DNA of 64,000 nucleotides, from the NCBI RefSeq assembly GCF_030253575.1, contig NC_080557.1:47909501-47973500 (forward strand), written 5' to 3'. Position 1 is the first letter of the stretch. Every line of letters starts with the position of its first letter. Positions 1 through 64,000 of the stretch are shown here, piece by piece. The notes under the pieces are model-generated. The model searched no databases, was not told the origin of the DNA, and was given only the letters and a program-made list of their open reading frames with translations. The DNA is from Rhododendron vialii. Lineage: Eukaryota > Streptophyta > Magnoliopsida > Ericales > Ericaceae. The translations under genes and the position numbers were made by a program.

Positions 1-68
1 CCGATAGAAAAGTAAATTGAGAAAAAATATTCCAAAAGATCGTAGTACAAATTAGCCTTGTTTTATCA

Positions 69-107
<39 letters not shown>

Positions 108-240
108 CGATCGATCGATCGATCGATTTATACTAATAGCAAGTTGGACATATATTGGAGGATCCTTAATATGCAAAATGTGATTACCACGGGGACGTAC
201 AATTTTATATTTCCAAATTGACAGCATTGACCCTGACGCA
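1..240 (-). promoter_or_regulatory. Inverted copy of the glutaredoxin promoter/leader
   Basis: Read on the - strand, this stretch matches the upstream region of the glutaredoxin gene at 10233. Shared blocks in the same order are GTCAGGGTCAATGCTGTCAA, TGGTAATCACA, GATCCTCCAAT, a GTCCAACTTG block, a GA-repeat tract, and finally CAAGGCTAAT followed by GGAATAT at the very left edge. The similarity runs off the window, so a CC-type glutaredoxin gene or pseudogene on the - strand should lie just left of position 1. The homology is visible directly; the missing gene is inferred. Confidence 0.65.
71..127. repeat. (TC)n and (GATC)n microsatellite
   Basis: About 17 TC units are followed directly by six GATC units. 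On the - strand this is the GA tract that also occurs in the leader of the glutaredoxin gene at 10233, so it is part of the duplicated promoter block. Confidence 0.9.
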
Positions 241-656
241 CCCTTTACCACGCACGTAGGGGCGCATCATATTGTGTTATAGTGTATGTTTTGATGTCTT
301 TTTAGTCCGTAAGATTTCAATAGTGAAATTTATCGAGTGCAGAATAAAATGGTGGTGGACGGAGTAGTGTTTTGGACACCCTTTACCACGCACGTAGGGG
401 CACATCATATTGCGCTATATAGTACTATATGTTTTGATGTCTTTTTAGTCCGTAAGATTTCAATGGAGAAATTTGTTGAGTGCAGAATAAAATGGTGGTG
501 GACGGAGTACGGTTTTGGACACCCTTTACCACGCACGTAGGGGCACATCATATTGCACTATAGTATATGCATGTTTTGATGTCTTTTTCGTCCGTAAGAT
601 TTCAATGGAGAAATTGTCGAGTGCAGAATAAAATGGTGGTGGACGGAGTACGGTTT
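240..656. repeat. Three-copy tandem repeat, ~140-bp unit
   Basis: The unit runs from CACCCTTTACCACGCACG through GTTTTGATGTCTTTTT, GTCCGTAAGATTTCAAT and AATAAAATGGTGGTGGACGG. It appears three times, starting near 240, 378 and 519. Copies 2 and 3 are the most alike. It directly abuts the inverted glutaredoxin promoter. No coding capacity is evident. Confidence 0.85.
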
Positions 657-991
657 TGAAGAGAACTATATCACTATTCATTAACATGTTTCATAACTAT
701 ACATCCATGTGAGATCCAGACGCTTGATTATCGATCAATTTGATGAGAGTGTTTTGTATTTATAAATTTTTTGGAAAGTGTTGGAGGCCTACATAACGGT
801 TCTTTCAAGAGCACCTATAAATTTTTGGTTTTCAAAGCCAACTACTAGGAGGGAAGTTGTTTTAATTTGGATTATTTATGTTTCTACTCGTGCCGTTTTC
901 TATGTTCTTTTTTTACGCACTAAAGTTAAAGATGGAGACCCATAGTTTTCATGACTCAAACACACTGTTTTCTAGAACCACAAAATATATA

Positions 992-1763
992 AGAGCATCC
1001 ACAATGGAATAAGCAAAACAAAAAATTGTTAAAGTTAGCAATGTTGGATTAAAAATTGGTCACATTGAAATAACCAAACTTAGCAACCTCTTAACAACTC
1101 ATTAAATTTTGGCTCTTCAATAATCAAAGTTAGCATTATTTTGTCAATAACCAAATTTTATCTCTCAATCAAGTACATCAACATTACACAAAAACCTGCT
1201 CTCTCTCTCAACAATATTTTTAAAAAATAATTTAAAAAAACTGTAACTTTCAGATTTTTTTTTATGTTTTTTTTAGAAACTTTTTTTTTACAAAAAACAA
1301 TTTTTTCTAAAATTTTAAAAACTATAAGTAAATAAAGTGTGTTTTTCAAAAATCTGTTTTTGAAATTTCAAAACTCTTTTATAGAAAACTGTTTTTTACA
1401 CAAAACCTGTTTTTAAAAAATTGTATTTATAGTTTTTAAAATTTTAAAACTATTTGTGTAAATATAATTCTTTTAAAATTTCTCAAAATTGTATTTACAG
1501 TTTTTAAGTGAACAAAGTGTGTGTTTTGAAAAACTATTTCTAACGTAAATTATTTTTTTTCCCTTCAAAACCCGTTTTTTTTTAAAAATATGCGTGAAAT
1601 GAAGGGAAAAAGTTTGGAGGATCCATTGGTTTTGATTATGGGCAAAAAAATAACAAATGTGGGATTTGACATTACTAACTTTAGCAACCTTTAAATGGAT
1701 AATCAAAATCTGATGTGGCATGTTTTGATTATTCACATTTATTTATTCTACTGCTGATGCTCT
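992..1763. mobile_element. AT-rich MITE-like element, AGAGCATC termini
   Basis: Imperfect terminal inverted repeats begin AGAGCATCCACAATGG at the left and end in CTGCTGATGCTCT at the right. The interior is AT-rich with no conserved ORF. A 45-bp direct repeat (AGTTTTCATGACTCAAACAC and flanks) lies outside both ends, near 945-982 and 1810-1847. The element boundaries are approximate. Confidence 0.5.
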
Positions 1764-1890
1764 AATTCTGAGCTACAAAACAGCTCTAGGACATTTTGTG
1801 AGACCCCTAGTTTTCATGACTCAAACACACTGTTTTCTAGAACCACCCTCATCTCTCAACACAATTTTCAATAAGTTTTCTCTTCATGTG

Positions 1891-2115
1891 CTTCTTTCGT
1901 CTCATAAAGTTTGTCCAGTCCACATAACGAGGACTTAAAAATAACACATTTTTTCCAAGAAAAAATTCAAATCTTTTCTCAAAAATTAGAAGAACTCATT
2001 AATAATTTAATATCTAGTAAATGCTTGAAAAAAAATTTGAATTTTTCTTGAAAAGAATGTGTTATTTTGAAATCCTCATTATGCAGACCGGATAAATTTT
2101 ATGGGACGGAGGGAG
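1891..2115. mobile_element. Stowaway-like MITE
   Basis: The right end reads GGGACGGAGGGAG followed by TA, the classic Stowaway (Tc1/mariner) terminus and target. The left end is a degraded match (CTTCTTTCGTCTCATAAAGT). Internal inverted halves (AATAACACATTTTTTCC and its complement near 2045) give a hairpin of about 225 bp. Confidence 0.7.
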
Positions 2116-2196
2116 TATTATTCTCTCTCTCCACTTGTTATATATCTCTCAAAACTTTTATCAAACACCCTCCAGAAATGATGTAGGTACATACAT

Positions 2197-2530
2197 AAAT
2201 CTATACCGGCACGTACAAACGCCTTTTTGGGCCTGTTTTGGGTCTTAAAAAAATGATCAGAATCGCGCATTTTCTTTAAAATATTTTGTTTATGGTCCTT
2301 ACAAAAAATAAGCTCAATCCGGTATTGTAAAGGCGTTCACAAAACATTCAACTTTGCTTTAAAATTCATGCCTGAATTCTATGACAAAGTTGGATGTTTT
2401 ATAAATGCTCTTACCGAAACTGGATTGAGCTTATTTTTTGAAAGGACCATAAACAAAATGAGTTGTTCCGATCATTTTTTTGAGACCCAAAACAGATCAA
2501 AAAGATATTTGTACACGCTGGTACAGATTT
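2197..2530. mobile_element. Foldback MITE with long inverted arms
   Basis: The left arm (AAATCTATACCGGCACGTAC, then CTTTTTGGGCCTGTTTTGGG) is complementary over about 70 bp to the right arm, which ends in GGTACAGATTT. The arms continue inward through the CAATCC blocks near 2300 and 2410. There is no ORF. The superfamily is not assigned. Confidence 0.7.
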
Positions 2531-4448
2531 TAAATCTGTACCAGTAGCACCACTGCCCTCCCTCGAGGTGTTTCTGTGCATGCGTATATCTGTACGTATA
2601 CATACAAAGAGAGTTGAAGCTATATAGAGCCATGTTGGAGCTGGAGCATCTGACCGATGAGGTGGAAAAAGTTTTTGGGTTTATCCCAATTGGTCCCTCT
2701 CACGATGGAAAGATTCGCCTCTAATTTCCAATCCAAGAAAATGTGCGTAATATATAGTAGCTGATGATGAGTCTCATTGGTTCGGACGAATGTTCAGACT
2801 TTGGAGGTATTTCTCAAAATTTGAGGTGGATTTCCCACTAGGAGAGTACTATGCAATAAGTAGGGGGCTATGGTTTGGTGTGTCCGCGCTAGCTTTTCCG
2901 AAAATTTAAATTGCACAGTCAGGTCCATGTAGTAGCTTAGCTGTAAAGCTGTTCTTCCGTTGCCCGAAAAAAACTGCGAACAATCCTATTAATTACATTT
3001 TCGTTATCTTCTTATATATTAGTACATAAAGCATCGATCACTTGTTTATTCTTCGAGAAAGGGCCATTTTTACGCATCAAATTGTCGGTTTTAGAGAGTA
3101 CGGTAAAAAAGTTGCAAATCATGACCATATTATTCCGTGCTATATTAACCGTACGTAGTGACGATATACAAATTCTCACATCTGAATAAAAGTAAATAGT
3201 TGTAGTATTTTAAGATACTAAAGCTCAATTATATATCTAATTCAATTATTGTCACCACATGGGGTACGTGGTGGACCAGGTGCTCCAGCTTATTTGGTGG
3301 GGTCAGAAGTCATGGGTTCAAGGCACGCTATTGATGCCCCCTTGATCAATCTAAGGCGGTGGCCTCGCGATTCGGGTCTTTGGACCCTGGCCTTTGAGTC
3401 CACCCTAAGTCTACCTTGCAGATTGCTTTCGACCCCACGCATGAGGCAGTGCGCACAGCTACGGGTTTGGAGACCCTATGGTCACGACCAGGGGCAACTC
3501 CTATCCTCACACTTGGATGTGCACTATTTTGATTAGCAAAATAAATGATACAATTATTGTTGTATTGGTTATGTGATTAAGATCCTATAATTAGCACTTT
3601 GTAGAAGTTATTGCGCGCAGGGGACAAGCTTACAGTAGATGTTAAACGTACATTGTTCAAAACGGGAAGGTAGAGAGCACACTGCCTTCAATAGAGGAAA
3701 TTCTCCAAGCAAGTTCGTTTAGTACATACCATGACATGATACGAATATGATCATGTATTAAAGGTTGATATTATGAATTTATGAGCAAATGTTTGCCAAT
3801 ATACAAAAAAAATTGTAAATTCAAGAATGATGTAATTAATTAACATATGCATGTAACAAACTTTTGTAGAATTAAATAGACACATATAGTAAAAATACAA
3901 AATATAAAGCGCGTGTCAGCAGAATAATATTCATGAAGAACTACCACAACTCTTGAGAGAGTTTATCTGTTTCTTCATTGTTGTCATTTTATCAAGAAAA
4001 CCATAATTTCCACATATCCTTTTCAGACCATTCGTACATACAAAATTTTGCATCTGGTGCGAATTTATAAAGGTGTACTCGAGAAAAGTAAAAGGTCTCC
4101 ACGATTGAGTCTCATGCATGAACCTTAGCTAGACACCATTAATGATTGAACTACATCATCCTTTCAATTTTTCAGTCTTTTTTCTTTAGAAACAAAAAAA
4201 AATTCTCGTAGAAATTCATTAAAAAAAAAAATGAGGCATTTATATTACTTGGATAAAATAGTAAATTACTTTGTGTATATTTTTTGAATTTCTTTGCACC
4301 AATCTAAAGATCTCGATTAATTTCTTACATTACTACAGAAATTTTAAGGATTTACGAACAGAAGTGTTGCTATTTTATCCAATAAACGACATAACTTTTC
4401 GTAATGAAGTGAACTATAGGACGGGGAGACTATTTGTTACCAAAACAT
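2531..4448. other. Intergenic region without a supported gene
   Basis: No conserved protein or RNA gene was recognised. A GC-richer island at about 3250-3535 has one 95-codon open frame. It contains a weak tRNA-promoter-like pair (CAGCTTATTTGGT and GGGTTCAAGG), so it may be an old SINE, but I cannot support that. Confidence 0.5.
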
Positions 4449-5948
4449 CACTACAAGAAAATCGGGATCTAGCAATGGTCAAAAGCGTCACTAAAAAACA
4501 CAAAAAGCATCGCTAAAGGCTATACCAACGGTTCACCAACCGTCGCGAGATATCCGTCCATGTAAAGGTATAGCAATAGTTTTGACGAGCATTGGTAATG
4601 CAATTTTTTATTTTTTATTTTGAAAAACCACCACTGTGTGACGTAATGGCCACGTGGCACTGATGTGGCACACACATGTCGCCCGCATGGCAGAGCAATA
4701 ATTCTTGCTCCTCCTGGGAATCGAACCCAGGACCTCCTGAGTCTGCGCTCTCGCGCGAACCAGCTGAGCTAGCCCACAACTTGGGTAATTTCAAATAGCT
4801 TCTAATACTTATACTATACAAACTGGATTTTTTTTAATCCAATTTTTTAAATTCGGTTTGTACTATACAAACACCTACTAATATCCTCTCTTTTTTCCCC
4901 TATTGGAACTGTCTATATTTTACATAGTAAAGAGTACATCCTTCGTATCAAAAACGAAATTAATCGGGTATCACTACACACTTGATCGGGCAGAAAATTT
5001 TATTTTATTAATGAAATTTTGTCTTAATCAAGAAGTTTTCTAAACTTGATCAAGCCAAACTTTTACGAGAATGATTTAATCAACAAGGAAAACAAAATCA
5101 ATGGTCTCAATCATCACGGTTGTGTTGTGGTCGAGTGGCTACTGTATGTTCAAGTACAACACAAGACGTAACTTGTTATGAATTACATTGAACGCATATA
5201 TTTTAAATGTAATTACAAACTCAATTTTTACAATCATCAATCTAAACCGTTGGGATTTCACGTCTCACTAATTCCGTCACTATCACCAACATCGAAGATC
5301 GTCGGATATCGGCGACCGCCTGATCAGACCACATTTGATGCATCCTGAGACATTAAAGTATTAGATTGTAAGACCCGACCCCCACCTGAGTTATTTTTTT
5401 CCCGATTTGAACCGTCTATCTTTTACCTATTAACGAGTACTTCATTTGTACATTATTCGTACCAAAAATGAAGTTAATCAGGTATCTATACACACTTGAT
5501 CGGATAAAAAAACTCATTTTGTTAATGAAATTGTGTCTCGATAAAGAAGCTTTCTAAATCCGATTGAGTCAAATTTTTACGATAATAATTTAATCAACAT
5601 GGAAAAAATGTCAACCATCTCAATTGTTAGTTTGGGTTTGGAAAACCGATCACATGAAAGAAAATTGGTTTTGGCGGTGTAAAAATCTACTAACGGTTAA
5701 TGAAAACCGTCACTATAGTCCAGTTTATAGTAACGGTTAATCGAAAGCGCCGCTATAGTTTAGTTTTTAGTAACAGTTATTAAAAACCGTCGCTATAGTC
5801 TTGTAATCTACTAACGGTTGCATGAAAACCGTCGCTATAGTCCTGTTTCTAGTAACGTTTTGAAAACCGTTACTATACACAGTTTATACCAACGGTTTTT
5901 CAAAGCGTTACAAAAAAATCGTTGGGAGGTTCCGAATTTCTTGTAGTG
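4449..5948. mobile_element. Non-autonomous CACTA (En/Spm) transposon, 1,500 bp
   Basis: The left terminus reads CACTACAAGAAAATCGG. The right terminus, read inward, is CACTACAAGAAATTCGG. A perfect 3-bp target duplication (CAT at 4446-4448 and 5949-5951) flanks the element, as expected for CACTA elements. Near the right end at least six degenerate copies of an AACGGTT...AAACCGTC...CTATAG unit occur at 5690-5910, with related units near the left end; these resemble transposase-binding subterminal repeats. Two internal ~230-bp segments (4880-5110 and 5390-5620) are duplicates of each other. There is no transposase ORF. A SINE is nested at 4603-4779. Confidence 0.9.
4603..4779 (-). mobile_element. 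tRNA-derived SINE nested in the CACTA element
   Basis: On the - strand the sequence starts GGGCTAGCTCAGCTGGTTCG, containing a perfect RNA polymerase III A box (TAGCTCAGCTGG). About 35 bp later comes a perfect B box (GGTTCGATTCC). A non-tRNA body of about 100 bp follows, ending in an A-rich tail (T-run at 4603-4621 on the + strand). The flanks TTGGTAATGCAA and TTGGGTAATTTCAA may be a decayed target duplication. The long body after the T arm argues against a working tRNA gene. Confidence 0.75.
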
Positions 5949-6110
5949 CATAATTATGTATATTTCCCTCCTTTGTACGCAATTTTTTCATGTACCCATG
6001 TACAATATATTTTTGGCTGAGAATTCAAAAAGATGAAAAAAAAATTCTCATTTAATCTAACGATCAAAAATACATCAACAAAGGTGTACCGAGGAATTTG
6101 GGTACAGAAG

Positions 6111-6395
6111 TTTTTTTTTTTTTTTTTTAACAGAATTTCATTGATAAGCAATAGCATTATTACATAAAATAGAAACCAAAACTGCGGGGGGGGGGGGGGA
6201 AGGGAACCCACCCAATTTAGACCTAAGCAAGAGGCTTGAGAGGAGGCAATCCAATGAGCAGCCTCATTTCCTTCCCGAGGGATCCATCAGAAAGAAAGCC
6301 TCAGATCACTAGCAAGCAAACGAATATCAGAAATAATTGCCAAAGCTTCCCATTGACTTCTTCTTTTTCCCCCTCATCCAGAAGAACCCTAAAAA
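6111..6395 (-). mobile_element. 5'-truncated LINE (L1-type) 3' end with RNase H remnant
   Basis: A poly-T run at 6111-6128 is the poly-A tail of an element in - orientation, preceded on that strand by TTATCAATGAAATTCTGTT, a common plant LINE 3' end. Upstream the - strand still reads WIPREGNEAAHWIASSQASC, typical of the C-terminal RNase H-like domain of plant LINE ORF2. The frame is broken before this. A 14-bp G-run interrupts the 3' UTR. It is an inert fragment. Confidence 0.65.
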
Positions 6396-6399
6396 GTAA

Positions 6400-8999
6400 C
6401 ACCGTGTGTGGTATATATGAGATAAGCACATGCATTCTTTGATGGATGAGAGAGAGAGAGAGAGAGGGAGGGGGGGTCAATTTAAGCGCAATTGGGGAAT
6501 CAAAATAAAGTAGAATTAATGCGAGGTCGGGTCCTGGCATCACACACGTACGCGGCTTCTCTTAGATTTTTGTTCCTTACCTAGAAGCTTTCTGCAGTTT
6601 GTTTTGCGATTCCACTACTTTCTTTTTATAACCGGATGTCTGGACTAACGTACGCACATCTCGACTAATTTTGGGAGCCTGAAGTTGAGACCGGGCAAAC
6701 CCTTCAGTAGGTCTAAGGTTTGAAAAGTATGACTTTTATATAATTCGAACATGCGATCTCATGAAAGACAGACACTTAATAGCTTTCTCATGCCCGCTTA
6801 ATTGGCACAATTCCACTACTTTCTTTTCTCTCTCCCCCTCTCTCTCTCTCTCTCCCTTTCTCTCGCTTTCCAATCCAAGACAAATTAGTGAAGGACGGCA
6901 ATATTTCTTGCGTACGTACTATCCTTTTAGCAGTACTCATCTTCCCCTTCCAAAATCTTGGTTATTCTCGATGAAGATTTTATCTCAATCTAAAGAAACA
7001 AGTGGAATAGCAAGCTGGAGTACTGAGGAAGGAATTGATATAAAGAAATTAATTAGGAGGGTGTGTTTGATCTAACTTACTGAGAGTTTTGAGTGTCTTC
7101 ATGCAGCGTCGTCCGATATTTGTTTTCGTTAGATTCGTGAAACAATGATTTTTGGATTCGTCATTCGTCTTGATAACGAGTTGAGTCTAAAAAATGAAAA
7201 GAACAAAGGGAAATTCTTAACACTGCCACTAGGCGGTGAATAATGCATAAAAAAAATGAATCAATATCAAAAACCAACCTTATCGTTAGAAGTTTTTACT
7301 AGCTAGCTAGAAAGGCAAATCATGAACATGTGGCCATGAAAGACTTGAAGTGGTAAGTCAGCATAACTTTGAAAGTAACTTTTTTTCAATGCCAATTTGA
7401 TCATATCTCAAAACAATTTTAGATACAATTATTTTAATTTCTCACCTTTTAGTGCCAAATCTACAAAAGGAATTGCTTGAGGATACTTCTTTGTACGAAA
7501 GCTTACTCCACCTTGCCATTTTGGGAAATTCTAATAAAAATACTTTATTGCATGAGTCGATTTAATTAAAAAAAAATTGGAAGCTGGAAAAAGATTAATC
7601 CAATATATAAAGGCCATAATTTTAGAGTGAACTCATGGTTTATGCTGCATTTAATGAAAACTAGATCATCCGTGCGGAACTCAAAATGGGCCCCACATGC
7701 CAGTCGGTTCACTGTCGGTATGGCCACTATCAGTGCCTTTAGCATTAGGGCTTTATTTTACATAGAATAATCAACAGGATTGCTGAATTGTTTTGTGCTT
7801 TCATTCTAGTATGATTTTATGCGGATAATCAGATCTTAGTGGCATTTCATTCCGTTTTCATTGCAATATTGTGGCTCCTTATGGGGAGGGAATATTTGTT
7901 TGGATTTTACTTTTACATTATTTTTTTGACACCCAAATGGAAAACATGTAGAAAATCAAGCACAGTACTTGACAACTAAGTCACATAATGTGCAATGCTC
8001 CCAACCTTGCAGGAGCGCGAGCATGATCGAAAGCATTTTTCAAAAAACATTCCAAACTACTAAAATTCACGAAAGCGCAGAGCGAAAAATGACCGCGCAC
8101 GCGAACGGAGGGTCCTACGGAAGGACTATATATGTGACTATGATTGGCAAGACACCAACTTAAAAGAAGAAAAAAAACACGACAATTAACTCAAAGGTTG
8201 ATTTTTTTTTTTTATCACATTTTTCTTCCCAGGCTTTTTCCTCTCCGTTGTCATTCCTTCAGCCTTCGGGGTTCAAAGAGTTGTACGGTACGCGAATCTC
8301 CCCACTAGGACAGAATAAAGTCTACCCAATTGGATAAGGTTAAGGTATACCCCCAGGCCCCCAAGGCCCATATATTTTTGTGCATCTCAACAAAACGTAC
8401 AGCGGAGCTAGGTTGGCATCGATCGATCTCGGTAGAAAGCATCGTCAATTGTGAAACTACTGTGACAGCTAGATATCGACATTGCATGCACGGCTATGAC
8501 TTCTACCAACCTGAACAATTTATCGCCAGACTTGATTCCTTCATTTGATTTGGTTGTGTATTTTGTTAACATGTATGCAATAGGTTTTTCTCCAATTGTA
8601 TTAAAGGCACACAGTATGTTGTAATCCTTAATATTGATATTAATGAATTTCTAACATGTTCGGGAAAAAAAAAAAAACGTACAGTTGGGGAAAACATGTC
8701 CAATGTAGAGAGGGAAAATTATTACTTGCACATAAATCTCTGTTACGTGGTACTTACATTCACGTGGAACAAGGACTATAAGTTAATGGATTTCATGTTA
8801 ATGTGTGATGATAAAAGTCTGGGAGCACCGCACGTGCTCCGGTTGGAGGGATGTATAATCACTCATGTAGAAAGACACATGATATTACATTCTTTGCCTC
8901 ACATGAGAGTAAAGATTAGGGTATATAAAAGTACTATCACATGCATTATCGACAATCAAAAAGATATTTAAGTTTGTAACGAAGGACTAGAAAGACTAA
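6400..8999. other. Gene-free intergenic region
   Basis: No recognisable gene was found. There are GA/TC-rich microsatellites near 6449 and 6830-6865, and short open frames without family resemblance or codon structure. Nothing else is supported. Confidence 0.5.
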
Positions 9000-9168
9000 G
9001 GGCTTGTTTGGAACTTAGAGGAAAGGAAAAAAAAAGAAAGAAAGGAAAGTGAGGAGGAAAGTAGGGACAAAAATTCTTCCTTGTTTTGTTATTTTCCTTT
9101 TTGTTGCCTCTCAAATCAAATAAGGAAAAATCATTTTTCTTTCTTTTTCATAGGTTCCAAACAAAGCC
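9000..9168. mobile_element. Tourist-like (PIF/Harbinger) MITE, 169 bp
   Basis: The termini are GGGCTTGTTTGGAACTTA and TAGGTTCCAAACAAAGCC, inverted repeats of each other. A 3-bp TAA target duplication lies at 8997-8999 and 9169-9171. Both the TIR sequence and the TAA/TTA target are characteristic of Tourist MITEs. Confidence 0.85.
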
Positions 9169-9207
9169 TAAAATATACTAGCTGAATTAGCTCAAGATAT
9201 AGGTGTT

Positions 9208-9780
9208 CAGGGGTGGAGTTAGGATTTCGATGCGTAGGGGTGTCAAATTTTGGAAGTTCAAGCATGAGAAAGATATTTGACCGTGAAACTTAATAACTTT
9301 AAGACAAAAATCAGAATAGTTTAGTAGTCAGTACCAATATTTTAGGGGGCAAAAAAATTTTAAAATCTTTATTTATCATTTAATTTTCCTAATAGAACTT
9401 TCTAGCTCGTAATGAACTAAATTATACTAGTGCGATGAGATATGAGTATCCCGTGCATTCGGGAGTTGTGGAACGGCTTATGTGCCGGGGTTTAAGGGGG
9501 ACCCAGGCCCCTATACAACTTCAAATATTCTTACGTGTTAATGTGTTATACTAGTAATTTTTAGGTTAATTAAGAAAAATGCTGTGAGATTTTTCAAAAT
9601 TTCAAGTTATCAATTAATCATTTTTTAGGTTGCATGCATAAAATTAAACGTTAGTTGAGCACATATACATAATATCGTCTATTCTTCGAATTTTGCAAGT
9701 AACAATATATATACCTATAAAATATTTTATTATTATTAATATGAAGAAGTGTTGCTTAACACAAATCCTGCGTCGATCCA
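9208..9780. mobile_element. Possible degraded hAT-like repeat
   Basis: The left end CAGGGGTGGAGTTAGGATTT resembles the CAGGGGCGGAGCCAGG terminus of a widespread plant hAT-like repeat. The right end (AAATCCTGCGTCGATCC) is only a partial inverted match. The stretch holds no gene. The call is tentative. Confidence 0.25.
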
Positions 9781-9837
9781 TAAATAACACTGAATGCCCA
9801 ACTTCTTACTTCGTTGAGCCTACGTGGTGAAACTGAT

Positions 9838-9932
9838 GTCAATTTGAGAATATAGAACGGACCACCCCCATGGTAATCACATGTTTTGCGCGTTAAAGAT
9901 CCTCCAATGTCCAACTTGTTACTAGGAACATC

Positions 9933-9967
<35 letters not shown>

Positions 9968-10120
9968 TCTTTTTAAATAATGATACACCAAGGCTAATAC
10001 GTACGATCCTGGAATATATTTTTTGGGTTGCTTTTCTATCTTCAATCTACTTAAGCATTTCAACTCCCACCTTACTAAACAAAAACTCTATAAATAACTT
10101 GCATCCCAACTCAACTTTCT
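9838..10120 (+). promoter_or_regulatory. Promoter of the first glutaredoxin gene
   Basis: A block shared with the other glutaredoxin copies lies at about 9838-9925 (GTCAATTTGAGAATATAGAA, TGGTAATCACA, GATCCTCCAATGTCCAACTT), followed by a GA repeat at 9934-9965. A TATA box (TATAAATA) at about 10089 would put the transcription start near 10120, about 110 bp before the ATG. The shared block is also present at 12661 and, inverted, at 1-240, which marks it as part of the duplication unit and possibly as a conserved regulatory segment. Confidence 0.6.
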
Positions 10121-10232
10121 CACACCAAAAATCTCAACTCCCGATCGATATATATATACAGCCTCTTCACAAACACATTCTCATTCTCGATCTCTCCCCT
10201 CATTCTTCTCTCTCACTATATATCTAGCATTC

Positions 10233-10550
10233 ATGGGCACGACCACGGTGGCGGATTTGGTGGCTCAAAGCAGGCCCCTGGTGATATTCAGCAAAACCAG
10301 TTGTTGCATGAGCGAGGCCATTAAGATACTCTTCTATGGTTTCGGTGCAAACCCTGCGATTTACGAGCTCGATGAGCTTCAAAACGGGCAGCAAATGGAG
10401 AGGGAACTCGTGGCGTTGGGGCGTCGGCCGAGCGTGCCGGCGGTGTTCATAGGTGGCAGACTGGTTGGTGGTTCGAATGAGGTCATGAGCCTCCAGGTCA
10501 AGGGGGAGCTTAAGAAAATGCTCTTGAAGCATGGAGTTATACGCCTCTAG
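10233..10550 (+). CDS. CC-type (class III, ROXY-like) glutaredoxin
   Basis: Single-exon gene for 105 residues. Land-plant-specific CC-type glutaredoxins use glutathione chemistry and commonly act by binding TGA transcription factors in the nucleus or cytosol. The sequence starts with beta-strand PLVIFSKTS and has the class-defining active site C24-C25-M26-S27. The glutathione-binding S67-V68-P69 (TVP position) and the G74-G75 and G79-G80 turns follow. The fold is complete for the family (about 100-110 aa). The C terminus ends KHGVIRL and lacks the ALWL motif that many ROXYs use for TOPLESS and TGA-related activity. The start is the first ATG after the predicted leader. The gene is the first of a local cluster with the copies at 13051 and 14403. 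It has no intron, as usual for the class. A same-length open frame on the opposite strand is a shadow. Confidence 0.93.
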   Translation: MGTTTVADLVAQSRPLVIFSKTSCCMSEAIKILFYGFGANPAIYELDELQNGQQMERELVALGRRPSVPAVFIGGRLVGGSNEVMSLQVKGELKKMLLKHGVIRL

Positions 10551-12660
10551 AAACCAAATACGTACTCCTCCTAGAACGTACAAGGAAAATAATTAACAAG
10601 TCCCAAGTGGATGTCCAATTAATAATTAATGCCAAAATTATTTAGTACTAGCAAGAACTATAGTACCTGTTTTTGCATTTTGCAGTGAGGTTAAGTACTT
10701 ATTAATTGGAACTTGTAATGTTCTCTAAGCCCTAAGGTGCATTTGCTTTTTGTTGTACTAAGCAATATCGAACTTCAGAGCTGTCTCCACTATTAATTGT
10801 CACTCTTTCTATTTTTCATCTCAAAGCACGATTATTTAGCACCAAATGACTAGTCCGGTTGGTTAATCGCAAGGTTTTCTCGATCCCCACACAATGGTTG
10901 CAAGAAAGTAATTTCTTATGAATTTTTCAGTTCCAGTTCGCATGGATGCATGGTCTCCATCACCCCTAACTGTCGAACGAAAAAAAAAAAAAAAGCACGA
11001 TTATTTTGTTAGGAATGCGCATTAATTAGGACAGAGTCAGAGAGACAAAGTTTCTAATTATGGTAAACCAATAATGGACGGAGAGATCTTGTTTTTTAGA
11101 GGACCCAAATGTTGAATCCATGCATGCATCCTACAAATGCATTCATTATAATTCCTCATGTGTTATTCAACATACTGAACATAGTAAAAAATAACCCTCG
11201 CATAGAATTGGTAGGTTTTTACATTTTCGTTCGGTTAAATATTGGAAGGTGCAGGTAGCACTCCATCACCCCGTCAGGGAGTATTGCTCTATCACATCAT
11301 ACCACTATCTGTAGAGAACTCTACTACATCTATGTTAGGATCGAAGCTAAAGTCACACCACAAGTGAGAGTTGTTAGGAGTATGCTTAGCTCCAATTAAT
11401 AAGGGGTTATGGGGACTTGAACCTAGGCCTTGTCCAACGAGTCTTGAGTTTCCATCATTGAACCAACCCATCATTGATAATAGCATATATCTTGAGGAAA
11501 AGGACAAAAAAAAGTGATTACAACACCAGACTGTAACCCATTTAACCGATAAATACTATCTGAAATCATATTTAACAACATCTAACCAACGTAATTTTTG
11601 GCGAGGTCAATGTTCTCGATGACATCTAAATTATGAGGGAGTTGAATTAGCAAAGTGGGTCCGAAAAGGGCCAGAAAACCCTTAAAACTGGACAGGTCCA
11701 GAAGACTGGAGAGGATCTGATTCCATTTAGATGAGATCATATAGTAGTATCGAATCAATCCCAAGGAAATGAGAAATTAATCACTACTCCACATAAGTGT
11801 TTTTTTTTAAACGTTAGATCAAGAATTGAATGCTTGGATGAAACACTTGCCGAAATTCAATTGAATTACTTTTGGTAACTAAAAAACCAACGAATCTGAT
11901 CATTGAATTAAGATTGGTGACGTTCCCCCGGTTTTGGTTGGGTGGACAAAATTGTTTTTCACCAGAATTGGCTAGAAAATAGGCTATAAGATCCCAAACC
12001 AACGATTAGATATTGATACTGAACAGGGAAAAAATCAAATCGGAGCAACTGACCATTTGGATGCCTAAAAAGGCCCTTTTCGCAAAGAATAATCACATGC
12101 TAATAAGATGGTGAAGAACATTGAACAGGATTGCTCACAGTGTTTTGTTCTTTAATCCATTGAATTGAATTTATTCGGAGAATTATGTCTTATTAGTGGC
12201 GTTTTATTCCAATTAGTGCAACGCGCGTGAAGAAAGGGAAAATATGTGCATGGTAGCTTCTCCTTTTCATCCTCCTATTATATACCTTGTATTAGATAGT
12301 AACTAGTAAGTGTAGTTTACCTTCTTTCTTTTACCATGATCCCGGCAATCGATGGCTGGATCTTGACCGAGCAATGAACGATTCAAATCTGTATGCACTC
12401 AGATAACAGCCAGATGCCGCACCCGCTTGGCAGGGGGTGCTTGGCAGCATCCCGGGTCCGCTTTTAAAGGTACTTTTGGTTTTCTTGCACGTTCTGGGAT
12501 CCTAGAACAGATGTTGATTTCATGGCAAAGAGTTCCTTTAAAGAGCCTTCCATTACCAAAAAATTTGAAAATCCAAACGTACGCAACCTTAATGAGAATC
12601 ATGGTAATTACTTAATCATGCTGTTGCGGCAAAAAACAGCAGTAAGTAATATGCAGGCTA
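10551..12660. other. Spacer between glutaredoxin genes
   Basis: No second gene is supported. The first part is the 3' UTR of the glutaredoxin. At 11280-11475 lies a possible SINE, listed separately. A short GC-rich palindromic patch (12420-12470) has no recognisable function. The rest is AT-rich sequence without conserved features. Confidence 0.5.
11280..11475 (-). mobile_element. Possible tRNA-derived SINE
   Basis: On the - strand GGGTTGGTTCAATGATGG, then GGTTCAAGTCCCCATAACCC about 40 bp later, look like a decayed A box, a good B box and a tRNA acceptor-like pairing (GGGTT with AACCC). A further ~110 bp of unrelated body follows. No clear tail or target duplication was found. Confidence 0.35.
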
Positions 12661-12970
12661 CGTCAGGGTCAATGCTGTCAATTTGAGAATATAGAACCCC
12701 GTACATGGTAATCACGTTTGCACATCCACGTATATATATGGAGTGGTACAGTAAACGTTTGAGAGAGACATATATAAGTTTGTAGATAATTTCGTACTAC
12801 TTTGGAATATTTTATCGGTTGCTTTTTCCATCAGTACCTTATCCAATCAAATGAAGCATCGTTAATAACCCATCGTCATTTTTTTTTTCCCCCCATTAAA
12901 TTATGGACTTATCCACCAGTACCTTAGTCGATCACCTCTCTATATATAACTTCTATCAGGCCTCAACTTC
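12661..12970 (+). promoter_or_regulatory. Promoter of the second glutaredoxin gene
   Basis: The shared glutaredoxin upstream block is at 12661-12720 (GTCAGGGTCAATGCTGTCAA, TTGAGAATATAGAA, CATGGTAATCAC). A TATA box (TATATATAA) lies near 12942, about 105 bp before the ATG. A short CT repeat (13003-13019) sits in the leader. Confidence 0.6.
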
Positions 12971-13050
12971 CTCACTGCAAAATCTCAACTCCCATCTTCA
13001 CTCTCTCTCTCTCTCTCTCACCAGTATTTACCCTTTTTCAACCGACGACA

Positions 13051-13362
13051 ATGGCGGTGATGGATTTGGTTGGTCAAAGGCCCCTGGTGATCTTCAGCAA
13101 AAGCAATTGTTGCATCTGCTACTCCGTTACGCAACTGTTCTACGGTTTCGGTGCAAATCCTGTGATTTACGAGCTTGACCAGCTTCAAAACGGGAAGCAA
13201 CTGGAGAGGGAGCTGGTGGCATTGGGGCGGCAGCCGAGTGTACCGGCCGTGTTCATAGGGGGTAAGTTGGTTGGTGGTTCAAATGAGATCATGAGCCTCC
13301 AAGTCAGGGGGGAGCTGAAGAGCGAACTCTTGAGGGCCAGGGCTATTCATCTCTGGAATTAA
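13051..13362 (+). CDS. CC-type (class III, ROXY-like) glutaredoxin
   Basis: Single-exon gene for 103 residues, a close paralogue of the gene at 10233. The active site is C20-C21-I22-C23, so unlike its neighbour (CCMS) it keeps a cysteine at the fourth position and could work as a dithiol enzyme. The glutathione-binding SVP and the two GG turns (FIGGKLVGGSN) are intact. The C terminus ends RARAIHLWN, closer to the ALWL-type end that in ROXY proteins supports interaction with transcriptional partners. The start is the ATG that aligns with the paralogues and sits directly after the leader CT repeat. The upstream region and leader are duplicated in the copy at 14403. Function is by family; the target is unknown. 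Confidence 0.93.
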   Translation: MAVMDLVGQRPLVIFSKSNCCICYSVTQLFYGFGANPVIYELDQLQNGKQLERELVALGRQPSVPAVFIGGKLVGGSNEIMSLQVRGELKSELLRARAIHLWN

Positions 13363-14085
13363 TGAAAGGAGGGAAGATAAATTAATTCCAAGCTTCAATC
13401 AATAAAGAATAATTCCCATATATATTATTATTGCCATATGAGCCTTTTTGTTATGGGAGAGGTAATTTGATGAGTACGCGTGTTCTCTGATATATGTATT
13501 TTTCTTTTCCTTTTCTGCCTTCTAAATAATATCCTACTTAAAGTAATTGTCGTCTCCTTTAAATGAGTATGCATTTCTATCAGTGTATTTCACGGATTGA
13601 AAAATGATATATAAAAAATAATAATCTTGTAATTTATAGATCATAAATTTAATGGCTCACTAGTTTGTTTTCTGTTGTATTCCCGTGATGGTGATTAAAA
13701 AATAATAATAATGGCATGACGCTTATACCACATCAATATTTTGTATGTATACGCATGTTATAAGATTACCCATCATGGGAATCATGAAACTATTGGCGAA
13801 CGAAAAGCATAATGCATGAGCAATTGGAGAATTGAATTGAACTCAAACTAAGAAAGATAATTAGTTAGGAATTGGATCCTCTCCAATCCTTAATTTGGAT
13901 TGGACAATCCAAATTTGAGTAGTCTATTGCCACAATTAATTGTTTGGATTTTCTAACCATTGATTGTCTCAATATATGGTCCAGATTTCAATTGTTCCGT
14001 CTAGTTCAAAACTTGAACCCTAGAGGATCGAACCCAAATAATTAACCCATCGTCTTTTTTCCATTATAAAGGACTTATCCACACC

Positions 14086-14312
14086 ACCTTTTTTTTTGGT
14101 AAGTAAATTTTATTCCGCCAAAAAACTGCGCAAGAAGCTACAAAATCTCACAGGGGTACACCAAAAAAACAAAAAAGCTCTCTATCTACAATTATTTATC
14201 CCAAAAATTCGAGAATCAAGAAGCCAATCCTCACACAACCCCCTATTTTGGGCATGGAACATCACCGTACTCCAAGAACTGAGTTTGGCACGAACAGCAT
14301 CAAAAATTTCAT
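14086..14312 (-). mobile_element. LINE 3' end inserted in a glutaredoxin leader
   Basis: On the - strand the fragment encodes NEIFDAVRAKLSSWSTVMFH and a further 25 residues ending in a stop. A short 3' UTR and a poly-A tail (T-run at about 14089-14098 on the + strand, next to GGTAAGTAAATTTTATTCCG) follow. This is the usual end of a plant L1-type ORF2. Comparison with the paralogue at 13051 shows that it sits where the leader's TATA segment (12930-12958) should be, so the insertion removed or replaced the core promoter of the downstream copy. Confidence 0.7.
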
Positions 14313-14690
14313 TAGACCTCAACTTCCTCACTGCAAAATCTCCACTACCATCTTCACACTCTCTCTCTCTCACTAGTATTTACCCTTCTTCAACCGACAA
14401 CAATGGCGGTGATGGATTTGGCTGGTCAAAGGCCCCTGGTGATCTTCAGCAAAAGCAATTGTTGCATTTGCTACGCCATTGAGAAACTGTTCTATGGTTA
14501 CGGTGCAAGTCTTGTGATTCACGAGCTAGATGAGCTTCCTAATGGTCAGCAACTGGAGAGGGAGCTGGTGGCACTGGGGCAGCAGCCGAGTGTACCAGCC
14601 GTGTTCATAGGGTAAGTTGGTTTGTGGTTCAAATGAGATCATGAGCCTCCAAGTCAAGGGGGAGCTAGTCAAAATGGTAAAAAAGCGTTA
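14313..14690 (+). pseudogene. Glutaredoxin pseudogene, third copy of the cluster
   Basis: Leader and coding sequence align with the gene at 13051, starting with ATG at 14403. It keeps the active site CCIC (residues 20-23). Two bases are missing in the FIGG codons: where the paralogue reads ATAGGGGGTAAG this copy reads ATAGGGTAAG, giving an in-frame TAA at 14613-14615 after 70 residues. The remaining third (VGGSNE...SLQVKGEL) is still recognisable to about 14680 in another frame. With the core promoter replaced by a LINE and the last third lost, this is a pseudogene. Confidence 0.9.
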
Positions 14691-14699
14691 TCCCATCAT

Positions 14700-15753
14700 A
14701 TTTGTGTAGAATAACAAGGGGAAAAAAAATCCGAAGCTCCAATAATAACACTGTCCCAGGAACTATAGTAGATGTTTGTGTTTCGATCATAGCGACTGGG
14801 AATATAGGCTTACATACCAAAGGAGGAGTTGTTTATGAGAACTTGTGTTATCTATGGCATACTTTAGCTATTGTTGCACTCACTAAATAATATGATGGTG
14901 TAGTATTTACCCTCTTTTACATTTGACATAAGGAAGAGAGCACTTTGAGAAATGAGTTAGTTCCTTCTTGCAATCTATCAGAAAACTAGAACACAACCCA
15001 TGTGACAAGAACCTACATCTTCGTTGTAACTTCTCTGTTACATATCTGCCTGTATAATGCAACTCTTATGTTGCCGGTTCGTTTCCTAACAAGATAAGGT
15101 TTCCACATATCTCAGCAGTCGGGAAATCAGAATTAAAACAGATACATTGTTACCTAAATACCCTTGGTGCCTTCAAGTCCTCTCCCCTGCCGAGCAGACC
15201 AGTCTGTCTTTCGACGTGTTGCCTTCTTCACCAATGACTGTGACTGCACAAACACTTTAGAGCAGCCACAAATTTTAGTTCAACTAGCAGCATTATACGA
15301 TCTCTTCCACAAAGTTGCCTTTACTTACTGGCAACTTAACGAGAAATTGAAGAAACATCATAATCATGATAAAGCTGAAGGGGATTGTGTGTGTATGTGC
15401 GTGTGTCTTCAGGACAAAAGAAACAAGCAAAACAACTAAAAAATAAAAGTTTCGGGACACCAAATTATTTCACTGCATAAAGCACCATACCTCATAACAC
15501 TGGTAGTCCCCCTCATTCACTGTGAGAAAGGGGACGCTACATGCCATGAAATACTGGCATTTGTGGCATCATTGATACATAACATCCATATTAAAGAAGA
15601 CCAGCGAACAGAATCACCATCTCTTGTTCACATAATGTTGGGGACAACTATATGACAGAAGCACTAAGAACTAGTATCATGGACAGGATTATTATCTTCA
15701 AATTATTTTTACAAAATGAACCAGAAAGCATTGTTTGATACTTGAATACATGG
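14700..15753. other. Spacer, no supported gene
   Basis: Short open frames here have no family resemblance. The right part (from about 15600) is probably the 3' UTR and downstream flank of the - strand gene that ends at 15754. Confidence 0.45.
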
Positions 15754-17638
15754 CTACTCTACTCTAGCCTCTAAGTTTGCATTCCTTCGCCAATTCTCTA
15801 CTGCTCTCTTAACGGTGGCATTTGCCTCACGCATCTCTTCAGAAGAGAACTTGTGCTCCACAATTCCCAAAGGTCCAGGCTGCAGTACGGCAATCACTGT
15901 TTCCATCTCCTGTTCTAGCTGCCTGTGAAACAAACAACAAAAGTTTTGCCAAAAGGAAAACATTTTATGCACTTATTACGAAAATCCATGCACAGAAATG
16001 AACTGATGTAACAAAGTCCAAGAAACCAAGGATCATATATCTGACCCTAGTCCCCAACCAACTAAAACTAAGGCAAGATATGCCGTGTTAAGATCAGATA
16101 TGGAATTTTCATAAAACGATGGCAAATCATGACTAACAAAAAAAGGTACCATTGTACAGATTCAGACTACAGGTAAGGATTCATATGTTAAGCTGATTCA
16201 AAGTACCCATCACTTGAGACCAAGTTATGATTATATATGAGTCAAGGTTCCTATAATGGGGACGCAAACAAGTGCAATTCAGGAAGGTAGAAGGCATGAT
16301 GTTAAGTCCCTAGAGAACACGGATGAGGAATTGGGATGGTCTCATTCAGGCCAAAAATTTGGAACTCGGAATGTTGTAGCTCCATATGTAAGAGGTGTTT
16401 GCTTCTTATGTCTCAAACTGTGGACCAAGAGTGCAGTAACATCATTTTCAAGATGAAAATAATTTAGTTTATTCACGAGCCTGTTTTACAGAAAGTAAAC
16501 ACATGGAGTACCCACAACACAGTAGTTCTACGCATGGCCCTTGCTTTGCAATCAAATAGAGAAGTTACATATTATGCCGGCAAATTGTCTTAACCAAGCT
16601 AAAAAGAACAGTGCAAGTTTATTCACGACTCCCCCTCCCCACAACCCGAAACGAACAGACTGGTGTGGACTTGTGGATGTTGATTTTAGGCTTATGACCA
16701 ATCTGTTATGAGATTGGCTTGATCTAAAAACACTCAGTACAGTTCAACATAGATCTTCCCTCTCTTCACATATGGGACCCTAATTCGGCCCCCCCTGTTA
16801 TTCCTGATCTCTTAATAGCGAAAAGCCAACTTAATTTGTTTAAGTAATTACCCAATCTCAAAGTATATACCAAGAAGAAATCAACAAATAGCAACATTTG
16901 TTATGTACTCTGCAGAAATATATATTCAAAGGTCGTAACAATCAAATTACATCAGCTGAGACTTGAAAGCATTTACATATGAGAGACCAAGGTGAACAAC
17001 TCCTTCAAGCTATACTTGAACATGGTCAAGAACTACAAGACGTACATTTACGCCATACCTATCCAAAATGTCATCAGAACTATGCAAGTACCTAACACAT
17101 AAAATTTCAAACACTTCAACGGGCAAAAGACATAAAAACATCAACCCAAAAAAAAATCTGATATTGGTATTACGGCTACACGGCACCCCCATGAAAACTA
17201 TTATTCTCAATACATAGTGGTCCGGGTGACAGTACGATGCGTAACGGAACAGCCAATTTGCGTTTGTTCCCAGATAGATTACATGAGAAAGGGTGATAAA
17301 TGGAGAGATTCTTCCCAACAGTATACAAATTCCAAGCCCCCTACTATGTCTATAACAACACCCAAAACAGAATAATATCTCCTCAGGCAGAGATCGTTTC
17401 CTAAGACTTACAAGAGCATATCAATAAACGAATTTTTCAAAGACTTATTATATGGGTAGAAGTGCATGATATATATGTTGATAATGCGAAACCCTCTTGA
17501 GAGAGAAAATTCAATCACAAACCCTAAGAGTGAATGAAAGGCAAACAAAAATGGTTTCGAAAGCGTGTATTAGGAGGACTACCTGAAGAGCCTGGAGAAG
17601 GGTAACGAATTGCCGAGCCGCGTAAAGGATACCGCCAT
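15754..17638 (-). CDS. Small conserved-looking protein, 74 aa, two exons
   Basis: Exons 17583-17638 and 15754-15922 join in phase 2 across a 1,660-bp GT..AG intron to give 74 residues. The splice restores one continuous frame: SRLFR, then QLEQEMETVIAVLQPGPLG. The first 22 residues have several arginines (7, 16, 19) and no acid before residue 21, which resembles a mitochondrial presequence; this is inference. The middle is a hydrophobic strand or helix with a P-G-P-L-G turn, and the end (EEMREANATVKRAVENWRRN) is a predicted charged amphipathic helix. I do not recognise the family. The clean splice and non-random composition make a real gene likely. Position 17639 upward is its likely promoter and leader. 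It lies between the glutaredoxin cluster and the 7SL RNA cluster. Confidence 0.72.
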
Positions 17639-18146
17639 TCCGCCGGGATGATTACTACTGTTTTCCGATTTGGGGAAGCCCCGTTAATATAATGGACAGT
17701 TTGGCTTTGGAAGGAACAGAAATAACCCCTGAAAGACTTATTTGCAAATAAGTATTTATTTTTTGAATTAAAGATAATATATTGTAGAAAAATAATTTGT
17801 TTCGTAAAATAAAAAATAAACACTTAAAAAAATAAAAACTTTAATAGAACAGGGTCTAACAGCAATTACCTCAGTTGGTATCAAAGTAATATCATTAAAT
17901 TTATCTTTTATTTGTCAGTGTTAAAAGGTCAAAAAATATATATATGTAAATGTCATTGCATTAAATTATTCAAAGCCTGTGGAGCATCGACACGTGATGC
18001 TCCAAAAAAAAAAATTCAATTCATATTTGTGTGATTCCCACCACAAAATGTGTAGAGTTGACACAAATATGGTGCCCTAGGTGCACTTGATAATTTTTCG
18101 CAATATTGGTACAATTATTGTTATTTTTCTTTGAAGGATGAGAGAG
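17639..18146. other. Upstream flank of the small gene
   Basis: AT-rich sequence with no TATA box that I can place confidently. No separate gene is supported. Confidence 0.4.
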
Positions 18147-18561
18147 GATGACTTTTTCGTACATTTTTATTTTTTTGATCGGCGAAAGTTAGTCGGGTTA
18201 GAATAACGCATTCCAATCAACAAAAAGAACAACACGTTGCAAGAGGAGTTGAACTAATATTCTCCTTTCTCTTAGCATCTAAGTGTGCACTTGATGTCGT
18301 TAGGCCAAATTTAACAACTTTGGAGTTTTTTTTTTTTAAGAAAATTTTCCTTAAGTCACGATAAACCTACAAATAAAGAAAAGCAGGAAACCAAACACAT
18401 ATTTTTGCTAAACAAATCCAGTTTGCAAAGATAGAGAGGAAGCAAAGCTGGAAAGTATTGCTCTTTCTTCTTCCCTTCCCCGGAATCCCCACGTTCCTGC
18501 TACATACAGAGGAGGAAAAGACGGATTCAAGTCTAAATTGTGATTGTTGAAAAGGAAATTG

Positions 18562-19014
18562 AAGAAAAAGGTTGTCGTCGGGGGAGAGAGGTGGGTTTTT
18601 ACAGTGAGAATTCCCTACGGGTACCGGCTCAATCCATCCTTCTAATCCCATTTAAACTGGGAGGCAGATAGCTGCTCTGTCAAGCCAGCCAACAACATCC
18701 ATCATCATCCCACCCCGCCTCTACAAGCAGGAGGAGGAGAAGATAGGCATCCATCAACTGCCCACCCCGCCCCATCAAGCGGAGGAGGAGAAGATAGGGA
18801 TAACCACCAGCAGCTCCAACTCACGGACGCACCTTCTTAGCCAAGCCTGCTGGCCCCTGCCTCGCCTCAGCAATGGAACGCACCCAGACACGGTGAGCCT
18901 GTAGCGCCCGACTCACGCAGGGTTAACCACTGTTTGGTTACACCCTCTTGGTTCCCCTTCGACAACCTTGTTGCCCCAAAGCTATGGTCACAGGCTCACG
19001 CTACCGAGCCCGGC
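18562..19014 (-). ncRNA. 7SL (SRP) RNA copy 1, rearranged, probably pseudogene
   Basis: The - strand begins GCCGGGCTCGGTAGCGTGAG followed by CCTGTGACC, the 5' Alu-domain signature of SRP RNA. A perfect plant USE (ATCCCACATCG) lies at 19070-19080, with a weak TATA-position sequence (CATATCCC) about 28 nt below it. The S domain keeps ACAGAGCAGC of helix 8, but the opposing strand has diverged. A stretch of about 50 bp is tandemly duplicated (TATCTTCTCCTCCTCC occurs twice, near 18740 and 18795). The length of about 450 nt exceeds the ~300 nt expected. The 3' end is placed at the TTTTT near 18562-18566. Confidence 0.65.
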
Positions 19015-19429
19015 ATTATGTTTGTGTTGAACTGTGGGATATGAAAGGAGCAGATGTTTTGTCAATAGCCGATGTGGGATAACTGGAAATGGGCTCTTCC
19101 TTGGTGTGCTCGCTATCGGTATGATCTAGTTCCAGCCGTCATGGGCCCGTTTTGAACTCATTTTGATGATCGGAACTATTCAACTCACAGGCTTGCGTTG
19201 AAGATCATTTATGTAAGGCAGCAGAGCGAATAGATATTCTATACATAGAATATCGAAACATCATTATTTAAGAAGTAACTAGCGGTTTAAATATTGAATT
19301 ATATTTGGCATTCTGTTTCTATTTCAAGATGCTACCGATGTCCGATTTTGCACTTACTTGATCTTCACTATCCTTACTAAGTGAACAATTTCGATCATTG
19401 AATTGGTCTCAAAAAGGGCCACAATGACC

Positions 19430-19713
19430 CAGGGCCAGCCCAAGGTATTTGGATGCCCTAGGCTAAGTGGTGGAATAGTGCCCTACTACATAGAAGGAAT
19501 TTTTTTTTGCAAAAAAATACCCTACCAGGATTTGAACCCAAACATCTTATGTGGAAAAGCAAACACTCTACCACTGAACCACCAAAGAAGTTTGTATTAT
19601 AGTTGTACACAGAAAATATATATACTTATCTAGAAATGAGTGCCCCATTTTTTGCCCAAAATGTAAAGGCCCAAGGCGGCGGCCTCTTGGGCCTCACCAT
19701 TGAGCCGGCCCTG
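19430..19713 (-). mobile_element. Small hAT element carrying a tRNA-like body
   Basis: The termini CAGGGCCAGCCC and GGGCCGGCCCTG are inverted repeats flanked by a perfect 8-bp target duplication CAATGACC (19422-19429 and 19714-19721). The duplicated locus at 21695-21702 has a single near-identical copy of this octamer with no element, a true empty site. Together these define a 284-bp non-autonomous hAT transposon. Internally, on the - strand, GGTGGTTCAGTGGTAGAGTG and GGTTCAAATCC form a tRNA-like A box and B box about 40 bp apart, with a possible anticodon loop TTTTCCACA between them. The tRNA-like part occupies about 19520-19590. Confidence 0.92.
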
Positions 19714-20145
19714 CAATGACCAAATTGGATCGTAGCACACCAAGGACGAGCCATCCCCAAGAGTTGAACTAAGTTTAAATTCAAAATAGACCTGTTTTCC
19801 AATTCATATTGATTGTCGTGTACAAATTGGTAGTGGGAATTGCAGATGTGTCTGTGCTTCGTGGGTTCAGCTTTCAAGTTTCATAATTCAGCTCGGAAAA
19901 CATCTCCACCAACACATTTCTCAAAGAGTTTGTTCTAGGTTTTTTTCTTCTCTTCAATGGAGATTTTATGTTCTTTTGCTCCCTTTTTTGTTTTATCAAT
20001 AATACAGTGCGTTGCGAAAACCTTTAGAATGTTTGATCATTCCAGTATTATCAATAACTACCATTGCCCATTCGGAGATTTTGTTTTCTTCGTATTTTCA
20101 GCTTTTCAATTTTCTTGGTGAAATTGAGAGAGCGAGAAGTTAACT

Positions 20146-20335
20146 GTTCCTACATCGGACAAATTAAAACTATTTAAGTTGTTTACAAAGCGTGAATGTA
20201 ACTACCTACTATTGCCCAGGCTTGATGGTGCGAGCCCGTAACCCGAGCCACAGACTCTTCCACACCGTCGGGGGCACAGACGGGACGAATGTGTTGCGTG
20301 AAGCTAAGGCCCAACTCAAACCACAAAAGTTGAAT
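20146..20335 (+). ncRNA. 7SL-like fragment with USE-like promoter (unit A)
   Basis: From about 20213 the + strand reads GCCCAGGCTTGATGGTGCGA then GCCCGTAACC. It aligns with the 7SL Alu-domain start of the - strand copies over about 25 nt, with differences that are all transitions. Upstream, TTCCTACATCG (20147-20157) is a one- to two-base variant of the plant USE, placed about 55 nt before the start as in the intact copy. Only about 120 nt of RNA-like sequence remains and the S domain is not visible. Likely a truncated 7SL pseudogene. Confidence 0.42.
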
Positions 20336-20852
20336 GGATATTCTGTACGTAGATCATCGAAACATAATTATTTCAGAAGTAACTAGCGATTTAAGTATTG
20401 AATTATATTTAGCATTCTTTTTGTATTTCGTGATGCTATCGATGTCCATTTTTGCACTTACTTCTTAGCTTTTTCAAATGGACTTTTCTGTACATTTTTA
20501 TTTTTGATAGGCGAAAGTTAGTAACACCTTCCAATTGAAAAATAAAAAACTCAACACTTTGCAAGAGGAGTTAAACCCATGATCTCCTTTCTACTGGCAT
20601 CTAAGTGTACGCCAAATGTCACTAGGCCAGATTTGACGAATTTGGGGTATTTTTTATTTTCCAACGACAAACCTACAAATAAAGAAAAGAAGGGAACAGA
20701 ACACATTTCTTTGCTAAACAAAGCCGGGTTGCAAATAAAGAGAGGTAGCAAACTAATTCTCTTTCTTCCCTTCTACACAATCCCAAATCAAAGTACTACA
20801 GTGGAGGAAAAGATTCATTTCTAATTGTGACTGTTTAAAAGAAAACTGAAGA

Positions 20853-21286
20853 AAAAGGATGTCGTTGGGGGAGAGAAGTGGGTTTTTACAGTGGGAATCC
20901 CTACGGGTACCGGCTCAATCCATCCTTCTTATCCCATCTAAACAGGGAGGCAGAATAGCTGGCTGCTCTGTCAAGCCAGCCAACAACATCCATCATCAAC
21001 CCCACCCCGCCCCAAGGAGCGGAATAGGAGAGTTTGGGTTTATCCCAAACGACCAGTGGAACTTCAGGCCCACTGATCAAACCAGCAGTTCCGACAAACA
21101 GACGCACTTCATAGCCAAGCCCGCTGGCCCCCCACCTCCCTCGGCAATGGAACGCATCCAGACATGGTGAGCCTGTAGCGTCCGACTTGCGCAGGTTTAA
21201 CCACTGTTGGGTCCCAATCTCTTGGGTCTCTCCGACAACCTTATTGCCCCAAGCTTTGGTCACAGGCTCGCGCTACCGAGCCCGGC
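20853..21286 (-). ncRNA. 7SL (SRP) RNA copy 2, divergent
   Basis: The - strand starts GCCGGGCTCGGTAGCGCGAG then CCTGTGACC. A perfect USE (ATCCCACATCG) is at 21343-21353, but the TATA position reads CATATCCC as in copy 1. The S domain keeps CTTGACAGAGCAGCC but lacks the GAAACCGCGTCAGG strand of helix 8 seen in the copy at 23533-23835. The body is about 430 nt, too long for a standard 7SL RNA. It ends near a TTTTT at 20853-20857. It is a tandem duplicate of copy 1 without that copy's internal repeat. Probably not a functional SRP RNA, though the promoter USE is intact. Confidence 0.65.
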
Positions 21287-21694
21287 AGTACGTTTTGTGT
21301 TGGACTGTGGGATATGAAAGGAGCAGATGTTTTGTCAATAGCCGATGTGGGATAATTGGGAATGGGCTCTTCCTTGGTGTGCTCGCTATCGGTATGTTCT
21401 AGTTCTAGCTATCATGGGCCCGTTTTGAACTCATTTTGATGATCGAAACTATTCAACTCACAAGCTTGCATTGAAGATCATTTATGCAAGACAACAGAGC
21501 GAATAGATATTATGTACATGGAACATCGAAACATCATTATTTTAGAAGTAACTAGCGGTTTAAGTATTGAATTATATTTAGCATTCTGTTTCTATTTCGC
21601 GATGCTAACGATGTCCGATTTTGCACTTACTTGATCTTCACTATCCTTACTAAGTGAACAGTTTCGATCATTGAATTGGTCTCGAAAAGGGCCA

Positions 21695-21702
21695 CAATGA
21701 GC
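21695..21702. other. Empty (pre-insertion) site of the hAT element
   Basis: CAATGAGC at the position equivalent to the duplicated octamer CAATGACC around the hAT element at 19430. Flanks on both sides (GGGCCA on the left; TTGGATCGTAGCACACCAAG on the right) match the occupied locus. This shows that the element inserted after the tandem duplication, or was lost precisely here. Confidence 0.85.
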
Positions 21703-22131
21703 AGATTGGATCGTAGCACACCAAGGACGAGCCCATCCCCAAGAATTGAACTAAGTTTAAATTCAAAATATACCTGTTTTCCAATTCATATTGATTGTCG
21801 TGTACAAATTGGTAGTGGGAATTGCAGATGTGTCTGTGCTTCGTGGGTTCAGCTTTCAAGTTTCATAATTCAGCTCGGAAAACATCTCCACCAACACATT
21901 TCTCAAAGAGTTTGTTCTAGGTTTTTTTCTTCTCTTTGATGGAGATTTATATTATTTTGCTCCCTTTTTTGTTTTATCAATAATATAATACAGTGCGTTG
22001 CGAAAACTTGTAGAATGTTTGATCATTCCAGTATTATCAATAACTAGCATTGCCCATTCGGAGATTTTGTTTTCTTCGTATTTTCAGCTTTCATTTTTCT
22101 TTGTAAAATGGAGAGAGAGAGAAGTTAATTG

Positions 22132-22316
22132 TTCCCACATCGGACAAATTAAAACTATTTAAGTTGTTTACAAAGCGTGAACATAACAACCTACTATTGT
22201 CCAGGCTTGGTGGTGCTAGCCCGTAACCCGAACCACAAACTCTTCCACACCGTTGGGGGCACAGACGGGGCAAATGTGTTGCTTGAAGCTAAGGCCCGAC
22301 TCAAACCACAAAAGGT
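22132..22316 (+). ncRNA. 7SL-like fragment with USE-like promoter (unit B)
   Basis: Paralogue of the fragment at 20146. The USE-like element is TTCCCACATCG (22135-22145), a one-base variant of the consensus. The RNA-like part starts near 22199 (CCAGGCTTGGTGGTGCTAGC then CCGTAACCC). The similarity to unit A stops near 22316, after CAAACCACAAAAG. No S domain follows. Divergently oriented relative to copy 2. Confidence 0.42.
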
Positions 22317-23530
22317 CACGCAAGCCCGAGCGGGTTCTCGGTTGGCTGCCTATGAAAAGCCTTATCAATGAGATTTTATAGCCCATTATGCTAGGGAACC
22401 CACGTGACCTCGTACATAAATTCCAATAATTGAGTCCTTGAGAGGCCTGCTTCTGCAATTCATTCGGGCCCGATGGCCGGTCGGTGTCCGGCCCAATTTT
22501 TTCCTCCGGCCCACCCTTTCCTGTCTTTTTTCTTTCTTTACTTTGGGTTGATATTTTCTTATTAGTAAATTGTCCGTGCATACGGCATTACCCACCCTAT
22601 GGAGAGGAATTACATTTTCAATCTTGTACGGTGGATCTCTGGTGTAGAACACATGAAAGCTCAATTCCATAATCAGTTGTCAGTTGGACCGGATGAAACC
22701 TCGGAAGCCCAAACGATGTTTAATTTCACATTATCCTATTTGACAAAATTTGAACAAGCTCGGAATAGGCCCAAAGCTAACTTATTTTTGCTCTCCGATC
22801 AATACTTACCACCCTAAGGTCATGATGCATGGTGGATTTCGGCCTGATTCATTCGTTTAGCCATTCAATTTGATATTTTTGCCGTTTTAGAAAACTTTTA
22901 ATTCGTTAATAACTTTTGCACCGTAATTCCTTATTAGTTGATTCTTTTAAGGAAAGTTCTATTTTTCTTTCCCATTTTCAATTTTAGGAGTTTCCCCAAA
23001 TTATGGGACTTTATTTTCTTGGCTGTTAATTATTAGGATTTCGGGGTTACACCATGTAAAAAGTGTTGTAACCTAATGCTTTGATGCAACTTTTTCATCA
23101 ATAAAATTTTTCTTCTAGATTTAAGAACTGCTCGTTGCTACAAGTACCTATCTCGTTTGAATTAGTATGTTAACTAGTCTTTCGTAAATTCCCCTACGTC
23201 AAGCTCAACCCATGGTATAAGCCTACTAGCGTTTGTGTAATAAACTAGGAAAGTATAGACACTTTCTTAAGAGTAGTTCTTAAGAGTAGGATTGAAGAGA
23301 TCTCAATCATTGTTCTAATGGAATTAATTTGAGTCATTCCAACAACTTATGTAGGGGTCCACACCTAAAGTAAACATGATCTGAACACCTGAGTAATAAA
23401 GAAAAATCATCAATAACAAAATTTAATAAAGGCAGATTTTCCCTTTGGTTTTGACGAGGGAGGACAGAATGAATATTTAATATACAAAGCAGTGGGCCTA
23501 AAAAGGAAGTTTAAGGAAGACTAAAAAACA
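22317..23530. other. Spacer within the 7SL cluster
   Basis: No coding gene is supported; the overlapping short open frames at 22380-22820 show no family signature. The sequence from 22900 to 23500 is AT-rich. Nothing else is seen. Confidence 0.45.
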
Positions 23531-23532
23531 AA

Positions 23533-23835
23533 AAAGTGGTTGTTGAATTGAGAGCGGCCCATGAGGCATCAGTGGCCCTGAGAAGTACCGGCCCGTTATC
23601 CTTCCACCGACTGGAGCGGGAGGTGGACGCTGCTCTGTGAAACCAGCCTGACGCGGTTTCCCCCACTCTAAGGGCCAAGAACCCAGTGCCTTCGCACCGA
23701 GCCCGTGGCCCAACTCCAGACTTGGAATGGGCAGGCCAGATGATAACCCCGCAGGGCCTACCTCCTGGGCCAAACCAATCTCCAACCACAATGATGCCCT
23801 CACTTGAGTCACAGGCTCACGTTACCAAGCCCGGC
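23533..23835 (-). ncRNA. 7SL RNA, the RNA of the signal recognition particle
   Basis: The best-preserved 7SL copy, about 303 nt, the length expected for plants. The RNA scaffolds SRP, which pauses translation and targets secretory ribosomes to the ER. The 5' end GCCGGGCTTGGTAACGTGAG then CCTGTGAC forms the Alu-domain loops that bind SRP9/14-type proteins. The S domain contains the helix 8 pair GGGGAAACCGCGTCAGG and GGTTTCACAGAGCAGC (complement of 23629-23664), the SRP54-binding core conserved with human 7SL. The 3' end runs into T6 (23530-23535), an RNA polymerase III terminator. The upstream USE and TATA are canonical. It is the only copy of the cluster with all these parts. Whether it is expressed cannot be seen. 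Confidence 0.88.
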
Positions 23836-23858
23836 GATAAGACTATTATCGGCTGAAG

Positions 23859-23901
23859 CTTATATTAAGACAAAAAGTTTCTTTGCTAGCCGATGTGGGA
23901 T
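23859..23901 (-). promoter_or_regulatory. Plant USE + TATA promoter of the 7SL gene
   Basis: USE ATCCCACATCG (23891-23901, perfect match to RTCCCACATCG) and TATA box TATAAG (23859-23864), 26 nt apart. The TATA lies about 29 nt before the 7SL start. In plants a USE-TATA distance near 24-26 bp directs RNA polymerase III, whereas about 34 bp directs polymerase II, so this is a polymerase III promoter. Confidence 0.85.
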
Positions 23902-25158
23902 GGGAAGCCTGGATTCTAATGGTTCATTAAAAGGGTAGCTCTCGCTTTCGTATCACAACGAGATTGGTTTCTGGGGATTGAATGAGAAGGTATACACATA
24001 TATATCTTCGATTTGGGTTCTGATAATTGAGAATAAAAATGTTCGATTTTCAATGGTAGGGAAATGCAAAAGCACAGAATAAATTGGGTTGAAGGAAAAA
24101 CTTGCTTTCCAAATGCTTGCGGCGAGCCTTTCACCTGAATTTGTATGTTGCTGCTGCAGTCTGGAATGGTAGCCATGGTATGCTACCGGCCAGGGATAAC
24201 TAATGCAATTATTCCCATACCAGTAATGCTTCAAATGTCCGCTTAGTTTCTATCGGATGTGTGTATACCTGCAAATATATGCGCAAATTAAAACTACTCG
24301 GACAAGCCACGTACAAGTTTGCAGGAGGAGGAAGAGGCCGAGCTGAGTTTTATGATATTGTTCGAGCTCGGCTCATTTAAAATACAGTGGGATCGAGCTT
24401 GAATATTCGCACTCGATTCCACTACTAAACAAGACTCTACAAATAACCCAAGCCCAAACATGCGAGTCGAACTTATCTATGCGAGCCAAGCTATGGCTAA
24501 CTCAAGCTCGGCTTGTTTACTAACCAAGCAAACAAAATTGTTCTACCTCAGCTCGTTTACTAAATGAAGAGAGCTGAGCCTAAGTTTGTTGCAAATAGTT
24601 TGGCTCATTTTGTAACCCTACTCACGGGCCTTGAATCCAGATGCTTAATTTCAGTTGAGCTTCTGTTATCTTTGTCAAATTGTTGAAGATCTTCCGAGGG
24701 GGTTAGTTTGTACAGTGACAATTGTAATATCAATTCACAACAGAGTTGTTCAAACCCAGTCTCTTCCCTAGTAAAAACTAAAGAACACATTTTTTGGATG
24801 GAATATTTATGAAAGAAGAACGTATTGGGACATGTTGGGGACACACTTGCATTTTTCTAATCACCAATTTAACACTTTGATGGGTGTTTTGTAGTAGAAT
24901 CATGTATCATATGTCATACAAATTACTAGCAATAGTCACCGAGTCAGGTAATCTTACGCTCATAGCAATGGTACAAGCAAACTTTAAAAAAAAAGAAGAA
25001 GAAGAAAAGAAGCCATCTAAGAACTCAAAAGTGCGAAATTGAAGCCTATTAAGTATAATTCGATCTTTTTTTCATCTTCTTTGCATGAGAAGATATGATT
25101 CAGAAACACTTTTTTTATTATTATTTAGGTATGTGAGTATTGCCTTGTATATCAAACT

Positions 25159-25160
<2 letters not shown>
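23902..25160. other. Intergenic region with a GAGCTCGG-rich repeat
   Basis: At about 24335-24605 the words GAGCTCGGCTC, CTCAAGCTCGGCTTG and CTCAGCTCG recur in both orientations, a common form of dispersed plant repeat. Short open frames elsewhere are not supported as genes. Confidence 0.35.

Positions 25161-25201
<41 letters not shown>
25161..25201. repeat. (TA)n microsatellite
   Basis: About 20 uninterrupted TA units. Confidence 0.95.
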
Positions 25202-25204
<3 letters not shown>

Positions 25205-25699
25205 TAAATAAGTTTTTAAAATCATGTTAAATAAGTAATCTTGTTTCTCTAGTCTTGCAAAAAGCAAATATTGGTTTCAATAAAAAACGACTTTTGGCTT
25301 CAGAAAGACTTGTCCTATGGAGAATTTCCATGTAATGTCCCATGGAGAATTGTAGCCTATTGAGACTAACTTTTGCCCCATTTTATCCCACTTTCAATAC
25401 ATTAATAAGCAATGTCATGTACACAAATTTCTATATGCGCATAGATGTAGACACATTTTACTAGCGAATGCACGTAGCCCCGCATTATTTTTTGGTGTCC
25501 ACTTCTATTCTATTCTATTCGATAACTTCGAACACATTTCTATCTAGATCTATGCACATAAATCATAAATGTGTGGATATATGCTTTCTCTTCATAACTA
25601 CCACTTTTGACTCCATTAGCTACTCCTTTTAAGGGTTAATTATTTGGGTTAATCTAATTGCAGTGTGCAATTGTTCTACTCTTCAACAAACCATCAGGC

Positions 25700-25884
25700 C
25701 AATGGGCTCTTAGCTCAATTGGCATTACCCATCGCCTTTTTTGGTGGAGATCTGGGTTCAAGTTTCATAAAGGGCAGTTGATTGGGGTTTAGGGCTATGT
25801 ATACTCTCTAAATTTTTTGTGGACTAACTTACTAACTTTTCACTAGCCCCACTAATGTATATAATATTGGCAACAAGAAAACAA
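25700..25884 (+). mobile_element. tRNA-derived SINE, 185 bp, with perfect target duplication
   Basis: A perfect 14-bp direct repeat ACAAACCATCAGGC flanks the element (25686-25699 and 25885-25898). The 5' part carries an A box (TTAGCTCAATTGG) and a B box (GGGTTCAAGTTTC). The body ends in an A-rich tail (CAACAAGAAAACAA). The intact duplication suggests a fairly recent insertion. It lies about 500 bp upstream of the PEX6 start codon. Confidence 0.9.
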
Positions 25885-25920
25885 ACAAACCATCAGGCTC
25901 AAATCCATAAAAAAAAATTT

Positions 25921-26052
25921 GGGGAAAATGACGGCTACAGACATGTTTTGATAATTAATATCCGTCAAGGACATTTTCAGCATTAACAAATGTTTTTAGC
26001 TGTCCTTGGCGGATGTTAATTATCAAAACACATCATGGGCCATCATTTTCCC
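25921..26052. mobile_element. Foldback MITE near the PEX6 promoter
   Basis: The termini GGGGAAAATGACGG and (inverted) AGGGAAAATGATGG are followed on both arms by TGTTTTGATAATTAA and a pairing of CCGTCAAGGACA with TGTCCTTGGCGG. Nearly the whole 132 bp can fold into one hairpin. A second member of the family lies at 43190-43308. Confidence 0.8.
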
Positions 26053-26378
26053 TAAAATTCGGACTAAACAAAGTCCGTGAACACTGCCCATATTTGACCC
26101 AAAACAGCCCAAAACATTGGGCCAAAGCCCAAGTATTTTGCTACTGAAACGTCGGGCCAGAACCCCAAGTCCCTTGCTATGACGGTTGATTACGTTGGAG
26201 CGGTTATCGTTTTGGCGTCAAGACGAGTTTTAAGAGTCCCCTTCTCGATTTGCGCAATCCAATGCTCTCTCTCTCTCTCTCCCTCTCAGATGTCTGTTAA
26301 TTCATGTACTGGTACACATATGCTCTAACACAGTCACAGAGTTAGGGTTTCGGTTTGGTTTCGAGCTTGGAGTGAGTG

Positions 26379-34856
<8,478 letters not shown>

Positions 34857-37089
34857 ATTCAATCGGTCCTGCTTATTTATGTAATTCTGAGAGGACACTG
34901 CTGAACTTCTTTGACATCACATGTTTCAATCCATTAAACCTAAAATGATACAATGGCGGCATTCAACTGAGGGGTATGTTCTACTTTCTTTTTTTTGATC
35001 GGCAAAAATAATTTCATTCATCACAAGGATATATAATGAAATCAGTACAATACTAAGTAAATATGTTTTACTTAGTGTGTATTACCTTTTCCCGTGGCTT
35101 TAATCCCTAGGGAGTCATATAAGGCGTGGGATCTTCCGAATGCATACCACTTTGGAAAAAATCAACACACTCCAAATTGTGAGCACGTCCACAGATGCAT
35201 GCAGGGTAGATGGGTGAGTAGTAAGATCACAATGGTGTGCATTTAGAACCTCCCTATACGGCTCTATTCAACCCTTGGTATATTGGTTTACATGACGAAT
35301 GCGCCTTTCTCATTTATGTACTTCCAGCAATTCATTGAAGTAAAAGAAAAGCTTGTACTTCATAATTTCGGATTTAAGTATCATTTCTGTACTGTTACCA
35401 AATTGTCAAATTCTATGTCTCCCCACTGATCATATTCTCTTCTTCTTCCTCAGGCGGCGGTATACCATGAACCATGACAGTTGACTGGATGCGGCATATT
35501 TCGTAATGGGTGTTCTGATTACACAATCTATCCTATATTGTTTAGTTGTAATCGTAGTTTTTTCTTTTCTTTTCTTTGTTTTTAGAGATTAGATGAATGT
35601 CATATTGTATTTGCTAACCTGAACGGAGGAGTATCTTCAAAAAGGGAAAGAAAAAAAAAAAAACCTGAGGGGAGGAGGAGTCAGGTTCGAATCCAGCGTA
35701 CAAGTTGGACGATGAAGTGCAATCATATGGACGGCCGAGTATCGCATTTACGCCCTTGTATTGTTACTTGAATACCACAGCCATTGTATACTACTCCCCG
35801 CCGTCTCCATTTGTTGATAGTGCAATAATGATGTGTTCAGTACTATTTTTTGTTCTCCGAAGATGAATTGGAATTCGTTGATGTTATTATTGTTCTGTTA
35901 GTTTACGAAGCCAAGAAGAAAATGGATATATAATTGCAGAAAACTTATTATTTTGGTTGATTATGAAAGAAAAAGAAACGTGGAGTAGCAAGTAATTTGA
36001 CTTGACTTTGTTTTGGTTGGTTATGGATCTCTTTCCATAACTCAGGATGTCCGTGCTAGCTTGCATGTGTATCGACTAATCTTTGAGGATCCAATTCCCC
36101 CATCCACTAGTAGAAGGTCCAATTAAGTTTGGAACAAAGCCCCGTACGAACTAAGAGCTATTGTATATAATCTCCACGAACTAAAAAAAAACAAGTGATG
36201 CATATTTTTCAACAAAAAAAAGTTACTAACATTTTAGACTCTGTAAGTTGTCTTAGTCTTCATTTTATACATGTAACAAGTAATTAATCGACCGCCTATA
36301 AAAAAAAATACAAATAATTAATTACTCGACCTGAGCCCTAATAATAGAGGGGATATAGTTTGATCCAATACTATTTCAAGTTATTAAAAGTAAAAGAATC
36401 GCAGACGTAAAGCACTGTAAGATTGAAAAGAGAAAAAAAGACAGAGAGAGACTACATACCACCGCCTAAACTAATTCTTAATTAGAAACAAAATTGAAAC
36501 TTTATTTTATTCCTTCTTGACTTGTCCCGAGATTTCAAAAGAAGATTATTCCGCTCACAATCACTTGTCCAGTGACGACCCCATGAATTTGCATTGATGG
36601 GATCATTTACGGACACAAATTTCACTTATTTCTCAGCCCTACTACCTGATCAACCATTAGAATGAAGTAATGACCAACTCACAAGATTCGTCAATTTTGC
36701 CAATTCACATAGTAGCATATACTTTCCATATTATGTAGTATTTCACAAATTGGACACCATAAACCCCATTTTTAGTGAATGCAATCCTTAAAAGAATATG
36801 ACTTTCAACAAATTAGAATCGTTTACACTTGATTCTTACCACATGCAATCCTTAAAACAATACTGTACCTGTTTAAAGTCACTTGTTGCCATAGTAGAGA
36901 GAGAGAGAGAGGACACAAAGGAGCAGATCCGAAGTTCAGTGAAATGCGAGGAAAAATGATTAGGTGGTGTTGCCTCGTGGATTGGGGTCATACGTTTTCT
37001 GAATGGTGTCAAAGTATCAACCAATCAGGAAATTCTACATCTGTAGCAATAGTAACTCCTTTCTCCATGGGGTCAACTGTGTCAAGTGA
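34857..37089. other. 3' flank of PEX6 and intergenic region
   Basis: Begins with the PEX6 3' UTR. At about 34985-35065 a T-rich run with TTGATCGGCAAAAATAATTT looks like the tail of a LINE or SINE on the - strand, too short to classify. A GA microsatellite lies at 36898-36912. No other gene is supported. Confidence 0.45.
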
Positions 37090-39118
37090 CTTGTCCAATG
37101 TGCCCTCAATCGCTTCGTCCCGCGCCCTTCTTGAGCATATGATCAAACAATGAAGCCAGCAGCTCTCCACCTTCAAGAGCCTCATTCACAGCCTAGGGAA
37201 GAGCCAAAAGGTGGACTTTAGGAGGGGGAAAAAAACAGGAAACAAGGACCAGAAAAAAACCAGTCTCGAACACAAACCTTGCTAAAGAGAGAGTGGTTCG
37301 CGAAACATTCATTCGCATACGCCATGCACTTGTCGAGTAGCTCGTTAACTTTTATGAATCTGAGTAGCTCGTTAACTTTTCTGAATCTGACCAACACCTG
37401 AATAAGAGATAGTCACATCAGTTTCCTAATGCCAATTCCATTAGATACAAATGCGCATCCTGTTCAAGGATTACCGGCTCCAGCGAGCCAACTGCACTCT
37501 CTGTGGAGCAAACTCGCTAGCACTTGAAGATACAACCCGCAACGACTCTAAGGCATTATATATTCACTAGCTACTTATTACATGCACCCTTCTTTTGTTT
37601 TACCTTTCTCAACCTTGTATTTTTGTTTTGGGTGGGATCCTAACACCAGGATCAAGGCGGGAGCTAGACGAAAATTCAGACTCTTAAAGTCTAACTTATT
37701 CAGTTTCCCACAAAGCAAAGACCTGAATTTCATGAGCTATGGGAATCAGAATGAAGGTCTGAAAGGTAGGGAAATAGGAGAAGAGGCTAGAAATCAACCC
37801 AATCTGAAGGTAGCGGCACCACACTCAACCGTGCCAGTCCTCGGTCTTGATTGTACCGCAAGGAGCCAAGGATTGGGTAAATCTTCTTCTTCGTCCTATT
37901 CTGGCCTAACATGGAGTCAAATAACAGCACCTTGGTGACATGTTGGTCACTAGAAGCCAGCTCAAAGATCATAACATTCCTTTCAATTTAACTCACTAAC
38001 AAAAATTATGCCTACCTAGTTAACAGACTCTTAGAGGCCGTCGTGAGTTCATGACCTCACTCAAACAATAACATCTAATCATCTCAAAGTATCCAGCCTA
38101 TTCAACTCCTCTTAGAGTTGGTCCTCAATCTTGATTGTATCACGAGGTATGAGAATAACTTGTCACTTCAAAAAGTAGTGCACCAACTTGTATCTAACAG
38201 AAACATTTGCTTCATATGACGAGAGACTCTAAAAAAGGACATGTATTCTTAATGGTCGGAATGCATGATACTGACCTTGTTATCGGCCTCATCTTTGGCC
38301 TGTTGGACCAATGCTGTAACTTTGGCAGTGACATGCTGCATCAGGAATCCCACACAAAGTGTCAGGAAAAAGATGACGATAATGTCCAGAGGCTCCTTTT
38401 CTCCATTAATACTGCTAGAAAGGAATTAAAAGGATAGAGGGGGAAAAATTAAAACGCGTACCTGCTTAAATATATTAGCAATCGGTTCCAATCCATTAGG
38501 AATTTCATGGAATAGCCTATACATCCTAGAGAGGTCCTCCACCTAACAAGATGAAACAAACTGGAGATGTCACTGCCTTATATGGCTATATGTATTCAAA
38601 GCATTTCCTTTTTCACTTTTCTAAACAACGAAATAATACTGCTCAAAATGAAACCTTGCCATCTCTAAGCAAAGCGCGGCATCCAGAGTGCTCCTTCTCA
38701 AGCAACTGGGTGCTGTATACCACCAGCAGTTCATTTTGCACTTTCTGCAAAGAGGAACATCTTCAATTAACCATTAACAAATAATCCCAAACATAGAAAG
38801 CACGAACTCAGAGGAAGAAAGAGACGAGGGCAGGGGTGGAAGTGTTGACCAAGAGATTCAACTGTTCAAGTTTTCCTTCGAAAGTTAAAAGGGAAAATAA
38901 GTTAATACTGATTACTGAGTTTAACAACCATGGATCTTAGCTCTCTTTTCTGAATCAAAAATTCTGATTGACACTATTTATTGATGGCTTGATGCAGTCA
39001 ATTCAAAACGAAGTAAAAGCAACTTTTATGGATGTTTAACATGTACGAAAGGCGGCATGCTCAATATGGAGTTTATGGAGCGATGAACAATAGTAGGAAT
39101 TTATAGCAAAGCATCACT

Positions 39119-39452
39119 ATTTATTGATGGCCAAGAGAAATTCTTCGCAGTTAGGAGTAATTCTATGCGGCCATAGATAATTCTTGGCGGCCAAGAGCAA
39201 TTCTTGATGGCTAAGAGCAATTCTTGATGGCCAAGAGTAATTCTATGCGGCCATGAGTAATACTTCGCGGCTAGAAGTAATTCTTCGCAACCACGTGTAA
39301 TTATTCTACACGGCCAAGAGTAATTCTACGCAGCCATGAGTAATTCTACGCGGCCAAGTATAATTCTACGCTGCCAAGAGTAATTCTTTACTGCCATGAG
39401 TAATTCTACGCAGTCATGAGTAATTCTTTATAATTCTTCGCGGTATAATTCT
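39119..39452. repeat. Minisatellite, ~20-bp unit (GGCCAAGAGTAATTCTACGC)
   Basis: About 16 degenerate copies of a 19-20-bp unit in the sixth intron of the truncated CUL1 copy. It is absent from the corresponding intron of the intact CUL1, so it arose or expanded after the duplication. Confidence 0.9.
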
Positions 39453-39525
39453 TTATGAACTTCTAATCTCAACCATTGGTTTCAATGGTTGAGATGGTGT
39501 GTCTTTATTTCTCTCCGGAACGCTC

Positions 39526-39529
<4 letters not shown>

Positions 39530-39576
<47 letters not shown>
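39530..39576. repeat. (TA)n microsatellite
   Basis: About 23 TA units next to the minisatellite. Confidence 0.95.
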
Positions 39577-39579
<3 letters not shown>

Positions 39580-39943
39580 ATAAGTTTGTTCACACAGACT
39601 TTTCCCACATAGATCATGCACAGATCCATGTGTGGTACTCACACAAATATCTGAATCGTTCATTAAATATAAAACATTTTTTCATTAAATATTAAACATT
39701 TTTATTATAACCCTACTTAACCTATGGCTTAAGTTGAGAGAAAAAAAATCCACAAACTATGGCATGAACATCATGTGAAGGCTACAAACTACATATGTAT
39801 ATCTTCTTCTCTAAACAGCGCAAACTACATATGTAGTTTGAACAAAATCCACGCCCACATGAAGGCTTTGAATGATCACTATGGCATGAACATCATCTTC
39901 TTCAACACAGTACGTATCAATTAATGAAGGTTTAAAAAATCTA

Positions 39944-40068
39944 GGAAATTGATATTCGCGCTCCCTTTTTTTATGTAGGCGCTCCACTTTGTTCATGAAG
40001 TTACTAGTAACTCCACGTTGAAAGTGGAGCGCCTGCATCAAAAAAATGGAGGGCGAATATCAATTCCC
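39944..40068. mobile_element. Foldback MITE with 8-bp target duplication
   Basis: The arms GGAAATTGATATTCGCGCTC and (inverted) GGGAATTGATATTCGCCCTC extend to a shared GGCGCTCCACTTT. A perfect 8-bp target duplication AAAATCTA lies at 39936-39943 and 40069-40076. It inserted 10 bp inside the donor end of intron 6 of the truncated CUL1 copy, leaving the GT intact. The paralogous CUL1 intron lacks it. Related elements lie at 44271 and 59997. Confidence 0.88.
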
Positions 40069-41397
40069 AAAATCTAACCTCGACTAGCTTTTGCTCGCTG
40101 CTTGAGTGCAGATAATGGGACACTCTATCCCTCTCTTTTTCCAAGCACTGCTCAACCTATTGTTTCGATCCATAGGGTTATCAGATTCCATCCGCGTTAA
40201 TTGATCATCATGAAATTGCGTACTGAGTATTGCACTAGAAAGGTCGTCTTTTTTACCTTCAACATGTAATCAGGACAAGAATCTTCAACAATCCAATTTG
40301 ATGCTTTCCGAGAATAATAAGAAGCAGAATCCTTAAGCATGTCGTCTTCAAAGTCTTTTTCATAATCCACCATTTGTCCCTTTCCGATCTCAACGAAAAA
40401 ATCCACAACATTCTTCAATAAAGCTCGGTCAATTTGTTCCCCCTCGCGTTCTTGGTCAATCTGGTCCAGAAGCATTTTGAAACGTACTCAATTGCTTACT
40501 ACAATGGAAAGAACTATGATTTGCTTGAAGCAATGAACTTACCAGCGTGATGACAGCATCTCGAACTTCACCCTTCAACTCTCTGTAAACCTGAAATTCA
40601 GAAAATTGCCAAGAATGTCTGTAACGGTAGCCACTATAGTCGCAGATTTACAAATCACACCAACATAAGAACCTATAGCATAATATCAACTCATGACAAA
40701 CCAGGTCACGGAAGCAAGTGAGCCCGACTGCATTGAGAGCAGGAAGAACCCTCCCTGGAACAAAGAAGCGATCAAGGTAACCGAAAATTTTGGAAAGCAA
40801 CATGACCAAATCTTTATGATTTGCCCATCTTTTCATGAGCTCCCTCAACATAAACTCATCGTTCTTCTCCCGCAAGGATGGTAGCACCTAACAAAGAATA
40901 TAAAGGGCATATGATGAGTTTTGAATAACAGATGAAATATACAAAGAAAAAAAATGCGAAGAACTGCAGGGAATTAAGCAGATACAAGGCATGACTTCCT
41001 TCAACCATAATCTAAAATTTCGAGATTTGTCGAACTAACTTGAACAGACAGGGCTGATCAAAAAAAAAAACTTGAATAGACAGGAGCACCCTAAACACAC
41101 AACTATACGACTGCATCGCGTCCCCACCCTGGAAACGAACGCTTAACAGTTACCAACTTACCGTCAAGGAACCTTCACACGAGGAAAAAAAACATGCAAC
41201 AATGTACAAGTTTCCTCACCTATCAAAAAAAAAAATGTACAAGTTTCCTCACCGATGAACTGATGTATTCTTCAAGAACCTCTTTGTATTTGTGGTAGAG
41301 CCTTGCAGAGTAGTCATCACGGGGACAGCACATGTTGTATACAGTACTGCGATAAAAGTCGAGGAGAAACAACCACTGCAGGCAATGAATAGATGCG

Positions 41398-41925
41398 AAG
41401 TCCACTTTGACCCCCCTGTGATTATTGGCATGTGCGGATACTCCATTCATAGTTCAAAACTAACCACATAACCTACATGTGATTTTGAAAATGTGCGGTG
41501 AAAATGTGCGGATAGCCCGACATACCCTCATCATGTCATGTGATTCTTCTTTTTTAAATATAACCAAACCATCCCCTATACCAAAAATTGAATCCAAACC
41601 GTTGATATTGTAAATTTTGACGAGTACTACATCTATGTCAAAATAAGTCAATCAAAAAATGAAAAGCTCATGGTCGAATCAATTTTGTTATGAAATTAAA
41701 ATTTCAAATTTGAATTTACTAAAAATTAGATCACATGGTTATTGATGTCTGATCGAGATGATTTTTTACAGAGACGTGTGAGTTACACCTCCGTTAATAT
41801 AGATGGAAAACATGACGGCAGATGGTCTATCCGCACACTTTCAAAACCACAGATAGTTTATGTGGTCAGTTTTGAACCATGAGAGGGGTATCCGCATATG
41901 GCGATAACGGGGTGAAAGTGGACTT
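41398..41925. mobile_element. Long-armed MITE in intron 1 of the CUL1 copy
   Basis: The left arm (AAGTCCACTTTGACCCCCC, then TGCGGATAC, then GTTCAAAACTAACCACATAA) is inverted at the right (TTATGTGGTCAGTTTTGAAC, then GTATCCGCATATGG, ending AAAGTGGACTT). The arms are about 100 bp. The intact CUL1 intron has an uninterrupted flank near 51417. I could not identify an unambiguous target duplication. No coding capacity. Confidence 0.82.
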
Positions 41926-42186
41926 TGCCCAAGGTACAATTCCTTCGTGTTCGTCCTTTCGTTCTTTCTTTTGGAATTTTTCTTATCCTTTTCTTTGGTA
42001 AAAATAATAATGCAAGCGCAAAAAACAGTAAATTGATGATCATAAGGGATACGTGTAGAGCAAGATACGCTCTTCCGAGCTCAACTGTGGCTCGGGCAGC
42101 CCTTCTATAATTCTCTTCACCTTTGTGATGCCCTTTTGCAAGAAATCCCATCCTTCTTCCCACTCAATAATCTTGGGTTGGTTCAT

Positions 42187-43189
42187 CGTCGTATTAGCAC
42201 CAATTAAACTCAAGCTATCTGTCAAACAAAATAAATAGATCATCACTCAAGCGCGCAGCCGAAAAAACACAAAGGCTGGATGGTGTTCTAGTAGACCAAA
42301 TAAAAAGCACTCGAATCCGCGAGCACACCTTGAAACAAAGAAATAGAGAAAAACTCGAGATTTTTATTGATTGAAAGATTATCTTCACCCCTTAAACTCT
42401 AACTCAACTAGGAAACAATTAATAGATTCTTGCTAATAGTTCTCCCAATTTAGTTCTAATTTATTTCTGGAAAAGAATGAAAGTTCGGATTTTATTTGAT
42501 TAAGCTATGATTAAAGTAGAAAGCAATTTAAAGGTTTTGGAAACAACGGAGAAAGAGGACATAAAACGGATCTTACTCCGTATTAGCTATCTCAACATAA
42601 CACAAATCGTTTCACTAAATTTATCTCATAGCCTATCCCTTGTATGCAAGTATTTAATATCGCGAATATAACTATGATATGAAGATTGGAAGAAAAAAAA
42701 ATCATAAAAATTATGAATCATCCGAGTCACACAATAAAGAACCCTAGAAGTCTATACAATTATACTACTCGGAGTTCATATAGAGTTAAATAATTTAGCC
42801 GCTCATGGAATTAAAACAAATAATCATGCAATAATAAAACTCCATTGACTAAAACAAAGCTTGCAAAGAATAAAAGATTAAACCGCAAGCTTGCTTTTTT
42901 CTCCTTCTGTCGTCTCAATTGTTCTCTGTTATGCGTGATCAAAGTATCCCTCGTTTGAACGCAGCTCTCCCCCTTTTATATTGCGACTTGGGAGGTGCGG
43001 TCTCTTAAGGACATCACCATTCAGCAGCGCTTAATCTCATCGTCCGTTTCAGCAATCAATGGTTTAAATTTTAAAAGAACTTACGATTGAGTTTGGCAAT
43101 CAATGTTACGGATTTTAAAAGAACGACAGTGGCCCCTAATCCTTTATATTGTTGCCGAGATTCTCCTCTTAATCAAAAAGGGAAATCAT
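42187..43189. other. Sequence upstream of the truncated CUL1 copy
   Basis: Similarity to the intact CUL1 upstream region stops about 60 bp above the start codon (near 42246 here, 51750 there), so the native non-coding leader and promoter seem absent. The rest is AT-rich with no supported gene. Confidence 0.5.
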
Positions 43190-43308
43190 GGAAAAAATGA
43201 CAGTTAATGACGTGTTTTGATAATTAATACCCGCCAATAACATACTGAAAATATTTGTTAATGCTGAAAATATTAACGAATATTAATTATCAAAATAGTC
43301 ATTTTCCC
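43190..43308. mobile_element. Foldback MITE, same family as 25921-26052
   Basis: The left arm GGAAAAAATGACAG and TGTTTTGATAATTAATACCC pairs with the right arm AATATTAATTATCAAAATAG and TCATTTTCCC. Shares TGTTTTGATAATTAAT with the element near PEX6. Confidence 0.75.
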
Positions 43309-44270
43309 GGAAATCAGTCCCTCTCCTAGTATGACTTTCCATTGGGCCCACTTCTAAACTTCTTCACATGCAAATATAGTCAAGATTTTTTACGACCATA
43401 TAGGAGTATTTTATTCCTTTTTCGGATCAAAACAAAAAAATTATTTATATTCCTTCTGTATACATTGCCAGCAGAGAGTGCTTTTTGTTGGAAGGACAAG
43501 ACCTTAAAAATAATTAAAAAACAGTTTACAGAAAAATACTCCACAGAAAATATAACTGCTAATCAAGAGTTGAACCCGGTTTACTAAGTTTCTTATTTTT
43601 TTAAAAATTTATTTCTTGTTTTGTGAGACATATTATCCTCTCATAATACATTATTTTTAATTTTAAAAATAAGTATTTATTCAAAAAATAAATACTTTAT
43701 TCCCATAACATAACGGAGAGTGAAAACCAATTCCTTCTTTTTCCTTTTTGGTGGGATTCTAATTGGACCCACCCTAGTGCACAACCTCTTGATCACGTGC
43801 ACCTTTCCCATTGAGCTGCGATTGGGTGCTTATCTCCGCTCTAGATCGATTTTCTGCTTTTCAGTCCATTGGCTATAGTGGGTGATACGAAAAATTATTT
43901 TTTGCAGATTTTGAAATTTTAATTTTGCAAAATCAATTTGTAGTGTTTACTAAAAGTTCTAAATAACAGATTGTCAAATTTTTTAAGGTTCATCAGCTTT
44001 TACTAAAATCAAGAATTTGCACCAGAATCTGAAGCTAGAATTTGAAATCTGTATCTTCAAATATCGCAAACACCTCCATAATATTTTTAAGTACTCCCTC
44101 CGTCCCCATTTTTTGTCAAGCCCCTCGTTTTATCCTAACTGGATAGAAATTGGATATTTTTCATGTGCTAATACTTTTGTACATACAATATGAATTTTGT
44201 TTTATAAATCTCAATTAATCTTATTAAATAAAATTTAGAAAATCACCTAAAACATTGTAGATTACAAGAA

Positions 44271-44413
44271 AGGGAATTGATATTCGCTTCTTCTTCTTTT
44301 TTTGTTATTCACACTTCCTTTTTGTCTTTTAGCAAAAGAATTAAATACAGTTTCACACAAAAAAAAAAATGGAGTGTGAATAACAAAAAAAAAAAAGGAG
44401 TGTGAATATACTT
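44271..44413. mobile_element. Foldback MITE remnant (GGGAATTGATATTCGC family)
   Basis: The left terminus GGGAATTGATATTCGCTTCT matches the MITE at 39944. The interior contains TGTTATTCACACTTCC and its complements, including a duplicated right arm (GGAGTGTGAATAACAAA). Immediately upstream, near 44094, a single Stowaway-type end (CTCCCTCCGTCCCC) is seen without a partner. Confidence 0.55.
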
Positions 44414-44802
44414 CTTGGAGGACTCTTTCAAGTAGTGTTGCTCCACAATCATGTCGGTGAAAAAAATGTTGTACCACGATGTGATGCCATGGGGACAGGG
44501 ACAACTCCTGATGGCTTGATTGAGCGAGCCAGATCTGTAGCATTTGGAATTCATTGGCTCATTCGTGTTTTGTTTAGACGTCAGTTTGCCTGGGTAATTT
44601 GTTGGGTTTTGCCTTCGGCCATTACCTTATCCCTTTGAGACTGAAAGACATAGAGATATCCATAGTGCTGTTGAGAATAATCCTCTCCATCCTCTTAAAC
44701 CCGAATTTCATTTTGAAAATTTCCAGACGCCAAATTGCTGTTGTTTGTTTGAAATCTTAGATTCCCCAAAAATCATGTACACAGGTGTTAATACTTAATA
44801 TG

Positions 44803-44954
44803 TGATAAGTGGGAACCCCAGATCCAACCCGCGTATAGTCGGGTATATTTGGTTCAGTTCCAAAGAATGATTGGAATAGTCATAAGTGGAACCCCTGATC
44901 CAACCCGCATATAGTCGGGTATATTTGGTTCAGTTCCAAAAAATGATTGGTTTT
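44803..44954. repeat. Two-copy tandem repeat, ~75-bp unit
   Basis: The unit contains GATCCAACCCGC, TATAGTCGGGTATATTTGGT and TCAGTTCCAAA, present at 44820-44878 and again at 44898-44954 with few differences. Confidence 0.85.
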
Positions 44955-45450
44955 GGTCTTGGGTGTCCAAAACACTGAACCAAATAAGATGTTCCGAGTT
45001 CACCGCAGTCGCTTTACATGGCAGATGCTAAAATAAGATGATTCATTTTCCAGTGTCAAATGATGCAAGCTCGATATACGAAAAAACGGAATGCTTAAGA
45101 AACTGCCAAATTTCTAACTCCTGGAATCCTTTGTTGTTTCTCTCTTTGCGAAGCAGAATGCAATGTATTTCTTTTCCCAGAAAGGCGAGAATGAGTAATA
45201 CAATTCCTCCTAATACCAAGAAAAAAGCGGTCACACATGAACTGCACAGAACTAACAATATTGAAGAGGACACCAAGCAAAAGGAGAGAGGAAAAAAGGA
45301 ATTACCCTTTTTCTTAACTGCAGATTATAACGAATGGAAGCAGCTAGCTAAATGGGAATGGCAATTTGTAATACAAGTTCAGTATATATTCAATCACTCG
45401 CTTCCTGACAGCAGCCCGGTTATAGCACGGTTGTTGACCAATTCGTGGAA

Positions 45451-51691
<6,241 letters not shown>

Positions 51692-51984
51692 ATTAGCACC
51701 AATTACTCAAGCTATCTGTCAAATAAAATAAATGGATACATCACAATCCCATCAAACTTTGCTGAATATCTATATGAAAAACATGGTAAGAGGTCCTCCG
51801 TAATATGCCCAAACAACAACACATTTGTATATTTCGTTGTCCCTTATTTCATCTTGTGGAAGGCGGAAAATGTGGTAAAGAGCACATCGATGTATATCTA
51901 GTTCTTCACCAAACTATGTCCACTCCCAACGACATATTGCAAGCACATATACAACTGCCACCAATGACCAATATAAAACGACTA

Positions 51985-52288
51985 AGAGCAAGTGCACCCA
52001 GAGTTATTTGTCTCGCTATTGCCATAATTTGACATATTTTTTGGCAAAATCCAATTCCACTCATTGCCATTTGTTGATGCCAAGATATGGCAATTTTGGT
52101 GCCAAAAGACGGCATTGTCATTTCTCCCACTTAATGCAAGCCAATTGATTTGCAGTGAATTTAATTTAATGATCTTGACTTGAGATTGTGCTGAAACTCT
52201 GCCTTCTTTTTTTATACTTTTTGAAACTATCGCAAGCCAAAAAATGACTTTAGCAATGCCATTTTGGCACCACTGGTGGACTTGCTCT
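51985..52288. mobile_element. MITE with AGAGCAAGT termini upstream of CUL1
   Basis: The left end AGAGCAAGTGCACCC and the right end GGTGGACTTGCTCT are inverted repeats, and GCCAAAA/TTTTGGC words recur inside. It lies in the region between the CUL1 start codon and its probable non-coding leader, presumably in a leader intron. Confidence 0.65.
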
Positions 52289-52744
52289 AGTAAAGCTTCT
52301 TTCGCCATATTTACAACGCAAACATCTCTACTAGTGTCAAACCCAAACTCACACCGTCCCAAACAGAATTCTCATTTCAACACATTTTCATGTTTAATAA
52401 CTTACTGCACTGGCAAACACGTATAAAAACTTTCATACGTACCCCCGCACGAGTCTAAAGCTATACCAGTCCAATTGAACAACCATCAACCAAAATATCA
52501 ATTACCATAAATGAAAAATATATATAAGCGCATAACGAAATCTAACACCGAAGCCCTAGAACGCATGAGAATGAGCCATGAACCATTAATCCGCATGCGA
52601 CTGACAAGGATAACTACAACAATATCAGAAAACTATTTCGAGATATCAGCATAGAGATATCTCTCACGACATGGAAGACAATATCGAGCCGTACGATTCG
52701 GGTCTAAACTACGAGAATAAATTATTTAGATTGATTACGGGAGA

Positions 52745-52935
52745 ATAACCTGAAACAGTGGTTAAACCATATGAATCAATCTTGGGATTATAAGATTACC
52801 GGCGCGTTGAAACGGGTTCGAAAGAATCCGATGGAAGTCGATGATCAATCTGTGGGTGGTGAAAGCATGCGGAAGAGCTGAGATCGTTAGGGCCGCATCG
52901 AAGCCCTAAACCTGGAGAGACGGGAGTGGCGGGGA
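52745..52935 (-). promoter_or_regulatory. Probable CUL1 non-coding leader and promoter region
   Basis: A GC-richer patch on the - strand contains AAGCCCTAAC-type leader sequence and a good splice donor (CGCGCCGGTAATC at about 52797). This suggests a first non-coding exon with a roughly 1.1-kb intron before the coding exon at 51691, an arrangement common in plant cullin genes. The exact start is not resolved. Confidence 0.4.
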
Positions 52936-53616
52936 ATGAATTTTATGGTTTCAACAGAAATCTGGAAAATTTTAATTTGTTTTTTGGTTTTAACACGAGG
53001 TGTTGGTTGTTTTCTTTTCTGCTGACGTGACAAAAATTCTGTACTCCAAGAAATATTTGAAAAATCTTCTATTGGTCAACATCCGGTGAATCTGGACAAT
53101 TCATGTAAATATGATGTCATGAATTGTATCAATTTGGATCAGAAGTACCGCCACGTGGTACTCCGGACTACTTTAGAACTACACGTTTATGTAAAGTTCA
53201 TATACTTAGTGATAAATCCTACAAATGTGTGTGACTCTAAAATTATTTAAAGTACCACGTAATGATACTTACAGACTATCGTATAATTTCACTTTTTTCA
53301 AAGCTGCTCTTCGATTGGTCTTGGGTGGAGACTTTTTATTGGCTAACATCACCAAAGCAGTAATTTTATTGAGGAGGTCACAATTTTAACAATTCTATAA
53401 GCTAAAGGGGTCTTTAATTTTGAGAAAGTATTACTGTATTATTATTATTGTGGATAAATCTGACTTTCTTGCTTATTAGGTTGTTTCGGCCACGTCATCA
53501 TCGCTACCATCTCCGGTCCCTTTTGACAACCAACAATTGAAAAATGTTTCCACCAATTTTATTTTATTTTAAGTCGGGTATCCTCCAAATTGGCTCCAAA
53601 TTGAATTAATACCTGC

Positions 53617-54087
53617 TAGGGATGAAATCGGTTCGGTTCAGTTCGGTTCGGTCAGTTTTTTTTCCAATCTTACCACCGAACCGAATCATTCGATTTTCCT
53701 TTTTTCCAAACCGACACCAACCAATTCGGTTCAAAAACCGATCGGTTCGGCTTAGTTTCATTCGGTTCGATTCGGTCGGTTTCCAAGTAATGGGCCAGTC
53801 GCTTTTTTTTCAGCCCAATAAACAAGAATAATGAGTTACATAAAAAAGCCCAAACCATAATGCAATTAAATAAGCCCAAGTTACAACTTTAACCCATAAT
53901 CACACATTCAATCATTATTTTCGGTTCGGTTCGGTTTTGTTCGGTTAGTATTTCTATAAAACCGAAATCGAACCGACTTAAAAAAATTTCAAAAAATCAA
54001 AACCGAACCGACTTAAAACAAAAACCGACCAAATTAAGCAAAATTCGTTCCGTTCGGTCGGTTTTTCGGTTAAAATTTTCATCCCTA
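53617..54087. mobile_element. hAT-like MITE, 471 bp, rich in TTCGGTTCGG
   Basis: The termini TAGGGATGAAA and TTTTCATCCCTA are inverted repeats with a perfect 8-bp target duplication ATACCTGC (53609-53616 and 54088-54095). The interior has many GGTTCGGTTCGG words on one arm and the complementary CGAACCGAACC on the other. An 8-bp duplication points to hAT. Confidence 0.9.
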
Positions 54088-54112
54088 ATACCTGCAAAAG
54101 CTGTATTAGAGA

Positions 54113-54374
54113 CCTAGGCCCCGTTCCAGAACACCTTCTCAAAAAATAAGTATTTATTTTACATTTTCAAACTCAAAAATAATGTAAATGAAAAATAAAT
54201 TTTCATTTTTTTTTGCACCGTATAAAAGATTTCAATGAGATCTATCAAACAAAATTCATATTGATAGAAAAATTATTTGCGTAAGCACATAATTTTTGAG
54301 CTTGAAATTGCCTTTTTAAAAAAATTATCTTCTTAAAAAATAATTACTTATTTTCCTTTCGAAAACGAGGCCGT
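54113..54374. mobile_element. Foldback MITE with AATAAGTA arms
   Basis: Left CCCCGTTCCAGAACACC then CTCAAAAAATAAGTATTTAT; right AAAATAATTACTTATTTTCC then GAAAACGAGGCCG. Imperfect inverted arms of about 45 bp. Sits 25 bp from the preceding hAT MITE. Confidence 0.6.
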
Positions 54375-57300
54375 AGAGTTGTAGTAATTGTTTTGACTTT
54401 TAAGCTCATGTTAGTTTTATTTTATATTTGTTTATTAATAAGTGAGGTGAGATATAGTAATAAGTGAAATATTTTCTTTGTACATGATGTTCCCTAATGT
54501 ATCAATGTAGAATTCTCTTTTGTATCATTTTTAATAGTATGGAAACTTATTATTTGCTGGAAAAAAAAAAAAAAGTAAGATGTTCAGATACAAGTTCAAC
54601 GACACTTACATAACGAAATTCATTAAAAAAAATTTGATAAAATAAAACTAATTATCTAACTGATGCAAAACGAGAAAAATACAAGGCGATTATGTCTTCT
54701 TCTTTTTTTCCAATCTAGGCAACACATATTTTCCTAACAATCTCAAAAAGGAGATATAGTGCTAGAAAAAAAAAAAAGACAACTAATACTCAAACGATCA
54801 AACAAACTCAACAAAGTATCAAAATGGTTTAAAATGGTCTGATTACTGAATTTCAAGAGAACTGCACCAATCGCAACCATATGCACCCCTAATTTTGGCT
54901 AACAAATATGCTAGAACCACAAACACATTTGGAGTGTTTGTACATTTGTGTTGTGTAAATGTTTTTGTGGTCGAAGAGTTTTCCTTTCAATCATTCTACA
55001 ACCACAAATACTTACACAAATTCATTTACAATCACATTGGAGCTCAAACACACTACACCTCCAGTGTGTGTGGGATCCACCAAAAGATGTGAGTATATGT
55101 GTCACGACCCAACCTAGAGGGTACATGACCGGCCAGTGAAATGAAATCACCCAAGGCCTTTTAAACCCCCAATTACAAAAAAAAAAATCTTTATAATATA
55201 TTTAAAATTTTATAAGTAGAAGTGTGAATTTATTAAAATACATTCAGAGCTGGCTATCGTGCATACCGAATACAAACTTCGCCAATGGCGTTTAACTGTT
55301 TAAGTGACTACAATTATGGATCCAAATCTTGGCACTATTAAATCTCTCATAACACGAGTTCCAAATTGCCAAAACCATCACTATAGAACAATTTGAATCC
55401 CATTGTCTAATGTCTGATAGTCACATCAATAAAAATCACCATCATTGAAAGAGCCACCTTAACTCGTTGTGATCTGAAATGGGTGGCCACAAAACCATTT
55501 CAGTGAGAATTACGATATACAAAGGTTACATAATCGCATGAGAATAATCAAATAAAACATGGTACAATCATGAACCTTTCAACGAGCAATATGAGTTTCC
55601 AAACTCAATAATTATATACTTTCAACAACGCAAGTTTCAAATATGCATATCATAAAATTCAGAATCCAACGACAGTTTTCAAGCTTAAAACTATTAAACC
55701 GAAAGAGATCCATCATGGGCAGTATATTCGGTAGCCCGGGGAACGACCCCAGCATGCGCAAAACAAAGGAAATGATCAAATCCAATGGATACCCGGACGT
55801 ATCTTTATCCACAATCGATAGGCGCCAAGTTACACATAGCTCATCAGAGCTCTTTGCCCAGATATCACATCAATAGGTTCAATTCACTTTTGCTTTTTAG
55901 ATTAATCTCATGCTTGTTTTTAAATCCGTTTTGCAAAATTTATATAGAACATAACATTTTAAAAACAACAAAAATATTCACAAAACAATTTTGAAAGAAT
56001 ATTATGTAACTAGAGTAAATTCGTTACTCACCGTTTTGCATCCGTAATTTACCGTATTGTACTAGGTCTTTTATTTTATTTTTTCCTTCTCCTCCTCTCC
56101 TGATTTCCTCGCTTCCCTTTCTTTCCTTCTTTCTCTCTTTTCTTTCCTCCTTTTCCTTAGATGAGTGCTATGTATATGTGCAAGTGTAGTGTGTGTTGGT
56201 GAAGTAATATGGGAGCCTATTTATACTTGTGGGCTAGAACATCTAGAATGTCCTAACATATCTAATAACTAGTGGATGCTTGTGTCTGAAGACACGGCTT
56301 GAACGATTCAAACAAATACTGGACATTCAACCAAATATATCAACCCCTACCCAATGAATTCAACTTTGCGGAAAATAATAACCCAAACAAACTTATTGAC
56401 CTGTTTAACTTGAATCAGCAAGTGAAGAGCAAATAATTTTTCAATTTCTAACTTCTGTATGCACAAACTCAAATGCATAAAACTTTGATAAAATAAAAAA
56501 CGCCATCCAAACATCAATGCAAACAAAAAATCTATATTGATTTTGGGTAGGTAAAAAAATCAATAATGATAAAATGACAAAAATATATGGTTGTATACCA
56601 TTTTTCTTGCCTACGATGTGTCCCCAAAAAGCGATTATGATTAGGGCAATCCAAACATTGATATCTGTCAATAGATAATAGAGAAAGCCCGTTCCCAGTT
56701 AACAAAAACTTGTACCAAATTAAGATTAGGCAAAAATCAAATTAAGATTAGAGAAAAATCACACATCGCGTGAGCAAACATTACAATAGATTAAGTTCAT
56801 ACCATTACCTTGGTTGATGTTTGGTGTGCCCAGAAGAACCTTAGCAAATCTGTAAACGACGTCTAAAACCACAGAAATCCATGAATTTTTTTTGGATACG
56901 TAAGAAAGTAAAATCATAGAAAAGTTATGTAAATCACACTCACTTTGGTTGCACATGATCTCTCCGTTGAATGCCTCTAAGAACAAACTAACCATCTTTC
57001 TATTAGAAATTCCATAAATTAAGAATGAAATGATTAGCTGTAAATCTTCTTTTTTTAAAAGTTTTTTATAAGTGAGCCTATCCGTTAAACGAGATCAATC
57101 ACAAAACTACTTTGCTTGAAAGAGACCAACTAAGACACATAGAGCAAACTCGAACGCATAAATCTTGATAAAAAAAAAACACTGATGTACCAATAGTTTG
57201 AGTAATGTATGAATAGACATTTTTGTTCAATTGTGTTACTGATTATCCCATTTGGGAATCTCATAAGACCCGTGCTATGCACGATTTTGATGACGGCAAA

Positions 57301-57545
57301 TAACTTGAAAATCGTAGAATTTCATAACCAAATGAGGGTAAAAAAAAAAAACTTCTTCATTCAATCCTATAGAATGAACTTCTTCATTACCAATGCACTT
57401 TTGGATTGCTCGAATTGAAACCCTCTCGCTCCTTGTATGTTCTAAAAAAAAAAAAAGATTCAAACATTATACTCAGTACAGCCATCACTCCAATTTGAAC
57501 CGAGCGTAATCGAATTTTTTTGGAGTTGAACTTAACAAATTGAAC

Positions 57546-57860
57546 TGGGGAAAAAAAAATGAAGAAACTGGAAAAAAATGAAGTAAAGAGCCATACCTGT
57601 GGTGAGAGAATTGGAGAGAGGGCGATAGTCAGTGAGACAGAAAAGAGAACTGGAAAGAAAACGTTTAGGGAGAGAGAGAGAGAGAGAAAGAGAAACGATT
57701 GGAGAGAGAGGGAGATAAGAAAAAACATGAAGAACTGGAAAAAAACGAAGTAAAAAATCATACCTGTGGTGAGAGAATTGGAGAAAGGGCGAGAGTCAGG
57801 GAGAAACGTTTAGGAAGAGAGAGAGAAAGAGAAACGATTAGGGGGAGAGAGGGAGATAAA
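57546..57860. repeat. Two-copy ~170-bp repeat, GA-rich
   Basis: CATACCTGTGGTGAGAGAAT with its flanks (GGAAAAAAATGAAGTAAA upstream; AACGTTTAGG and GAGAAACGATT downstream) occurs at about 57555-57716 and 57730-57858. It lies inside the LTR-like block. The resulting long frames are artefacts of the GA repeat. Confidence 0.85.
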
Positions 57861-58671
57861 TTTGTTTCACCCAATTTGTATTGTTCAATCAACGGCAAAT
57901 TTGCCTTACCCGATTTGTATTTCCATTATAGCACTCACCCAATCAACGGTAAATTCATAAATCACCCATTTGTATTTTGGAAATACTCACCCAATCAACA
58001 AGAAGTCTTTACAATCAAGTCTTTAATTACACCCAAATCAACTACAATCGGCAATTTCGGCAATTTCGGAAATCATTACAATCAACTACAATCGGCAATT
58101 TTGGAAATTTCGAAAATCATTACAATCGGCAATAGGTAAATTGGATAGAAAAAAAGTAAGTCATTACAATCGAAAATCATTTCAATAGGCAATCGGATCT
58201 TTAAGTCAATCAACGGCAATCAGATCTTTAAGTCAATCAACGGCAAGTCTTAATTTAACCGAGGGATAAATTAAGTTTTTTTTTTATACCCTCACAACAA
58301 ATCAGGATATCAGGATTTTGTAGAAAACTTTCTTGTCATATTATATAGATTTCATTATTTTTATTTCAAATTTTGGATTATAGCATTAGGATTAGTCACT
58401 AATTTCCGGAATATTATTAGTCAATAAAAAAGAGAGTTGAGATTAGGATTAATCAATAAAAGAAAGACATGATTGAATTAATTTCCGGAATATAGCATTA
58501 AGATTAGGATTAGGATTATACAATATTGGCTGATTAAACAATCATGCCTTTCCTGAAAATTGGTTGATTATACAATTAGCATTAGGATTATACAATCATG
58601 TCTTTCTGGAATATACAAATTTGGCAGATTATAGCAGTGTACATAATTCGGAAGTTTGAAAAACATTTACA

Positions 58672-58893
58672 TTATTGTAGATTTATACATTAGGAAATAT
58701 TTATTTGATCCGACGGCTACAAAGTTAATAGGAAGTGTGATCGAACGGTTGTAGAGGGTGCTCTGTTTGTATGAATAGACATTGTAGATTTATACATTGG
58801 GAAATATTCATTCGATCCGACAGCTACAAAGTTAATAGAAAGTAAGATCGAACGATTGTAGATGGTGCTCTGTTTGTATGAATAGACATTTTA
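58672..58893. repeat. Two-copy ~112-bp tandem repeat
   Basis: TGTAGATTTATACATT, GATCCGAC(G/A)GCTACAAAG, GGTGCTCTGTTTGTATGAAT and AGACATT occur twice in direct order with few differences. Part of the LTR-like block. Confidence 0.9.
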
Positions 58894-58919
58894 ATAGAAA
58901 ATCGTCCTGTTTTATAATA

Positions 58920-59600
58920 TCTTATTATTATTATCTAACAAAATCTAGAGCAAATCTTATCTTATCTAGTAATATCTTAGTAAAATTCACAACAAATCCT
59001 AATGAATCTAATCAAATCAAGCATATCTATTTCATATTATTCCACAATATATAGGATTATCTAATGAGATCTATCCATATCTTTTACTCCCTCCGTGCCA
59101 TTTTGTTCCGCTTGTTTCCTTTTTGGAACATCCCAAAAAATTATCTATATCTCACAATCTATAATGTTTTTTATGATTTCGAAAACTTTGTTTAATAATA
59201 TAAATTGAAATCTATCAAACAAGATCCATATTGAATATATAAAATATTATAAATTGTGAGATATAGATAATTTTTTAAGACGTCCAAAAAAGAAAACAGG
59301 CGGAACAAAGTGGGATGGAGGGAGTAATATCTAAGATAATCTTATATTATCTAACATAATCTAATAAAATCTAGAGAATATCCAAGTATATCTAGAATAA
59401 TCTTCCAAAAATCTAGGTATATCAAGATGAAATATAGCATTATCTTTCACAAAATCTAACCATATCTAACATTATCTTTCATAAAATCTAACCATATATT
59501 TTAGAATCATCTAATATAATCTAATAATATCTAACAAATCTATATAATATCTAATAAAATCTAATATTATCTCACAAAATCTAGGAGTACTATCTAATCC
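58920..59600. repeat. Degenerate TATCTAA(T/C)AAAATC-type simple repeat
   Basis: Long runs of TATCTAATAAAATCTA variants on both sides of the nested Stowaway MITE. Low complexity and within the LTR-like block. No coding potential. Confidence 0.7.
59087..59324. mobile_element. Stowaway MITE, 238 bp, complete
   Basis: The ends CTCCCTCCGTGCCATTTTGT and (inverted) CTCCCTCCATCCCACTTTGT have TA at 59085-59086 and 59325-59326. Both arms continue as GTTCCGC(T/C)TGTTT. Nested in the LTR-like block, hence younger. Confidence 0.93.
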
Positions 59601-59996
59601 GATTCTTTTCGGATTATACATTGAACCTTACCGCCTCGCAGAGACTCATGCCTCACTCCCGTGTCGTGATGCTATTAACAGGGTTGAAGCGATATTTGTA
59701 GAGTTTAAAAATTGACACATTGACAGAAAAATACTTTAATTTTCTTATAAACCTTGAGTTACGAATCAATATACTATCTAAATCCTAACGGAAAGTGGTC
59801 CGCTAAATATTTGCTCCTTACTCTTATTGTTATTTTCTTATAATTCTTCCTAGTGTCTTATTTCTAAAAGTCGGGGTGTTACAATATGTGTAAAGTGTTT
59901 GTGTGAGTGTATGACTCTAAACTCATTGAAAATTTATGGGTGTGTGTTAAAACTATGCAAATGAAAAGAAAAAGAAATGAAATCTAAAAAAAGTTA

Positions 59997-60139
59997 GGAA
60001 ATTGATTTTCACACCATTTTTTTTATATTCAACACTTTATTTTTTGTCTTTTTTAAAAAAAATGCATACACTTTCAATACTAAAAAAAAAAAAAGTGTAT
60101 GGATATATTAAAAAAAAAAAGGTGTGAAAATCACTCCCC
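59997..60139. mobile_element. Foldback MITE upstream of the CDF gene
   Basis: The left arm GGAAATTGATTTTCACACCA pairs with the right arm (inverted) GGGGAGTGATTTTCACACCT, and both continue into A/T runs and CACTTT. Related in its terminus to the MITEs at 39944 and 44271. It ends about 350 bp before the start codon of the transporter gene. Confidence 0.75.
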
Positions 60140-60492
60140 AAATCTATGTTCCTCGTTTGGCTCGAGAGGAACAAGGAGAGAAAATGATATTGAGAAAATT
60201 TTCGCATTCTTCCCTTCTCATTTTCCTTCTAACGCTTTGTTTGGAACTTGAGGGAAGTAGAAACAAAGGAAAATATATTTACAAGATTGCGAAAATTTTA
60301 AAATATATCATCTAACGCTTTGTTTGGAACTTGGCTTGAAAATTTTAATATATGTTCACAAGATTTTTCCTCACTCACTTCTGCACACTAACAAGTACCA
60401 AGCCCTGTAGAAGGCGATACAGAAATTCGCAAGAGTTAAACGGACACGATCAGAGGTTTGCAGCGAGAGATCTCAATCCTCTAAACTAAAGA

Positions 60493-63400
60493 ATGAATTT
60501 CTTCAAATTCCAAAACCTCAATCCCATTTACAAAACCCTCCTCTCCAGATTCCACACCCAAGGCAGCAACAAGAACTTCAATCTCCACCCTCACAACCGC
60601 ATCATTCAGGCCCTCGGTTCTTCCCAATTCTACGATCACTACCCCTTCGACCCCACACACAGCCCTAACTACAAGATTCCGAAGAGGTGGCATGTCGGTC
60701 ACTCTCACCACCACCGCCGCGACGAATCCAGCAAGGAGGCCGAGAACATATTCCGGCTGGGACTCGCCGCCGACTTCGGCTTGGCGGCCGGGAAGGCTTT
60801 GACCGGTTATCTTTCCGGCAGCACTGCGCTTATTGCCGACGCCGCTCATTCTGCCTCCGATGTGGTAACATAACGCTTGCCGCGCAATTTCCCTTGTTAT
60901 GCTTAAGTGCTATAGATAGATTAATCTATTCTCATATTCTTCTTTTTCTTCTTCGTTCAATTTATGCTTTTTCCATTTTATTGTGTTTCCTGGACATATC
61001 CTCGATAGTTGTTGAATCTGGATGTTGCTTGTTGCCATCATGTAGACGTATCTTTCTCAAATTCTTCAAAATTTGCTGCCATCATTCAACACTGTTCGCA
61101 GGGATTTATTTTTAATTTTTTTTCCTGCCCTACAATAAGTAGAGTTGTCAAAGTAAAGTACTCTAGATCGGCTCTCGTCTTGTGAACACAGTAAGCTTGA
61201 ACATATATTTAAAGGTTGTTAAGTTTTCAAGCCAAGTTTGATTAACAGGAGCTAGCGCAGTTGGCCAGGACTTGCATCTCACTAGGAGGTCACGAGTTTG
61301 AGTCTTCCCACCTATGTGTGGGTATTCTTTCCTTTGTATTTGTTGGGGTTATTTCTCTCCTTAATGGGGCTTGTAGTTGAGTTGGGCTTAGAGTGATTGT
61401 TGTCCCTTTGATGGGCTTATTTATCCTGTTGGTTCAGTTATCGGGCTTAGTTATCTCGTGGACTCTCACACAATGGATGTAGTATCCCATGGTTTATACT
61501 TTGTACTTCATACATGATGTAATGATCTCTCCTACCGATTGACAAAAAAAACTACCCGCTCGCTTCGTGTGGCTCCTTTATCACCCCTAATCATGTGCAG
61601 ATGTGAAAACTCTTGAACAAGGAAATGGAAATGTTACCAACGAGGGTGGAATCCCACCAAAGTAAATGGAATACAAGTAAGGAAAACGACTGCAATTCAC
61701 AACCCCTACTTTATACAACATTTCCCCCCCTAACAACCTCCTAACCAACTTATACTTCTCACTAATCAAGGTACCATCAGTTAATGCATACTCCTGTACA
61801 ATACAACTACAAAGATACTTCAATCCCCACTCCTATTAGGATGTGGATCCATCCATGTGTCAGGCCTTCTCAACTAGAATACACGAATATTGGGATATTG
61901 CTGTATATCACATAATATTCATGAGTGTAGGTTGTTATAAACTATGTAAGTTGTACCTGGGTAAGATGCACACGAGGTAAAATGTGAGGTTCTTTTTCTT
62001 TAACTATCACAAAGATTATAGGATCCAAATGTCAAATTTTGTCATGGGTGGTGAACCAATACGGGTCGGTGCCTTTCTGTCTACTTCGGTATTGGGTCTT
62101 CCATATTTAGAATTCAGAAAACGTGTATCTGATCTCTTTTTATTTCATAGTCATAGTTTTGTTAACTTGTCCAGTTCACATGTAATTCTTTGCATGGATC
62201 TTTTCTTCCCTCAATGTGGAGTTCATTTAAAAATGACAGAAATTCTTCATAATCTTAACTTTGACAACTCTACATATTGTTGTTATTGTTTTTGCCCTAC
62301 AGGTTCTTAGTGGCGTTGCTTTGTTGTCATTTAAAGCTGCAAGGGTTCCCAAGGACAAAGAACACCCATATGGTCACTATTGATTTGTACCTACACGCTA
62401 CTCCATTAGTCTTAATTTTTTTTTTCCACGTGTCTTAACTTGGTGGTTGTTGAGTTTTTATTATGCATTTTGCCTTGGTGAAAGATGGTTTAAACTTTAA
62501 TGTTTTTTCAGTCTGCTGAATTTCTGATTTGTGAGAATGAGGAGTTTAATCAGTTTCAAATCTGATTGTGGGGATATTTGTTGCTATAATTGGTGAATGA
62601 AACACGGGTCGATCGTTCAGCATTGACAACTTAGCCTATTAATGTTGAGGTTGGACCTGAGGTTGTGGGCAACCACCTTGTGCCCAATCTATTCATCACA
62701 AATCACATTAATGGGGACAAAAGTAGGTGTCCTGATAAATAAAGTTAGCTTCATACTCTGTAATTTATTGGGAAGTAGCTATTAAATTATTGACCACAAA
62801 GAAAAAGAGTTTTTATTTGTATTTACTCTTAATTGTACACCGCATGTTCAAATACTTAATTCAATTGAATACCCAATACAAGATACAGGAGGCACAAGGA
62901 AAGATAGGAAATCCTGTTATTTCCTGGCATAACATGGTTATCATCCTCTTTTATGGCAATAGTTCCATCATCAAAATTTCTCTTAAGATGCCAAGTTAAA
63001 AATAAAAACAGTAAGAGCCTTTATTGCTAGCTGATACATTTACTCTGGTGCTTATGCAGTACAAGAATGTGATTTCATATTAATTACCATTGCAGTAGAT
63101 CTGTAGTTCCTTTCTCTAGCAATGCCTCTTTTTGTCTGGCTGATTTTATCATCCAGTAGAAGGTATCTTGCAATGAGCAGCTAGATTAAAAAGCTCATGG
63201 TTTGTGCATGCTGATCTCCTCCTCACCCGACCATAGGGGGCTAGAGCTTGTTTTCCTCAGAGTCTTAAGACATTTGTGCTCTTCATTTATATAGGATATC
63301 TTTGTAGTCACTTTGTACTTTGCTTTACTTCACCACTTGATCCGATATGTTTGTATTCTTTCTTTTCGTGAACTTGCCAAATGTTATGCCTTAGTTCTTA

Positions 63401-63886
63401 GGAGTAATTCATGTTCTTGCATGAGCAGAATAACATGTAATTATTGTATCTTTCCCGGAGTTTCATCCTTGGAATGACGTGCCCTTTGTTTGACGTCTTG
63501 ATCTTAGTTGTGCATCAAAACATTCAGTACTGATATCTAATGTGGGAAATTGCTCCTTGGATACATATACCTTTTTGTAATGACCTCAAGTTTTGTCATT
63601 ATGATTTCTAACGTAATATTTGGAAAAGAAAAAAAGGCCTGTGTGTCTGTAATTGCCTATATAGATGTTGATTCCAAATGCTGCCTTCACTCTTTTAGTG
63701 AATACACACTTCTACATGTTTCTTCAGGCGACTATATATTGCTCTTCACTTCTACAATTTACATTTAGTTTTTGTTTGTCATTTCCAGGGCATGGTAAAT
63801 TTGAGACTTTAGGAGCGCTTGGGATTTCTGTAATGCTTTTGGGAACAGCTGGAGGTATTGCGTGGCATGCTTTAGATATTTTGATG
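60493..63886 (+). CDS. Cation diffusion facilitator, metal tolerance protein C4-like (partial)
   Basis: First three exons of a CDF transporter: 60493-60864, 62303-62372, 63789-63886, joining in phase to 180 codons. The gene continues past the right edge (the family is about 450 aa). Residues 1-60 are basic and rich in N, H and S, consistent with an organellar targeting sequence. The first membrane segments begin near RLGLAADFGLAAG (residue about 88). The CDF metal-site motif HSASD (HxxxD in TM2) follows, then the cytosolic PYGHGKFET motif characteristic of the family, then a third hydrophobic segment (ISVMLLGTAGGIAWHALD). The best match from memory is the Arabidopsis MTPC4/MTP7 group, putative mitochondrial zinc or related-metal/H+ antiporters. 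HSHHHRR (about residues 70-76) may be a metal-sensing loop. Intron 1 (1,438 bp) holds a SINE. Confidence 0.88.
61247..61552 (+). mobile_element. tRNA-derived SINE in intron 1 of the CDF gene
   Basis: An A box (TAGCGCAGTTGG) and a B box (GAGTTTGAGTC) are about 45 bp apart, followed by a body of about 230 bp (CCACCTATGTGTGGG, then TGGGCTTAGAGTG) and a short A-tail (GACAAAAAAA). Body organisation resembles the angiosperm Au-type SINEs. I could not identify a target duplication. Confidence 0.65.
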
Positions 63887-64000
63887 GTAGGATCCGTCTT
63901 ATTTCTCCCTATCATGAAGCAATATGATGATCCTATAGTTATATATGATTCATTGATTCCATTTTTTTTACTGTTATTGCAATGTATCAGGTATAGGTTA

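Follow-up and report, generated by a model that had tools for sequence, protein, structure and literature searches.

Within the window (the whole 64,000-nucleotide stretch of Rhododendron vialii DNA that was analysed), the original prediction had placed five 7SL-type sequences, and their coordinates proved correct. The three on the minus strand are one canonical 7SL gene and two copies of non-canonical build (C1, start 19014, and C2, start 21286), and the two on the plus strand are referred to as P1 and P2. The features are as follows:

23532..23835, minus strand: canonical plant 7SL/SRP RNA gene (RF01855 match, fold, T6)
23859-23864, minus strand: TATAAG of the canonical gene, at -29
23891..23901, minus strand: USE of the canonical gene, ATCCCACATCG, beginning 66 nt before start 23835
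20852..21286, minus strand: non-canonical 7SL-like gene, copy C2, from start to T5 (RF01855 partial matches, fold)
20963..20981, minus strand: helix-8/SRP54 motif GGCTGGCTTGACAGAGCAG of copy C2 (exact motif match)
21070..21186, minus strand: interior of copy C2 common to a dispersed repeat (equivalent in copy C1 at ~18805-18910, from the alignment)
21343..21353, minus strand: perfect USE of copy C2, beginning 67 nt before start 21286
18565..19014, minus strand: non-canonical 7SL-like gene, copy C1, from start to T5 (RF01855 partial matches, fold)
18672..18690, minus strand: helix-8/SRP54 motif of copy C1 (exact motif match)
19070..19080, minus strand: perfect USE of copy C1, beginning 66 nt before start 19014
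18219..20329, no strand: tandem duplication, unit A (direct repeats D1-D12 with unit B, 77-97% identical)
20541..22314, no strand: tandem duplication, unit B (direct repeats D1-D12 with unit A)
20147..20329, plus strand: P1, dispersed-repeat copy with a USE-like element (2 mismatches) and a 7SL-like start at ~20213
22132..22330, plus strand: P2, dispersed-repeat copy with a USE-like element (1 mismatch) and a 7SL-like start at ~22199

The plant SRP RNA model RF01855 matched 23532-23835(-) over its full length (1-305) with 256.4 bits (gathering score 105, E 3.5e-75). The gene folds into an Alu domain and a long rod (z -3.78), and the T6 terminator that had been expected lies 3' of it. This search had been proposed as the check on the 7SL identity of 23533-23835, and the scores elsewhere were indeed weaker, with 5' matches of 32.4 bits in copy C2 and 27.6 bits in copy C1, both below the cut-off of 105, so that a single canonical copy stands in the cluster, as predicted. 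A perfect USE on all three minus-strand copies was likewise found, beginning at 23901, 21353 and 19080.

In each of the copies C1 and C2, RF01855 gave a separate helix-8 match of 13.1 bits, and the helix-8 motif is kept exactly in both, SRP54 binding being predicted only. Both carry UGUGAC at +23 (the UGUNAC of the Alu domain) as well as a T5 run (+446..+450 and +431..+435, one each), and their full-length folds form the Alu domain and pair the 3' end with the 5' region, in copy C1 through a closing stem of 10 bp (18960-18969 with 18568-18577). Shorter folds (z -3.15 for copy C2, only -0.87 for copy C1) miss the closing stem because the last ~30 nt were left out; it is seen when the copies are folded to the T run. 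At the TATA position both have a degenerate CATATC. Helix 6 and a full S domain are unrecognised in both, as the RF01855 matches leave the stretch from the 5' part to the helix-8 piece uncovered, and the interiors gave no BLAST match to the canonical genes L033 and L034. The claim that only 23533-23835 is intact thus stands with regard to helix 6 and the full S domain, but not for the Alu domain and the terminator, since the copies C1 and C2 fold into the former and each end in T5.

Part of this interior is common to 11 other loci among the matches listed; the BLAST match (65-113 nt) is confined to the interior, and the other copies of the repeat show neither a 7SL start nor helix 8 in the alignment. 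Within 17500-24600, no RNA family except RF01855 overlaps the copies C1 and C2 at E up to 10, and three unrelated families matched in this region fall far below their own cut-offs.

The duplicated arrangement was borne out by direct repeat blocks, 77-97% identical and spaced by 1.98-2.32 kb, which make up a tandem duplication holding both minus- and plus-strand copies. P1 and P2 had been regarded as truncated 7SL sequences with USE-like elements. Such elements are present at 20147 and 22132, with mismatches counted against the plant USE consensus, whereas local truncation is not borne out, as the P type is a dispersed repeat with 10 genome matches (including the two in the window), eight of which cover the USE. 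Singly, P1 and P2 are no more similar to 7SL than are shuffles; the consensus of eight copies exceeded shuffles for four of six 7SL references (L033, L052, L041 and copy C1) and was non-significant against L034 and L036. Since a 114-nt fold of P2 is worse than shuffles (z 2.57), we make no structured-RNA claim for the P type. P1 and P2 thus belong to a dispersed repeat in which a USE-like element precedes a 7SL-like start, and are not locally truncated 7SL genes.

A family of non-canonical 7SL-like genes

Across the genome of the window (13 sequences, 532.6 Mb), which has six canonical 7SL genes, the non-canonical 7SL-like family comprises at least the two window copies, two more at C1:44.66 Mb, 17 arrayed copies at C4:41.92-42.03 Mb and two of the Alu-only type at C5:27.13-27.15 Mb, this inventory being a lower bound and not exhaustive. 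Like both window copies, the C1:44.66, C4 and C5 members that RF01855 listed lie below the Rfam cut-off, and the family members so listed score 28 to 50 bits against 105. With plant SRP RNA (RF01855) the family shares the USE ~66 nt upstream, the start sequence, the Alu domain, the closing stem, the helix-8 motif and the oligo(T) end; it differs in that helix 6 is not recognised, that the interiors vary and that some members have two or three copies of helix 8. When helix 8 was masked, the interiors of the family members tested gave no between-cluster match at E 0.01, so that the shared parts stand out. All 17 exact matches to the helix-8 pattern in the 532.6 Mb fall inside 7SL genes or this family, as do nine of the 10 matches with one mismatch. 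The tenth (L057, on C7) reads like protein-coding sequence and has no USE in the 701 bases around it.

Of 20 non-canonical copies scanned (L025, the copies C1 and C2 and 17 matches below threshold), 16 carry the USE TCCCACAT at about -66 (-63 to -66), as do the six canonical genes, and this type 3 Pol III feature is exact in the copies C1 and C2. Near -30, a TATA-like box is present in 13 of the 16 USE-bearing copies; by the identical scan, two of the six canonical genes (L036 and L037) are also without one.

It had further been suggested that the cluster displays 7SL birth and decay in one locus. Decay does occur, given that four of the 17 copies of the C4 array have no USE, that L072 in addition lacks the greater part of its Alu domain and that in L073 the stretch from Alu domain to helix 8 carries a deletion, while L074 has a few extra bases after the USE. 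A one-locus account is, however, too narrow, because the copies C1 and C2 match a family of several clusters that keeps specific SRP RNA parts. L039, which adjoins canonical genes on C6 and scores 83.1 bits, looks like a truly decayed 7SL copy; its 7SL-like body is kept and helix 8 is lost, which is the reverse of the pattern in the non-canonical family.

Apart from its two source genes, the Alu-only type is matched 12 times in the genome, at 11 places. Target-site duplications of 13-16 nt flank four of nine retrocopies tested; L064 has one of 12 nt, and the other four have none that is clear. Some retrocopies start at the predicted +1 with perfect duplications of 13 and 16 nt, others show 5' truncation, and L050 and L053 are without the upstream promoter. 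The Alu-only type thus left processed retrocopies, and the starts at the predicted site together with the target-site duplications indicate that this type, at least, was transcribed.

Sequence constraint and RNA structure

Pooled over four within-cluster pairs, identity amounts to 91.2% in the core, 83.3% in the interior and 85.2% in the flanks (core above interior, p 2e-4; core above flanks, p 8e-4), these classes covering neither the 3' stem nor the remainder of the promoter. Taken singly, two of five pairs reached 0.05 in both comparisons. The 3' stem shows no clear gain in conservation (0.897, 0.806 and 0.833; unalignable in L052-L025).

In an Alu domain alignment of 18 non-canonical copies (17 distinct rows, which represent few independent lineages), 88.2% of 238 cells are paired, and two-sided changes occur in eight of 14 pairs; one of the 14 is unpaired in 16 of the 17 rows. 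The covariation score is 0.473, compared with 0.017-0.157 for slid structures. Of 500 shuffles, none reached this score, 11 reached the count of two-sided pairs and 215 the number of pair types.

Over seven variants, the RNAs pair better with their own ends than with foreign ones (on average -24.7 vs -16.3 kcal/mol, permutation p 0.001), a signal that arises between clusters, as a foreign end from the same cluster may pair more strongly than the RNA's own: copy C2 reaches -26.5 with the 3' end of copy C1 and -21.9 with its own, and L042, L047 and L025 behave likewise. Own-end pairing was matched by 3.3%, 4.7%, 2.0% and 1.0% of shuffles in C2, L025, L042 and L052, respectively. The closing stem is missing from one of 12 non-canonical folds (L045). 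Inside the C4 array it shows a C-G/U-A exchange between L046 and both L042 and L047, and in this stem L045, L048 and L051 have an A-C mismatch. The single-sequence minimum-energy folds contain the Alu hairpins in the copies C1 and C2 and alternative 5' folds in, for example, L025, L052, L042 and L047.

A possible second kind of SRP RNA

From our point of view, it is somewhat more probable than not that the single canonical 7SL gene of the window is accompanied by two tandem duplicates from a non-canonical, 7SL-derived RNA gene family whose products are partial-SRP RNAs made by Pol III. RNA polymerase III would be recruited by the USE, plus the TATA box where present, and transcription would begin at the 7SL start site and end at the oligo(T), so that the helix-8 types would yield RNAs of ~240-530 nt. 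The 5' end would fold into the SRP Alu domain, clamped by the end-to-end stem (the helix 5 base), and one or more helix-8 hairpins would be carried, while unrelated sequence, partly the repeat fragment in the case of the window pair, would replace helix 6 and the bulk of the S domain. Such an RNA should be able to bind SRP9/14 and SRP54 and not SRP19, and the resulting partial SRP would compete with the normal SRP, or adjust it, during elongation arrest or targeting. That the helix-8 types are transcribed, bind proteins and have a regulatory role is predicted from sequence features, and expression is least certain for the window pair owing to its weak TATA. As the parts that bind SRP proteins are kept and the rest is rebuilt, the non-canonical copies may represent a second kind of SRP-like RNA and not junk.

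Ordinary decay is a real, if less probable, alternative, according to which the copies are 7SL pseudogenes from tandem and segmental duplication that lost their interiors to indels and whose remaining pieces have not yet drifted. The weak TATA of the copies C1 and C2, the repeat fragment inside them, the damaged C4 copies and the existence of L039 all fit such a course, and compensatory changes could predate the loss of function in ancestors. The failure of end pairing to discriminate within clusters and the minimum-energy folds without Alu hairpins strengthen it further at the expense of a functional family. Decay does not, however, readily account for the higher pooled identity of the core in pairs that were already variant, nor for the reverse pattern of L039, and the closing-stem exchange in the C4 array speaks against it despite the A-C mismatches. 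An origin as a mobile element, in which a repeat captured the 7SL promoter and 5' part and then spread, could be imagined from the dispersal of the P type and of the Alu-only retrocopies and from the interior stretch shared with the 11 repeat loci. We consider it improbable, as the gene copies in the window and at C1:44.66, C4 and C5 form local groups with upstream promoters, and as the repeat in the window pair is limited to the interior, its other copies being without 7SL start or helix 8.

The rodent 4.5SH RNA genes are arranged in tandem arrays, and their RNA is not known to contain helix 8. 4.5SH RNA is a small Pol III RNA of ~100 nt, with boxes A and B lying internally, whose gene derives from 7SL RNA (PMC10137851, PMC3440375). 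The family described here resembles it in comprising tandem arrays of 7SL-derived and, by prediction, small Pol III RNA genes, but has visible promoters upstream and keeps helix 8 in most types. The BC200/Alu RNAs of primates derive from the 7SL Alu domain and are thought to act through SRP9/14; the Alu-only C5 type resembles them, but differs in its independent origin, its plant upstream promoter and its two source genes. 7SL-derived SINEs (SINE1) are reported as well-defined only from Euarchontoglires and hagfish (Kojima 2020, PMC7245038). Dispersed 7SL-Alu retrocopies with target-site duplications and 5' truncation, as in the SINE1 described there, were found for the Alu-only C5 type only, which differs in numbering about a dozen copies, in its plant host and in its visible upstream promoter. 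The non-canonical SRP RNAs of Basidiomycota are likewise missed by standard searches and altered in structure, with helix 8 itself changed (PMC4605306); they differ from the present case, in which the extra genes stand beside six canonical ones and helix 8 is kept while the rest is changed. Among the literature matches listed (titles and abstract openings), none described arrays of non-canonical 7SL genes, or SINEs derived from 7SL, in plants.

One could speculate, tentatively and with more doubt than confidence, that a parallel SRP RNA class evolved in the plant lineage that carries the SRP9/14- and SRP54-binding modules only, some members with two or three helix-8 modules, forming partial SRPs with a regulatory role in translation or targeting, and that its Alu-only branch gave rise to a plant 7SL-derived retroposon. 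The processed retrocopies of the Alu-only type would mean that 7SL-derived retroposition has arisen independently in a plant as well. The SRP RNA is usually regarded as a single RNA with a single job. If our reading is true, a family of this kind, coexisting with intact canonical genes, would allow tests of whether more than one SRP is at work in cells and of which parts of the SRP RNA are required for arrest and which for targeting; as its members fall below the Rfam cut-off, similar genes may be present but unannotated in other plants.

7SL genes of the window and their surroundings

The original prediction of three 7SL copies on the - strand is borne out by the covariance-model check: one is a canonical gene matched over the full model (Rfam RF01855, Plant_SRP, the sole family reaching its cut-off in the 64 kb scanned), and the other two, copies C1 and C2, give weaker matches, below the cut-off of 105 bits, at their starts. 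Judged by its 7SL type and promoter, the window (47909501-47973500 of sequence C1) is probably plant nuclear DNA.

7SL and 7SL-like features of the window
23532-23835 (-), canonical 7SL gene, 256.4 bits
18918-19014 (-), start of copy C1, 27.6 bits
21236-21286 (-), start of copy C2, 32.4 bits
20147-20329 (+), copy P1
22132-22330 (+), copy P2

Copies C1 and C2 each hold an 18-nt helix-8 piece (13.1 bits), and helix 6 is not recognised in them by the RF01855 model. As predicted, a perfect USE (the plant upstream promoter element, TCCCACAT) begins 66-67 nt before each - strand start, and the window copies lie within a tandem duplication (blocks 77-97% identical). For the two + strand copies the prediction held in part, with USE-like elements at 20147 and 22132 (+) and a 7SL likeness of the single copies that does not exceed shuffles.

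Duplication unit A carries a 284-bp insertion absent from unit B (19430-19713); its ends, CAGGGCC(A/G)GC, are inverted relative to each other, and it is flanked by the 8-bp direct repeat CAATGACC. It resembles a hAT-type non-autonomous element and looks to have inserted after the tandem duplication. Directly after P1, 20332-20463 is a third copy (132 nt, 87-89% identical) of the C1/C2 upstream region (19228-19359, 21501-21632). Elsewhere, two glutaredoxin genes lie close together (10209-10547, 12928-13362; PF00462, 41.9 and 43.8 bits), an AAA ATPase gene, presumably PEX6-like, has an exon at 32472-32978 (PF00004, 69.9 bits), and the open frames 27529-28209 and 28210-28641 have no Pfam match.

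A clustered family in the genome and its dispersed relatives

Across the genome (532.6 Mb, 13 sequences), RF01855 gave at least 23 matches, six full genes and 17 below cut-off, a lower bound because 27 of 2521 candidates were scored. Further copies were added by DNA and pattern searches; outside the RF01855 list are C1, C2, L025 and eight copies on sequence C4, which come from the window, a DNA search with copy C2 and the helix-8 pattern. In these searches the non-canonical copies are grouped in clusters.

Clusters of non-canonical copies
Window: pair C1, C2
C1:44.66 Mb: pair L025, L052
C4:41.92-42.03 Mb: array of 17 same-strand copies with helix 8, USE present in 13 and absent from four
C5:27.13-27.15 Mb: Alu-only pair L041, L044

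The helix-8 motif (GGCTGGYTTNACAGAGCAG) has 17 exact genome matches (four in canonical genes, 13 in family members), ten with one mismatch (two canonical, seven in the C4 array and one at C7 that looks protein-coding) and 20 with two (five in the C4 array, 15 elsewhere), which makes 47 in total, compared with 11 for the control with the reversed motif. Two motif copies occur in each of L042, L048 and L055, and three in L049.

In plants, USE and TATA together drive transcription by Pol III. When 20 non-canonical copies were scanned (the 17 sub-threshold matches, L025, C1 and C2), 16 had the exact USE at -63 to -66; the promoter is absent from L043, L050 and L053, and L054 has a one-mismatch form. 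A TATA-like box near -30 accompanies 13 of the 16, and the same scan found none in C1, C2, L039 or the canonical L036 and L037. Passages of PMC6765143 report USE, TATA and terminator for AtR8 and its homologues.

Other loci carry 7SL-related sequence. Over 157 nt, L030/L022 (C10:32.598 Mb) is 82% identical to the promoter of C2 and the region upstream of it, and its USE and TTTATAT are intact; the sequence that follows is unlike 7SL. It could be a promoter that has no gene of its own, or the locus could encode another RNA. Besides two full genes (240.3 and 217 bits), a second 7SL neighbourhood, L009 (C6:30.00-30.01 Mb) and L032, holds at least three degenerate ones (L003:309, L039, L054). L012:4588-4783 (C5:19.11 Mb) is a 7SL fragment with 92% identity to the window gene over 77 nt (21.6 bits), with no USE in the scan.

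For the Alu-only type 14 matches were found in the genome: the two source copies and 12 others, which occupy 11 places because two C6 matches are parts of one copy. The promoterless L050 and L053 have the predicted +1 as their first base and lie between perfect direct repeats of 13 and 16 nt. Among the nine Alu-only copies tested, whose ends were set by eye, L061 and L063 carry one-mismatch repeats (16 and 14 nt), L064, a near-duplicate of L063, has a 12-nt repeat, and four lack a clear one; between flanks of different copies, 12 nt was reached in 2 of 70 comparisons, the L063/L064 pair set aside. These sequence features fit an origin by reverse transcription of a real transcript. Since there are about 12 copies and the full-length retrocopies have no promoter, we call them processed retrocopies and not a SINE; well-defined 7SL-derived SINEs are, according to passages of Kojima (2020; PMC7245038), known from Euarchontoglires and hagfish only.

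P1 and P2 have eight other genome matches, six of which cover the USE position. In the eight-copy P-type alignment, the USE-like element is in varied states, TTTACA or TTTAAA stands near -31, and a 7SL-like start follows 67 nt after the USE. The consensus start beats shuffles against L033 (canonical; p 0.0005), L052 (0.0005), L041 (0.001) and copy C1 (0.0125), and does not against the canonical L034 and L036. The P copies most probably represent a dispersed repeat that has acquired a 7SL promoter and 5' end.

Structure, constraint and the case for maintenance

Interiors of eight family members and two canonical genes were compared by BLAST (E 0.01) with helix 8 masked, except in L046, which the pattern left unmasked. 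No match joined different clusters, or clusters and canonical genes; the sole matches were C1-C2, L042-L055, L046-L047 (22 nt) and L033-L034, and L052 and L025 gave none despite sharing a cluster. The C1/C2 interior has 65-113 nt in common with a dispersed repeat present at 11 other loci (L015-L021, L023, L026-L028; blocks up to >1 kb, ~70-99% alike), most copies of which end near TTTTATAATAGAGA, part of the repeat inside C1/C2.

Of the 23 clustered copies, 18 (17 distinct rows) were used to score covariation in the Alu domain, with L049, L051, L072, L073 and L078 left out. In these non-canonical rows 88.2% of 238 cells are paired, 8 of 14 pairs show two-sided changes, and the covariation score reaches 0.473, compared with 0.157 or less with a slid partner (0.470 with canonical genes included; 22 rows, 21 distinct). 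The count of two-sided pairs was reached by 11 of 500 shuffles and the number of pair types by 215 of 500; the pair formed by columns 14 and 19 is missing from 16 of the 17 rows. In several members (e.g. L025, L052, L042, L047) the minimum-energy fold lacks the Alu hairpins. Pairing between the last 75 nt and bases that follow the Alu domain occurs in 11 of the 12 non-canonical folds, L045 being the exception. The two ends of an RNA pair more strongly with each other than with foreign ends (mean -29.0 vs -17.4, 0 of 20000 permutations, 11 of 18 prepared representatives; seven variants alone, -24.7 vs -16.3 kcal/mol, p 0.001), a signal that lies between clusters, as foreign ends within a cluster can pair better (e.g. 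C2 5' part with C1 3' end).

Identity within clusters: core (USE, Alu, helix 8), interior, flanks
C1-C2: 0.947, 0.854, 0.864
L052-L025: 0.928, 0.871, 0.886
L041-L044 (without helix 8): 0.942, 0.839, 0.844
L046-L047: 0.850, 0.762, 0.811
L046-L042: 0.903, 0.751, 0.814
First four pooled: 0.912, 0.833, 0.852

The pooled core exceeds interior (p 2e-4) and flanks (p 8e-4), and singly two of the five pairs reach 0.05 in both comparisons. The C1/C2 upstream flank alone stands at 0.905, so that the core excess over it is small. These classes do not include the promoter stretch from USE to start (0.745-0.944) or the 3' stem (C1-C2 0.897; L046 pairs 0.806 and 0.833; L052-L025 unaligned); the 3' stem therefore has no clear extra conservation.

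The original prediction read the cluster as gene birth and decay. Parts, geometry, pairing and pooled constraint are observed properties of the 7SL-like family, and there is moderate evidence, drawn from sequence comparison, that it is maintained. Slow decay instead of maintained partial-SRP RNAs is the less probable reading, if a serious one: the pooled excess of core identity argues against it. Outside the pairs compared, L039 (83.1 bits), adjoining canonical genes, has kept its body and lost helix 8, and L054 (34.8 bits) is degraded and likewise lacks helix 8.

Among the titles and abstract openings listed by our searches of the open-licence literature, none deals with plant arrays of non-canonical 7SL genes. 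In the SRP, the Alu domain binds SRP9/14, helix 8 binds SRP54 and helix 6 is required by SRP19. The RNAs of the family may form partial SRPs that would compete with or tune the canonical SRP.
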